This document shows positions 1 to 64,000 of a DNA stretch of 64,000 nt, piece after piece. The notes under the pieces are model-generated. The model searched no databases, was not told the origin of the DNA, and was given only the letters and a program-made list of their open reading frames with translations. The position numbers and the translations under genes were made by a program. The stretch comes from Arthrobacter pascens (GTDB lineage Bacteria > Actinomycetota > Actinomycetes > Actinomycetales > Micrococcaceae): the NCBI RefSeq assembly GCF_030816475.1, contig NZ_JAUSXF010000001.1, forward strand, positions 3,534,001 through 3,598,000, given 5' to 3'. The stretch's first letter is position 1; each line of letters opens with the position of its first letter.

Positions 1-759
1 CTCTCGCCGCACATGGTCAGGATTGTTGCCGGCGGAGAGGGCTTTGACGGCTACGTCAACAACAGCTTCGTGGACCGCTACGTCAAGATCGTCTTTCCGC
101 AGCCGGGTGTGGAATACGCCCGGCCGCTGGATTTATGGACCATCCGGGAAACCATGCCCCGCGAGCAGTGGCCGTTTACGCGCACTTACACCGTCCGATG
201 GGTAGACCTCGAAGCCAGGGAGCTCGCCATCGATTTCGTCATCCACGGCGATGAAGGACTGGCAGGACCCTGGGCCGCCTCGGCGCAGCCGGGCGACCCT
301 CTCACGTTCACCGGCCCCGGCGGCGCCTACAACCCGGCGCCTGACGCTGACTGGTACCTCTTTGCCGGTGACGAAGCGGCCCTGCCGGCTATCGCGGCGT
401 CCCTTGAATCCTTGCCCCCGGAAGCGCGCGGCCTTGCATTCCTCGAAGTGGACAGCGACGCCGACATCCAGGCAATCTCGGCCCCCGCCGGAGTGGACAT
501 CACCTGGCTCCGACGGAACGGAGCACCGGCCGGCACCAGCGGGCTACTGGTGGAAGCAGTTGCCGGTGCCGAATGGCCCGCCGGCAAGGTTGACGTCTTT
601 GCCCATGGCGAGCGTGGCTATATGAAGGGTCTGCGGGACGTGTTCTTTGTCCAGCGCGGCCTCGAACGCAAGCAGGTTTCCTTGTCCGGCTACTGGGCGA
701 CGGGCCGGGTGGAGGACGATTTCCAGGCCGAAAAGAAGCTCCCCGTAGGGCAAATCTGA
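1..759 (+). CDS. Siderophore-interacting protein (FAD/NAD(P)H ferric-siderophore reductase), 5' partial
   Basis: The frame is open back to base 1 and reads L-S-P-H-M-V-R-I-V before the first Met at base 13. That is the usual internal start of the flavin domain in the ViuB/SIP family, so the true start lies upstream of the window. The N-terminal part carries the FAD-binding signature RTYTVRW (around residue 55 of the visible protein). The C-terminal part, ending near GYWATGRVEDDFQAEK, is typical of the SIP NAD(P)H-binding domain. Family members reduce Fe(III)-siderophores in the cytoplasm to release iron. About 252 residues are visible; 20-40 N-terminal residues are probably missing. No siderophore transporter is visible here. 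Confidence 0.88.
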   Translation, partial: LSPHMVRIVAGGEGFDGYVNNSFVDRYVKIVFPQPGVEYARPLDLWTIRETMPREQWPFTRTYTVRWVDLEARELAIDFVIHGDEGLAGPWAASAQPGDPLTFTGPGGAYNPAPDADWYLFAGDEAALPAIAASLESLPPEARGLAFLEVDSDADIQAISAPAGVDITWLRRNGAPAGTSGLLVEAVAGAEWPAGKVDVFAHGERGYMKGLRDVFFVQRGLERKQVSLSGYWATGRVEDDFQAEKKLPVGQI

Positions 760-889
760 CCAGGCAGACCTGATCGGGCACCCGGAGCCGATCCGGTCCC
801 GCCCTTCCGTGCGGCGGAGCGGCCGGTGTGCGTTGACTTACTTTTCGAGCCGGATTTCCTCGGGGTGCCGCGCCACCAGGCTCCCGAGC

Positions 890-1145
890 AGGCGGAGAGC
901 GTGGTCGGAGGCGGCCATCGGCGCCGAGATCGGCGCGACCCCGCACAGACCGCCCTCGCCTGGCTGCTCACGCGTGGAAACGACATCGCCCCCATCCCGG
1001 CACACGACGCGTCTCCAGGGTGGAGGAGAATACCGCGGCGGACGGCGTCAAACTCACCGACGGCCAACTGCACCGCCTGAACGCGCTCCAACCCGCCGCC
1101 GGCGAACGCCACAACGAAGCCAACATGGACTCCATCGACCGCTGA
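890..1145 (+). pseudogene. Aldo/keto reductase C-terminal remnant, two frameshifts
   Basis: Three forward frames in succession spell the conserved C-terminus of an aldo/keto reductase. First EAAIGAEIGATP (about 909-943), then AQTALAWLLTRGNDIAPIP (about 943-1000), then TRRVSRVEENTAADG and DGQLHRLNALQPAAGERHNE up to a TGA at 1143-1145. Each join is explained by loss of one G (near 942 and near 1000). Nothing recognisable of the N-terminal three quarters of the barrel precedes it; bases 760-890 hold no gene I can identify. It is a decayed fragment, unless both deletions are assembly errors, which the missing N-terminus argues against. Confidence 0.7.
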
Positions 1146-1218
1146 TCCGAGGAGAGAGACAGGCCCCTGAACCGCCGTCGTCGTCCTCTCCAAAGCTTGT
1201 TCAGGACGTCCGCCGGCG

Positions 1219-2706
1219 CTACCTCCGGCGGGCCCGCCGCCGCTCATTACTTGCGAGGCTCCGCGTCAGCGGCCGGGCCAGGGTGTCCCCCAGCACAATT
1301 CCGCCGGCCGCGCCCAGGACAATCGCACCGGCATTGAGCATGCCTCCTGCACCGAGCAGAATTTGCGATTCCTCAACGGTCAGCACGTACATTGAGCGGA
1401 AGATGGTCAGTCCGGGCAGCAGGATCAACGCCGCCGGCACGGCGACCACCAGCTGGGGAGCACCCATTTTCAGGGCAACCACCCGGGCAAGCAGTCCGAT
1501 CGCAACGGCGGAGAGCGCCGGCGAGAACCTCTCACCAAGGCCCAGCGCGTCCCCGCCCAGCAGCACGAGGTAGCCTGCCACGCCAACGGCTGCCGTGGGC
1601 AGCAGCAGCTTCCACGTAGTCTGCTCGGTGACGCCGATGGCCATTACCGCGACGGCGATGAAGGTGACCAGGACCCACAGGTCATAGGCCGGCGGAAAGG
1701 TCTTGGTGACATCGATCTCCGGCATCCCCGTCATTGACCCCAGCACAAAGGCCACGGCAATCCCCGCCACCAGCGCCCCGAAAGTCAGGACAGTTGACAG
1801 GAACCGGCCGGCGGCTGTCACGGGGAAGCCGTTGATGGCGTCCTGGACCGAGGACACCAGGCGCCCTGTGGGCAGGAGCAGCAGGATGCCGCCCACCACC
1901 ACAATCTCGGGTGAGTTGGTGAGCCCGAACTTCCCCAGCAGGATCGCCACAATCGTCACCAGGAAGGAGCACGAAGCGGTGATAAAAAAATCAGGCATCC
2001 GCCAACGCCCCAGCTTGCGGGCCAGGAGGCTCACTCCGATGTTGGAAAGAAAGGCGATGAGCGAGGCCGCGGGGCCGCCGCCGAGCACTCCGACAAACAC
2101 GGCGGCGAAGACGCCGAAGGCGATGGTGACCATCCAGCGCGGGAAGGGCTTGGGGCTCGTGATCGCTTCATCCAGCCGGCGGATGGCCTCGTCCCGGCCC
2201 ACTCCCCCGGCCACAATGTCGGTCACGAGCTGGTGCACCTTTGCCAGCCCCGCATAGTTGTTGGTCCAGGAGCGGACCACCCGGAGCAACGAAATCGGCG
2301 TCTGCTCCTTGGGCGCGTAGTTGATGGCCACAGACTGGTTGGTAATGTCCACCTCGATGTTCTTCAGGCCAAGCGCTGCCGTGACGGCAATGATGCTGGT
2401 CTCCACCTCGAGCGCGCCTGCACCGTACCGGAACATTGTCTCGGCCAGATGCAGCGCAAAGTCCAGGGTCTTGCGAGCCGAGGTGTCCACTCCGCCCACC
2501 TGGATCATCGGGTTGGCGTAGGGGCTCCCGGCGAGCCTGTCCACGATGCTCAGTGGCGCGGTCGGCGGGCTCTCACCCTGGACGAGTCGCCTCAGCATCC
2601 TCTTGGCCGCTGCGTTCTGGTGGAGCTGGGACGGCGAAAGCGGCTCGGTCTTTGGGAGGCCGTCGGTATGCGGCCTGGTCCGGCGGTCTCCTGGTCGGTC
2701 TTTCAC
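1219..2706 (-). CDS. ThrE-family threonine/serine exporter
   Basis: A 495-residue membrane protein. A hydrophilic N-terminus of about 65 residues is followed by the DUF1212 / ThrE N-terminal domain (VDTSARKTLDFALHLAETMF, GAGALEVETSI) and then about ten hydrophobic helices, as in the ThrE exporter of Corynebacterium. Known members export L-threonine and L-serine using the membrane potential. The start is GTG at 2704-2706 behind a strong GGGAGGAGGA ribosome site 5-6 nt upstream. It is the last gene of a minus-strand run, 46 bp after a Fem-type ligase, so it is probably co-transcribed with the two ligases. Family assignment is firm; substrate is inferred. Confidence 0.88.
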   Translation of the reverse strand: MKDRPGDRRTRPHTDGLPKTEPLSPSQLHQNAAAKRMLRRLVQGESPPTAPLSIVDRLAGSPYANPMIQVGGVDTSARKTLDFALHLAETMFRYGAGALEVETSIIAVTAALGLKNIEVDITNQSVAINYAPKEQTPISLLRVVRSWTNNYAGLAKVHQLVTDIVAGGVGRDEAIRRLDEAITSPKPFPRWMVTIAFGVFAAVFVGVLGGGPAASLIAFLSNIGVSLLARKLGRWRMPDFFITASCSFLVTIVAILLGKFGLTNSPEIVVVGGILLLLPTGRLVSSVQDAINGFPVTAAGRFLSTVLTFGALVAGIAVAFVLGSMTGMPEIDVTKTFPPAYDLWVLVTFIAVAVMAIGVTEQTTWKLLLPTAAVGVAGYLVLLGGDALGLGERFSPALSAVAIGLLARVVALKMGAPQLVVAVPAALILLPGLTIFRSMYVLTVEESQILLGAGGMLNAGAIVLGAAGGIVLGDTLARPLTRSLASNERRRARRR

Positions 2707-2752
2707 GCTGGTCCTCCTCCCGCTCGAGTGGATATGTGCTGCTGCAGGTGTG

Positions 2753-4111
2753 TCAGGCGCTGCGCCTGAGGGGCAGCTTGGCCAGCAGGGTTCGTCCGGC
2801 CGCGACTGCCGCCCGCGCCACGCGGTTGGCCTGGAACACGAACGGACGCACTGGCATCACAAAGTCGCCCAGCAGCTGGACCACCTCTCCGCCGAAGCCC
2901 TTCTTGAAGGCGTAGCCGCCGTGTCCTTCTTCGTCCTGGCCCTCGATGCCGAAGGTGCCGTAAAAGTTGTATCTGGAGTAGCCCTTTTCCAGCGCGTGCA
3001 GCATCATCCCCCAGTACAGGGAGGTTGCGCCGTTGAAGTAAATGTAGTCCTGCTTGGTGCCGCCGATGACGCAGACCACCTCGTCGCCGAAGCAGACAAA
3101 GTGGATGGCAGCCACTGTTGCCACGCCTACGGAATCCGGGAACCTCTCGATGTCCTTGAGGCTCCGTTCGTAGCTGTCCACGAGGTCCTGGACAACTTTG
3201 AGCCTGTTGGCCTTCTTCTTGCTGCCGGTCTCTTCAACCTCCCGCCGCAGCTCGGCGGCAGCAGCGGACTCGGCGTCGAGGCGTTCGGTGATGGATTTCC
3301 GGTACGCAGGAATATCGATTTTGGCCATCATGAGCTTGGTGAACTCGGGCGACGTGGTCCGCAGGAGCTGCTCGTAATATTCGCGTTCCCGGTAGGTGAA
3401 GCCCTTTTCATCCCCGGCGGTGCTCAGCGCATCATAGAACTCGTCCAGGGTGTCAAGGGTCGCCTGCTCCAGGAAGACGCCGTTCTTTTCGGCCTTCCGG
3501 ATGGCTTTGCGGGTCCGATAGCTGGTGCTCATGATGAGCTCCTCGGCATCCTGGATGCCGTCAAGGGTCTTAATAAACATCCAGTTGACGTTCGCGAAAT
3601 TCATCTCCGAACCCTGGTGCTCAAACCCCATCCCGGCCAGTTCTGCCACCAGGGGCCGGTTGTCCAGGATTTCCGGATGCTCGGCGCCGTCTTCGTCCCG
3701 GGCAACGTACGCCAGGTTAGGCGAAATCCTCAACTCCGCGGCCTTTCGGTCTGCCGCCCGCTTTTTGAGAAGTTCGACGACGGCGCGCACGAGCTCGGTG
3801 TCCCCGTAGTCCAGGAGCGGGCCCTTGGCGCACTCGCACACGGTGTAGCCGAGGCGGTTCGTGGTGAAGTTCAGCTTTCCCGCTGCGACAAGCTCGCCGT
3901 CGCGCCTGACTCCGAAAAGCTCCACGGCCTGGCCGCGGGAACGCTGGAAGCGGGCGAAGTCCGCGGATTGGATGAAGTTGTTTTGTGCATGGTTCAGGGA
4001 GAATGACCCGAATTCGGCGTCGCTGAGGACGGCCAACTCGAACTTGGTCCCGGCCTTGATTGGATTCACAGAAATTACCTCACCTTTGGATGTGCTGCCG
4101 GCTTGTGCCAT
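2753..4111 (-). CDS. FemA/FemX-type peptidoglycan bridge aminoacyltransferase with coiled-coil arm
   Basis: 452 residues with two GNAT-like Fem domains. Signatures are STSYRTRKAIRKAEKNG near residue 215 and YYEQLLRTTS further on. A charged helical hairpin (roughly residues 265-320, rich in K, E and R) resembles the tRNA-synthetase-like arm of FemA. The C-terminal half has YFNGATSLYWGMMLHALEKG and YNFYGTFG. The family adds amino acids from aminoacyl-tRNA to lipid-linked peptidoglycan precursors at the inner face of the membrane. An in-frame GTG at 4069 follows a better ribosome site (GGTGAGG) and could be the true start, removing 14 residues. It lies 42 bp after another Fem-type gene in the same operon. 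The amino acid added cannot be read from sequence. Confidence 0.88.
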   Translation of the reverse strand: MAQAGSTSKGEVISVNPIKAGTKFELAVLSDAEFGSFSLNHAQNNFIQSADFARFQRSRGQAVELFGVRRDGELVAAGKLNFTTNRLGYTVCECAKGPLLDYGDTELVRAVVELLKKRAADRKAAELRISPNLAYVARDEDGAEHPEILDNRPLVAELAGMGFEHQGSEMNFANVNWMFIKTLDGIQDAEELIMSTSYRTRKAIRKAEKNGVFLEQATLDTLDEFYDALSTAGDEKGFTYREREYYEQLLRTTSPEFTKLMMAKIDIPAYRKSITERLDAESAAAAELRREVEETGSKKKANRLKVVQDLVDSYERSLKDIERFPDSVGVATVAAIHFVCFGDEVVCVIGGTKQDYIYFNGATSLYWGMMLHALEKGYSRYNFYGTFGIEGQDEEGHGGYAFKKGFGGEVVQLLGDFVMPVRPFVFQANRVARAAVAAGRTLLAKLPLRRSA

Positions 4112-4153
4112 GCGCTGACCTTGGTTGAATGGATGGGAGGGCAGGCGTGCAGA

Positions 4154-5227
4154 TCAGTAGAACTGGCCGCCGGTGCGCATAGTTTCGAGCCGCCGGAAAA
4201 TACGTTCGGCACCCTTGACCCACAGACGGTGCCTGACCGGCGCCAGGACGTAGTCGTAGCAACCCACAAAATCAGTGACCGTCTTGGTGAAGCTGGTCTT
4301 GAACATGCCCATGCCGTACAGAGGGTGGGACGTGTCCTTGATCCTGGCTGCCGGCGGAGTGCCGCAAAAGTCATACTCGGTGCAGCCGAGTTCTTTCATC
4401 CGGCGGATGGCGGCCCACTGGACCAGGTGGGAATCTCCGTACTGCTTCCGGTTCTGGCTGGACCCGCCGTCCTTGTATGTTGCCTTGGCCCCGTAGTTGA
4501 TGACGAAGGCACCGACGCTCGGTTTCCCGTCCTCGTAGACGAAGAAGAAGTTGCCCTGGCCCCGGTTGCAGAACTCGTCCCAGAACCGCGAGTAGTACTC
4601 GAAGCTGCGGAGCGGCATGGAGCCCTTGGCTTTGACGGTGTCCGCCATCAGGTCATAGAGGGCGCGGTACGTTTCCGGGCCCTGGTCCTGCCGGATCACT
4701 TCGCAGCCTTCGCGTTCGGCGCGGCGGATCGCGTTGCGCGCACGGGACGTGATGGACCTCAGCACCTCGTTCTCCTGCGGCGCGATATCCAGCAACGCGG
4801 TGGAGTCGTTGGACTGGATGTTGGGTGCCTTCACCAGACCTGAGGCCGTGAAGAATTCGTGAGCTTCACCGGTCGCTTCGATGTCCGGCTCAATTTTGAT
4901 AGCGAAGACGTTGAATTTCCGGCTCCGGGCGAAGTCCGCGCACGCCTGCAGCGCCGGCGTGAGGTCATCCACGGCGGGCAGGTCTGGTCCTTTGATCAGG
5001 TACCAGAGGCGGCCCAGGATAGGGAATTTCTTCTCCAGGACCAGGTTGTAGCTGGCCGTTCCCGCGGTTTCCAGGACCAGGAAGCGGACCCTCCAGCCAT
5101 GGCCGTTCTTCACCGAAGCGTAGGCCGCCGACTGCAGCATGTTGCCGCCATGAGGGTTGGCCGTGACGTGCTTGTCCCAGTTCTCAATTTCTTCGGCTGT
5201 GGCAAAGCGGGCGGTGAATTCTCGCAA
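4154..5227 (-). CDS. FemAB-type peptidoglycan bridge aminoacyltransferase, short form
   Basis: 357 residues with the Fem double-GNAT fold but no coiled-coil arm, unlike the next gene downstream. Visible signatures are SITSRARNAIRRAEREG near residue 165, KAKGSMPLRSFEYYSRFW, and TYKDGGSSQNRKQYGDSHLV near 260, which matches the lipid II aminoacyltransferase core. It probably adds a different bridge residue from its neighbour: Micrococcaceae commonly have mixed bridges built from Ala, Ser or Thr. The start is TTG at 5225-5227. No good ribosome site precedes it, but the N-terminus MREFTARFATAEEIENW looks complete for this family. It is the first gene of a three-gene run with the second ligase and the ThrE-type exporter. 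Confidence 0.85.
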   Translation of the reverse strand: MREFTARFATAEEIENWDKHVTANPHGGNMLQSAAYASVKNGHGWRVRFLVLETAGTASYNLVLEKKFPILGRLWYLIKGPDLPAVDDLTPALQACADFARSRKFNVFAIKIEPDIEATGEAHEFFTASGLVKAPNIQSNDSTALLDIAPQENEVLRSITSRARNAIRRAEREGCEVIRQDQGPETYRALYDLMADTVKAKGSMPLRSFEYYSRFWDEFCNRGQGNFFFVYEDGKPSVGAFVINYGAKATYKDGGSSQNRKQYGDSHLVQWAAIRRMKELGCTEYDFCGTPPAARIKDTSHPLYGMGMFKTSFTKTVTDFVGCYDYVLAPVRHRLWVKGAERIFRRLETMRTGGQFY

Positions 5228-5410
5228 GGGGGGCCGGGTCCAATCTCAGGGTTTCGTGCGCGGTCTGTGTGTGAGGCGGCGGGCGGGCATACAGCCACAA
5301 GTCTAAAGCCTCATCCGGCCGCGGCCTTCCAGCCAGTGCCCCGTCCAGCTTTCGGGGGTTGAGCCTTGGCCCGCCTTGACTAGGGGTCCGCGCTTGGCGA
5401 GGGTTGAGGC

Positions 5411-5956
5411 ATGGAGCCCAGCACTGAGCAGCCCGGCGCCCGGTCCGGGCCTTCCGCCGCTCACCGTGAAACCGGGGCGCAGGTGGCGGGGCTCGCCGCT
5501 TTCCTGGCCGCATCCGCGCTGGTGGCCTGGCTGGGCACCCTGGCCACCGTGAACAACGTGAACGGTTGGTATGTCAGCGCTGATAAGGCCCCCTGGACAC
5601 CTCCGAATTGGGTGTTCGGCCCGGTCTGGACAGCGCTTTACATTGCCATGGCCGTTGCAGCCTGGCTGGTTTGGCGCCGCGGCACGGGCATCACGGGCAG
5701 ACCGCTGAAACTGTATTGGGCCCAGCTCGCCCTGAATCTCGCCTGGACCCCGCTGTTCTTCGGCCTGTACCCGGTCCTGGGGTCTTTGGCCCTGTGGCTG
5801 GCGCTCGCGGTCATCGTGGCACTGGCCATTGCGCTGGCCTTCACCGTGATGAATTTCGGACCCATCAGTCCGGCCGCCGGGATCCTGCTGCTTCCCTACC
5901 TGTCCTGGGTGATTTTCGCCGGAACACTCAACATCTGGGCTGCTATCAACAACTGA
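5411..5956 (+). CDS. tspO: TspO/MBR family tryptophan-rich sensory protein
   Basis: 181 residues. After a hydrophilic 25-residue N-terminus come five hydrophobic helices with family signatures WYVSADKAPWTPPNWVFGPV, LYWAQLALNLAWTPLFFG and LPYLSWVIFAGTLNIWAAIN. TspO proteins sit in the membrane, bind tetrapyrroles and are linked to porphyrin and oxidative-stress handling. The start is ATG behind GAGGGTTGAGG. It is a single gene, divergent from the Fem operon and convergent with sdaA (21 bp apart). Confidence 0.92.
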   Translation: MEPSTEQPGARSGPSAAHRETGAQVAGLAAFLAASALVAWLGTLATVNNVNGWYVSADKAPWTPPNWVFGPVWTALYIAMAVAAWLVWRRGTGITGRPLKLYWAQLALNLAWTPLFFGLYPVLGSLALWLALAVIVALAIALAFTVMNFGPISPAAGILLLPYLSWVIFAGTLNIWAAINN

Positions 5957-5977
5957 CCCGGTTCAGCACTGCGCCAC

Positions 5978-7402
5978 TCAGCACTCCACCACGTTGACGG
6001 CCAGCCCGCCCATGGCCGTCTCCTTGTATTTTGAACTCATGTCCCGGCCGGTTTCCCGCATGGTGACGATCACTTCGTCCAGCGAGACCCGGTGTGTACC
6101 GTCGCCCCAGAGAGCCATTTTCGCCGCGTTGATGGCCTTGGCAGCGGCGATGGCGTTGCGCTCAATGCAGGGAACCTGGACCAGGCCGCCAATAGGATCG
6201 CAGGTCAGGCCAAGGTTGTGTTCCATCGCGATCTCGGCGGCATTCTCGACCTGGGAGGGCGTTCCGCCCATTACTTCGGCGAGGCCGGCGGCGGCCATGG
6301 ATGACGCGGACCCCACCTCACCCTGGCAGCCCACCTCGGCCCCGGAGATGGAGGCCTGTTCCTTGTAGAGCACCCCGACGGCTCCGGCCGTCAGCAGGAA
6401 CCTGACCACGACGTCGTCGCGGTCCTCCCGGGTGGCGTTCTCCATGCCGGGGGCAAAGTGCAGGGCGTAGTGCAGGACGGCCGGGATGATGCCGGCGGCC
6501 CCGTTGGTTGGCGCGGTGACAACCCTGCCCCCTGAGGCGTTCTCCTCGTTGACAGCCAGGGCGACAAGGTTCACCCATTCCTGCCAGTATTTGGGGTCCC
6601 GGTCCTTGTCCTCCTTCAGGAGGCGGTCGTGCCAGTCAGGCGCGCGACGGCGGACCTTCAGCCCGCCGGGCAGCAGGCCCTCGCGCTTGAGGCTGGTTTC
6701 CACGCAGCTTTCCATCACTGAGTGGATGTGCAGCAGCCCCTCGCGGATCTCCTGCTCGGATCTGGAGGCGCACTCGTTGACCAGCATGACCTCACCGAAG
6801 CTCAGTCCCGCGGATCTGCAGTGCTCCAGCAGTTCCGCCGCTGTCCTAAACGGCAGCGGAAGCTCCTTCTTGGACTCGTCCAGCTCTTTAAGCGCCGCGT
6901 CCTCCTCGCCTTCGCGGACAATGAAGCCCCCGCCCACGGAGAAGAACGTGGCCTCGTGCAGGACTTCGCCGTCGGCGTCACTGACGGCGAACTTCAGTCC
7001 GTTGGTGTGCCTTGGCAGGATGGTCAGCGGATGCAGGATGATGTCCTTGACCGCGTAAGGCAAGGACACGCCATCCGACTGCCCTGTTCCTTCGGCGGCG
7101 CCGGCCAGGTGGAGAGTTCCGCTGTCCGCGATTGCGGCCAGCCGCTCCTCCACCTCGTCGGGCAGGATCAGCTCGGGGTGGAATCCTTCCAGGCCCAGCA
7201 GGACGGCAGTCATGGTGCCGTGCCCGTGGCCCGTGGCGGCCAGCGAGCCGTACAGGTCAACCCGAAGCCCTGCCACTCGCTCCAGCACACCGGTTGACTT
7301 CAGCTCAGCGGCGAACACCGCGGCGGCCCGCATCGGGCCTACAGTGTGCGAACTTGAAGGTCCTATTCCGATGGAAAAAAGGTCGAAGACTCCAACGGCC
7401 AT
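5978..7402 (-). CDS. sdaA: L-serine ammonia-lyase, iron-sulfur dependent, single chain
   Basis: 474 residues, the one-chain form with the N-terminal beta-like domain (begins [19 protein letters not shown], with the SSSHTVGP motif) fused to the alpha-like catalytic domain. Cys359, Cys401 and Cys412 match the three ligands of the [4Fe-4S] cluster that activates serine for dehydration. The enzyme turns L-serine into pyruvate and ammonia in the cytoplasm. It is the last gene of the gcvP-gcvT-gcvH run (167 bp after gcvH), so serine made from glycine by the cleavage system and serine hydroxymethyltransferase can pass to pyruvate. The ribosome site AAGGA lies 7 nt before the ATG. Confidence 0.95.
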
Positions 7403-7493
7403 TGTGGTTCCTTACGTGGTCATTCCTGGTCCGGCAGATGATCCTGCCGGGTAGGCCCCCAGGCTGAGGTGACAGCCAGGAAACCGGAAGCCC

Positions 7494-7563
7494 GACGCCG
7501 GGCGGCGGCTTGTGGCGGCCGCCCGCCGTCGTTCTTGTTGTCGCTTTTAGTGCAGCAAGCGAC
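7494..7563 (-). terminator. Hairpins between gcvH and sdaA
   Basis: Read on the minus strand, two stem-loops follow the gcvH stop: GTCGCTT pairing with AAGCGAC (7540-7563), then an imperfect GC-rich stem of about 14 bp (7494-7530). Neither has a clear T-run, so they may attenuate or stabilise the transcript rather than end it. Confidence 0.3.
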
Positions 7564-7569
7564 GCAGGC

Positions 7570-7953
7570 TTACAGGTCGCCGCCGTTCTTGGATGCGTAG
7601 TCCTGCGCGGATAACAGCGGTCCCTCTGACTCCGCGGCCACTTTGAACAGCCAGCCGGCACCGTAGGGATCGGTGTTGATCAGCGCCGGATCGTCGACGA
7701 CGGCCGGGTTGATCTCGGTGACTTCACCTGTGACCGGGGCGTACAGGTCGGAGACTGACTTGGTGGATTCCACCTCGCCGCAGGTCTCCCCCGCAGTCAC
7801 GGCAGAACCGACCTCGGGCAGGTCCACGTACACGATGTCGCCGAGGGCATCGGTGGCCACGGCGGAAATCCCGATGGACACCAGGTTGCCGCCCTCGCGG
7901 GCCACCCACTCGTGCTCGTCGGAGTACTGGAGTTCAGGTGCGACTTTTGCCAT
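7570..7953 (-). CDS. gcvH: Glycine cleavage system H protein
   Basis: 127 residues, normal length for the lipoyl carrier. The lipoylation motif [10 protein letters not shown] places the modified lysine at residue 65. The N-terminus [11 protein letters not shown] is typical. The protein shuttles the aminomethyl group between P, T and L proteins in the cytoplasm. The ribosome site AAGGA is 6-7 nt before the ATG. It follows gcvT after an unusually long 208-bp gap that holds a repeat and a large palindrome (separate entries). Confidence 0.96.
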
Positions 7954-7974
7954 GTGTTTTTCCTTAATTAGTGT

Positions 7975-8024
7975 GAAAAGTGAGGGAGCGTCCGGTCAAA
8001 CCCTGCGAAAAGTGAGAGAGCGTT
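7975..8024. repeat. 32-bp-period direct repeat, gcvT-gcvH spacer
   Basis: The motif GAAAAGTGAG(G/A)GAGCGT occurs at 7975 and again exactly 32 bp later at 8007. The interval contains TCAAACCCTGC. The reverse complement of the same core (GACGCTTCCTCA, with GCAGGGTTTA) recurs with the same 32-bp period near 45.6 kb, which suggests a dispersed intergenic repeat family. Confidence 0.65.
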
Positions 8025-8149
8025 GGGGCTGGGATCCGGCAGCGTGCGTCAGAGCGACGAAGTGGGCCCACGCCGGCAGGGTTCCCTGGCCGAGCTTGCG
8101 AGGCTAGGGTGCCGGTGGGGCGCAGCACGCAGAGGATCTCAGCCCCAAC
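8022..8149. repeat. 128-nt nested palindrome inside the gcv operon
   Basis: The outer arms GTTGGGGCTGGGATCC (8022-8037) and GGATCTCAGCCCCAAC (8134-8149) pair at 15 of 16 positions. Inside them GCGTGC (8042-8047) pairs with GCACGC (8125-8130), CCCA and CCGGCA (8067-8078) pair with TGCCGGTGGG (8110-8119), and CCCTGGCC (8084-8091) pairs with GGCTAGGG (8102-8109). The whole element folds into one long branched hairpin on either strand. It begins 12 bp after the gcvT stop, and its left arm overlaps the 32-bp repeat. No protein is encoded. It may be a REP-like element or an RNA structure that separates gcvT and gcvH expression. Confidence 0.7.
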
Positions 8150-8161
8150 GCAACCCGAAAG

Positions 8162-9310
8162 CTACTTTTGGCGCTTGTAGAACGGCAGGGCCACGACTTC
8201 GAAGGGCTCTGCCTTGCCGCGCAGGTCGATGTCCAAGGCCGTCCCTGGCTCGGTCAGCTCGACATCCACGTAGGCCATGGCCACGGGGTAGCCGAGCGTG
8301 GGGCTGGGCTGCCCGGAGGTGACTTCGCCAACAACGGCGCCGTCCTTGAGGACCGGGTAGTGGGCGCGCCCGGCGCGGCGTCCCAGGCCTTTGAGTCCCA
8401 CGAGCCGGCGGCCGGCGGTGGTGCCGGCCCCTGCCTCCTTCTTGGCCGCAAGCGCGGCTTTACCGACAAAGTCACCTTGCTTGGAGAGGGCGACGACGGG
8501 TCCCAGGCCGGCGGAGAACGGGTCGCCGTCGAGGGACAGTTCGTTCCCGTAGAGGGGCATGCCGGCTTCGAGGCGGAGCGAGTCGCGGGAGGCGAGGCCT
8601 GCCGGCGTCAGCTCCCCTTCGTCAGCGATGGCGACGATTGCCTGCCAGAGGGCGGCGGCGTCGCTGTTGTCAATGAAGATCTCGAAGCCGTCCTCGCCGG
8701 TGTAGCCAGTGCGTGCCAGCAGGAGGTCCTGGCCGGCGCCGCTGACGAGGAAGGGCACCTCGACGGCGGCGTAGTACTTGAGCTCCGTGACGAGGCTGTG
8801 CTGGGCGGCGGGGATCAGGCGGAGCAGGAGCTCTTCCGCTTTGGGACCCTGGACGGCGATCAGTGACGTCTCGGCCGAAACGTCCTTGACTACGACATCG
8901 AAGCCGGCCGCACGCCGGGCGAGTTCTGCTGCCACCTTTGTGGCGTTGCCGGCGTTGGGGACCACCAGGAAAACGTCGGTGCCGTCTTCAGCAGCCGGAC
9001 GGCGGTAGGTGATGAGGTCATCAATGATGCCGCCGTCTTCGTTGCAGATCAGCGAATACTTGGCTTTACCCACCGCCATGGCCGAGATCTTGCCCACCAG
9101 TGCGTAGTCAAGATACGCCGCCGCGTCGGGGCCGGTGACCCAGACTTCGCCCATGTGAGACAGGTCAAAGATGCCCGCTGCCTTCCGGACGGCGTGGTGC
9201 TCGGCCAGCTCGGAGCTGTACTTGAGCGGCATCTGCCAGCCACCGAAGTCGGTGAAGGAGGCGCCGAGTTTCTTGTGTTCTTCGTAGAGCGCCGTGTAGT
9301 TCTCAGTCAT
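8162..9310 (-). CDS. gcvT: Aminomethyltransferase (glycine cleavage T protein)
   Basis: 382 residues, full length. N-terminal FTDFGGWQMPLKYSSELAEH and FDLSHMGEVWVTGPDA, then LLARTGYTGEDGFEIF and the C-terminal GKAAL barrel are all classic T-protein signatures. It transfers the methylene group from the H-protein aminomethyl-lipoate to tetrahydrofolate and releases ammonia. The start is ATG with AAGGA 7 nt upstream, only 10 bp after the gcvP stop, so the two are surely co-transcribed. Confidence 0.96.
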   Translation of the reverse strand: MTENYTALYEEHKKLGASFTDFGGWQMPLKYSSELAEHHAVRKAAGIFDLSHMGEVWVTGPDAAAYLDYALVGKISAMAVGKAKYSLICNEDGGIIDDLITYRRPAAEDGTDVFLVVPNAGNATKVAAELARRAAGFDVVVKDVSAETSLIAVQGPKAEELLLRLIPAAQHSLVTELKYYAAVEVPFLVSGAGQDLLLARTGYTGEDGFEIFIDNSDAAALWQAIVAIADEGELTPAGLASRDSLRLEAGMPLYGNELSLDGDPFSAGLGPVVALSKQGDFVGKAALAAKKEAGAGTTAGRRLVGLKGLGRRAGRAHYPVLKDGAVVGEVTSGQPSPTLGYPVAMAYVDVELTEPGTALDIDLRGKAEPFEVVALPFYKRQK

Positions 9311-9320
9311 TCTGGAATCC

Positions 9321-12224
<2,904 letters not shown>

Positions 12225-12272
12225 AAGGAACTCCATAACTAAGGCGGCGAAGGGTACGCCGCATTGATCGGG

Positions 12273-12506
12273 TTCCTCCCCGCTCTGTATTGGACCTGAG
12301 AGTTTCCGCCTGGCCTGCTTGCGCAGGGCACGCTTGCACCGTCGGTGAGCACAGCGGTCCTGATGTTCCGGAATTGATCCGGTACAGGCGGACTGCCTGC
12401 TACTTTCCAGAGTTGCCTTGCCGCGGCGGTACATGGGCCTGTGAGATTCCTGGGGAGGATTTGCTCCTACGGCGCCTGCTGTACTGCTGGCAGGACTCTC
12501 CCGCCG
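12273..12506 (-). promoter_or_regulatory. Tandem glycine riboswitch
   Basis: On the minus strand upstream of gcvP, aptamer 1 begins GGGAGAGTCC, contains GGCGCCGTAGGAGCAAATCC and closes with AATCTCACAGGC (12506 to about 12440). A linker leads to aptamer 2 with AACTCTGGAAAG, CCGACGGTGCAAGC and the closing AAACTCTCAGGTCC followed by ACAGAG (about 12425-12273). These are the conserved glycine-riboswitch elements in order. Between aptamer 2 and the gcvP start a small stem GCGGCG / CGCCGC (about 12241-12262) may be the expression platform. Known glycine riboswitches turn on gcv genes when glycine is high. Confidence 0.9.
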
Positions 12507-12645
12507 CAGATCAAAGGCTTATTCATTTTGTTTCAAACCAAGTGCGGCCGGTGACAGCCACCACAGAGTCCAATTGTCCTATGCCGCGGGCTTTCGGGCA
12601 AATGGCGGCACCGGCAGTTTGGGGCAAGGGCGGCTCCACAAGGGC

Positions 12646-13194
12646 TCAGCCGCGAAGCCTGTCGACGGCGGCCAGCAGCCCGGCAACATCGGCCGCAGTC
12701 TCGTTCGCCGGGACCGGTCCCACCGAGAGCATGGCATTGAAGTACAAACCGTCACCCATGTACAGCACCGGTTTGGCCATGGCCTGTCCAACGTCGGCGG
12801 CGATCTCCTGGAGCCAGCGTTGCTGGATGGCGGCGAAACGTTGGCGGGTCTCCTCGTGGGCCACCTCGGCAAGCCTGGTGGCGGCAACGATAGCCCGGTC
12901 AAGCGGTGTATCAGCCCAGACCGAGGACTTGATGAAGTATGCAGCAGCCCCCTCATCGGCGGCGGCCATCGCGTCGGCATCCGCGGTGGCAAGATCGTCC
13001 AGCCTGTCCAGCAGCACCTCGATCAGTGCTTCCTTGTTCGGGAAGTGGTAGAGCAGCCCGCCTTTGGAGACTCCGGCCCGTTTGGCCACGGCATCGAGGG
13101 TCGCGGCGCGCTCCCCCACCTCAATCAGTAAGGACTCGAAGGCGTCAAGGACAGCCTCGCGGGCTACGGGTTTTCTGGCCATGGTTCCAATCAT
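12646..13194 (-). CDS. TetR family transcriptional regulator
   Basis: 182 residues. The N-terminal helix-turn-helix is clear: ATLDAVAKRAGVSKGGLLYH and FPNKEALIEVLL (residues 35-67). The ligand-binding domain has no recognisable substrate signature. It is divergent from an MFS efflux gene, with a 28-bp palindrome between them, so it almost certainly represses that pump and itself. The first ATG gives MIGTMARKP; the second ATG four codons on is also possible. Confidence 0.92.
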   Translation of the reverse strand: MIGTMARKPVAREAVLDAFESLLIEVGERAATLDAVAKRAGVSKGGLLYHFPNKEALIEVLLDRLDDLATADADAMAAADEGAAAYFIKSSVWADTPLDRAIVAATRLAEVAHEETRQRFAAIQQRWLQEIAADVGQAMAKPVLYMGDGLYFNAMLSVGPVPANETAADVAGLLAAVDRLRG

Positions 13195-13218
13195 GCATGC
13201 TTCAGCACTGCGAATTCT

Positions 13219-13246
13219 TAACTATACCGTCTGGACGGTATAGTTA
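13219..13246. promoter_or_regulatory. TetR operator in divergent promoter
   Basis: A perfect inverted repeat with 13-bp arms, TAACTATACCGTC and its complement, around a TG spacer. The right arm contains TATAGT, a good -10 hexamer placed so that the predicted transcript would begin at or next to the ATG at 13252. The left arm offers the mirror TATAGT for the tetR side. The match to a TetR-type site and its position are direct observations; binding is inferred. Confidence 0.85.
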
Positions 13247-13251
13247 TCGCT

Positions 13252-14868
13252 ATGAACACGTCCAGGAACACGCTTCGCGACCCCCGCACGCAGAGCAACA
13301 GCACGGCAGCCGAGATGAGTCCTGTCATCGCGCACACGCCTGCCGGAGCTTCTGCAGCTCCCAACGCCCCCTGGCGCGACTGGCTTGCGCTTGGCCTGCT
13401 CATGTTCCCCGTGCTTCTTATCGCCGTGGACAACACGGCCCTCACGTTTGCCCTCCCCGCGATTGCACTCAGCCTGGAGACCACAGGTGTCCAGCTCCTG
13501 TGGATCGTGGACGCCTACCCGCTGGTCCTTGCCGGACTGTTGGTGGCGATGGGCAGCCTGGGGGACAGGATCGGACGCCGCCGGCTGCTCATTATCGGCA
13601 GCATCGGCTTCGCCGTGGTTTCAGCTGCTACCGCCTTCTCTCCCGGACCGGAATGGCTCATCGCCGGCCGGGGCGCGCTGGGTTTCTTTGGCGCCATGCT
13701 GATGCCGTCGACGCTTTCGCTGATCCGCAATATTTTTCCTGATCCCAACCGGCGCCGGCTGGCGGTGGCCATCTGGGCCGCCGGCTTCTCAGGCGGCGCG
13801 GCCCTGGGCCCCATCTTCGGAGGCTGGCTGGTTGAGCACTTCTGGTGGGGAGCGGTGCTCCTGGTTGCTGTGCCCATCATGGTGCCACTGCTGGCGTTCG
13901 GCCCCGCCTTCATTCCCGAATCCCGGGATCCGGCTCCAGGCCGCGTGGACGTGCCCAGCATCGTGCTCTCGCTGCTGGTCATGGTGCCAGTGGTCTACGG
14001 CATTAAGGAGATCGCCACCCAGGGCATCGACGCTGTCCCGCTTGGCATCATCGCCTTCGGCGTGGCCATGGGCATGGCCTTCATCCGGCGCCAGCAGCGG
14101 CTGGCAAGCCCGCTGCTGGACGTTTCCCTGTTCAGGAACCGGGTGTTCAGCACCGCAATCACGGCGAACGTGCTCGCCCTCTTTTCCTTCAACGGCTTCA
14201 TCCTGTTCCTGGCCCAGCACCTCCAGCTGCTGGAAGGAATGTCGCCGTCGGCCGCCGGAGTAGCCATGATCCCCGCTCTGGTCGCCACCATGGCGTCCGG
14301 ACTGGTGGTGGTCCCGCTAGTCCGGAAGATCCGGCCAGGCTTCGTGGTGGCCGGCGGGCTCGCCATGAGCGCCAGCGGCTACTGCGTGGTGGCTTTCGGG
14401 AACCACAGCTCGGGACCCGCCCTGCTGCTGGGTGCCCTGATCATCCTTGCCCTCGGCGTGGGAACGGCGGAAACCATCTCCAATGACCTCATCCTAGGCT
14501 CGGTTCCGGCCGAGAAATCCGGCGCGGCTGCGGCCATCTCGGAAACAGGCTATGAGGTGGGGTCACTGCTGGGGACAGCGGTCCTGGGCTCCATCCTCAC
14601 CGCCTCATACCAGCACAACCTGCGGCTTCCCGCCGGACTGGCCGACGTTACCTCCGGCACGGCTGTCCACTCGGCGGCAGAAACCCTCGCCGCGGCAATG
14701 GAACTGGCGGGCACGCTGCCGGCGCCATTGGCCGATGCCGTCCGGGCAGCGGCCAAGACGGCCTTCGATTCCGGCGTCCACATCACTGCCGCCATAGCGC
14801 TGGTCCTGATGGCAGCGGCGGCAGTCCTGGCCGCCGTCGTGCTCCGCAAGGTCCCGACGGCGGAGTAG
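13252..14868 (+). CDS. MFS multidrug efflux transporter, 14-helix DHA2 (QacA/EmrB) type
   Basis: 538 residues with about 14 hydrophobic helices. Signatures are DNTALTFALPAIALSL in helix 1, LWIVDAYPLVLAGLLVAMGS and GDRIGRRRLLIIG (motif A, around residues 105-117), and GFSGGAALGPIFGGWLVE (motif C, residues 178-195). The family exports cationic or lipophilic drugs by proton antiport. No ribosome site precedes the ATG; with the -10 hexamer only 8 bp upstream the mRNA is probably leaderless. An internal ATG at 13315 is the alternative start. It is regulated by the divergent TetR. Confidence 0.92.
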   Translation: MNTSRNTLRDPRTQSNSTAAEMSPVIAHTPAGASAAPNAPWRDWLALGLLMFPVLLIAVDNTALTFALPAIALSLETTGVQLLWIVDAYPLVLAGLLVAMGSLGDRIGRRRLLIIGSIGFAVVSAATAFSPGPEWLIAGRGALGFFGAMLMPSTLSLIRNIFPDPNRRRLAVAIWAAGFSGGAALGPIFGGWLVEHFWWGAVLLVAVPIMVPLLAFGPAFIPESRDPAPGRVDVPSIVLSLLVMVPVVYGIKEIATQGIDAVPLGIIAFGVAMGMAFIRRQQRLASPLLDVSLFRNRVFSTAITANVLALFSFNGFILFLAQHLQLLEGMSPSAAGVAMIPALVATMASGLVVVPLVRKIRPGFVVAGGLAMSASGYCVVAFGNHSSGPALLLGALIILALGVGTAETISNDLILGSVPAEKSGAAAAISETGYEVGSLLGTAVLGSILTASYQHNLRLPAGLADVTSGTAVHSAAETLAAAMELAGTLPAPLADAVRAAAKTAFDSGVHITAAIALVLMAAAAVLAAVVLRKVPTAE

Positions 14869-14908
14869 GCCCGCAGCATGGCAACCCCCGCAGCACAACC
14901 GGCCCCTG

Positions 14909-14946
14909 CCCGCATAACCGTTGCTGCCCGGCACCGGTTATGCGGG
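14909..14946. terminator. Bidirectional terminator hairpin between MFS gene and SRPBCC gene
   Basis: CCCGCATAACCG (14909-14920) and CGGTTATGCGGG (14935-14946) form a perfect 12-bp stem with a 14-nt loop between two convergent genes. There is no strong T-run. Confidence 0.6.
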
Positions 14947-14973
14947 CCCGGGCCGCTGGTGTCAGGGCTTCGG

Positions 14974-15432
14974 TCAGCTACCTTCGAGGTAGGCCTGCAG
15001 GGCGTCGAGCAGACCCTCGGTGCCTTCCTTGCGCCCGTCTACCTGATCCTCCTCCGTGAAGTAGGCACCCTGTTCGGTCAGGGTCAGCAGGGTGCCTTCG
15101 CCGTCCGCTTCGAGTTCCACGGTGCTCAGCGAAACGGACGAGCGTTCGCCGTTCAGCAGCATTTCGTAGGTGTAGACGATCCGCTGATCCTGGACGATGT
15201 CGTGGTAGATGGCGTGCATCGTGGAAACGAAGCCGCCTTCGGGTCCCCCGACGTCCGTTTCCCGCCCGCCGACGCGGAAATCCAGGCTGGATTCACCCTG
15301 GGTCCACTCCGACGGTCCGCCGAACCACTTCTTCTTGCTCTCGTAATCGGAAAACGCCTGGAAAACGCGCGACGGCGGGACGCTGAGTTTGCGCTCCAGG
15401 GTGAAGCTGGCGTGGGTTATGGGGTTGCTCAT
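14974..15432 (-). CDS. SRPBCC (AHSA1-like) domain protein
   Basis: 152 residues forming one START-like domain: FTLERKLSVPPSRVFQAFSD at the start, KKWFGGPSEW, DFRVGGRE, and the C-terminal GTLLTLTEQGAYF segment. Such proteins bind small hydrophobic ligands or act as chaperone co-factors; no catalytic function can be assigned. Its ATG overlaps the stop of the upstream ArsR gene by 4 bp, so the two are translationally coupled. ArsR-SRPBCC pairs are common in actinobacteria. Confidence 0.9.
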   Translation of the reverse strand: MSNPITHASFTLERKLSVPPSRVFQAFSDYESKKKWFGGPSEWTQGESSLDFRVGGRETDVGGPEGGFVSTMHAIYHDIVQDQRIVYTYEMLLNGERSSVSLSTVELEADGEGTLLTLTEQGAYFTEEDQVDGRKEGTEGLLDALQAYLEGS

Positions 15433-15818
15433 GGGGTGCTCCTGGGTGTGATGGCAGGTGGCGGTTCGTGGGGTTGCGGCTGTTGCTCAGGTTGCGTGGC
15501 AAGGAACTCCTCAAGGCGGTCCAGGCGGCGCTCCCCTGCTGTCCGGCGGGCCCCGAGCCAGCCTTCGGCGAGGCGTACGGTTGCCGAAACAACACTGCAC
15601 GTACGCACGCGGCCGATTTTTTCGCTGCTCACCAGGCCGCTGGTTTCCAGGACCTGGAGGTGCTGCACAATCGCCGGCAGGCTCATGGCGAAAGGTTTGG
15701 CGAGTTCCGACACGGAGGACGGTCCGTCGCAAAGCCGGGTCACGATCGCCCGCCGGGTGGGGTCTGCGAGCGCCTGGAAGACAAGGTCCAGGTCCGCTTC
15801 GGAGCGATTGTTAAGCAC
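15429..15818 (-). CDS. ArsR family winged-helix transcriptional regulator
   Basis: 129 residues. The winged helix is complete: LVFQALADPTRRAIVTRLCD, PSSVSELAKPFAMSLPAIVQ, HLQVLETSGLVSSEKIGRV. No metal-binding Cys pair of the classical ArsR type is present, so it is likely a non-metal member of the SdpR-like group. The start is GTG at 15816-15818, directly abutting a palindrome. A GATAAT hexamer about 10 bp upstream of the GTG suggests a leaderless message and autoregulation. It is coupled to the SRPBCC gene downstream. Confidence 0.9.
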   Translation of the reverse strand: MLNNRSEADLDLVFQALADPTRRAIVTRLCDGPSSVSELAKPFAMSLPAIVQHLQVLETSGLVSSEKIGRVRTCSVVSATVRLAEGWLGARRTAGERRLDRLEEFLATQPEQQPQPHEPPPAITPRSTP

Positions 15819-15834
15819 ATACTTAAGTATTATC
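15819..15834 (-). promoter_or_regulatory. ArsR promoter and operator
   Basis: ATACTTAAGTAT (15819-15830) is a perfect 12-bp palindrome touching the GTG start, and it overlaps a -10 hexamer GATAAT on the minus strand (15829-15834). A repressor bound here would block RNA polymerase. Confidence 0.6.
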
Positions 15835-15869
15835 CCAAGCGGTGGAAAGTCAACCCTTAAACGAAAGAA

Positions 15870-15901
15870 GCCCGCCGCCGGAAGGGATTCCGGCAGCGGG
15901 C
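15870..15901 (-). terminator. Terminator after dps
   Basis: GCCCGCCGCCGGAA (15870-15883) and TTCCGGCAGCGGGC (15888-15901) pair at 13 of 14 positions with a 4-nt loop. On the minus strand the stem is followed by CTTCTTTCGTTT. It separates dps from the ArsR promoter. Confidence 0.75.
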
Positions 15902-15938
15902 ACCCGCTCGCGCGTGGAGACCGGCGGTGCGGCCTTCC

Positions 15939-16418
15939 CTAGTCCGCGCCGGGAGCGGTCACGGCTGCCGACGCCTTCAGCGTCTCGGCATTCACCATCC
16001 AGGCATACTGTTCCAGCTTGGCGATGAACTCGTGCAGGAGGTCTGCGGTAGTGGGATCCTCTTCATCCACCTCGTCATGGACTTTCCGCATGGTACCCAC
16101 AGCAGCCTCCAGCGCCGCGACGATCCGCTCGATGGCGTCCCTGGTGTTGATCAGGCCTTCCGGGAACGGGGCAAGGCTCGTGGATTCGGCCACTGTGGAA
16201 CTGCGGCCGTCAGGAAGTGAGTGCAGGGCGCGCATGCGTTCGGCCAGGTCATCCGCGAACTGGCGGGCGGCATCCACGATTTCATCCAGCTGCAGGTGCA
16301 GGTCCCGGAAATTCGTTCCCACGATGTTCCAGTGGGCCTGCTTGCCCTGGATGTGCAGTTCGATCAAGTCTGCGAGCACGGCCTGCAGGTTGTTGGTCAG
16401 GGTCGGTGACGCTTTCAT
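15939..16418 (-). CDS. dps: Dps family DNA-binding ferritin-like protein
   Basis: 159 residues. The ferroxidase signature QAHWNIVGTNFRDLHLQLDE and IVDAARQFADDLAERMRAL (residues 26-66) supplies the His, Asp and Glu ligands shared across the Dps dimer interface. Dps proteins form 12-mers that oxidise and store iron and protect DNA under stress. The ribosome site GAGGAGG lies 4-5 nt before the ATG, and a terminator follows: a single-gene unit. Confidence 0.93.
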   Translation of the reverse strand: MKASPTLTNNLQAVLADLIELHIQGKQAHWNIVGTNFRDLHLQLDEIVDAARQFADDLAERMRALHSLPDGRSSTVAESTSLAPFPEGLINTRDAIERIVAALEAAVGTMRKVHDEVDEEDPTTADLLHEFIAKLEQYAWMVNAETLKASAAVTAPGAD

Positions 16419-16580
16419 GAGTCCTCCTCGATAGGTCCGGTGGTCCGACGCTACCAGCCGGCAGGGCGGCCGAGGGAGGGGTGCACAAAATTTCTCAGTG
16501 GGCTTACTAAATCCCCTCGAAGCGTCGCAAAAGAACGGTATTCATTAAGGGCCTTGCGTGAATCCCTTACACCCTCCATA

Positions 16581-16603
16581 CTAAATGAACGTCATTCATT
16601 TAG
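16581..16603. promoter_or_regulatory. Palindromic operator upstream of the agmatine operon
   Basis: CTAAATGAA, 5-nt spacer, TTCATTTAG: a perfect 9-bp-arm inverted repeat 28 bp before the aguB start. A related half-site TTCATTAAG lies 40 bp further upstream (16541-16549). The form is typical of a TetR-type dimer site, but no matching regulator gene is adjacent. Confidence 0.6.
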
Positions 16604-16630
16604 TGACGGTCGTCTCACTGGAGTAGCCAC

Positions 16631-17659
16631 ATGATTGAAATTTCCTGCCTCGACGCACCTGCCTCACCGGCACGGACAACGCCGTCCGCACGCCCCACCC
16701 TTCGGGTGGGCGTGGTGCAGCACCAATGGCACGCGGACAACGCGGCTTTATTGGCCGAACTCGACGAGGGCATTGAACGTGCGGCACGGCTTGGCGCCAC
16801 CGCAGTTTTCCTTCCCGAACTGACTCTCTCGCGTTATCCCGCGGACACCTTGCCGGTCAGTGACAGATCCCGGCCGGGCGCAGTACGGCCGCGGCCGTCG
16901 GACACGGCTGAGGATCTGCTGACAGGACCCACCTTCCGCTTTGCAGCAGACTCGGCCCGCCGCCACGGAGTGAGCGTCCATGCCTCCCTCTACCAGCGCA
17001 ACCCTGATGGTTCCGATGACGGCCTTGGCCTCAACACGGCCATTCTGGTCTCGCCCGGAGGTGAGCTCCTGGCGCGCACCCACAAGCTGCACATCCCTGT
17101 GACTGCCGGCTACTACGAAGACAAGTTCTTCCGGCCTGGTCCGGCTGCTTCCGATGCCTATGAAGTCCACGCCCCGGCCGAACTCGCGGGGGCCCGGCTG
17201 GGCATGCCCACCTGCTGGGATGAGTGGTTCCCGGAGGTGGCCAGGCTGTACTCGCTGGGCGGGGCGGAGATCATCGTCTACCCGACGGCCATCGGTTCCG
17301 AGCCTGATCACCCGGACTTCGACACGCAGCCGCTGTGGCAGCAGGTGATCGTGGGAAACGGCATCGCCAACGGCCTCTTTATGGTGGCACCCAACCGCTG
17401 GGGCAATGAAGGAACCTTGAACTTCTACGGCTCCTCGTTCATCTCCGATCCGTACGGACGGATCCTGGTCCAGGCGCCACGCGACGAATCCGCTGTACTT
17501 GTGGCGGACCTTGACCTTGACCAGCGCCGGGACTGGCTGAGGCTCTTCCCCTTCCTCGCCACGCGACGCCCTGACACGTACGGCCGGCTGACTGAGCCTG
17601 TCCGCCACGGCGAGCCGCTCGGCGGAGACGCACTCCAATATCACGAGGTGACAGCATGA
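16631..17659 (+). CDS. aguB: N-carbamoylputrescine amidase (nitrilase superfamily)
   Basis: 342 residues. The nitrilase triad is visible: Glu63 in FLPELTLSRY, Lys152 in ARTHKLHIP, Cys195 in MPTCWDEWFPEV. The segment YYEDKFFRPG and the WDEWFPE motif match N-carbamoylputrescine amidases, which yield putrescine, CO2 and ammonia. An N-terminal extension of about 22 residues precedes the usual start of the fold. GGAG lies 8 nt before the ATG. Its stop overlaps the aguA start by 4 bp. Confidence 0.93.
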   Translation: MIEISCLDAPASPARTTPSARPTLRVGVVQHQWHADNAALLAELDEGIERAARLGATAVFLPELTLSRYPADTLPVSDRSRPGAVRPRPSDTAEDLLTGPTFRFAADSARRHGVSVHASLYQRNPDGSDDGLGLNTAILVSPGGELLARTHKLHIPVTAGYYEDKFFRPGPAASDAYEVHAPAELAGARLGMPTCWDEWFPEVARLYSLGGAEIIVYPTAIGSEPDHPDFDTQPLWQQVIVGNGIANGLFMVAPNRWGNEGTLNFYGSSFISDPYGRILVQAPRDESAVLVADLDLDQRRDWLRLFPFLATRRPDTYGRLTEPVRHGEPLGGDALQYHEVTA

Positions 17660-18681
17660 GCGGCTGGCGCATGCCCGCTGAAACCGCACCGCAGGAACGC
17701 CTCTGGATGGCCTTCCCCACCGGCGGGTACACCCTCGGCGACACCCGGGAAGCCGCCCACGCAGCGCGTGCCACGTGGGCAGCGGTAGCCAACGCCGCCG
17801 TCGAATTTGAACCTGTCACCATGGTGGTGGACCCCGACGACGTCGATATCGCCGCCCGGTATCTCCATCCTGACGTCGAGGTGCTCCCCGCCCCGCTCAA
17901 CGATGCGTGGATGCGGGACATCGGCCCCACCTTTGTGCTGGACGGGCAGGGGAAGCTTGGCGCGGTGGACTGGGTGTTCAACGGCTGGGGCGCGCAGGAC
18001 TGGGCGCGCTGGGACAAGGACGCCCTGATCGCCGCCGAGCTCTCCGCACGTTCGGGTGCCCATCACATCGTCTCCGCCCTCGTGAACGAGGGTGGCGGGA
18101 TCCAGGTGGACGGCGAGGGAACGGTGCTGGTCACCGAGACTGTCCAGCTCGATCCTGGGCGAAACCCCGGGATCAGCAAGCAGGACGTAGAAAAGGAGCT
18201 GGCACGGACGATCGGGGCCAGGCACGTGGTGTGGCTCCCCCGCGGCCTGACCCGGGATTCGGAACGATTCGGTACTCGCGGACACGTAGATATCGTGGCA
18301 GCCATCCCGTCGCCCGGGACGCTTCTGGTCCATTCGCAGCAGAACCCGGAACACCCGGACTTCGAGGTCTGCCGCGACATCATCAGCTTCCTGCGCACCA
18401 CGCAGGATGCCGCAGGCAGGTCCTGGAACATCATCGAGGTTCCTGCCCCGGCTGCTCTCAAGGACGACGAAGGTTACGTTGACTACAGTTACATCAACCA
18501 TGTGGTCCTCAACGGAGCCGTCCTGGCCTGCGGCTTCGCGGACCCCAACGATGACAAGGCCCTCCAAATCCTGGCCGAGGCCTATCCCGGCCGCCGCGTC
18601 TTCAGCATCGACGCCCGGGAGCTCTTCGCCCGTGGCGGCGGAATCCATTGCATCACCCAACAGCAGCCTGCTGCCTCCTAG
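17656..18681 (+). CDS. aguA: Agmatine deiminase
   Basis: 341 residues of the peptidyl-arginine-deiminase fold. Signatures are MPAETAPQERLWMAFPTG at the N-terminus, LNDAWMRDIGPTFV near residue 85, a VNEGGGIQVDGEGTVL segment, and the catalytic Cys332 in ARGGGIHCITQQQP. It hydrolyses agmatine to N-carbamoylputrescine and ammonia, the step before AguB. The ATGA overlap with aguB implies coupled translation. Together with the permease downstream it forms an agmatine-to-putrescine operon. Confidence 0.95.
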   Translation: MSGWRMPAETAPQERLWMAFPTGGYTLGDTREAAHAARATWAAVANAAVEFEPVTMVVDPDDVDIAARYLHPDVEVLPAPLNDAWMRDIGPTFVLDGQGKLGAVDWVFNGWGAQDWARWDKDALIAAELSARSGAHHIVSALVNEGGGIQVDGEGTVLVTETVQLDPGRNPGISKQDVEKELARTIGARHVVWLPRGLTRDSERFGTRGHVDIVAAIPSPGTLLVHSQQNPEHPDFEVCRDIISFLRTTQDAAGRSWNIIEVPAPAALKDDEGYVDYSYINHVVLNGAVLACGFADPNDDKALQILAEAYPGRRVFSIDARELFARGGGIHCITQQQPAAS

Positions 18682-18692
18682 AAAGTACGGAC

Positions 18693-20222
18693 ATGACCCA
18701 AACCATCCGTAATGCCCCCAGCACGGCGCACGGCATCACGCCCAAAGGCCTGAAAGGCGGGCAACTGGGCCTCCTCGCCGTGGTCGTCCTTGGCATCTCC
18801 ACAATTGCCCCGGCTTACACCCTGACAAGCGCCCTGGGGCCCACGGTCAACGAGGCCGGGCTGCAGCTGCCCGTCATCTTCCTCATCGGCTTCATCCCCA
18901 TGATCCTGGTGTCCCTCGCGTACCGGGAACTCAACGCCGATTCACCGGACAGCGGCACCACGTTCACCTGGGTCACGAAGGCCTTCGGTCCATGGGTGGG
19001 CTGGATGGGCGGCTGGGGGCTCCTCGCAGCCAATATCATCGTCCTGTCCAACCTGGCCGGAGTGGCCGTGGATTTCTTCTACCTCTTCCTCTCCCAGTTG
19101 ACGGGCTCACCCGAGCTCGCCGACCTCGCCGCCAACAAGCCACTGAACGTGCTGACCTGCTTCGTCTTCGTCGCATTGGCCGTGTGGGTCAGTTACCGCG
19201 GCCTCCACACCACCAAACTGGTCCAGTACGGCCTGGTGGGATTCCAGTTGCTGGTCCTTGGACTGTTTGTGGCAATGGCCTTCGCCAACTGGTCCACCTC
19301 GGAGACAGCCATCCCGTTCAGCTGGGACTGGTTCGATGTCACCAGAATCGAGACCTTCGGCCAGATCGCAGCGGGGATCTCGCTGTCCATCTTTGTCTAC
19401 TGGGGCTGGGACGTCTGCCTCACCGTGAACGAGGAAACCGCGAACGGCAAGAAGACCGCAGGCCTCGCCGGCACCCTGACTGCCATCATTGTCCTGGGTA
19501 TCTACCTTCTGGTGAGCATCGCCACCATGATGTTCGCCGGCGTCGGGGACACAGGCAACGGGCTGAACAACACGGAGAACCACGAGAACATCTTCACGGC
19601 GCTGGCCTCGCCGATCATGGGACCATTCGCCATCCTGATGTCCCTCGCTGTCCTGTCCAGTTCCGCTGCCTCACTGCAGTCCACGTTCATGTCGCCGTCA
19701 CGGAGCCTCCTGGCCATGGCGCACTACGGCGCCCTGCCGGAACCGTTCAGCCGCATGAGCAGGCGCTTCTCGACGCCGGGCTACGCGACCGTTGCCGCCG
19801 GCATCCTCTCCGCGGGGTTCTACGCCGTCATGCATGTGATCAGCGAGAACGTCCTCAATGACACCATCCTGGCGCTGGGCCTGATGATCTGCTTCTACTA
19901 CGGCCTCACTGCCATCGCCTGCGCCTGGTACTTCAGGAACAGCGTATTCAGCAGCGTCCGAAACTTCGTGCTCCGGCTCCTCTGCCCCGTGCTTGGCGGG
20001 GTCGGCCTGTTCGTAGTCTTCCTGCAGACGGCCATGGACAGCTGGGCTCCCGAGTTCGGCAGCGGGTCGGAGGTCTTCGGCATCGGACTGGTCTTTGTCC
20101 TGGGGATCGGAATCCTGGCCATGGGAGCTGTCTTCATGACGATCATGGCCCGCGTCAGCCCAGGGTTCTTCCGGGGCGAGACCATCCGCCGGGACACCCC
20201 CGCGCTGGTGGTTCCTGAGTAG
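18693..20222 (+). CDS. APC-superfamily amino acid/polyamine permease
   Basis: 509 residues from the ATG at 18693, 11 bp after the aguA stop; a longer frame back to 18648 overlaps aguA and has no ribosome site. About 12 helices are visible. STIAPAYTLTSALGP and PDSGTTFTWVTKAFGPWVGW are typical APC helix 1 and 3 signatures; a long hydrophobic C-terminus ends in RRDTPALVVPE. Its place in the operon suggests import of agmatine or another polyamine or guanidino compound, but the substrate cannot be read directly. Confidence 0.88.
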   Translation: MTQTIRNAPSTAHGITPKGLKGGQLGLLAVVVLGISTIAPAYTLTSALGPTVNEAGLQLPVIFLIGFIPMILVSLAYRELNADSPDSGTTFTWVTKAFGPWVGWMGGWGLLAANIIVLSNLAGVAVDFFYLFLSQLTGSPELADLAANKPLNVLTCFVFVALAVWVSYRGLHTTKLVQYGLVGFQLLVLGLFVAMAFANWSTSETAIPFSWDWFDVTRIETFGQIAAGISLSIFVYWGWDVCLTVNEETANGKKTAGLAGTLTAIIVLGIYLLVSIATMMFAGVGDTGNGLNNTENHENIFTALASPIMGPFAILMSLAVLSSSAASLQSTFMSPSRSLLAMAHYGALPEPFSRMSRRFSTPGYATVAAGILSAGFYAVMHVISENVLNDTILALGLMICFYYGLTAIACAWYFRNSVFSSVRNFVLRLLCPVLGGVGLFVVFLQTAMDSWAPEFGSGSEVFGIGLVFVLGIGILAMGAVFMTIMARVSPGFFRGETIRRDTPALVVPE

Positions 20223-20243
20223 CCGGCCACTAGCGCCGACACC

Positions 20244-20291
20244 AAAAACGGTGCCCTGCCCGGACAATCTCCGGAGCAGGGCACCGTTTTT
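20244..20291 (+). terminator. Strong rho-independent terminator after the agmatine operon
   Basis: AAAAACGGTGCCCTGC (20244-20259) pairs perfectly with GCAGGGCACCGTTTTT (20276-20291); a smaller CCGGA / TCCGG stem sits in the loop. The A/T tails make it bidirectional, also serving the convergent minus-strand gene. Confidence 0.92.
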
Positions 20292-20351
20292 CTTGGTTTC
20301 CTGTGCTTATCTCAATGCCGGTGCCTCACGTCAGGTCGCTGTGTCCGCCGC

Positions 20352-20903
20352 TCACCAGAAGTGAGCCACGTCCACAACCACCCGGGATCCGGATCCCGGT
20401 CCATCCAGGGTGAAGACCCTGAACGGGAGCCGGGCACGGACGCCCAGTCCGATGCTGGTATAGCCTTCAAAACTTCCTGCGGAAGCTACCTGACGGAAGG
20501 TCTGGTATCCCGAAACGTTGGACAGTTCGGCCGGGTTGGCCGGGCTATACGTAGCGGCGCCGGTTTCGACGTCGTAGGACGGTGCTTTCACGGTCACCTG
20601 GAGGAACGCCTGCCCCCGAAGCGGAACCAGATTGCCAGAACCGTCCTGTGCCACGTGGTCGACGTAGCGGACGGTGTAGCCGGCGGCAGGGCCGTTGAGA
20701 TCAACCACCATCCGGTCGAAGCAGTAGTGCTGCCCCGTCCGCACGTTGGTTACTGAAGCGGTACTCATCGCCGGATTTGTTTCAGCCAGCGACCCCCAAA
20801 CGAGTCCACAGTACGATGTGGTTGCCGAGGCGGGCCCCGGAGCCAGGAAACCTAATCCGACAGCCATCAAGATAGCTGCCAGCCACGTATGAATCTTTTT
20901 CAT
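20352..20903 (-). CDS. Secreted AMIN-like domain protein
   Basis: 183 residues. A clear signal peptide (KK at the N-terminus, hydrophobic 9-22, cleavage near ASATTS at 26-29) is followed by the actinobacterial AMIN-like domain: TGQHYCFDRMVVDLNGPAAG, the QTFRQVASAGSFEGYTSIGL segment and a closing SRVVVDVAHFW. Two Cys (about 32 and 61) may form a disulfide. Function is unknown; the domain is thought to target the envelope. It stands alone. AAGGGTGG precedes the ATG. Confidence 0.82.
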   Translation of the reverse strand: MKKIHTWLAAILMAVGLGFLAPGPASATTSYCGLVWGSLAETNPAMSTASVTNVRTGQHYCFDRMVVDLNGPAAGYTVRYVDHVAQDGSGNLVPLRGQAFLQVTVKAPSYDVETGAATYSPANPAELSNVSGYQTFRQVASAGSFEGYTSIGLGVRARLPFRVFTLDGPGSGSRVVVDVAHFW

Positions 20904-21119
20904 TGCGGGCCACCCTTCGAGTGATTAGGTAGCTCAAGCGTAGGAGCCTGCCACGCCCTTAAGTAGGGCTGTGGCCGCTTCGGCACGCAACCGTTAAGGA
21001 GCCCCGTTTCCGGTCACGCGGACGTGATTCTGGATGGCATGAGGGGCAGAAAGTGACCATATTTTGGCCGTTTCTGGACGCCACCGTTATGCGTGATAAC
21101 GACACCGGATCGAGACATG

Positions 21120-21156
21120 GGAAGCGCCGGCCATCCAGGGGATGGCCGGCGCTTCC
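21120..21156 (-). terminator. Terminator after the DUF4193 gene
   Basis: GGAAGCGCCGGCCATC (21120-21135) pairs perfectly with GATGGCCGGCGCTTCC (21141-21156) around a 5-nt loop, 20 bp past the stop of the minus-strand gene. The rest of the interval 20904-21119 shows no gene. Confidence 0.75.
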
Positions 21157-21176
21157 GGAGTGCAGGCAGGGGCCGT

Positions 21177-21479
21177 TTATCCTTCGCATTCGCGGCAGTA
21201 CTTCATACCGTTCTTTTCCCTGGCAACCTGGGACCGGTGGCGGACCAGGAAGCAGGACGAACAGGTGAATTCATCGGATTGCTCGGGAACGACAATGACC
21301 GTCAGTTCTTCGTTTGAGAGATCAGCGCCCGGGAGGTCGATGCCTTCAGCAGTATCGTTCTCGTCGACGTCGATCACTGCAGTCTGGGCGCTGCCCGCGC
21401 GGGATGCCTGAAGAGCCTCCAGCGATTCCGCGGGAGAATCTTCTTCTGTCTTACGTGGAGCGTCGTAATCGGTAGCCAT
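21177..21479 (-). CDS. DUF4193 family protein (small zinc-ribbon-like)
   Basis: 100 residues. It begins MATDYDAPRKTEEDS, has an acidic middle, and ends with four Cys in FTCSSCFLVRHRSQ and MKYCRECEG: two CxxC knuckles typical of the actinobacterial DUF4193 family. The role is unknown; a metal site is inferred from the cysteines. It has its own terminator downstream. Confidence 0.9.
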   Translation of the reverse strand: MATDYDAPRKTEEDSPAESLEALQASRAGSAQTAVIDVDENDTAEGIDLPGADLSNEELTVIVVPEQSDEFTCSSCFLVRHRSQVAREKNGMKYCRECEG

Positions 21480-21662
21480 TTGCGTGGTTCACTTTCGTTG
21501 CTGCGCTGCGCCATTTCAGGCACCTCAGTGAAGCAGTTTAGGTCATTATGCCGTTCCTTGGAGAAAAGTGTGCCTCAATAGACATTCCGGGTCGGTGGAT
21601 GCCGTATTTGCTGACGGCAATTCCCCTTCCCGGGTGGTATTTTCCGTCCAGCCGCCGGTGTC

Positions 21663-21875
21663 CTAGGCCGATTCCGTGGTGTCCTGCCCGGGCGCCACTC
21701 CTGCTGCTGCATGTGCGGAGCGGGCGTGGTCACGCCCGAGGGCTACCCCGCTCAGCGCCGGCAGCCAGCCCCAGCGCGTTGCGTCGGCCATGGCGCCGGC
21801 CGCCTGGTCAACGGAATCACACATAAACACGTCAGCTGTCCACGCCAGGAGGCGGGCCATGAAGGGAGGACTCAT
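21663..21875 (-). CDS. Possible small protein, unrecognised
   Basis: A 70-codon frame, MSPPFMARLLAWTADVFMCD onward, containing ATRWGWLPALSGVALGRDHA. Third-position GC is about 70 percent, compatible with coding. Ribosome site support is weak (AGGA 2 nt before the first ATG). I recognise no family. It is the only candidate in the 510-bp stretch 21480-21989, which otherwise shows nothing I can name. Confidence 0.3.
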   Translation of the reverse strand: MSPPFMARLLAWTADVFMCDSVDQAAGAMADATRWGWLPALSGVALGRDHARSAHAAAGVAPGQDTTESA

Positions 21876-21989
21876 GTCCTGAAAGTACGTAGCGAATGTT
21901 GTGGGGGCGTTTCCGGACAGTCTCGCGGGAATTAAGTTTCGGTCCTAGGCTTGAACCGCGATATCAACATTGTGGCCCGGGGAGGCACC

Positions 21990-22337
21990 ATGGCCGTCAA
22001 ACTTAACGGGAAGGCGCTTAAGCAAGCGCGCAAACTCATCGAGGACGGAAAGGTCGAACGTGATGTCCGTGACGACTGGAGCGAGCACGCGCCCTCCACG
22101 GACGACGAAAACAACTTCATCGACAAGCACGGCTTCGCGGCTTTCGCGGAATGGCATCTGGGCAGGGACGACGAAAAATCGGACGGCACCAAGGGCAGTG
22201 TGAGCTTCCCCTTCGGCGACTTCAAGAAGGTTCACCGCTGCGCGGTCATCTCGTTGGAAGGCAGGGCCGCCCAGTACGGGCATGATGACATCCGCGACGC
22301 CGCGAAAAAACTGCTGGAACTCATGGATTCGGATTAA
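21990..22337 (+). CDS. Conserved hypothetical protein, 115 aa
   Basis: The start at 21990 (MAVKLNGKALKQARKLIEDG) is chosen because GGGGAGG lies 7 nt upstream; a frame from 21951 has no such site. It is charged and helix-rich, with a central EHAPSTDDENNFIDKHGFAA and AEWHLGRDDE and a C-terminal AAQYGHDDIRDAAKKLLELM. No signal peptide or membrane segment. It looks like a conserved small cytoplasmic protein; I do not know its function. Confidence 0.75.
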   Translation: MAVKLNGKALKQARKLIEDGKVERDVRDDWSEHAPSTDDENNFIDKHGFAAFAEWHLGRDDEKSDGTKGSVSFPFGDFKKVHRCAVISLEGRAAQYGHDDIRDAAKKLLELMDSD

Positions 22338-22377
22338 GAGTCCCCGTTGTTGGTGCTCCGGTTTCCGTGGCTGGTAC

Positions 22378-23484
22378 CTAAAGGACCAGAACGGGCTTGA
22401 TGGCTGAGCCGGCCTTCATGTCGTCCGCTGCGAGGTTAACGTCTTCAAGCTTGTAGGTGCTGATCAGCTTTTCCACCGGAAAGCGGCCGGCTTCCATCAG
22501 CGCGACGATCGCCGGTATCAGCGTTTCGGTTTCACTGTCGCCCAGCGTGATGCCCTGTACTCGCCGCCCGGGCATGATGAAGTTGACGTCCACTGCGGCC
22601 GTTGTCCCGAACGCCGGTGCGCCGACTGCCACCACCTGACCCCGCGCCGCCGTCGAAAAGACCGCCTGCTCCAGCACCTTGGTGTTGCCTGTGGCTTCGA
22701 TTGCGGCGTCCGCGCCGCCGCCGGTGATCTGCCGGATCTCGGCGGGAACGTCCTGCACCGCTGACGCGTGAATCGTGTGGGTTGCCCCGAGTTCCCGTGC
22801 GAGTTCCAGCCGCGCAGGAACCATGTCGACGGCGATGATGGTCACGGCCGGGCTGAGCGCCGCTGCCATGATGGCGGACAAACCCACAGCGCCTGCTCCG
22901 AAAACGGCAAGGCTGGAGCCCGGCCTGGGCCGGATTGCGTTCCACACGGCGCCCGCGCCGGTCTGTACGCCGCAGGCCAGCGGTGAGAGGAGTTCAAGCG
23001 GAAGTGTTGTTTCCACCTTGACCACGCTCCGCTCGTCCACGACAGCCTGCCGCGCGAAGGATGACTGCCCGAAGAAGCGGCCGCCCAGGGCCTTGCCGTC
23101 CCGGGATATGGGTGAGCTTCCATCGATCCGGGCCCCGCCGATCAGGTTCGCCGGGAGCCACGTGTCGCAGTAGGCCGGATGTCCGTCCCGGCAATTGCCG
23201 CAGCGGCCGCAGGAGGTGAAGGACAAGATGACGGTGTCCCCTGGAGCAACGCGGCTGATGGCTGAGCCGACCGCTGAGACCACTCCGGCACCCTCGTGGC
23301 CGAGCACCCCCGGGAGGGGGAAGGGGAGTCCGCCTCCCGCAACCGACAGATCCGTATGGCAGAGTCCGGCGGCCTTGATGTCGACGAGTACTTCGTGCGG
23401 CTGCAGGTCATCCAGGAGTACCGGCTGGATGACAAATCGTCCACCGGCCGATTCAACAACGGCTGCTTCAGTGATGAGTGACAT
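22378..23484 (-). CDS. Zinc-dependent alcohol dehydrogenase (aryl-alcohol type, MDR family)
   Basis: 368 residues. Catalytic zinc ligands Cys42 (GLCHTDLS) and His63-Glu64 (GHEGAGVV); structural zinc cysteines 92, 95, 98 and 106; NAD-binding GAGAVGLSA near 195. The architecture matches group III aryl- and benzyl-alcohol dehydrogenases of the XylB type. It oxidises primary alcohols to aldehydes with NAD. It is the last gene of the minus-strand run from the Rieske oxygenase; 9 bp separate it from the aldehyde dehydrogenase, so vanillyl or another aromatic alcohol is a plausible substrate. Confidence 0.9.
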   Translation of the reverse strand: MSLITEAAVVESAGGRFVIQPVLLDDLQPHEVLVDIKAAGLCHTDLSVAGGGLPFPLPGVLGHEGAGVVSAVGSAISRVAPGDTVILSFTSCGRCGNCRDGHPAYCDTWLPANLIGGARIDGSSPISRDGKALGGRFFGQSSFARQAVVDERSVVKVETTLPLELLSPLACGVQTGAGAVWNAIRPRPGSSLAVFGAGAVGLSAIMAAALSPAVTIIAVDMVPARLELARELGATHTIHASAVQDVPAEIRQITGGGADAAIEATGNTKVLEQAVFSTAARGQVVAVGAPAFGTTAAVDVNFIMPGRRVQGITLGDSETETLIPAIVALMEAGRFPVEKLISTYKLEDVNLAADDMKAGSAIKPVLVL

Positions 23485-23493
23485 GTCCGGCTC

Positions 23494-24981
23494 CTAGTCG
23501 GTGGCGATAATGACGGACTTTGTGCGGGTGTAGGATTCCAGGGCTTCAGGCCCGTACTCGCGCCCCCAGCCGGAATTCTTCACCCCGCCAAACGGCACGG
23601 CCGGATCCAGCAAGGCCCAGGAGTTCACCCAGACAATGCCGGCGTCGAGCTTCGAGGAGACCCGGTGGGCGCGGGAGATGTTCGACGTCTGGACACCTGA
23701 GGCGAGCCCGTACTCAGTGCTGTTAGCCAGCGCGATGGCTTCCTCTTCCGTATCGAACGGCTGAACCGTGAGGACCGGACCGAAGATTTCCTCCTGGACG
23801 GCAGCCGCATCGTTGCCCAGCCCGGCGATGACTGTCGGCTGGTAGTAGAAGCCGCCGTCGAGGTCCAGCGGTCCCCCGCCCACGATGATCTCGCCGCCTG
23901 CAGCCTTTGCTGCCTCCACATAGGAGCTCACTTTGTCCAGCTGCTTCCTGCTGGCCATCGGCCCCACCACCGTCCCCGGGTTAGTTGGATCACCGACCGG
24001 CACGCCCGCGACTGCGTCCTTCAGGATGCCCAGGACTGTTTCGTAGACGGGCCGTTCCACCAGGAGCCGCGGACCGCCCATGCAGAACTGGCCGGAGTTG
24101 AAGACGAAGGCGCCGATGACGGTACCGATTGCCTTGTCCAGGTCGGCATCCGCAAAGAGGATGTTGGCGGCGTTGCCACCCAGCTCCGCGGTGACAGGCC
24201 GGAGGTTCTGGCCTGCGAGCGCCGCCACCTTCCGGCCCACGTCAGTTGATCCGGTGAACGCCACTTTGCTGACATCCGGGTGGGCCACAAGATGGTCGCC
24301 TAGCGTTCCGCCTGAGCCCGTCACGACGTTGAAGACACCGGCGGGAACGCCTGCATCGGCAAGGATCCCGGCCATGAGCAGCGCACTCAACGGCGTGTCA
24401 CCGGCCGGCTTGTGGACCACTGAATTGCCAGCGGCCAGGGCAGCGGCAATCTTGGTGCTGGACAGGATCAGCGGAAAGTTGAAAGGAGTGATTGCCACGA
24501 CCACGCCCAGCGGCTCGCGCCGGGTGAAGGCGTGCGCGTGCAGCGGCGTTTCCCGGACCGAGCCGTCCAGCTGCTGCGCCAGGGCTGCCACATATTCGTA
24601 CTGGTCCGCTGCCGTCGCCACGTCCACTGCCCGGGCGAAGGTAATGGGCTTCCCGACGTCGGTGCTTTCGGTCAGTGCCAGTTCCTCGGCCCGCTCCCGG
24701 ATCAGCTGCGCCGCCTTGTTCAGGATCCGGGACCGCTCGCGGCCGCTGAGGCCGGACCAGCGTCCGTCCTCGAATGCTGCCTTGGCCGCGGCAACTGCCG
24801 CATCGGCGTCCGACGTCGTGCTGGCTGCAACCGTTGCTGCCACCTCGCCGGTCGCGGGATTGATGATCGCCGTCGTGCCGCCGTCGGACGCCTCCCGCCA
24901 CACGCCGTTGATGAACAAGCGGCCGTTTACGACGGCGTCCGGCAGGTCGGACGCCGTCGTCCGGAACTCCTGGATAGTCAT
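23494..24981 (-). CDS. NAD(P)-dependent aldehyde dehydrogenase (benzaldehyde/vanillin type)
   Basis: 495 residues, full length. Oxyanion Asn169 in PFNFP, general base Glu266 in TAELGGNAAN, nucleophile Cys300 in FNSGQFCMGG. The pattern PLGVVVAITPFNFPLILS with AGNSVVHKPAGDTPLSAL resembles benzaldehyde and vanillin dehydrogenases. It would convert an aromatic aldehyde to the acid that feeds the oxygenase upstream. AAGGAA precedes the ATG by 8 nt. The 140 bp before it could hold its own promoter. Confidence 0.92.
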   Translation of the reverse strand: MTIQEFRTTASDLPDAVVNGRLFINGVWREASDGGTTAIINPATGEVAATVAASTTSDADAAVAAAKAAFEDGRWSGLSGRERSRILNKAAQLIRERAEELALTESTDVGKPITFARAVDVATAADQYEYVAALAQQLDGSVRETPLHAHAFTRREPLGVVVAITPFNFPLILSSTKIAAALAAGNSVVHKPAGDTPLSALLMAGILADAGVPAGVFNVVTGSGGTLGDHLVAHPDVSKVAFTGSTDVGRKVAALAGQNLRPVTAELGGNAANILFADADLDKAIGTVIGAFVFNSGQFCMGGPRLLVERPVYETVLGILKDAVAGVPVGDPTNPGTVVGPMASRKQLDKVSSYVEAAKAAGGEIIVGGGPLDLDGGFYYQPTVIAGLGNDAAAVQEEIFGPVLTVQPFDTEEEAIALANSTEYGLASGVQTSNISRAHRVSSKLDAGIVWVNSWALLDPAVPFGGVKNSGWGREYGPEALESYTRTKSVIIATD

Positions 24982-25121
24982 TTTTCTGTTCCTTCACGAG
25001 ATCATCTGAATCCGGCGTGCATCTCCGGGCGTCTGGATGTGACCTGCATCATGATTCTTGAAGAACGGGGGCGAAACAACAGGACCCTTGCGGGAAATGG
25101 ATAGGCCCCTGCGGGCGGCGG

Positions 25122-26138
25122 TCAGTTTCCGGTTATCCGCTTCAAGGTTTGAGACGGGTGCTCGCCGAAAGTCTTCGCATAGCGGATAGCGAACCTGCCG
25201 GCGTGCGGGAATCCCCAGCGTGCTGCCACCTCGTTGATCCGCGTGGATGCGGTGCCGGACAGCAGTTCGCTCCGGACCTTGCGGAGACGGATGCCGCGAA
25301 GGTGCTCCATTGGCGTGGAGTCGAGATGCGCGCGGAAGCCCTGTTGGAGCGCCCTCGGGCTGACGCAGGCATCCGCGGCCACACTTTCGAGGGTGAGCGG
25401 GAGGTGCGCGTTGGCCTCCATGAAGTCGACGGCGCGCCGGACAGAGGCGGACCCCACTGTCTCTACGGCCCCGGCCAGTTCTTCGCTGAAGTTATTGGGC
25501 GCCGACAGCAGCAGGCCGCGGACTGCGTACTGGACAGCGGCCCGGGCCACCAGGGGCGTGGACAGCAGCGAGTCCGGACTGCGCAGGCTGGCGACAAGCA
25601 GGTCTACCGCCGAGCGCCACTCCTTGCCGCGGTGGGACGTGAGGTCAAATGAGCCTTCGAACTCCAAAGGCTGCCGGGGAGAGCGGCCCAGGAGTGCTTC
25701 AAGTTCCTGGTGCATCAGGGCGGCGGGGATCTTCAGGCCCAGCATCTGCGTCGGTTCGGACCACCCCTGGATGCTCGTGGCCTGAACGGGGCCGTGGATG
25801 GCTGCGGTGGCAGCGCTGCCCACCACCACGCGGTTGCCCTGCGAAAAACGTATCCTGCCGAAGAGCGGAAAATTGACCTGGTAGGCGTCTTCCAGTTCCC
25901 CGGTGGTGATCTTCACTGGCATGCCGTACTCGAGCATCCCTACGGTCAGCCCCTCCAGGCTCACCGCTTTGAGCCGCCACTGGAAATCAGCAACGGATCT
26001 CCCGAAAGCCAGATCGTGCGGATACCAGACACGTCCGCCGATTTCCATTGCTTCGTCCGGAATGCTGCTGCGCGCCGCAACGCGTCCTTGCGTCGAGGTT
26101 GAGCCGCCGTCGGCTACCGAAACTGCCATGTTTCGCAT
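25122..26138 (-). CDS. AraC family transcriptional regulator
   Basis: 338 residues. An N-terminal AraC-binding-like ligand domain (about 30-220) is followed by two helix-turn-helix units: LTLESVAADACVSPRALQQG and STRINEVAARWGFPHAGRF (about 260-330), closing with the FGEHPSQTLKR signature. It lies between the oxygenase/reductase pair and the two dehydrogenase genes, so it is likely an activator of aromatic catabolism. It begins 56 bp after the reductase stop. The inducer is unknown. Confidence 0.9.
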   Translation of the reverse strand: MRNMAVSVADGGSTSTQGRVAARSSIPDEAMEIGGRVWYPHDLAFGRSVADFQWRLKAVSLEGLTVGMLEYGMPVKITTGELEDAYQVNFPLFGRIRFSQGNRVVVGSAATAAIHGPVQATSIQGWSEPTQMLGLKIPAALMHQELEALLGRSPRQPLEFEGSFDLTSHRGKEWRSAVDLLVASLRSPDSLLSTPLVARAAVQYAVRGLLLSAPNNFSEELAGAVETVGSASVRRAVDFMEANAHLPLTLESVAADACVSPRALQQGFRAHLDSTPMEHLRGIRLRKVRSELLSGTASTRINEVAARWGFPHAGRFAIRYAKTFGEHPSQTLKRITGN

Positions 26139-26194
26139 CTGTCCACTAGAGCATGAGGAACGACGAGGGGCAACATAAAAATCATGCCCCCGCG

Positions 26195-27205
26195 CTAGGT
26201 GACTTCGATGGTGACGACCGCAAGTCCGTCACCAGATGCACCAGCCGGCAGCCCTGCCTTGGAGGTGACGGCCCGGGAGACGCAGCAAGCCATTCTTTCC
26301 GCGGCCCTTTTCTGTCTCGCACTGTAAAACACATCGCGATGGTCGATGCTGCCTTCGAGCTGGAGGATCCGCACCTCGCACAGGCCGCACTCACCCTTGC
26401 GGCAGTCGAACATCATGTCGGCGCCGGCATCTTCAAGAGCCTCGAGCATTGATCTGCCCTGGCCGACCTTCACTTCAAGATTCAGGCGTGGCACCTTCAC
26501 GACAAACTCCTCCGGGTCGTGCCAGCCGCTGTTGCCGAAAGTCTCGTACCGCAAGTTGGGGAAGCTCAGGCCACGCTCCGCCCAGGCACGGCGGACGGCA
26601 TCCATGAGGCGGATGGGTCCGCACATGTACAGCTCGGTGCCCTCGTCCGCTTGTGCGACCAAGGCGTTCACATCCAATGACGTGCCTTCGTCGTCCACAT
26701 GGACTGCCAGGCTCCGGCCATGCATTTCCTGCAGCTCGCGCAGGTAGGCCATGGCCCGGCGGGTGCGACCGGCATAGGCGAAGGTGTATTGGGCGCCGAG
26801 GTTTTTCAGAACCGCCGCCATGTTCATCATGGCCGTGATGCCGATGCCGCCGGCCAGCAGCATGTATCGTTCTGCTCCAACCCGAAGCGGGAAGTTCTGC
26901 AGGGGCTGGGTCATCTGCAGTTCATCGCCCGGCCTCAGTGAATGAATGAACCTGGAGCCCCCGCGCGAGAGCGGCGCCTCCAGGACGCTGATGACCAGCC
27001 TCCTGCCATCAGGACTGGATTCCACCACTGAATAGGAACGCCTGTCCTCGTGGCCATCGATGCTGACCATCACGTCGATATGCGAGCCCGGCTCCGCTTT
27101 CCTGGGCATGGATGGTTCCAGGACCAGCCGCTGGATGTCTGTGGCGATGTTGACCGTCTCAACAACTGTTCCCAGTTGCCAGACCTCTATGTTGGATGCT
27201 GCCAT
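26195..27205 (-). CDS. vanB: Vanillate O-demethylase-type reductase (PDR family)
   Basis: 336 residues from the ATG at 27205, which has GGACGGAAG upstream; a longer frame to 27298 overlaps the oxygenase and is rejected. Order of domains: FMN-binding (RSYSVVESSPDGRRLVISVL, about 57-76), NAD-binding (MLLAGGIGITAMMNMAAVL, about 117-135), and C-terminal plant-type [2Fe-2S] with DCRKGECGLCEVRIL and a last Cys near AERMACCVSR. It passes electrons from NADH to the Rieske oxygenase. The symbol rests on family likeness and pairing; another aromatic substrate is possible. Confidence 0.85.
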   Translation of the reverse strand: MAASNIEVWQLGTVVETVNIATDIQRLVLEPSMPRKAEPGSHIDVMVSIDGHEDRRSYSVVESSPDGRRLVISVLEAPLSRGGSRFIHSLRPGDELQMTQPLQNFPLRVGAERYMLLAGGIGITAMMNMAAVLKNLGAQYTFAYAGRTRRAMAYLRELQEMHGRSLAVHVDDEGTSLDVNALVAQADEGTELYMCGPIRLMDAVRRAWAERGLSFPNLRYETFGNSGWHDPEEFVVKVPRLNLEVKVGQGRSMLEALEDAGADMMFDCRKGECGLCEVRILQLEGSIDHRDVFYSARQKRAAERMACCVSRAVTSKAGLPAGASGDGLAVVTIEVT

Positions 27206-27234
27206 GGCTTCCGTCCCGTATCTGCCTGGCCGCC

Positions 27235-28329
27235 CTACGCGAGGGGAACCAGGCGGCCTTCGGCCTCGAGTTGGCGTTCGATGAGGCGCCGCACCCACAT
27301 GCCGCCGGCATCGATGTTCAGGTTGTAGAACTCGTAGTCCGGGTTGGCATCGATGGCCGCCTGCTGCGCGGCAAGCATTGCCTCGTCTTCGCCGAAGACG
27401 CCGTGCACGCCGTCGCGCAGCTGGGTGGTGATCAGCTGGCTGTCCAGGCGGTAGTTACGCATGAACGCCCAGAAATAATGGCAGGTCTTGTCGCTTTCCG
27501 GCGTGATGGCATTCATGACGAAGCCGTTGACGCCCTGGCTCCGGTCGCCCTCAAAAGCCCCCGTCCCGGATTTGGCCACCCCGACATCAATGTTGATGAC
27601 AGAGGGGGAACGGAAGGTGATGATCTGCCAGCGGTCCACCTTGCCCTCAAAACCCGGGAACCTGTCCCTCATGTTCTTCAGCCAGAACGGCGGTGCATCA
27701 ATGTTGAACATCCAGCGCGCCACTGTCACGGTCTCATCATCATGCGTGACCACAAAGTCGGATTCGCTGAGTTCTTCCTGGCCGATTGAGGAGGAGTGGA
27801 TGAATTCCTCGTGCGTGAGGTCCATGAGGTTATCCAGGACCAGCTGAAAGTTGCACGGGGCGTAGATCGTTTCCCCGTCGCCGGTCCAATCCGGGGAGTC
27901 GAGCTGGTGCATGTCCGGGACGAGCCGAGGGTCGGCCTTGGCGGGGTCACCAAGCCACACCCAGACGTACCGGTAGCGCTCGACTATCGGGAATGAGGGC
28001 ACCGTGGCGCTCGGGTTGATCGTTTCCTGAGCGGGCATTGACACGCAGCGGCCCGCGGAGTTGTAGACAATGCCGTGGTAGGGGCATTGGATCCTGTCCT
28101 GGCCGAGGGTCTTGCCCATCGAAAGCGGTGCCAGCCTGTGCCAGCAGGCGTCCGCGAGGGCCACAGCCTTGCCGTCCTCAGCGCGGTAGAGCGCCAGGGG
28201 ACGGCCTGCCACCTTCCGGGACATGGGTTTACGTGTGACTTCCTTGTCCCATGCTGCGACGTACCAGGCATCCAGGGGGTACCCGGGGAGCTTGTTCGTT
28301 GTGGAGCTCTGGGTCCGCACAGCTGTCAC
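27235..28329 (-). CDS. vanA: Rieske aromatic oxygenase, vanillate O-demethylase oxygenase type
   Basis: 364 residues. Rieske ligands Cys62-His64 (ACWHRLAP) and Cys82-His85 (CPYHG). The mononuclear iron motif lies in DNLMDLTHEEFIH (about residues 165-177). Length and motif spacing fit VanA, which demethylates vanillate to protocatechuate and formaldehyde. The start is GTG with GGAAGGA 6 nt upstream. The reductase follows after 29 bp. It is first gene of a five-gene run (oxygenase, reductase, AraC, aldehyde and alcohol dehydrogenases) and divergent from a PadR regulator. Related aryl-methyl ethers are alternative substrates. Confidence 0.88.
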   Translation of the reverse strand: MTAVRTQSSTTNKLPGYPLDAWYVAAWDKEVTRKPMSRKVAGRPLALYRAEDGKAVALADACWHRLAPLSMGKTLGQDRIQCPYHGIVYNSAGRCVSMPAQETINPSATVPSFPIVERYRYVWVWLGDPAKADPRLVPDMHQLDSPDWTGDGETIYAPCNFQLVLDNLMDLTHEEFIHSSSIGQEELSESDFVVTHDDETVTVARWMFNIDAPPFWLKNMRDRFPGFEGKVDRWQIITFRSPSVINIDVGVAKSGTGAFEGDRSQGVNGFVMNAITPESDKTCHYFWAFMRNYRLDSQLITTQLRDGVHGVFGEDEAMLAAQQAAIDANPDYEFYNLNIDAGGMWVRRLIERQLEAEGRLVPLA

Positions 28330-28425
28330 GATGATTCCTTCCGGTCTCCCGGGGCGTCGACAATGACGGAGCCGGGCTGGTTCTCAAGAAACGGGCAAAG
28401 GGGGCCGGCATCAATACCTATCCCC

Positions 28426-28468
28426 ATAGTTAATGTGGTGGATCACAGACTAACTATGGATATAGTTA
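28426..28468. promoter_or_regulatory. PadR-type operator half-sites between vanA and padR
   Basis: Three copies of one heptamer: ATAGTTA (28426-28432), its complement TAACTAT (28451-28457) and ATAGTTA (28462-28468). The last two form an inverted repeat with a 4-nt spacer; the first two form one with an 18-nt spacer. The site lies 28 bp before the padR start and about 95 bp from vanA. Confidence 0.6.
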
Positions 28469-28495
28469 TTTGCAAGAGGACAGGGGAGAGACTGC

Positions 28496-29083
28496 ATGAG
28501 TCTTCGCTATGCGTTGTTGGCGCTCCTTTCTGTGGAGCCCATGACCGGCTATGACCTGTCCAAGAGGTTTGAGTCCTCGGTGGGACATGTCTGGCACGCA
28601 CCCGACTCGCAGATCTACCCGGAACTGCGCCGAATGGAAAAGGACTCCCTGCTCACAGGGGAAGAGGTCCCCTGGGGCCCGCGGGCCACGAAGACCCGGT
28701 ACCGGATCACGGCGGCGGGAACCGCGGCTTTCCGGGAATGGATGAACACCCCGCTGGAGTACTCACGGGAGCGTGATCCCGTGCACCTCAAGGCTGCCTA
28801 CCTCGAATGGGCCTCGCCTGAATCAGCACGCGCGCAGATGAGGGCCCATATCGCCTATCATGAGGTGCGCCGGGAGCAGTGGGAAAACATGATCGCGGAG
28901 CTCCGCAGCGGGACCAACATCATGCTGGCGAAACGTCTCGAAGTGACCCCGGAAGAGGACCGCGATCGCACGGTGCAGTTCAAAATCTTCACCTACGAAG
29001 GGCTGGTCGCCCGGGCCGCGACCGAAATCGACTGGGCCCGCCGCGGCCTGGAGCTCATAGACCTTCTCGACGGCGGGACCTGA
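28496..29083 (+). CDS. PadR family transcriptional regulator
   Basis: 195 residues. The N-terminal winged helix SLRYALLALLSVEPMTGYDL, then WHAPDSQIYPELRRMEKDSL is the classic PadR domain; the C-terminal half is the Vir-like helical dimerisation domain with MRAHIAYHEVRREQWENM. PadR repressors often control phenolic acid breakdown, which matches the divergent aromatic operon. GGGGAGAG lies 6 nt before the ATG. Confidence 0.92.
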   Translation: MSLRYALLALLSVEPMTGYDLSKRFESSVGHVWHAPDSQIYPELRRMEKDSLLTGEEVPWGPRATKTRYRITAAGTAAFREWMNTPLEYSRERDPVHLKAAYLEWASPESARAQMRAHIAYHEVRREQWENMIAELRSGTNIMLAKRLEVTPEEDRDRTVQFKIFTYEGLVARAATEIDWARRGLELIDLLDGGT

Positions 29084-29103
29084 GTAAGCGCATCGGAGAG
29101 GAG

Positions 29104-29135
29104 AGGAGTGGCTGCCTTCCGCGGCCACTACTCCT
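29104..29135. terminator. Possible convergent terminator
   Basis: AGGAGTGGC (29104-29112) and GCCACTACTCCT (29124-29135) pair with a 3-nt bulge, between padR and the convergent gntR gene. Stability is modest. Confidence 0.35.
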
Positions 29136-29836
29136 TATTTCAGCAGGGCGACATCAGACACGAGATCGATGTGCTCCAGCATGGCCGCAGAGGCAGCCTC
29201 GGGGTTTTGCTGGCGGATGGCATCGGCGATCCTGCGGTGCGAGGCCAGTGACTGCTCCGGCCGGCCGGGCTGCCCGAGCGATTCGAGGCGGGTTTCCAGG
29301 ATCATTCCGGCAATGAACGACATGAGCTGCGCCAGCACTGCGGAGTGCGCCGCGGCCGTGACGGCCTGGTGGAACAGTTCGTCGCCATGCGCACCCTTGG
29401 CGCCTGAAGCCACTTCTTCGGCCATGGCGTCCAGCGCCTTGTCGATGGCCCTCATGTCCGCGTCCGTCCGCCTGGCGGCGGCGAGCTCAGCGAGCTTGAC
29501 CTCGAGGGTGCTTCGCGCTTCGACAATCTCCGGGAGCCGGCTGCGGTGCTCGCGCAGGCCCTTGATCACGGATGGAACGTTGGGCCGGTAGACAAGCACT
29601 GCTCCCGTTCCATGCTGGACATCAATCACGCCGAGGACTTCCAAGGCAACAAGGGCCTGGGCCAGCGTCGCCCGCGAGACGCCCAGCCGTTCAGCCAGGT
29701 CGCGCTCAGCCGGAAGAGTGTCCCCCGGGCCCAGCTGCGCGGCCTCGATGAACTCCATGAGCTGCTCCACCAGCTGCTCGTAAAGCCTTGGCCGCGAGAC
29801 CCGGGAGATGTGATGCGTGGCTGTCTTCTTTGGCAT
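29135..29836 (-). CDS. GntR family regulator, FadR/FCD subfamily
   Basis: 233 residues. An N-terminal winged helix (SRPRLYEQLVEQLMEFIEAA, DTLPAERDLAERLGVSRATL) is followed by an all-helical FCD domain whose His and Asp residues (HGDELFHQAVTAAAHS) usually bind a metal and a small organic acid. It is divergent from the MatC-like carrier, in the same place as MatR in malonate operons, so it is the likely regulator of that cluster. GGAAGGA precedes the ATG. Confidence 0.92.
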   Translation of the reverse strand: MPKKTATHHISRVSRPRLYEQLVEQLMEFIEAAQLGPGDTLPAERDLAERLGVSRATLAQALVALEVLGVIDVQHGTGAVLVYRPNVPSVIKGLREHRSRLPEIVEARSTLEVKLAELAAARRTDADMRAIDKALDAMAEEVASGAKGAHGDELFHQAVTAAAHSAVLAQLMSFIAGMILETRLESLGQPGRPEQSLASHRRIADAIRQQNPEAASAAMLEHIDLVSDVALLK

Positions 29837-29970
29837 GCCCGTCCTTCCGCGACGTTCTTGGCACCAGCTTAGCGGAGAACTATTGACAAACTCACCGGGT
29901 GTCTAGGAGGCTAGGCCAGTGAGCCAGTAAGCCACGTCACATCAATCTCTCTTGATCCGGAGGAACAAAG

Positions 29971-31368
29971 ATGTCCGCTCCCGTCCTTTCCATCATCATC
30001 CTGGCGGTGATGTTCCTGCTGGCCACGGTGCTGCCCCTCAACATGGGTGCCCTGGCCTTTGTGGGAGCTTTCCTGCTGGGCTCGGTCGTCCTTGGCATGT
30101 CAACCAATGACATCCTGGCCAATTTCCCCGGCGGTCTGTTCCTCACGATCGTTGGTGTCACCTACCTCTTCGCCATCGCCCAGAACAACGGAACCATCGA
30201 CTTGCTGGTGCGAGGCGCCGTGCGGTTGGTGGGCAACAAAGTGGCCCTCATTCCCTGGGTCATGTTCGCCATTACCGCGGTGATCACCGCCGTCGGCGCA
30301 CTGTCTCCCGCCGCCGTCGCCATCATCGCGCCGATCGCGCTGAGCTTCGCCGCCAAACACAAAATCAATCCGCTGATGATGGGCATGATGGTCATCCACG
30401 GCGCACAGGCCGGCGGCTTCTCCCCCATCGCCGTTTACGGGGTCACGGTCAACGGCATCATCGCCAAAACAGAACTCGCGGCGAGCCCCATGGCAATTTT
30501 CCTGGCCAGCCTGATCTTCAACTTCCTCATTGCCCTGGTTCTCTTCATCGTCCTCGGCGGCAGCAAGCTGCTCGCCACGAAAGCCGGTCGTCTCGTGGGC
30601 CACGCCGCGGAGTCGCGAATGGCCGTCAGCGTCGGGGCCCGCGCGGCGGGTGTCACGCTGCAAGGCTCCGGTTCGGACATCTCCTCCGCCTCCGTTTCCG
30701 GGGCGGGGACCGCTTCCGGCGCCTCGTCTGAGGGCCGGACAGCGGGGACTGAATCCCATGGCGCCCGCGCCAGCATGCCCCAGCTCGTCACCATCCTGGG
30801 CCTGATCGCCCTGGCCGTCATCTCGTTGGGATTCAAGGTCGACGTCGGATTCGTCTCGATCACCATCGCCATCGTTCTGGCACTTGTCTCCCCGGCCGCC
30901 CAGAAGGGGGCGGTGAACAAGATCAGTTGGTCCACCGTGCTGCTGATCTGCGGCATGCTGACCTTCGTCGGCGTCCTTGAGGAAGCTGGCACCATCAAAT
31001 TCGTCTCCGGCGGGGTCGCGGATCTGGGCATGCCCCTCATGGCTGCCCTGCTGATCTGCTACATCGGTGCCGTAGTATCCGCCTTCGCCTCCTCCACTGC
31101 CATCCTCGCGGCCCTCATCCCGCTTGCTGTGCCGTTCCTTGCGACAGGCCAAATTGGGGCCGTCGGCGTCATCGCGGCGCTCGCAGTCTCCGCCACGATC
31201 GTGGACGTTTCACCTTTCTCAACGAACGGAGCCCTGGTGCTCGCCAACGCCCCTGAAGACGTGGACAAGGAGAAGTTCTACAAGCAGATCCTGGCCTACA
31301 GCGGCATCGTCGTCATCGCGGGTCCGGTTATCGCGTGGCTGGCGATGGTGGTCCCGGGCTGGATGTAG
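29971..31368 (+). CDS. MatC-like SLC13-family dicarboxylate carrier
   Basis: 465 residues with 11-12 helices. The N-terminal half (LNMGALAFVGAFLLGSVVLG, AIAQNNGTIDLLVRGAVRL) is the MatC N-terminal domain; a hydrophilic Ser/Gly-rich loop (about residues 220-265) separates it from the second half with FASSTAILAALIPLAVPFL, the SSTA signature near the transport site. MatC carriers import malonate or related dicarboxylates. GGAGG lies 7 nt before the ATG. It is the first gene of an operon with a CoA-transferase and a carboxyltransferase; the substrate is inferred from this. Confidence 0.85.
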   Translation: MSAPVLSIIILAVMFLLATVLPLNMGALAFVGAFLLGSVVLGMSTNDILANFPGGLFLTIVGVTYLFAIAQNNGTIDLLVRGAVRLVGNKVALIPWVMFAITAVITAVGALSPAAVAIIAPIALSFAAKHKINPLMMGMMVIHGAQAGGFSPIAVYGVTVNGIIAKTELAASPMAIFLASLIFNFLIALVLFIVLGGSKLLATKAGRLVGHAAESRMAVSVGARAAGVTLQGSGSDISSASVSGAGTASGASSEGRTAGTESHGARASMPQLVTILGLIALAVISLGFKVDVGFVSITIAIVLALVSPAAQKGAVNKISWSTVLLICGMLTFVGVLEEAGTIKFVSGGVADLGMPLMAALLICYIGAVVSAFASSTAILAALIPLAVPFLATGQIGAVGVIAALAVSATIVDVSPFSTNGALVLANAPEDVDKEKFYKQILAYSGIVVIAGPVIAWLAMVVPGWM

Positions 31369-31438
31369 CCGGCACGAAACGCATGCAGCAGACCAGCCAC
31401 CGGCAATCTCCCGAACTGCAAGAAAAGGACCAGCCATC

Positions 31439-32707
31439 ATGAGCACCGAATCCATGTCCCCAGCTGAAGGCCCCCTCTCGGGCTATCTCGTAGTGGACCT
31501 GAGCCGTGCCCTCGCCGGGCCCCACGCCGGAATGATGCTCGCTGACCTCGGCGCGCGGGTCATCAAGGTCGAAAACCCGGGAACCGGGGACGACACGCGG
31601 GGATGGGGGCCGCCCTTCGTCGGCCCTGACGACGATCCCCAGGCCACGTACTTCCTGTCCTGCAACCGCAACAAAGAGTCCATCGCGCTGGACTTGAAGA
31701 GCGACGACGGGCGCTCGGTGCTGCGCGAACTCATAGGACGCGCCGACGTGGTGATCGAGAACTTCCGCCCCGGCGTGCTGGACCGGCTGGGGTTCCCGGC
31801 CGCAAAAATGCATGCCCTGAACCCCGCCCTGGTCATCCTGTCGATCACCGGCTTCGGCCACGACGGGCCCGAATCCTGGCGCAGCGGCTACGACCAGATC
31901 CTCCAGGGCGAGGCGGGGCTCATGTCACTGACGGGGTCGGGCCCGGACGACCCCCAGCGGGTGGGAGTGCCCATTGCCGATCTGCTCTCCGGGATGTACG
32001 GGGCATTCGGCACCCTGGCAGCCTTGCTCCAGCGCGAACGGACGGGCCAGGGGCAGATCGTCCGGACGTCCCTGCTCGCGGCGCTGATCGGCGTCCATGC
32101 CTTTCAGGGCACCCGGGCCACCGTTGCGGGCGAGACTCCGAAGGCTCAGGGCAATCACCACCCATCCATCGCGCCCTACGGGCTTTTCCACTGCCGGCAG
32201 GGGCGCGTACAGATCAGCGTGGGCAGCGAGAAGCTATGGACCACGTTTGCCTCGGCCTTCGGGATTGACGCCGCCCTGCCGGAATTCGCGACGAACGCAG
32301 ACCGGGTACGGAACCGGGAAAAGGTCATCGAAGAAGTGGAGCGCGTATTCTCCGACATCGACGCCGAACCGCTGCTCGCCAAACTGAACGAAGCCGGAAT
32401 TCCGGCCGGCAAGGTGCGGACCCTGGACGAAGTCTACGCATGGGAGCAGGTCCGCTCCCAAGGCCTGGTGATCGACGTCGACCACCGAATCCTCGGCAAT
32501 GTCAGCCTCCCCGGGCCCCCGCTGCGCTTCTTCAGCACCTCCGATACCGCCGAAACGACGCTCAAGGCCCATACGGCGCCGCCGCTGCTGGATCAGGACG
32601 GGGAACAGATCCGGCAATGGCTTGGACTGGCACCCGCCGGCCGGACCGGTAAAGGCGCAAGCAACGGCGCAGTTAACGGAGCTGCCAATCCAGGGGAAGA
32701 ACATTGA
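31439..32707 (+). CDS. CaiB/BaiF family CoA-transferase (type III)
   Basis: 422 residues from the ATG at 31439 with AAGGA upstream; the frame is open further back inside the carrier gene but without a start site. Signatures are VVDLSRALAGPHAGMMLADL, GARVIKVENPGTGDDTRGWG, and VVIENFRPGVLDRLGF with the neighbouring Asp acting as nucleophile in this family. It moves CoA between carboxylic acids. A Gly/Ala/Asn-rich tail of about 20 residues follows the fold. It begins 70 bp after the carrier, and its stop overlaps the next start by 4 bp (TTGA). Confidence 0.9.
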   Translation: MSTESMSPAEGPLSGYLVVDLSRALAGPHAGMMLADLGARVIKVENPGTGDDTRGWGPPFVGPDDDPQATYFLSCNRNKESIALDLKSDDGRSVLRELIGRADVVIENFRPGVLDRLGFPAAKMHALNPALVILSITGFGHDGPESWRSGYDQILQGEAGLMSLTGSGPDDPQRVGVPIADLLSGMYGAFGTLAALLQRERTGQGQIVRTSLLAALIGVHAFQGTRATVAGETPKAQGNHHPSIAPYGLFHCRQGRVQISVGSEKLWTTFASAFGIDAALPEFATNADRVRNREKVIEEVERVFSDIDAEPLLAKLNEAGIPAGKVRTLDEVYAWEQVRSQGLVIDVDHRILGNVSLPGPPLRFFSTSDTAETTLKAHTAPPLLDQDGEQIRQWLGLAPAGRTGKGASNGAVNGAANPGEEH

Positions 32708-34212
32708 GCACGCCGACAGGCCAGAAAGCCCGTCATCTGGACGCCACCGAACTCATCACCACCGTGCTGGATCCGGGCTCCTACACCAGCTGGGACAGTC
32801 GGGCGGTAGACCCCGATCCCAGCCCCGATTACCGGCAGGAACTGGCGGCCGCGCGCGAAAAGACCGGCGTGGACGAGTCCGTGCTGACCGGAGAAGGCCT
32901 GATCCGCGGCCGCAGGGTGGCAGTCATCGTCAGTGAATTCCGCTTCCTGGGCGGCTCCATCGGGCTGGCCGCGTCGGAACGGATCGTGATCGCCGTCGAG
33001 CGGGCAACGCGGGAGGGCCTTCCGCTTCTGGCCGGGCCGGCGTCCGGCGGCACACGCATGCAGGAAGGCACCATCGCTTTCCTGTCCATGGTGAAAATCA
33101 GCGCCGCGGTGCGGGCCCACCGCCAGGCCGGGCTGCCCTACCTGGTTTACCTCCGCCATCCCACCACCGGCGGTGTGATGGCATCATGGGGATCCCTCGG
33201 GCACATCACCGTGGCCGAGCCCGGCGCCCTGCTCGGCTTCCTGGGGCCCCGCGTCTACGAGGCGCTGTACGGCGGCCCCTTCCCGGACAATGTCCAGGTG
33301 GCCGAGAATCTCTTCGACAAGGGGCTCGTGGACGCGGTGGTCCCGCCCTGGCAGCTGTCCGACGTCGTCGACCGTGCACTGAGCATTCTGGTGACGGGAC
33401 CGCAGCCGAGGATCCGCCAGCCGCGCACCCTCGCTGTCAGGCCGTCCGATGCCGGGGCGTGGACATCAATCCAGATCTCCCGGAATCCGCGGCGTCCGGA
33501 CCTGCGCCAGCTGCTGGCCCACGGTGCCCGCGATGTGCTTCCACTTAATGGCACGGGCCAGGGGGAAAAGGACCCGGGATTGCTGCTTGCCCTGGCCCGC
33601 TTTGGCCAGATGTCCTGTGTGGTGATCGGCCACACGCGGCCCCGGCCATCGCAGGAGACAGCGATGGGCCCGGCATCGCTCCGGGAGGCGCGGCGCGGGA
33701 TGCGGCTGGCCGAGGAGCTCGGGCTGCCGCTGCTGACGGTGATCGACACGGGTGGCGCAGCCCTCTCCAAGGAAGCCGAAGAAGGAGGATTGGCCGGCGA
33801 AATCGCCAGGTCGCTGCACGACCTCATTGGCCTGAATTCACCCACTGTGTCAGTACTGCTGGGTCAGGGAGCGGGTGGCGGCGCACTGGCTCTGCTGCCG
33901 GCCGACCGGACCATCGCCGCCCAGCATGCCTGGCTCTCGCCGCTGCCGCCGGAAGGCGCCAGCGCCATCGTGCACCGCAGCATCGACTTTGCCGCCGAGA
34001 TGTCTCAGGCACAGGGCGTCAACGTCGGATCCCTGTATGCCTGCGGCCTGGTGGAGCACATCGTGGACGAACGCGGCGACGCCGCGCTGGAGGCCCGGGC
34101 CTTCTGCCAGCGCATGGGACAGGCGATCGAATACGAACTAGCCACGCTGTCTACGTCGGGGATCAGCGAACTGCTGACAGGGCGGCTGGAGAAGTACCGC
34201 AACCTTCGTTGA
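32704..34212 (+). CDS. Fused acyl-CoA carboxyltransferase (beta and alpha halves in one chain)
   Basis: 502 residues with two crotonase-like halves. The first (about 60-235) has EFRFLGGSIGLAASERIVIA and a PLLAGPASGGTRMQEGTIAF oxyanion region; the second (about 290-480) has the PLLTVIDTGGAALSKEAEEG and GQGAGGGALALLPADRTIAA segments typical of AccA. No zinc ribbon, no biotin carrier and no biotin carboxylase are present or nearby. The start is TTG, coupled to the CoA-transferase. In this context it may decarboxylate a malonyl-type CoA ester rather than carboxylate one, like the MdcD/MdcE subunits of malonate decarboxylase; this is inference. Its stop directly abuts the tRNA gene. Confidence 0.82.
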   Translation: MSTPTGQKARHLDATELITTVLDPGSYTSWDSRAVDPDPSPDYRQELAAAREKTGVDESVLTGEGLIRGRRVAVIVSEFRFLGGSIGLAASERIVIAVERATREGLPLLAGPASGGTRMQEGTIAFLSMVKISAAVRAHRQAGLPYLVYLRHPTTGGVMASWGSLGHITVAEPGALLGFLGPRVYEALYGGPFPDNVQVAENLFDKGLVDAVVPPWQLSDVVDRALSILVTGPQPRIRQPRTLAVRPSDAGAWTSIQISRNPRRPDLRQLLAHGARDVLPLNGTGQGEKDPGLLLALARFGQMSCVVIGHTRPRPSQETAMGPASLREARRGMRLAEELGLPLLTVIDTGGAALSKEAEEGGLAGEIARSLHDLIGLNSPTVSVLLGQGAGGGALALLPADRTIAAQHAWLSPLPPEGASAIVHRSIDFAAEMSQAQGVNVGSLYACGLVEHIVDERGDAALEARAFCQRMGQAIEYELATLSTSGISELLTGRLEKYRNLR

Positions 34213-34285
34213 GCCTCCTGTCGGATTCGAACCGACGACCCCCGCTTTACAAGAGCGGTGCTCTGGCCAACTGAGCTAAGGAGGC
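34213..34285 (-). tRNA. tRNA-Thr (UGU)
   Basis: A 73-nt cloverleaf on the minus strand. The acceptor GCCTCCT pairs with AGGAGGC. D arm TAGCTCAGTTGG; anticodon stem CCGCT/AGCGG with loop CTTGTAA, anticodon TGT; T arm GTCGGTTCGAATCCGAC. CCA is not encoded. Its 3' end touches the stop codon of the convergent carboxyltransferase gene. Confidence 0.96.
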
Positions 34286-34387
34286 GCGCCCCGGAGGGCC
34301 TGCGCAGAAACGACGCTAGATAAGGTTAGCCCAAGTCCACCCGCTGGTAAAAACGCCGGAACCAGCGGAAGCCGCACGGAACAACGA

Positions 34388-34423
34388 AGGCCCGGTTCCA
34401 GATCATTCCGGAACCGGGCCTTC
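34388..34423 (-). terminator. Terminator after the DsbA-like gene
   Basis: AAGGCCCGGTTCC (34388-34400) pairs perfectly with GGAACCGGGCCTT (34411-34423). It lies just past the stop of the minus-strand gene and before the tRNA. Confidence 0.85.
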
Positions 34424-34431
34424 GCGGCTAA

Positions 34432-35322
34432 CTAGCCTTTGGCGGCGATTGCAGCCTGGAGGAAGTCAGGGAACGGGGTCTGGGCGCTGTCGCCCTTGCC
34501 CCACTGCTTGCCGTCCACGAAAACTGTCGGAGTTCCGGTGACACCGATAGCGGCGGCCTCTTTGGTGGTGAAGGCCACGTAGGGCCGGTAGGTCTTGTCA
34601 TCAACGCATTTGCTGATGTCCTGGGCTCCGATGTCGGTGACCATCTTCTTCAGGTCGTTGTCTGAGATGCCTGCGCTGCCTTCTGCGGGCTGTTTCGCAA
34701 AGAGCGTGTCCACCAGCGCCGCGTACTTATCCGGTGATGAATTGGCAACGCACGCCGCGACGTTGGCGGCCCGGGAGGAGTAGTTCGTGGTGGACCTGGA
34801 ATCCAGGAACCCCAGCGGCCTGTATTCGACCGTGATCTTGCCGTCGTTTCGCAGGGAAGTCAGCTGCTCGTTGTACTTCGATTCGAAGTCCTTGCATACC
34901 GGGCAGATGAAGTCGATGTAGAGAACCACCTTGACGGGCTTTCCGGCCTCGGCTTCGGCGCCCGGTGCAACCACCTGGGCGGGGACTGTTGCGGGCTTGT
35001 CCGGCACGTCTGCCGCATTAACGGTGGTGGGCTCCGACTTGGCCACGTCCGTGTTGGCGAGCAATGTTACGCCGCCGTGGGCGTTTCCATTGGCAGGCGT
35101 GGGGCCCTGGTCCGCGATGGGTGCGTTCTGCTTCATGCTGGTGGTCACCACAAGTGCCACGATCACCAGGATGGCAACCACTGCCGCCACAATGCCCCAG
35201 CCGATCAGCAGTTTGTTGCGCTTGTCCTTTTTCAGCTGGGCTTCGCGGATGAGGCGCGCCTTCTCGCGTGCCTCCGCGGTTCGCTCAGCCTTGGACTTAC
35301 GTACTTCATTTGCGGGGGTCAT
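34432..35322 (-). CDS. Membrane-anchored DsbA-family thioredoxin-fold protein
   Basis: 296 residues from the ATG at 35322, which has AAGGA 7 nt upstream; the frame opens earlier but without a ribosome site. Order: a very basic cytoplasmic N-terminus (1-36), one membrane helix (about 38-61), a flexible Pro/Ala-rich stretch, then a thioredoxin fold with active site Cys140-Pro-Val-Cys143 (YIDFICPVCKDFESKY) and the cis-Pro region TGTPTVFVDG. It likely forms or isomerises disulfides in exported proteins on the outer face of the membrane. It resembles actinobacterial DsbA/G4 proteins. Confidence 0.9.
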   Translation of the reverse strand: MTPANEVRKSKAERTAEAREKARLIREAQLKKDKRNKLLIGWGIVAAVVAILVIVALVVTTSMKQNAPIADQGPTPANGNAHGGVTLLANTDVAKSEPTTVNAADVPDKPATVPAQVVAPGAEAEAGKPVKVVLYIDFICPVCKDFESKYNEQLTSLRNDGKITVEYRPLGFLDSRSTTNYSSRAANVAACVANSSPDKYAALVDTLFAKQPAEGSAGISDNDLKKMVTDIGAQDISKCVDDKTYRPYVAFTTKEAAAIGVTGTPTVFVDGKQWGKGDSAQTPFPDFLQAAIAAKG

Positions 35323-35419
35323 GTGTTCCTTGGGTCGATCGATGTGGGGACCACTCAGTGGCAACTTCATCATTTTAGGGGAGAAACCTAGGAGCTTGCG
35401 CTGTCAAGTATTCCTCCAG

Positions 35420-35449
35420 TTGACCAACGGACGAATAGCACGGAAGATT
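35420..35449 (+). promoter_or_regulatory. Candidate otsA promoter
   Basis: TTGACC (35420-35425) and AAGATT (35444-35449) with an 18-bp spacer, about 50 bp before the otsA start. The -10 match is moderate. Confidence 0.35.
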
Positions 35450-35499
35450 CCGCCCCGTTAGGGTGGGCTAAGAGGCACAAGCAACCCCAGGGGGCCGCA

Positions 35500-36991
<1,492 letters not shown>

Positions 36992-37002
<11 letters not shown>

Positions 37003-37828
37003 TGCCCGCCCGGCCAACGGCCCGCTGACCCTCTCCCCGGAACTCCGGGAGGCCCTCCGGCGCATCGCGCAGACGGAGCATCTCCTGGTGGCCATGGACT
37101 TCGACGGCACCATCTCCCCCATCGTTGACCATGCCGAGGACGCCCGGCCGCTTCCGCGCTCCGCAGCCGCCTTCGCCGGGCTGGCCGCCCTTCCGCGGAC
37201 GACGACGGCACTCATCTCCGGGCGGGCCCTCGCGAGCCTGCGGGCGGTGGCTTCGCCACCGGTGGACACGCTGCTGATCGGCAGCCACGGCGCGGAAGCC
37301 TGGTTGGGCCCCGGCTCCGCCGAGTTGACGCTGGACGACGGGCAGAAGGCCATGCTCGCCGAGGTCCGCGGCATTCTCGAAGAGATCGTGGAGCAGGCAC
37401 CTGGCACCCTCCTGGAAGACAAACCTGCCGGCGTGGTCCTGCACACCCGGCTCGCGGCCGATGACGTAGCAGAAGACGCTGTGGCAGCGGCCCGCGCCGT
37501 CCTGCAGGACCGCAGGGGCGTTTTCCTGAAGAACGGCAAACGGGTCCTGGAGACTTCGGTGGTCAACGCTTCCAAGGGCGAGGGCGTGACCTTCCTGCGG
37601 CAGATCACCGGCGCCACGGCCGTGCTGTTCGCCGGGGATGACACCACCGACGAGGACGCCCTGGCGCGCCTGGAACCCGGCGATGTGGGTGTCAAGGTGG
37701 GGCTTGACTTCACCCAGGCGCAGTTCCGCATTGAGGCCCCCGTCCATGTGGCTGAGCTGCTGGAAACCCTGCTGCAGGAACGCAGCCTCGTGGTGGCAGA
37801 GGAAGAGTCCGGGAGATCCGGCGGGTAG
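36992..37828 (+). CDS. otsB: Trehalose-6-phosphate phosphatase
   Basis: 278 residues, HAD superfamily. The nucleophile Asp36 and Asp38 lie in AMDFDGTISPIVDH; motif II is TALISGRAL; the late acidic motif is AVLFAGDDTTDEDAL near residue 215. It dephosphorylates trehalose-6-phosphate to trehalose. Translation is coupled to otsA (11-bp overlap). The trehalose can feed TreS and the GlgE pathway encoded 20 kb away. Confidence 0.95.
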
Positions 37829-37942
37829 CCGAACTTGACCAGGCTCACATGTGACGTTTGTAACATTTAGGTGGAAAGCCCATTCGTCTGACATACTCTG
37901 GGGTGTGATGTGGCGCACAAGTACCGTGCGGCGTCACGCGAT

Positions 37943-37966
37943 ACTCTCCGGCTTCGGCCGGGGAGT
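37943..37966 (+). other. UUCG-capped hairpin in the ugpC leader
   Basis: ACTCTCCGGC (37943-37952), loop TTCG, GCCGGGGAGT (37957-37966): a 10-bp stem with one G-U pair and the very stable cUUCGg loop, 92 bp before the ABC ATPase start. No T-run follows. The remaining leader between otsB and this gene (229 bp in all) shows no open frame of note. Confidence 0.55.
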
Positions 37967-38057
37967 GCGCGGCTGCAATGCCGCGGATAACTGAATTACA
38001 TGAACCATTCACAACGGATCGTCCGGCACGTACCTGCCGGTGAAGGGATTGATAACT

Positions 38058-39140
38058 GTGGCAACAGTTACTTTTGATAACGCTACGCGTCTGTACCCGG
38101 GCACAGAGAAGCCCGCTGTTGACAAGCTCAACATTGATATCGCCGATGGCGAATTCCTGGTCCTCGTTGGACCCTCCGGCTGCGGTAAGTCCACCTCACT
38201 GCGAATGCTCGCAGGCCTTGAGGATGTCAACGCCGGCCGTATCCTCATTGGCGACCGCGATGTCACCGACGTTCCCCCGAAGGACCGCGACATCGCCATG
38301 GTTTTCCAGAACTACGCTCTATACCCGCACATGACGGTGGCGGACAACATGGGCTTCGCCCTGAAGATCGCAGGCGTCAGCAAGGAAGAGCGTGCAGAGC
38401 GCGTCCGTGAAGCCGCGAAGCTTCTGGACCTCGAGCCTTACCTGGACCGCAAGCCGAAGGCACTCTCCGGCGGTCAGCGCCAGCGTGTGGCCATGGGCCG
38501 CGCAATCGTCCGTAACCCGCAGGTCTTCCTCATGGATGAGCCGCTCTCCAACCTGGACGCCAAGCTCCGTGTCCAGACGCGTACGCAGATCGCATCCCTG
38601 ACCCGCCGCCTTGGTGTCACCACCGTTTACGTGACGCACGACCAGGTCGAGGCCATGACCATGGGTGACCGCGTTGCAGTCCTCAAGGACGGCCTGCTGA
38701 TGCAGGTGGACACCCCGCGTAACCTGTACGACAAGCCCAAGAACGTTTTCGTTGCCGGCTTCATCGGCTCCCCCGCCATGAACCTGCTCGAACTCCCGGT
38801 CGTCGACGGCGGCGTCCAGTTCGGCGGAACGGTCTACCCTGTTCCGCGCAACGTCCTTGAAGAAGCACACGGCAGCACCGTCACCCTGGGCTCACGCCCG
38901 GAGGACCTGGAGACGGCCCCGGCCGGCGAAGGCCTCAAGGTCGAAGTTGACGTTGTTGAAGAGCTGGGTGCCGACGCATACGTCTACGGCCACACCACGC
39001 TGGACGGCAAGGACCACGACATCGTGGCACGCGTCGACGGACGCCGCCCCCCGATGAAGGGTGAGATCATCTACGTCCGCCCGCAGTCGGGCCACGTGCA
39101 CCTGTTCGACACGAAGACCGGCCTGCGCCTGGGCGACTAG
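38058..39140 (+). CDS. ugpC: Sugar ABC transporter ATP-binding protein, UgpC/MsmK family
   Basis: 360 residues from the GTG at 38058 (M-ATVTFDNATRLYPG); AAGGGA lies 9 nt upstream. Walker A GPSGCGKST, Q-loop VFQNYALYPHMTV, signature LSGGQRQRVAMGRA, Walker B VFLMDEPLSNLD, switch THDQ, then the C-terminal MalK-like regulatory OB domain. It has no permease or binding protein beside it. Such orphan ATPases (MsiK in Streptomyces) power several sugar importers. Its codons favour T and C ends more than its neighbours, which suggests strong expression. Confidence 0.93.
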   Translation: MATVTFDNATRLYPGTEKPAVDKLNIDIADGEFLVLVGPSGCGKSTSLRMLAGLEDVNAGRILIGDRDVTDVPPKDRDIAMVFQNYALYPHMTVADNMGFALKIAGVSKEERAERVREAAKLLDLEPYLDRKPKALSGGQRQRVAMGRAIVRNPQVFLMDEPLSNLDAKLRVQTRTQIASLTRRLGVTTVYVTHDQVEAMTMGDRVAVLKDGLLMQVDTPRNLYDKPKNVFVAGFIGSPAMNLLELPVVDGGVQFGGTVYPVPRNVLEEAHGSTVTLGSRPEDLETAPAGEGLKVEVDVVEELGADAYVYGHTTLDGKDHDIVARVDGRRPPMKGEIIYVRPQSGHVHLFDTKTGLRLGD

Positions 39141-39149
39141 TCCCCGTAA

Positions 39150-39188
39150 CCGACGGCGGCCCCTCCTCATAGGACGGGCCGCCGTCGG
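39150..39188 (+). terminator. Terminator after ugpC
   Basis: CCGACGGCGGCCC (39150-39162) pairs perfectly with GGGCCGCCGTCGG (39176-39188), nine bases past the stop. Confidence 0.85.
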
Positions 39189-39248
39189 CGTTAACCCCAG
39201 GCAGCGCATGGTTTAGGCCGCCGCCCCGATGTACGGAAGAATTAACCC

Positions 39249-40667
39249 ATGACCGAGGAAAACAGCGCCCAGTGGCACGACGAACCCACCGACTACGCGC
39301 AGATCGGCAAACTGCCCCGGTTTGAGGCGGCCAGCGCCAACGACGAGAAACTTTCCATGGTCTCCAGCTCGCTGAACATCACGGCTGCGGCTGCCGATCC
39401 TGAGCTCCTGGACCTGCCCTGGCACATTGCCCTGGAGGACTGGCCGGCCGAAAACCTCGCTGCCCTCCCCCGCGGCATCTCCCGTCACATCGTTCGGTTT
39501 GCCCACCTGGGTGGCTCGGTGATCGCCATCAAGGAAACATCTGAGCACGTGGCCCGGCACGAATATCACATGCTGCGCAAGCTTGCACGGCTGGACGTTC
39601 CCTGCGTGGAACCCGTCGCCGTCATCACCGGCCGCACCACTCCGGACGGCCGGCCGCTGAACCCTGTGCTGGTCACCCGGCACCTGAAGTTCTCCATGCC
39701 TTACCGGGCACTGTTCTCGCAGATGCTGCGCAAGGACACCCTGACCCGGCTCATCGATGCCCAGGCCCTCCTGATGGTCAGGTTGCACCTCATCGGCTTC
39801 TACTGGGGCGACGTCTCTCTGTCCAACACCTTGTTCCGCCGCGATGCCGGCGCCTTCGCCGCCTACCTCGTGGACGCCGAAACCGGCGAGTTGTATCCGG
39901 ACCTGTCCACCGGGCAGAGGGAGTACGATCTTGAGATCGCGCGCGTGAACATCGCCGGTGAGCTCATGGACCTGCTCGACGGGGGCCTGATTGAGGACAA
40001 GGTGGATCCTGTTGCCACCAGCGAGCTCATCATGGACAGCTACCGCCGCCTGTGGGCCGAGCTGACCGAAAAGGAATCCTTCGAACTCGGCGAGCGCTGG
40101 CGTGTAGGCGCCCGTATCCGGCGGCTGAACGAACTCGGCTTCGACGTCGAGGAATACGCCATCAAGACCACCCAGAACGGCTCAACCATCCAGCTCCAGC
40201 CCAAGGTGGTGGACGCAGGACACCACCAACGGCGGCTGCTGCGCCTGACCGGGCTGGATGCACAGGAGAACCAGGCCCGACGCCTGCTCAACGACATGGA
40301 CACCTTCCGTGCCGACAACAACCCGGACATGGACGAGGAATACAGCGCCCACCTGTGGGTCAGCCAGATCTTCGAACCGATCGTCCGTTCCATTCCGCGG
40401 GACCTCTCCGGCAAGCTCGAACCGGCGGAAGCCGTGCACGAGGTACTGGAGCACCGGTGGTACATGTCCGAAAAGCAGGAACGGCACATCCCCCTTGCGG
40501 AAGCAGTGCAGTCCTACATCGACTCCATCCTTCGCCACCGCCGGGACGAGGCCGCAATCATGCTCAATCCCGACACCCAGCTGCTCAAGATCCTGGAAGT
40601 GGAGACCGAGGAGTCAAGGTACGGCGGCGACGAATCGATCGACGAGTACCCGGACGTAGACGACTAA
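39249..40667 (+). CDS. DUF4032 protein with kinase-like N-terminal domain
   Basis: 472 residues. The N-terminal half has the look of a small protein-kinase or lipopolysaccharide-kinase fold: a VIAIKETSEHVARHEYHML segment with a possible ATP-anchoring Lys, and LIGFYWGDVSLSNTLFRRDA with the Asp-x-x-x-x-Asn pattern near residue 195, then AYLVDAETGEL. The C-terminal half (about 230-440) is the DUF4032 helical domain; the tail is acidic. The family is widespread in actinobacteria and of unknown function. It stands alone between two terminated units. Confidence 0.85.
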   Translation: MTEENSAQWHDEPTDYAQIGKLPRFEAASANDEKLSMVSSSLNITAAAADPELLDLPWHIALEDWPAENLAALPRGISRHIVRFAHLGGSVIAIKETSEHVARHEYHMLRKLARLDVPCVEPVAVITGRTTPDGRPLNPVLVTRHLKFSMPYRALFSQMLRKDTLTRLIDAQALLMVRLHLIGFYWGDVSLSNTLFRRDAGAFAAYLVDAETGELYPDLSTGQREYDLEIARVNIAGELMDLLDGGLIEDKVDPVATSELIMDSYRRLWAELTEKESFELGERWRVGARIRRLNELGFDVEEYAIKTTQNGSTIQLQPKVVDAGHHQRRLLRLTGLDAQENQARRLLNDMDTFRADNNPDMDEEYSAHLWVSQIFEPIVRSIPRDLSGKLEPAEAVHEVLEHRWYMSEKQERHIPLAEAVQSYIDSILRHRRDEAAIMLNPDTQLLKILEVETEESRYGGDESIDEYPDVDD

Positions 40668-40688
40668 GCGCACCCCCGCCCAACCAGG

Positions 40689-42059
40689 CTAGATTGCCTT
40701 GCCCGGGTTCAGGATGCCGGCAGGGTCAAAGAGCCGCTTGATCCTGCGCTGCAGTTCCCTGACGGGCTCCGGCTGTTCCAGGCCGAGCCAGCGCAGCTTG
40801 TACTGTCCTACGCCGTGTTCGCCGGTGATGGTGCCGCCCATCTCCAGGGCAGTGGCGATGGAGGCATCAAGCGCAAGGTTCAGCCTTTTCATGGCGTCTT
40901 CGTCAACGGCACGGTCCACCCGGTCGATCCAGAACGTGGGGTGCAGATTGCCGTCTCCGGCGTGCGCGACCACTTTCAGGTTCACCCCATAGGCTCCTGC
41001 CATTGCTTCCAGCGCCGCGATATAGTCCACGAGGCGTGAGCGGGGCACGGCAACGTCTTCGCCCACCCGGTATTCGTCATCGACCTCGGCACCCCGGCTG
41101 CTCCTCCGCAGCTCCACCAGCTGCTCCGCCTCGGCAGTGGACTCCGTGGTGACCAGGGCGCCGCCGGCAGCGAGGACCGTGCGGATCACGTCGGCTTCAG
41201 CGGCGGCGCCGAAGCCGTCAGTCTGGATCAGGAGAAGTGAGCGGCCGCGGGAACTCAGGTCCGAGCCGTGGAGGTCGTCGAGCTGGGCAAGCGTGCCGCC
41301 GTCGAGCAGTTCCATAATGGCCGGCTGGACACGGGCCCGGCCCACCGCCAGCACACCGGAGGCGGCCTGCCTGAAGTCGGGGTAGAACGCAGCAATGGTC
41401 TGCACGTCCCGCGGCAAGTACTTGAGCCGGACGGTCACACCCACCACAATCCCCAGCGTCCCTTCCGAACCAACAAAGAGCCCGGTCAGGTCATAGCCTG
41501 CGACGCCCTTGAACGTCCGGTGGCCTGTGTGGATCAGGGAACCGTCGGCCAGCACCACGTCCAGGGCGAGGACAGAATCCCTGGTGACGCCGTACTTGGC
41601 GCAGCGCAGCCCGCCCGCGTTGGTGGCAACGTTGCCTCCGATGGTGGAGATCCGGAAGCTGGCAGGGTCCGGCGCGAACATCAGCCCGTGCACTGCCGCT
41701 GCCTCGTTCAGGACTGCGTTCAGGACACCTGGCTCGACGACGGCGGTCTCGTCGTCCGGGTTCAGGTCCAGGATGCGGTTCATCCGTTCCAAGGACAGGA
41801 CCACCGAATTCCTGCTTGCATGCGCGCCGCCTGAAACGCCTGTTCCTGCGCCGCGAGCCACGACAGCTGTCCCCCGGTCCGCGCAGCTCCGCACCACAGC
41901 CTGCACATCCGCCACCGTTTCCGGGAAGACGACGGCGGCAGGCAGCTGGTAATCCAGGACAGGTGCCTGGTCCACCGCATACAAGGCGAGCAAGGCCTCG
42001 TCCGTGCTGACTTTGGCAAGCCCCAGCGCGCCTTCCAAGTCTTCAACTATGCTGCCCAC
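40689..42059 (-). CDS. FAD-linked oxidase, GlcD / D-lactate dehydrogenase type
   Basis: 456 residues from a GTG at 42059 chosen for the GGAGG site 5 nt upstream; a TTG-started longer frame to 42095 is less likely. The N-terminal FAD_binding_4 domain has VVARGAGTGVSGGAHASRNS, TIGGNVATNAGGLRCAKYGV and GSEGTLGIV; the C-terminal domain has VVAHAGDGNLHPTFW and GTITGEHGVGQYK. Enzymes of this group oxidise glycolate, D-lactate or other 2-hydroxy acids. No GlcE/GlcF partner is visible. It is divergent from the alpha-glucosidase gene. Confidence 0.9.
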   Translation of the reverse strand: MGSIVEDLEGALGLAKVSTDEALLALYAVDQAPVLDYQLPAAVVFPETVADVQAVVRSCADRGTAVVARGAGTGVSGGAHASRNSVVLSLERMNRILDLNPDDETAVVEPGVLNAVLNEAAAVHGLMFAPDPASFRISTIGGNVATNAGGLRCAKYGVTRDSVLALDVVLADGSLIHTGHRTFKGVAGYDLTGLFVGSEGTLGIVVGVTVRLKYLPRDVQTIAAFYPDFRQAASGVLAVGRARVQPAIMELLDGGTLAQLDDLHGSDLSSRGRSLLLIQTDGFGAAAEADVIRTVLAAGGALVTTESTAEAEQLVELRRSSRGAEVDDEYRVGEDVAVPRSRLVDYIAALEAMAGAYGVNLKVVAHAGDGNLHPTFWIDRVDRAVDEDAMKRLNLALDASIATALEMGGTITGEHGVGQYKLRWLGLEQPEPVRELQRRIKRLFDPAGILNPGKAI

Positions 42060-42147
42060 GCAGCCTCCAGTTCCGTCGTCGCATCTGTTCGCCAAGTCTA
42101 GGCGGACACCTGGACGAGCGCTGGAGGCACTCGCGCTCAGCTATTTT

Positions 42148-42228
42148 TGGAAGCGCTTCCATACTGCTATTTCGTCTAATCATTTGACTATCAGCACCCT
42201 TTGTGTCATATGACTGGAAGCGTTTTCA
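42148..42228 (+). promoter_or_regulatory. LacI-type operators and promoter of the alpha-glucosidase unit
   Basis: Two sites: TGGAAGCGCTTCCA, a perfect 14-bp palindrome (42148-42161), and TGGAAGCGTTTTCA (42215-42228). Between them lie TTGACT (42184-42189) and CATATG (42207-42212) with a 17-bp spacer, so the second operator covers the predicted start of transcription. The two sites are 67 bp apart centre to centre. The LacI protein of this unit is the likely binder. Confidence 0.8.
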
Positions 42229-42260
42229 TTTTTGCGCTAGCGCGTCCTAAACTCGTCTCC

Positions 42261-43992
42261 ATGTCCGTTGAAACAGTGATCTCCGCCACAGCACCATTGA
42301 CAGGCCCGCTGACCCTCATCCATGATGCGGACAAGGCTCCCGGCTGGTGGCGCTCGGCCGTCATCTACCAGGTGTATCCCCGGTCATTCCGCGACCTCAA
42401 CGGCGACGGCATCGGAGACATTGCAGGCATAACCCAGGAACTGCACCAGCTAGCAGAATTGGATGTGGACGCCGTCTGGCTGTCCCCCTTCTACCGGTCC
42501 CCGCAGCGCGACGCCGGTTACGACGTCAGCGACTACTGCGACGTGGACCCGATCTTCGGCACTTTGGGCGACTTCGACGTCATGATGGCCGAGGCAAACC
42601 GCCTGGGCCTGAGAGTCATTGTGGACCTTGTTCCCAACCATTGCTCGGCCCAGCACGTGGCGTTTCAGGCCGCCCTCGCCGCGCCGGCAGGCAGCCCCGA
42701 ACGGGATCTGTTTATTTTCCGCGACGGGCAGGGCCCCGATGGCCACGAACCGCCCAACAACTGGCAGTCCCACTTCGGCGGTCCGGCGTGGACCCGCACA
42801 GTCGGAGCGGATGGCCGGCCGGGCCAGTGGTACCTGCATCTCTTTGATTCCTCGCAACCCGACTTCAACTGGGACAACCCCGCCGTCCACGCTGAATTTG
42901 AACGGGTGCTCCGTTTCTGGCTGGACCGCGGCGTTTCCGGCTTCCGCGTGGACGTGGCCCATGCCCTGGTCAAGGCCCCCGGGCTCCCGGAATGGGGGCG
43001 GCAGGGCTGACGGCAGCAGCTCGGACGGCTTCCCGGGCCATGAGGCCCCCATGTTCGGCCAGCCTGCCCTGCATGACATCTTCCGTGCCTGGCGCCTGAT
43101 CCTTGACGAGTATGGTCCGGACCGCATCCTGTGTGCCGAAGCCAACGTCGATCCATTGCCACGGCTGGCGGATTGGGTAAGGCCCGACGAAATGCATCAG
43201 GCCTTTAACTTCCCCTACCTGCATGCCGGGCTCGACGTCTGGCGTCTGCGGTCCGTCATCACCGATTCGCTGACTTCCCTGGATGCCGTAGGAGCACCAA
43301 GCACGTGGGTGCTTTCCAATCACGACGTCGTCCGGCATGCCTCCCGATTCGGCTACAACGGCCCCGGACCGCGCGACGGGGACGGCATTGGCCCCGCGGA
43401 CCCTCAGCCGGATACAACCCTCGGTCGCCGGCGTGCAGCCGCGGCCTCCATGTTCATGCTCGGGCTGCCAGGTGCCGCCTACCTGTACCAGGGTGAAGAG
43501 CTCGGCCTGCCGGACGGCATCGACATCCCGGAGGGCCTGCGGCAGGATCCGACGTTTGCGCGTACCGGCGGAACCCGGCTGGGACGCGACGGCTGCAGGG
43601 TGCCGCTCCCCTGGCGTGCCGCCGAGCGTCACAACGGTTTCGGTTCCGGCCAGGATCCCTGGCTTCCGCTGCCGGCGAGCTTCGCTGAACTGGCCAGGGA
43701 CACCCAGGCGGCGTCGCCGTCGTCGCATTTGTCCCTCTACCGGAAAATGCTGGCCCTTCGTCGGGAACTGGCCCTGGGCCGGGGATCTCTCGCTTGGGCA
43801 GAGGAATGGTGCACGGGCTCGTCGCTGGGCTATGTGAACGGCGCTACGCTGGTGCTTATGAACCTGAACCACGAACGCCTGGAGATGCCTGCGGGGGACG
43901 TCCTGGTCCGCAGCGCGGAACCAGACGCAGGGCACTTCCTGGCTTCCGGAGAAACCGTGTGGCTGCGGATCGATGGGAGCGGCGACGAGTAG
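42261..43992 (+). pseudogene. GH13 alpha-glucosidase, interrupted by a one-base frameshift
   Basis: The first frame (42261-43010) reads APGWWRSAVIYQVYPRSFRD, DAVWLSPFYRSPQRDAGYDV, IVDLVPNH and nucleophile region GVSGFRVDVAHAL, then stops. The second frame continues it exactly from about 42999: GGRADGSSSDGFPGHEAP, AEANVDPLPR (acid/base Glu), WVLSNHDVVRH (third catalytic Asp), through to 43992. Dropping one G from the run at 42994-42998 restores a normal 576-residue oligo-1,6- or alpha-glucosidase. All catalytic residues survive, so this is either a very recent mutation or a sequencing error in a G run. It is followed by its LacI regulator with a 1-bp overlap. Confidence 0.85.
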
Positions 43993-45035
43993 TGGGACTG
44001 GCGGGCATCAAGGACGTAGCAGACCGGGCAGGGCTGTCCATTGCCACGGTCTCCCGCGCGCTCAGTGGCAAGGCAAACGTTTCGCCCAAGAGCCGTCAGC
44101 TCGCGCAGGCAGCCGCGGAAGAACTCGGTTTTGTGCCGTCCTATCATGCCTCCAGCCTCGCCTCCGGCCGTAACCACAATGTGGGGCTGGTGGTCCCCTC
44201 GGTGCACCGCTGGTACTTTTCGTCCGTGATGGAGGGTGTGTCCGTCGCGCTGCTGGACGCCGGCTATGACCTGACGCTCTACAACGTGGGTTTTCAACCG
44301 GAACGCCGCCACAGCCTCCTGAACGACTTCCTGCTCCGCAAACGGCTGGACGCAGTGATTGCGGTGGCGCTGGTGCTCAGCGATAGCGAAATCAAGCAGC
44401 TGCATGCCATACACCGGCCGATTGTGGGAATTGGTGGCGCGTTGGAGGGTGCCTCAAGTATCCGAATCGATGACGCCCGGCTAGCCCGGATGGCAACCGA
44501 CCATCTCATCAACCTGGGTCACACTCGCATCGCCCACATGACCGGCCTCGCCGAGCTTAACCAGGACTTTAAGTTGCCCGGGATCCGGCAGGGCGGTTTT
44601 GAAGAAGCAATGAAAGCCGCCGGCCTCAGTGTCCGGCCGGAATGGCAGGTGTCAGCGGATTTCACCATCCAGGGCGCCTATGCCTGTGCCCGCCGCCTCC
44701 TTGGCACGGCCGAGCGCCCCACAGCGGTCTTTGCGGCGTCGGACGAGATGGGAATCGGCACTATTCTGGCCGCCCGCGATTTCGGCCTCCGCGTGCCCCA
44801 GGACCTTTCCGTGATCGGCATGGACGGACACGAACTGGGTGAAGTCTTCGGTTTGACCACCATTGACCAGGATGCGCGTGGCCAGGGCGCGCTCGCGGCC
44901 AAGCTGCTGCTTGAAAGGCTCGACCCCGGTGCCAAGCATGACGCCGGGCAAACTTCTGCGGTTCCCGCCACTGTGGACAGGGAGTACCGGACGGAATTCA
45001 TCATCCGGAGCAGCACAGCGGTACCGCCTGCCTAG
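43992..45035 (+). CDS. LacI family transcriptional regulator
   Basis: 347 residues from a GTG at 43992 that overlaps the glucosidase stop by one base. The N-terminal headpiece GIKDVADRAGLSIATVSRAL with SGKANVSPKSRQLAQAAAEE is followed by a periplasmic-binding-protein-like sugar domain (NVGLVVPSVHRWYFSSVMEG, FAASDEMGIGTILAARDFGL). It probably represses the alpha-glucosidase unit through the two TGGAAGCG sites. An alpha-glucoside inducer is inferred from context. Confidence 0.92.
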   Translation: MGLAGIKDVADRAGLSIATVSRALSGKANVSPKSRQLAQAAAEELGFVPSYHASSLASGRNHNVGLVVPSVHRWYFSSVMEGVSVALLDAGYDLTLYNVGFQPERRHSLLNDFLLRKRLDAVIAVALVLSDSEIKQLHAIHRPIVGIGGALEGASSIRIDDARLARMATDHLINLGHTRIAHMTGLAELNQDFKLPGIRQGGFEEAMKAAGLSVRPEWQVSADFTIQGAYACARRLLGTAERPTAVFAASDEMGIGTILAARDFGLRVPQDLSVIGMDGHELGEVFGLTTIDQDARGQGALAAKLLLERLDPGAKHDAGQTSAVPATVDREYRTEFIIRSSTAVPPA

Positions 45036-45541
45036 GCTGGTTTCCCTTCGGGGACCGTTCCGCCCATGAACCGAACATAGCGGCTGAGGACGTCCGGCCA
45101 GTCCGCTGCATAGGCCGCGCGCGTTGCCGATGGATCCTCGGCACCCTCCCAGCCGTCATGGACCAGCCTGATCTCGGTCCCGGACTCCACGGCCCTGAAG
45201 GCCACGCGTAGCTCCGTGGACCAGAGCGCGGTGGTTCCGGGGTGCCAGGTGGCATGGAAGGACAGTGGCGGCTGCCAGTCATCGATGGTGCCCCAGATGG
45301 TTGTCCTGCCATCCTCAGCTGTCTCAAGGATCAGGTTCTCTTCGAACTCCACATAGGAACCTGCCCCGTAGACGCCGTGCGATTCCAGGGGCCACCACAA
45401 ATGGGTGTGATCGGTGAAGCCCGCGAACGCCTGGACAACTGATCCAGGAACGGTCACCGTGCAGATCACCGGTCCCAGGTCATCCCGCGACTCGGCAGGG
45501 TCCGGGATGGAATCATCCGCATGGCTGAAGAGGCTGTTCAT
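45032..45541 (-). CDS. SRPBCC (START-like) domain protein
   Basis: 169 residues from the ATG at 45541; a longer frame reaches 45577. One START-like domain: VICTVTVPGSVVQAFAGFTD, HTHLWWPLESHGVYG, GTIDDWQPPLSFHATWHPG, ending in VLSRYVRFMGG. It belongs to the AHSA1-related group with no assigned reaction. Its stop overlaps the stop of the convergent lacI gene by 4 bp. Confidence 0.85.
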   Translation of the reverse strand: MNSLFSHADDSIPDPAESRDDLGPVICTVTVPGSVVQAFAGFTDHTHLWWPLESHGVYGAGSYVEFEENLILETAEDGRTTIWGTIDDWQPPLSFHATWHPGTTALWSTELRVAFRAVESGTEIRLVHDGWEGAEDPSATRAAYAADWPDVLSRYVRFMGGTVPEGKPA

Positions 45542-45586
45542 GGACGTCAACTCTACCCGCCGCGCCGAACGTCGCACCCGTCCCCC

Positions 45587-45682
45587 GACGCTTCCTCAGG
45601 TCCTGCAGGGTTTATCCCGACGCTTCCTCACATCCTGCAGGAAACCGGGGGATGCTCTCTCAGTTTGTGTTGGTAGGGCTCG
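45587..45682. repeat. 32-bp-period tandem repeat near the rRNA operon
   Basis: GACGCTTCCTCA occurs at 45587 and 45619, and the variant GATGCTCTCTCA at 45651: three units spaced exactly 32 bp. The first two also share TCCTGCAGG. The reverse complement (TGAGGAAGCGTC with AAACCCTGC) matches the repeat at 7975-8024. Confidence 0.65.
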
Positions 45683-45744
45683 ACGGCGGTGCTGGCCGGG
45701 TTGTGGGGGGGGGTGTTGTCTTGTGGTTTGGTTGTTAAATGCGT

Positions 45745-45772
45745 CAGGCCCCGACGTGATTGTCGGGGCCTG
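45745..45772 (-). terminator. rRNA operon terminator
   Basis: CAGGCCCCGAC (45745-45755) pairs perfectly with GTCGGGGCCTG (45762-45772), 13 bp past the 5S gene on the minus strand. The minus-strand sequence after the stem reads ACGCATTTAAC. Confidence 0.85.
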
Positions 45773-45784
45773 AGCCTAAATAGT

Positions 45785-45902
45785 GTCCGGCGGTGACCTA
45801 CTCTCCCACACCCTCCCGGGTGCAGTACCATCGGCGCTGTGGGTCTTAGCTTCCGGGTTCGGAATGGGACCGGGCGTTTCCCCCACGCTATGACCGCCGT
45901 AA
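45785..45902 (-). rRNA. rrf: 5S ribosomal RNA
   Basis: About 118 nt. On the minus strand it opens TTACGGCGGTCATAGCG and closes GGTCACCGCCGG, whose ends pair; the internal CGAACCCGGAAGCTAAGAC is universal 5S sequence. Ends are estimated to within a few bases. Confidence 0.95.
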
Positions 45903-46047
45903 CCCTTGTACCCGGACCCGTTGGCTGTGCCGCGGGGTTGGGAAATCTTGTGGTTACAACATTCGTGCCCGTGTTAAGGGGCAGTTGTGGTGTTGTTATG
46001 TAGTTGTGGTTTTGTTCCCTGCAACTAACCGGTTTGGTTTGTTGTTT

Positions 46048-46073
46048 GGGAACCACATAGTGGACGCAAGCAG
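46048..46073 (-). other. 23S processing-stem, 3' side
   Basis: The plus strand reads GGGAACCACATAGTGGACGC here. The minus-strand spacer upstream of 23S (49411-49440) carries GAGAACTACATAGTGGACGC. In the transcript the two would pair over about 24 nt with G-U pairs, looping out 23S rRNA as an RNase III-type stem. Confidence 0.6.
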
Positions 46074-46136
46074 TCTTGTTTCTTTTTACCAGCCCCGTGG
46101 TGCAAACGCTTTTGAAGTTCGTTTGCGGGGTGGTGT

Positions 46137-51361
<5,225 letters not shown>

Positions 51362-51513
51362 AAGTAAAACAAAAACGAAAACAACATGGAAACCACGGGA
51401 AAACGCGGCAACCACACTGCAAAAATTTGAAACCAGCTGTAAAAACCAGACCCAACCACGAGGTGGCGGACCCGGCCAAAACAACCAATCAAAAAACAAT
51501 TGGTATCAACAAA

Positions 51514-51539
51514 CTTGGCACACTATTGAGTTCTCAAAC
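51514..51539 (-). other. 16S leader processing/antitermination motif
   Basis: The minus strand reads TTTGAGAACTCAATAGTGTG, then CCAA. It is complementary, with G-U pairs, to the spacer sequence at 49591-49613 after 16S, forming the outer 16S processing stem. The TTTGAGAACT core also recurs before 23S and is shared by actinobacterial rRNA leaders. Confidence 0.6.
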
Positions 51540-51604
51540 AACAGACACACCCGACACCACCACAACCAAAAACCAGCCATGGATCGCTCCGGAGCAACTT
51601 TTCA

Positions 51605-51633
51605 AACTTACCCGCTAGCTTCGTCCTGGTCAA
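51605..51633 (-). promoter_or_regulatory. rRNA operon promoter P2
   Basis: On the minus strand TTGACC (51628-51633) and TAAGTT (51605-51610) with a 17-bp spacer, about 250 bp before 16S. Confidence 0.7.
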
Positions 51634-51713
51634 ATCGGCGTTCCTGACTCCGTTTTGCCATGGGCATCTGGGTCACCTTCACCGACTGACTCCGGGGAGC
51701 AGCGCGGAAATAA

Positions 51714-51743
51714 ACTCTACCACCACTTGGCGGCTATGGCCAA
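51714..51743 (-). promoter_or_regulatory. rRNA operon promoter P1
   Basis: On the minus strand TTGGCC (51738-51743) and TAGAGT (51714-51719) with an 18-bp spacer, upstream of P2. Confidence 0.55.
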
Positions 51744-51780
51744 CCAGCCCCCGTCCAGACTGCCCGGATGATCCGAAGAC

Positions 51781-51813
51781 AGCTGAAAGTAAGCTGAAGG
51801 TTTACTGAACTAA
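51781..51813. repeat. Three 11-bp direct repeats upstream of rRNA promoters
   Basis: AGCTGAAAGTA, AGCTGAAGGTT and TACTGAACTAA follow one another with an 11-bp period, one DNA turn. The shared core is CTGAA. The spacing is that of OmpR/PhoB-family response regulator sites. The block lies about 38 bp upstream of the P1 -35 hexamer. Confidence 0.5.
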
Positions 51814-51863
51814 GACCGCACGATTCCTGAGTGACTCCAAGGCGCAGGCAGGAGCGCGAAAAA

Positions 51864-51888
51864 GCCCGGAATCGCAAGGATTCCGGGC
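51864..51888 (-). terminator. Terminator after the mak-glgB gene
   Basis: GCCCGGAATC (51864-51873) pairs perfectly with GATTCCGGGC (51879-51888); on the minus strand it is followed by a T-run (TTTTTC). It lies 43 bp past the stop. Confidence 0.88.
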
Positions 51889-51931
51889 TTCTTCATCACC
51901 GACTCACAGCGTCTTGGTCAATCCGCAGTAC

Positions 51932-54900
51932 TCAATCGGCAGCCGGGGCGCCGGGCTTGAAGTACGCCGCACCCAGCGGCGGCAGCGTGACAGTGAGTGT
52001 GGCGGGCTGGCCATGAAGTCCTTCAGGGCTTGCCTTCAGCTCCCCTGAGTTCAGGACACCCGAACCTCCGTAGGCGGCGGCGTCGGTGTTGAGCACCTCG
52101 GTCCACGCACCCACTGAGGGGACGCCCAGCTCATAACCGACGTGCGGTCCTCCGGAGAAATTGACGGCGCATACAAGAGGGTTGCCTTTGGTGTCCCAAC
52201 GGACAAATGTCACGACGTTCCGGTCTGCGTCCCCGCCGTTGATCCACTGGAATCCGCCGGGTTCGTTATCGCGTGAGTAGAGGGCCGGCGTCGAGCTGTA
52301 CAGCTCGTTCAGGTCCTTGGTGAGCAGCTGCATTCCTCGGTGCGCGGGAATGTCGGCAAGCCACCAATCGAGGCCGTGCTGTTCGGACCACTCCGCTTCC
52401 TGCCCGAACTCGGTGCCCATGAAAATCAGCTGCTTGCCGGGGTGCGCCCACTGGTACGCCAGGAAAGCCCGAAGGTTGGCGAGCTGCTGCCAGCGGTCGC
52501 CAGGCATCTTGCGGAGCATGGAGCCCTTGCCGTGCACTACCTCGTCATGACTGATGGGCAACAGGAAGTTCTCGGTGAAGGCGTAGACCAAGGAGAACGT
52601 CAGGGTGCCGTGGTGCCACTTGCGGTTGACGGGATCTTCGGAGGCGTACTTGAGGGAGTCGTGCATCCAGCCCATGTTCCATTTGAGGCCGAAGCCCAGG
52701 CCGCCATGGCTGGTTGGCGCCGTCACTCCCGGGAAGGCTGTGGATTCCTCAGCGATCATCACCGCGCCAGGGTGGGTCTTGTATACCGTGGCGTTGACTT
52801 CCTGGAGGAAGGAGATTGCTTCCAGGTTTTCGCGTCCGCCAAAACGGTTGGGCGACCACTGCCCGTCTTCGCGGGAGTAGTCCAGGTACAGCATTGAGGC
52901 GACAGCGTCCACCCGGAGCCCGTCGATGTGGAATTCATCGAGCCAGTAGAGCGCGTTGGCCACCAGGAAGTTCCGCACCTCGGTCCGGCCGAAATCGAAG
53001 ATCAGCGTGCCCCAGTCCGGGTGTTCGCCCAGATTGGGATCGGCGTGCTCGTACAGCGGCTGCCCGTCGAACTGCGCAAGGGCCCAGGCGTCTTTGGGGA
53101 AGTGTGCGGGTACCCAGTCAAGGAGCACCCCGATCCCGGCCTGGTGCAAAGTGTCCACCAGGAAGCGGAATTCGTCCGGGTGGCCGAACCGCGAGGTGGG
53201 AGCGAAGTAGGACGTGACCTGGTAGCCCCATGATCCGCCGAACGGATGCTCGGCAACCGGCATGAACTCGACGTGGGTGAAGCCCAGCCATTTGACATAC
53301 TCCACCAGTTCCTTGGCGAGCTCGCGGTAACCGAGTCCTAGCCGCCACGAACCAAGGTGGACTTCGTAGACACTCATTGGCGAATTGTGCGGGTCCCGCT
53401 GGGCGCGGGCTTCCATCCACTCGGAATCCTTGAAGGAATAGGACGGCTCCACCACCCTGGAGGCCGTCAGCGGCGGGACCTCGGTGCCGAAGGCCAGGGG
53501 ATCGGCCTTCTCCACCCAGTGGCCGGCCTTGGTTTTGATCTCGAATTTGTAGCACGCCCCTGCTAAAACGCCGGGCAGGAAGACTTCCCACACTCCTGAA
53601 GAGCCCAGGGAACGAAGCGAATGCTCGCGGCCGTCCCAGGCGTTGAAGTCGCCTTTGACGCGTACTGCCTCGGCATTGGGCGCCCAGACAGCGAAGGAGA
53701 CGCCATCGACATCGCCGAGCGGGGACTTGTAGTGCTGCACGTGGGCTCCCAGCACTTCCCACAGCTTCTCGTGCCGGCCCTCGCTGATGAGGTGCAGGTC
53801 CACTTCACCCACCGTGGGCAGGTAGCGGTAGGGCTCATCCACGGTCAGCGGCTCGCCGCCAGGGTAGGTGACCTCCAGCCGGTAATCGGGAACGTGGCCC
53901 GGCTGCAGGGGATCCAGCACCACGGCCCAAACGCCGTTGGCCTCATGAGTCATGGGCACGGTATCCGCCGCCGTCACTACCGACACGGATGACGCAAGGT
54001 GCTTGACCGTCCGGATGGTGACGTGGCCGTGGTCGTCCAGGTGTGCGCCGAGGACGGAGTGCGGTGCGTGGTGCTCGCCGTTCGCCACCCGTGCAAGGGT
54101 GTCTGCGTCCACGTGAAGCGGCACGTGCGGCCGATCTGTGCGTGCTGAGCCTGTCATTTTGTTACCTTCCGATGCCGCCCCGGCCTGATCGCCGGTGCCT
54201 TTACCGCTGAGGAGCTTCCGGACCGCGTTCACTGGTATGGCCAGCCAATCCGGTCTGTTCCGCAATTCATAAACAACTTCGTAGAGCGCCTTGTCCAGCC
54301 ACAATGCCACAAAGAGCGGCGAACGGCGGTCGATGGTGCCCGCTGTGACGCCCGAGTAGCCGGCGAGGAACGCGTCGGCGCAGTCCTCCACCCAGGATTC
54401 CGGCACACGTGCTCCCTGATATTCGCGTTCCGCCGCACCCCCGGCGTAGTCGAAGGAACGCAACATGCCCACTACATCGCGGAGCGGAACGTCGGGAAAG
54501 TTGCGTTCGGCGATGGGGCGGAGGGGCTCGCCTTCAAAATCCAGGATGGCCCACCGTTCCGGCTCCCCGCCGTGGCCCGGAACCTGCAGGATCTGCCCCA
54601 GGTGGAGGTCGCCATGGATCCGCTGCAGGGGTCCCGCGGCCACGCCGTCGAGTCCGGCGAGCAACGCGTTAACGGTCTGGTCGTAGGGCCCGACGGCGGC
54701 GCCCGCCTCCGCCCAGGCCTGCCGGACCCGCTGGGCTACTCCCGGAACAATGTCCTGGCCCGCGACCCTCTCTTCGGATTGGCCAAGGGCGTCGGCCAGC
54801 CGGCGGTGGACGGTGGCTGTTGCGGCTCCCAGGGCGTGTGCTTCGGCGCTGAAGTCGGTTCCGGTCCTGGCCGCGTCCACGGCCAGACGCCAGGCGTCCC

Positions 54901-55615
54901 GGCCACCGGCGAGGAACTCATGCGCGACGGCCAACTCGCCCTCGGCCAGGCCGGAACCGCCCGGCAGCTCCCATTCGCCCGTGACCCATCCGAGCGTAGC
55001 CGGGACCTCGGACGTGTGGGCCGCTGTCAGGGCAGCGCCCACCTCTACTTCGGGATTCTTCCCTGCAGAGAGGACCCGGAAGAATTTCACAATGGCTGCG
55101 GACTCGCCGTCGTCGACTATTACTGAGCTGTTGGACTGCTCGCCGGAGAGAACCTTGACCATGCCGTGGGCAGTAGGCAGCCGGTAGTCGGACGGGGCCC
55201 GATGGCCCGTGGCCCTGCCCGTGGCGGAGCCGGACCCGCTGCGGATCAGCTCCAGCCAGGCGGAGACGAAAGCTGGATCGTGGACGGCGTCGTAGATCCA
55301 TTCCGGTCCGGACCCCGTCTCGGTGAACTGACCGACCAGGGCACGTTCCATTCCGGTCAGCGGCGCCGTCCTGTAACTGACCGGAACCTGGACGACGTCG
55401 GTACGCTGTCCGCCGTCGGCGGTAGATGACGTTGCTGCCAGCAGGAAGACCTCAAGGTGGGCATGGCCGGCGGGATCCTCAAGGCCCAGGCTGCCTACCT
55501 GTTGCAGCTCAAAATCGGCGGTCTTCACCGGGAACCAGCGCTGACGCGGCAGCCACCCCCGCAGGAGTCCGCTGAGTGCCGGGCTGAGGACGGGTCTGCT
55601 CATGTCAGTTCTCAT
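51932..55615 (-). CDS. glgB: Maltokinase / 1,4-alpha-glucan branching enzyme fusion
   Basis: 1,227 residues in one open frame. Residues 1 to about 475 are a maltokinase: LRGWLPRQRWFPVK cap, VKVLSGEQSNSSVIV, HGDLHLGQIL (about 335) and ILDFEGEPLRP. From about 487 on it is a complete GH13 branching enzyme: N-terminal beta-sandwich modules (HSVLGAHLDDHG, FAVWAPNAEAVRVKGDFNAW), nucleophile Asp903 in DGLRVDAVAS, Glu956 in MIAEESTAF, HDEVVHGKGS and FMGTEFGQEAEW. The kinase makes maltose-1-phosphate for GlgE and GlgB branches the product. Inside the linker an ATG at 54157 has GGAAGG 6-7 nt upstream and would give a normal 741-residue GlgB. Two bases separate this gene from treS. Confidence 0.92.
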   Translation of the reverse strand: MRTDMSRPVLSPALSGLLRGWLPRQRWFPVKTADFELQQVGSLGLEDPAGHAHLEVFLLAATSSTADGGQRTDVVQVPVSYRTAPLTGMERALVGQFTETGSGPEWIYDAVHDPAFVSAWLELIRSGSGSATGRATGHRAPSDYRLPTAHGMVKVLSGEQSNSSVIVDDGESAAIVKFFRVLSAGKNPEVEVGAALTAAHTSEVPATLGWVTGEWELPGGSGLAEGELAVAHEFLAGGRDAWRLAVDAARTGTDFSAEAHALGAATATVHRRLADALGQSEERVAGQDIVPGVAQRVRQAWAEAGAAVGPYDQTVNALLAGLDGVAAGPLQRIHGDLHLGQILQVPGHGGEPERWAILDFEGEPLRPIAERNFPDVPLRDVVGMLRSFDYAGGAAEREYQGARVPESWVEDCADAFLAGYSGVTAGTIDRRSPLFVALWLDKALYEVVYELRNRPDWLAIPVNAVRKLLSGKGTGDQAGAASEGNKMTGSARTDRPHVPLHVDADTLARVANGEHHAPHSVLGAHLDDHGHVTIRTVKHLASSVSVVTAADTVPMTHEANGVWAVVLDPLQPGHVPDYRLEVTYPGGEPLTVDEPYRYLPTVGEVDLHLISEGRHEKLWEVLGAHVQHYKSPLGDVDGVSFAVWAPNAEAVRVKGDFNAWDGREHSLRSLGSSGVWEVFLPGVLAGACYKFEIKTKAGHWVEKADPLAFGTEVPPLTASRVVEPSYSFKDSEWMEARAQRDPHNSPMSVYEVHLGSWRLGLGYRELAKELVEYVKWLGFTHVEFMPVAEHPFGGSWGYQVTSYFAPTSRFGHPDEFRFLVDTLHQAGIGVLLDWVPAHFPKDAWALAQFDGQPLYEHADPNLGEHPDWGTLIFDFGRTEVRNFLVANALYWLDEFHIDGLRVDAVASMLYLDYSREDGQWSPNRFGGRENLEAISFLQEVNATVYKTHPGAVMIAEESTAFPGVTAPTSHGGLGFGLKWNMGWMHDSLKYASEDPVNRKWHHGTLTFSLVYAFTENFLLPISHDEVVHGKGSMLRKMPGDRWQQLANLRAFLAYQWAHPGKQLIFMGTEFGQEAEWSEQHGLDWWLADIPAHRGMQLLTKDLNELYSSTPALYSRDNEPGGFQWINGGDADRNVVTFVRWDTKGNPLVCAVNFSGGPHVGYELGVPSVGAWTEVLNTDAAAYGGSGVLNSGELKASPEGLHGQPATLTVTLPPLGAAYFKPGAPAAD

Positions 55616-55617
55616 AA

Positions 55618-57414
55618 TCAGTTCTCAATGGAGAGGATGGGCATCGCCTGGGTAAAAGGGGAGGTCGGGTTGGAGGCCGCGGAGCGGATCCTGAGCCAGA
55701 AGAAATCGTGGCTTCCCAAGGTCAGCGTCAGTGTGCCGTCGTCGTCGATGCCCGGAAAAGGCTGCCCGCCAAAAACGTCACGCAGCCCGCGGCCCGCAAA
55801 TTGCGGGAGCTTCAACCGGGCAGCCACAGGGTGCTGTGAGAGGTTGAACGCGCACAGGATGGATTCACCGTCCGCCCCCGCTGTGTTGTCGTCGGACAGC
55901 TCCCGCAGGTACGCGAGGACGGCGTCATGATCCGCCTCCACGTGCTTGAAGTTTCCGAGGCCGAACGCCGGATGGTTCTTGCGGACGCTCAGGATCTGCC
56001 GGGTCCAGCGGAGCAGGGAACCCGAATGGGCGGCCTCCGCTTCGACGTTGGCCATGCTGTAGTTGTACACAAGCGACTGGATGACCGGAAGGTACAGCTT
56101 GCCGGGATCCGCGTCCGAGAAGCCTGCGTTACGGTCCGGGTTCCACTGCATGGGTGTGCGTACGGCGTCCCGGTCTTCAAGCCAGATGTTGTCACCCATG
56201 CCGATCTCGTCCCCGTAATACAGGAAGGGACTCCCCGGGAGCGACAGCAGCAGGGCGTGAATCAGTTCGATCTCAGCCCTGGAGTTGTCCAGTAGCGGTG
56301 CCAGCCGTCGACGGATACCGATGTTGGCCCTCATCCGGGGGTCCGGCGCGTACCAGCCGAGCATTGCGGCACGTTCATCCGCCGTGACCATTTCAAGCGT
56401 GAGCTCATCATGGTTCCGCAGGAACGTCCCCCACTGCGCCCCCTCGGGAATCTCGGGGGTGTCATGCATGGTTTCGATAATGGGAGCGGCCTTCTGGTCG
56501 CGCAGTGCGTAATAGAGGCGCGGCATGATGGGGAAGTGGAAGGCCATGTGGCATTCGGGCTCTTCTTCCGTCCCGAAGTACTCCACTACCTCGTTGGGAG
56601 GCTGGTTTGCCTCGGCAATGATGACACGCCCGGGGTAGCTCTCGTCCACCATTCTCCGCAGCTTGCGCAGGAAGTCATGGGTGGCGGGGAGATTTTCGCA
56701 GTTGGTGCCCTCCTCCTCGAAAAGGTACGGGATAGCGTCCGCCCGGAAGCCGTCGATGCCCTGGTCCAGCCAGAACCTGACAACGTCAAAGAGTGCATCG
56801 ATGACCTTCGGATTCTCGAAGTTCAGGTCCGGCTGGTGGCTGAAGAACCGGTGCCAGAAGAACTGCCGGCGGATCGGATCGAAGGTCCAGTTGGATTCCT
56901 CGGTGTCCACGAAAATGATGCGGGCATCCTGGTACTTCTCGTCCGTGTCGCTCCACACATAGAAGTCGCCGAAGGGACCGTCAGGGTCCTTGCGTGACTC
57001 CTGGAACCATGGGTGCTGGTCCGAGGTGTGGTTCAGCGGAAGGTCGATGATGACCCGGACGCCGCGCGCGTGGGCTTCGGCAACGAGACGCTTGAAATCC
57101 GTGATGGTGCCAAACTCATCGAGTACCGAGTTGTAGTCGGAGATGTCATATCCGCCGTCGCGCAGGGGTGACTGGAAAAACGGCGGCAGCCACAGGCAGT
57201 CAACGCCGAGCCACTGCAGGTAATCGAGCCTGTCGATGAGTCCGTGGAAGTCCCCGGAACCATCGCCGTTGGCGTCCGCAAAGGCCCTTACGAGCACCTC
57301 GTAGAACACTGCCTTCCGATACCAGAACGGATCATGTTGAAGACCCGGTGCGTTCAGCTCGAACGTGCTCTTGGGGGTGAAATGCTGGCCGGAGCCCTGC
57401 GGGTTAAAACTCAC
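55618..57414 (-). CDS. treS: Trehalose synthase / maltose glucosyltransferase
   Basis: 598 residues from the GTG at 57414, which overlaps the glgE stop (GTGA) and has GAGGAG upstream; a longer frame to 57492 is rejected. GH13 signatures: [40 protein letters not shown], nucleophile in [14 protein letters not shown], acid in [26 protein letters not shown], and [20 protein letters not shown], which is diagnostic of TreS. It interconverts trehalose and maltose in the cytoplasm, supplying maltose to the maltokinase domain encoded next. Confidence 0.96.
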
Positions 57415-59492
57415 GGATGCGATCTCCTCACGCTCAGGATGTGTGCGGGTTCGATGTGCGCGTCCAAGCGGACGTAGTTGTATTCGCCCCATTCCCAGCT
57501 TTCGCCGGAAATCAGGTCATCCACGCGGAAGCCTCCATTGTGCAACAGGTCTTCCGGGTCAAGTTCCAGTGCGGCCAGGTCGAGCGACACGCTGCTCTCC
57601 CTTGTCCCGTGCGGATCGACGTTGACCACCACGATGATGGTGTCCTTGGTGCCGTCCGCGAGGGTCTTGTGCTTGGAGAAGACCACGGTGGCTTCGTCCG
57701 TGCTCTCGTGGACTGTCAGGTTCTGTAGGTCCTGAAGGGCAGGGTGGCTGTGCCGGATCTCGTTGAGCCGGGTCAGGTACGGGGCCAGCGTCCGGCCGGA
57801 TGCTGCCGCGGCCTCCCAGTCGCGGGCCTTGTACTCGAACTTTTCGTTGTCGATGTACTCCTCCGCGCCCGGCCGGGCGACGTGCTCGTACAGTTCGTAG
57901 CCTGCATAGACACCCCACAGCGGGCTGGCTGTTGCCGCCAGGACCGCTCGGATCTTGAACGCGGGCGGGCCGCCGTACTGCAGGTATTCGGTGAGGATGT
58001 CGGGGGTGTTGACGAAGAAGTTGGGCCGGAAGTAGGCCGGCGAGTCGTGGCTGACCTCTGTGAAGTAGGCCTCCAGCTCCTTCTTGGTGTTCCGCCAGGT
58101 GAAGTAGGTGTAAGACTGCTGGAAACCGGCCCGGCCCAAAGCGTGCATCATGGCCGGACGGGTGAAGGCCTCGGCCAGGAACACCACACCGGGTGCCTTG
58201 GTGTTGACCTGGCCGATGAGCCATTCCCAGAACCATACGGGCTTGGTGTGGGGATTATCCACACGGAAAATCTTCACCCCATGGCTGACCCACAGAAGAA
58301 CAATCCTGAGGATTTCCTCGGAGAGGCCCTCCGGATCATTATCGAAATTCAGCGGATAAATATCCTGGTATTTCTTCGGCGGGTTTTCCGCGTAGGCAAT
58401 GCTGCCGTCCACGCGGGTGGTAAACCATTCCGGGTGGGATTCCACCCACGGGTGGTCCGGCGCGGCCTGAAGCGCCAGGTCCAGTGCCACCTCGAGTCCC
58501 AGCTCTTTGGCCCGGGCGACAAAGGCATCGAAATCCTCGAACGTGCCTAGATCCGGGTGGATGGCATCGTGGCCGCCCTCCTTGGCCCCGATTGCCCAGG
58601 GCGAACCGGGATCGTTGGGGCCGGCGATCAGTGTGTTGTTCGGCCCCTTGCGGTGCTGTACGCCGATGGGGTGGATGGGTGGCATGTAGATCACGTCGAA
58701 GCCCATGGCCGCCACAGCGTCGAGGCGTTTGGCTGCCGTGCGGAAGTTTCCTGAAGTCCAGGCGCCCGTGGTGTGGTCCTTGACTGCGCCTTCGGAGCGG
58801 GGGAAGAACTCATACCAGGCTCCGCGGCCGGCCAGGTCCCGCTCAACCAGCAAGGGGTACTGCTCGGAGACGGTGACCAGATCGCGGATCGGCTGGTGAG
58901 CGACAACGCCGGTGACCGCGTGGCTGAATCCGGCCCCGAGGCGCTCCTCCGTGCTGAGGGAAGGGTCAGCCAGCTTGTCTGCGGCCTCTCGGAGGACGCC
59001 CCTGTCCCACTCGCTGCGGGAGTCGTCCCCGGCAGCTTCATGGAGCAAGGCGGCACCCTCGGCGAGCATCAGCTCGACGTCGATCCCGGCGGCCACCTTG
59101 ACCTCGGCATTATGATGCCACGTTCCGTACCTGTCATGCCACGCCTCGATGAGGAAGGACCAGTTGCCGGTGCCCGACGGCGTGAGGGTACCTTCCCAGC
59201 GGTCCGTCCCCATCCCGCGTTCTCCCCTCGGCGGGGCCAGCCTGACGCGTTGGCGCTCCTGGCCGGCGGGATCCAGGAGGACGGCAGTTACGCCCAGCCG
59301 GTCGTGTCCTTCGCGGAATACGGTGGCGCCCACCACTATTCCCTCACCAGGCAAGGCCTTGGCCGGAAACTTTCCACCTTCCACCACCGGCTGCACGGCG
59401 GCGATAGGAAAACGGCCAAACCTCAGACCGTCAAAGATCCGGCCTTTTGGCTTTTGCATGGATGCGGCACTGGTTCCTAAGTTAGTCGTCAC
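57411..59492 (-). CDS. glgE: Alpha-1,4-glucan:maltose-1-phosphate maltosyltransferase
   Basis: 693 residues, normal for GlgE (GH13_3). An N-terminal sandwich domain ([20 protein letters not shown]) and helical insert precede the barrel: [40 protein letters not shown], the nucleophile in [20 protein letters not shown] and the acid in [15 protein letters not shown]. It extends alpha-1,4-glucan from maltose-1-phosphate. The start is GTG, with a weak CGAG site. It heads the glgE-treS-(mak-glgB) operon and is divergent from glgP, 153 bp away; that gap is AT-richer than its surroundings and should hold both promoters. Confidence 0.96.
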
Positions 59493-59645
59493 ATGCTCGA
59501 CGTTAGCGAGAAATCAACGAGATTGCTAAGCCTGCTCAGTTTTTTCGGGCCGCGTTTCGACTTTCCTGCAAGCGTTATCTGTCATTTACCTAAAAGAAAG
59601 CCAAACCGGTTCCTGCCGCCCATGTTGTCGGTTAGTGTGGCGCAG

Positions 59646-62264
59646 GTGAAGGCAATCCGCAGATTTACCGTACGAACTGTTCTCCCCGAGCCGATCAGGC
59701 CACTGGCCCGATTAGCGACGAATCTCCGCTGGTCCTGGCACCGGCCGACACGCGAGCTGTTCGCGGGATTGAACTCACGCATCTGGGAGGAAAGCGGACA
59801 GGATCCGGTCACCTTCCTGGGGCTGGTCAGCCGCGAAGAGTTCCAGAGCCTCGCCGCCGACCAGTCGGTGGTGGAACGGATCAGGGCTGCCGAGAACGAC
59901 CTTGACCGGTACCTCGAGGAACCCCGCTGGTACCAGGGCCTGGGCGGCGACGCCCCGACTTCCATCGCCTATTTTTCGCCCGAATTCGGCATCACCGAGG
60001 TGCTCCCGCAGTACTCCGGCGGCCTGGGCATCCTGGCCGGTGACCACCTCAAAGCTGCCTCCGACCTGGGCGTGCCGCTGATCGGCGTCGGCCTGCTGTA
60101 CCAGGCCGGCTACTTCAAGCAGTCGCTCTCCCGCGACGCCTGGCAGCAGGAGACCTATCCTGTGCTGGACCCGGACGGACTCCCGCTGACGCTGCTCCGC
60201 GAGCCGTCACGGGACGGCAACGGCCGTCCCCTCCAGGTTTCGCTGCCGCTTCCCAACGGCCGCCGGCTGCTGGCACACATCTGGCGTGCAGACGTCGGGC
60301 GCGTCCCCCTGCTGCTGCTCGACTCGAATGTTCCGGGCAACGACGACGCCGCACGCGGCATCACTGACCGCCTCTACGGCGGCGGAGGAGACCACCGGCT
60401 CCAGCAGGAGCTCCTCCTGGGAATGGGCGGGGTGAAGGCGCTGCGCCTCTACCAGCGGCTCACCGGAACCGACGCGCCGGAGGTGTTCCACACCAACGAA
60501 GGCCACGCCGGCTTCCTCGGCATTGAACGGATCCAGGAGCTCATGGCCGGCGAGGAAGCCCTCAGCTTCGAGGAGGCACTTGCTGCCGGCAGGGCCTCCA
60601 CAGTGTTCACCACGCACACTCCGGTGCCGGCCGGCATCGACCGCTTTGAAGTTTCCCAGATCCAGCACTTCTTCCAGGCGGGGCTGGCGCCTGCCGTGCC
60701 GGTCGAGAGAATCCTCGAACTCGGCCAGGAAAACTACGCCGATGGAAACCCGTCGGTCTTCAACATGGCAGTGATGGGCCTCCGGCTGGCGCAGCGCGCC
60801 AACGGTGTGGCCAAGCTCCATGGCGAGGTGTCCCGCGGCATGTTCTCCGCGCTGTGGCCGGGCTTCGACCACTCCGAGGTGCCCATCACGTCGGTGACGA
60901 ACGGTGTGCATGTGCCCACCTGGGTGGATGGGCGAATTTCCAAGCTCGCCAGGGACCAGTTTGGTGCCGAAGCCGAAGCCATGGGGCGCTGGGATCTCGC
61001 CTACAACGTCAGCGACGCCGATGTCTGGGCGCTCCGGCGCGAAATGCGCGCCGCGCTGGTTGACGATGTGCGCCGCCGCCTCCGCGCCGCCTGGAAGAAG
61101 CGCGGCGCCGCGGACGCCGAACTCGGGTGGACGGACAACGTCCTCGATCCCGATGTCCTCACGATCGGGTTCGCCCGCCGTGTCCCCACCTACAAGCGCC
61201 TCACCCTGATGCTGCGGGAGCCCGAGCGGCTGAAGGCACTCCTCCTGCACAAGGAACACCCCATCCAGCTGGTGATCGCCGGCAAGTCGCATCCGGCCGA
61301 CGACGCCGGCAAGAAGATGATCCAGGACCTGGTGCGTTTCACGGACGATCCCGAAGTCCGGCACCGGATCGCGTTCCTGCCGAATTACGACATTGCGATG
61401 GCCAGGACGCTCTTCCCCGGTTGCGATGTCTGGCTGAACAACCCCCTCCGTCCGCTGGAAGCATGCGGCACGTCGGGGATGAAGGCAGCCATCAACGGTT
61501 CCCTGAACCTTTCCGTCCTGGACGGCTGGTGGGATGAGATGTACGACGGCGAAAACGGCTGGGCGATTCCCACCGCCAACAACGGCGCGTCCCCGGAGGA
61601 TCGCGACGACATTGAAGCGGCGGCACTCTATGAGCTGCTGGAAACCCAGGTGGCGCCGCGTTTCTATGGCAGTACAGTCTCCGAGGACGCCGGGGCGGCC
61701 GGCCCGTCCCTCTCCGGGATGGAGAAGGTCCCCACGCACTGGGTGTCCATGATCAAGCACACCCTGTCGCACCTCGGCCCGGCCGTTTCCGCGGAGCGGA
61801 TGCTGCACGACTACGTCAATACCCTCTACCGTCCTGCCGCGGAGGCAGGACGCAGGGCCGTGGCGGACTCCTATGCCCAGGCCCGCACCCTCGCGGCCTG
61901 GATCGCGCACGTGCGTTCCGCCTGGCCACTGCTCCATGTGGAACATGTGGATTCCGTTGGGGTATCCGAGGATCCGCAGATTGGCGACACCCTTCAGGTG
62001 AACGCGTACGTGGCTCTGCACACCCTTTCCCCGGATGACGTTGCCGTCGAAGTTGCTTACGGCCGCGCCGAGGAAAGCGATACCTTGGCGGATATCACCA
62101 TCATGGAGCTGAAAGCGCAGGAAGACCTGGGCAGCGGGCGCCACCTGTTCACCGGTTCCCTGGTGATCGACCGCTCCGGCTCCTTCGGCTACACCGTGCG
62201 CGTCCTGCCCCGGCACGAGGCGCTGGCGTCCAAGGCCGAACTTGGACTGATCGTCAACGCCTAG
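59646..62264 (+). CDS. glgP: Alpha-glucan phosphorylase
   Basis: 872 residues from the GTG at 59646 giving (M)KAIRRFTVRTVLPEPIRPLA, the usual start of this actinobacterial type; the frame opens earlier (59493) but overlaps the promoter gap. SPEFGITEVLPQYSGGLGIL and AGDHLKAASDLG mark the N-terminal domain; the PLP lysine lies in EACGTSGMKAAINGSLNLSV. It cleaves alpha-1,4-glucan with phosphate to glucose-1-phosphate. It is the shorter DUF3417-containing form rather than the E. coli MalP type. Convergent with glgX, with a shared terminator. Confidence 0.93.
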   Translation: MKAIRRFTVRTVLPEPIRPLARLATNLRWSWHRPTRELFAGLNSRIWEESGQDPVTFLGLVSREEFQSLAADQSVVERIRAAENDLDRYLEEPRWYQGLGGDAPTSIAYFSPEFGITEVLPQYSGGLGILAGDHLKAASDLGVPLIGVGLLYQAGYFKQSLSRDAWQQETYPVLDPDGLPLTLLREPSRDGNGRPLQVSLPLPNGRRLLAHIWRADVGRVPLLLLDSNVPGNDDAARGITDRLYGGGGDHRLQQELLLGMGGVKALRLYQRLTGTDAPEVFHTNEGHAGFLGIERIQELMAGEEALSFEEALAAGRASTVFTTHTPVPAGIDRFEVSQIQHFFQAGLAPAVPVERILELGQENYADGNPSVFNMAVMGLRLAQRANGVAKLHGEVSRGMFSALWPGFDHSEVPITSVTNGVHVPTWVDGRISKLARDQFGAEAEAMGRWDLAYNVSDADVWALRREMRAALVDDVRRRLRAAWKKRGAADAELGWTDNVLDPDVLTIGFARRVPTYKRLTLMLREPERLKALLLHKEHPIQLVIAGKSHPADDAGKKMIQDLVRFTDDPEVRHRIAFLPNYDIAMARTLFPGCDVWLNNPLRPLEACGTSGMKAAINGSLNLSVLDGWWDEMYDGENGWAIPTANNGASPEDRDDIEAAALYELLETQVAPRFYGSTVSEDAGAAGPSLSGMEKVPTHWVSMIKHTLSHLGPAVSAERMLHDYVNTLYRPAAEAGRRAVADSYAQARTLAAWIAHVRSAWPLLHVEHVDSVGVSEDPQIGDTLQVNAYVALHTLSPDDVAVEVAYGRAEESDTLADITIMELKAQEDLGSGRHLFTGSLVIDRSGSFGYTVRVLPRHEALASKAELGLIVNA

Positions 62265-62276
62265 CACCGGCACGAC

Positions 62277-62325
62277 CCGGCAGCTAATGACGCTCCACAG
62301 CCCGGCTGGGGTCATTAGTTGCCGG
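62277..62325. terminator. Bidirectional terminator between glgP and glgX
   Basis: CCGGCAGCTAATGAC (62277-62291) and GTCATTAGTTGCCGG (62311-62325) pair at 14 of 15 positions, 13 bp past the glgP stop and 9 bp before the glgX stop. Confidence 0.75.
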
Positions 62326-62333
62326 TTCGCGCC

Positions 62334-64000
62334 CTAGGTGCGGTAGATGTTCATCGAGAAGGCCTCCACGAGATCTTTTTCCCCGGCTGCCACCCGGCTG
62401 CCCTGGCGGAGCTCGTGCTGGGCTGAAGTGGTGAGCCTAAGCTCGAACGTCGTGTGCAAGGGTGTTCCGTCGTCCTTGGTGAGCCGCGGCAAGGTGACCT
62501 TTACGTCCGAGCCGGTGCCGTTCACCACCAGCAGCCCTGTGAGCGTGCCGTCATCCGATCCCAGCAGGTGTTGCATGACCCGGCGCCGGGGGTCGTTCCA
62601 GCGCTCCATCGACATGGGTTGGCCCGACTCATCGAACCAGTGAAGATACGAGTGCCCGTCCTTTGCAGGAAAGTCGTCAGGCTGGCTGGCGAGGAACTCC
62701 TTGCGCAGCCGGATGTAGCGTTTGGTGCTGCGCAGCATCTCGTGCGACTCAGGCGTCATCGTCCAGTCCAGCCACGCGAGCGGGTTGTCCTGGCAGTAGG
62801 CGTTGTTGTTGCCCTGCTGGGTGCGTGCCAGTTCATCCCCTGCCGTGATCATGGGCACGCCCAGGGAAATCATCAGGGTGGCCATCAGGTTGCGCCGGGA
62901 CTGGGCCCGCCGCGCCAGGATGTCCTCGTCCTCGGTCCGGCCTTCAAATCCGTGGTTGTAGCTGCGGTTGTCCCCGTGGCCGTCCCGGTTCTGTTCCCCG
63001 TTGGCCTCATTGTGCTTGCGGTCATAGGACACCAGGTCATTCAGGGTAAACCCGTCGTGGGCGGTGACGAGGTTGACTGAAGCGAGCCGAGAGCGGCCGG
63101 AGCCTTCGAACAGCCCTGCCGATCCGGAAAGCGCGTCGGCCAGTTTCGCCACCGATCCACCATCGCCTCCGGCATCGATAGCCCCTCGGTCCGCGACCCA
63201 GAATGAACGGACGGCGTCCCGGAAATGATCGTTCCAGTCAACCCAGTCAGCGGGGAACCGTCCCGTCTGCCAGCCGCCGTAGCCCACGTCCCAGGGTTCG
63301 GCAATGAGCTTCACGTCGGACAGCACAGGGTCAGCGGCAATGGCGATGAGGAACGGATGCCGCGGATCGAATTCGTTTGCCGCATTCCGGCAGAGCGTCA
63401 CGGCGAGGTCGAACCGGAACCCGTCGATGTGGAATTCATCCACCCAGTACCGGAGCGAGTCCAGGACCAGCTGGACGACGCGGGGTTCCCCGAAGTTCAG
63501 GCTGTTGCCGCATCCCGTGGTGTCCAGATATCTGCCGTTGCCGTCCGTGCGGTAGTACGTGTCCTCGCCAAGTCCGCGGAAGCTCAGTGCCGGGCCGTCC
63601 GGGCCGCCCTCCGCGGTGTGGTTGTAGACGACATCCAGAATGACCTCCAGCCCGGCTTCATGGAGGAGCTTAACCATCATCTTGAACTCATCCTGGATGG
63701 CTTGCGGGCCGGCCTCCTGGGCGGCGCGGGTGGCATAACCGGGATGGAGGGCAAAAAAAGCGGCGGTGTTGTAGCCCCAGTAGTTAGTCAGCCCGAGATT
63801 CTGCAGGTGCGGCTCGTCCAGGTGGAAATGGACCGGGAGCAGTTGGACGGACGTGACACCCAGGTTCTTTAGGTGCTCAACGACCGCCGGATGAGCCATC
63901 CCCGCATAGGTGCCCCGCAATTCATCAGGTACATCCGGATGCTGCATGCTCTGGCCGCGCACATGGGCCTCGTAGATGATGGTGTTGCGCCACGGCAGCC
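62334..64000 (-). CDS. glgX: Glycogen debranching enzyme GlgX, 5' partial
   Basis: The frame is open to the window edge; the last visible upstream residues WRNTIIYEAHVRGQSM are internal to the GlgX barrel, so about 150 N-terminal residues (the CBM48 domain) lie outside. Visible: VQLLPVHFHLDEPHLQNLGL, ILDVVYNHTAEGG, nucleophile in HIDGFRFDLAVTL, acid in VKLIAEPWDVGYGGW, VTAHDGFTLNDLVSYDRKHN. It hydrolyses alpha-1,6 branches of glycogen left after phosphorylase action. Isoamylase-type TreX is the nearest alternative, and glgX fits better next to glgP and glgE. Confidence 0.92.
   Translation of the reverse strand, partial: LPWRNTIIYEAHVRGQSMQHPDVPDELRGTYAGMAHPAVVEHLKNLGVTSVQLLPVHFHLDEPHLQNLGLTNYWGYNTAAFFALHPGYATRAAQEAGPQAIQDEFKMMVKLLHEAGLEVILDVVYNHTAEGGPDGPALSFRGLGEDTYYRTDGNGRYLDTTGCGNSLNFGEPRVVQLVLDSLRYWVDEFHIDGFRFDLAVTLCRNAANEFDPRHPFLIAIAADPVLSDVKLIAEPWDVGYGGWQTGRFPADWVDWNDHFRDAVRSFWVADRGAIDAGGDGGSVAKLADALSGSAGLFEGSGRSRLASVNLVTAHDGFTLNDLVSYDRKHNEANGEQNRDGHGDNRSYNHGFEGRTEDEDILARRAQSRRNLMATLMISLGVPMITAGDELARTQQGNNNAYCQDNPLAWLDWTMTPESHEMLRSTKRYIRLRKEFLASQPDDFPAKDGHSYLHWFDESGQPMSMERWNDPRRRVMQHLLGSDDGTLTGLLVVNGTGSDVKVTLPRLTKDDGTPLHTTFELRLTTSAQHELRQGSRVAAGEKDLVEAFSMNIYRT

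Follow-up and report, generated by a model that had tools for sequence, protein, structure and literature searches.

Does a gene that joins two enzymes in one reading frame still give the second enzyme on its own? The question is raised by an open frame in the window (the whole 64,000-nucleotide stretch of the Arthrobacter pascens genome that was analysed), in which the first-pass annotation had recognised a maltokinase (Mak) fused in frame to the branching enzyme GlgB, with a ribosome site and a start codon at the join from which a separate GlgB of 741 residues could be made. The frame, its parts and its neighbours are listed in Table 1. Open reading frames, domains and family matches place glgE, treS, mak and glgB all together as a GlgE pathway gene run; the real start of treS is probably inside the open frame listed for it.

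Table 1. Position of the mak-glgB gene, its parts and the adjoining genes in the window.
Feature	Position	Strand	Remarks
mak-glgB open frame	51932-55615	minus	1227 codons, uninterrupted; longest open frame
mak-glgB fusion gene from its likely true start, ATG 55603	51932-55603	minus	1223 aa, 132.9 kDa
Maltokinase homology, residues 21-470	54206-55555	minus	Pfam and structure alignment; HGDLHLGQ (334), DFEG (359)
Linker, residues 471-486	54158-54205	minus	Stop-free in 107/107 distinct genus sequences
Internal Shine-Dalgarno sequence GGAAGGT	54164-54170	minus	Intact in 106/107 distinct genus sequences
Internal glgB start, ATG	54155-54157	minus	GTG in 1/107
glgB from the internal start	51932-54157	minus	741 aa, 81.9 kDa predicted; GlgB_N, CBM48, GH13 and C-terminal domains
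treS open frame as listed, directly upstream of mak	55618-57492	minus	Stop near the start of mak
glgE, first gene of the glgE-treS-mak-glgB run	57411-59492	minus	Open reading frame and domain search

Judged from its sequence, the N-terminal part of the fused protein is a maltokinase and the C-terminal part is a complete branching enzyme. The Pfam domains Mak_N_cap (PF18085; residues 21-113, E = 5.5e-23), GlgB_N (504-596) and CBM_48 (622-708) are followed by alpha-amylase domains, and solved structures align over both parts, namely the maltokinase structures 4u94 (21-470) and 4o7o (20-469) and the branching enzyme structure 3k1d (506-1221). The Mak/Pep2 part combines the N-cap domain with the kinase fold and with HGDLHLGQ and DFEG, which we take to be its kinase-type catalytic motifs; the GH13 GlgB part has, besides its four domains, the motifs DWVPAHF, GLRVDAV, AEEST and SHDE, presumably the catalytic motifs of the branching enzyme. 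The NCBIfam model NF011293 (PRK14705) describes the same fused protein end to end: residues 5-1222 align with model positions 1-1223 at 2556.7 bits, against a cut-off of 2376. The Mak-GlgB fusion is thus already known as a full-length sequence family and is not new as such, but the name of the family covers branching only, and its listing is silent on the maltokinase part and on the internal start.

These data bear out the in-frame fusion and the length of the internal product. The length given before for the whole fusion, 1,227 residues, holds for the open frame and probably not for the protein. The real mak start is probably at 55603, because NF011293 matches from residue 5 and because the mak ATG of relatives lies near the treS stop (on or very near it in 13 relatives compared with the own locus, the equivalent of M5). 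The treS/mak border carries a short repeat, with GAGAACTGA present twice in the window, and the first four codons of the frame are probably its product. When the whole genome was searched, four other GlgB matches came up, all of them partial, and no second GlgB of full length. Our literature search found no description of a Mak-GlgB fusion or of its inner start in the portions of open-licence PMC text that it covered. The Arthrobacter branching enzyme placed at 4148869-4145174 in PMC8171050 has the size of the fusion, and neither 'fused' nor 'maltokinase' occurs in the accessible part of that article.

At E<=1e-100 the gene was matched in 205 of the 206 genomes of the genus, the single exception being a genome that is 63% complete. 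Fusion is the rule in this genus, being present in all 111 loci read. They comprise 101 loci from genomes under the window's genus code (its own included) and 10 named records of Arthrobacter, Pseudarthrobacter and Paenarthrobacter, which are 74-87% identical and were placed in the genus by identity, at least one of them overlapping with the rest; the set was made up of the best matches and a spread among the matches listed, together with an earlier draw. A stop codon between the domains, which the first-pass annotation had named as one result that would contradict it, is absent from all 107 distinct sequences. Loci from genomes flagged for an inside stop were also read, in case one was hidden at the join: L091, L099 and L104 (from G187, G056 and G193) are open through the join, and the five read of eight further ones flagged among the matches listed (L147, L154, L160, L182 and L199) are all fused, with G284, G303 and G205 left out of the reading. 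A sequencing or assembly error could in principle open such a frame, since fused and unfused loci of one other group (g24, below) differ by small indels only, but the fusion recurs in 111 of 111 loci from separately assembled genomes with 107 distinct sequences, and error is refuted as its source for this genus, its probability being negligible.

The ribosome site and start codon described at the join are present. Read 5' to 3' on the minus strand, the sequence is GGAAGGT (54170-54164), AACAAA and ATG (54157-54155), with a spacing of 7 nt between GGAAGG and ATG. Conservation was analysed in the 107 distinct genus sequences of the fused gene. The codons at the site are nnG GAA GGT, with GAA in 107 and GGT in 106 of the sequences; GGT makes up 14% of the Gly codons in these gene sequences. 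The base before GAA is G throughout, in codons for Ser (56), Ala (45), Val (4), Leu (1) and Pro (1), and the internal start codon is ATG in 106 sequences and GTG in one. The codons between site and start vary, encoding Asn, Ile, Lys, Met and others.

When third-base changes were counted on the whole-gene tree, the GAA column had none, against a median of 19 for the 43 conserved Glu columns, none of the others being as low, and the GGT column had one, against a median of 25 for the 94 Gly columns, one other being as low. Three-codon windows over the site rank first and second of 1034 in the gene. A relic or a constraint on the protein would not give this pattern, because nucleotides are held where the amino acids are free; site and start codon are conserved beyond what the encoded protein requires. 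It is quite unlikely that only the fused bifunctional protein matters and that the site is a remnant of the start that glgB once had: the constancy of the fusion across the genus loci read and the existence of several fused lineages without the site would suit such a relic, but it should have decayed at third positions, where the site windows show 0 and 1 changes against a window median of 60; moreover, neighbouring linker codons vary freely, and the single change at the Met codon gave GTG, which is also a start.

A second, weaker block with few third-base changes lies about 50 codons upstream of the site and is without explanation. The strength of the internal site is moderate, with -7.1 kcal/mol in 98 of the 107 sequences. 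It looks stronger than the mak start region, which follows closely on the treS stop, a comparison over 14 of 16 selected loci that is illustrative only, the energies being those at alignment starts and not at proven starts.

Internal Shine-Dalgarno-like sequences have sometimes been proposed to slow ribosomes, and the conserved block might have another role than initiation, for instance in pausing ribosomes while the Mak domain folds or as a binding site in DNA or RNA, which the tools applied do not tell apart from a start site. This is very unlikely in view of what surrounds the block. It lies 7 nt before a start codon that exchanges ATG only for GTG, and the glgB of unfused relatives is predicted to start at the same place. 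The start region (-25 to +20) is also predicted to be open, at -5.6 kcal/mol against a gene mean of -13.3, ranking 9th of 1193 columns in 40 of the 107 sequences, which indicates reduced mRNA structure around the internal start. For single sequences the rank of the start among open windows varies from the top 0.1% to the top 21%, and the 121-nt fold around the join of the window itself is unremarkable and not clearly unstructured (z = +1.12). No Rfam family reached its gathering score over 51800-59700, and a known RNA element was rejected. A sigma-70 style scan of 51700-55700, which may miss actinobacterial promoters, found no internal promoter in mak.

The fused frame also looks to be kept by selection, judging from the alignment. 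Ahead of the internal start lie 45 alignment columns, which are filled by 44 codons in 105 of the 107 sequences and by 45 in the other two. Over the last 24 columns, with 372 parsimony changes, no stop was found in the linker against 5.4 expected in the absence of selection (P about 0.005; the expectation comes from a rough model that ignores mutation bias), and neighbouring linker codons change freely, unlike the site. The absence of stops and the conservation of the site together make it seem that the fused product and the free GlgB are both selected. These figures bear on a further possibility, that GlgB comes almost only from the internal start, the fusion being a minor read-in product and the fused frame incidental. 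The apparent strength of the internal site relative to the mak start region (illustrative only) and the extreme third-base constraint at the site would agree with it, but the frame is kept in every one of the 111 loci read, the columns before the start hold their length with no stops where about five were expected, and ribosomes leaving mak meet no terminator. Since there is no termination after mak, any translation of mak must yield the fusion, and we consider an incidental frame rather unlikely.

A survey of how often the two genes are fused, which had been proposed with the annotation, was extended to other genera. Matches were obtained in 139 of the 197 genomes of the family, and among 118 other-genus loci 89 are fused, 10 are separate, 17 have no adjacent Mak in the stretch read and two (L223, L280) are unscored, the classes being automatic scores corrected by eye (L226, L228, L244 and L109 to fused; L214 to without Mak). 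Three fused loci belong to other families (Pseudokineococcus, Ornithinimicrobium and Leekyejoonella). Two of the separate loci, L210 and L211, are interrupted in the middle of the linker, with a run of N in L211. The genes are separate in g19, the group nearest the genus among 73 tree rows (support 98, quick tree): in its four loci, AAAGGGAAACCATGA in three and AAAGGGAACCCATGA in one, the TGA of mak overlaps the ATG of glgB and the ribosome site is kept. In g24, with eight fused and two separate loci, the mak TGA of the separate loci lies one base before the ATG that they share with the fused ones, and separate L215 and fused L232 are two single-base indels apart at the join. The mak stop of g5 (two loci) lies just before or across the glgB start. 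On sequence comparison, the glgB of unfused relatives starts at the same place as the internal ATG. On the tree, fused and separate states must have interchanged at least eight times, in either direction, a rough count as the scoring there used another motif and some rows were mis-scored as being without Mak.

Sequence support for the internal start outside the genus is mixed. A purine-rich site and a start were found at the join of fused loci in g4 (7/7), g6 (7/11), g7 (10/10), g15 (3/3), g24 (8/8), g26 (6/6), g28 (5/5) and g32 (10/10), the patterns having been set after inspection of the sequences and g8, g9, g17, g18, g25, g27, g30 and g31 having been left out of these counts; ATG and GTG interchange at the start in g4, g7 and g32. 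In a codon-shuffle test covering 45 codons of the linker, 29 of the 85 fused loci from outside the genus reached p<=0.05 and three reached p<=0.01. No convincing site was seen in 8 of 9 fused loci of g8, 4 of 11 of g6, both of g27 and about 7 of 9 of g31, which suggests that some fused lineages can do without the internal start.

We therefore favour, with a probability of about 0.8, the explanation that the stop was lost in a tight mak-glgB pair while the glgB start was kept, and that a 133-kDa Mak-GlgB and an 82-kDa GlgB would both be made. The two genes would once have been tightly packed or overlapping members of a glgE-treS-mak-glgB run, and small indels would have shifted mak from the frame with its stop codon to the one used by glgB, whose start site would have been retained and would still work within the fusion. 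Ribosomes entering at mak would then produce Mak-GlgB (about 133 kDa), and others would bind GGAAGG and start at ATG 54157 to give complete free GlgB (about 82 kDa). The two products proposed in the first-pass annotation find comparative support in the conservation of the site, the open start region and the start of unfused relatives; very probably the cell makes both the joined protein and the free second enzyme, and we infer that both accumulate. In a broader reading, for which the chances appear evenly balanced, the stop between mak and glgB would, in this bacterial family, be an evolutionary switch, several times lost and regained around a fixed glgB ribosome site and start, so that fusion would add a tethered form while the free enzyme is kept.

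The pathway may offer a reason for such an arrangement. Since every route uses GlgB, the cell would need more free GlgB than Mak, and the fusion would hold the kinase at the glucan as it grows. The ratio of the two products might, as the first-pass annotation proposed, balance chain building against branching, and the fusion might channel substrate. The own genome encodes GlgC (448 bits; cut-off 424.9) beside GlgA_Coryne (564 bits; cut-off 302.4), a family that we take to be the GT4 'GlgA' type of GlgE-bearing actinomycetes. According to the accessible part of PMC11046441, this type is likely GlgM, which converts ADP-glucose into maltose-1-phosphate. We infer that GlgC and a GlgM-type enzyme, encoded elsewhere in the genome, can supply maltose-1-phosphate without Mak; Mak would thus be needed only on the trehalose route and GlgB on both. 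Mycobacterial TreS and Pep2 form a hetero-octamer (PMC11046441, as far as available), and by analogy GlgB could, through the fusion, recruit TreS and Mak to the glucan.

Several known systems resemble parts of this one. The background given before, that Mak is separate or fused to TreS, is roughly right according to the parts of the sources at hand: mycobacteria and streptomycetes have Mak and TreS as separate proteins (PMC11046441), the two are fused in most phyla (PMC4306142), and Mak-TreS fusions occur in numerous actinobacteria (PMC4572677, one genome paper). The bifunctional TreS-Mak (TreS-Pep2) proteins characterised from Estrella and Pseudomonas (PMC11046441, PMC7935935, both in part) likewise join Mak to a neighbouring GlgE-pathway enzyme, but there Mak is C-terminal to TreS, whereas here Mak forms the N-terminal part ahead of GlgB and TreS is a protein of its own. 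The GlgA-GlgB fusion of Waddliaceae and Criblamydiaceae also gives GlgB an N-terminal enzyme domain; from the available text of PMC7935935, the branching domain of the Waddlia protein appears non-functional owing to its N-terminal partner, a precedent for needing free GlgB, and by analogy free GlgB may be required here. The partner there is another one, and a second GlgB is present, whereas none of full length was found here. One gene giving two proteins, the shorter from an internal in-frame start, is described for cas8b/Cas11b of Haloferax (PMC11899642) and for isoform ORFs mapped in Mycobacterium tuberculosis (PMC9094748), both sources seen in excerpt; here, by contrast, the inner product would be a whole enzyme whose start position is common to unfused relatives. 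TreS-Mak fusions and internal in-frame starts are thus each already known.

Gene annotation records a single protein here, and someone who wanted the branching enzyme for biochemical work would clone the fusion of 1,223 codons. Should free GlgB be produced as well, work on glycogen in Arthrobacter and its relatives may have overlooked a second product, and it is translation that would set how much kinase there is per branching enzyme. Third-base conservation at the join offers a test, from sequence only, of whether a fused bacterial gene still yields separate parts. If the reading of the stop as a switch is true, a fused gene would still be translated as two, recognisable by synonymous constraint at the join, and bacterial gene fusions would have a general way to keep stoichiometry.

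Among the fused relatives of the maltokinase-branching enzyme gene (mak-glgB), some members of four genera (g6, g15, g31 and g32) carry a linker of up to about 100 residues or longer, as in loci L277, L273 and L276, and these long linkers are rich in Ala, Pro, Glu and Lys, whereas in the window's genus the linker is short and almost invariant in length. In three loci (L210, L211 and L308) the reading frame is broken inside the linker or shortly 3' of it. An N run is present in L211 and a C-rich stretch in L308; the three breaks may represent genuine unfusing or may be sequencing errors. For two strains, Arthrobacter sp. StoSoilB13 (L309) and Arthrobacter sp. ERGS1:01 (L308), the record that carries the mak-glgB stretch is a large plasmid.

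Analysis of third-base change over 107 distinct genus sequences revealed a second low-change block within mak, which ranks 9 and 13 among 1034 three-codon windows. A sigma-70 style scan of 51700-55700, which actinobacterial promoters may escape, gave no promoter-like match at this block.

Features within mak and at its upstream border
Feature	Position	Strand	Sequence
Second low-change block	54290-54313	-	TTT GTG GCA TTG TGG CTG GAC AAG
Two-copy repeat, treS/mak border	55605-55626	-	GAGAACTGA, present twice

The border repeat of the window strain is absent in the 13 relatives compared. This duplication gives rise to an additional upstream ATG and, with it, to a 4-residue N-terminal extension of Mak that is probably wrong.
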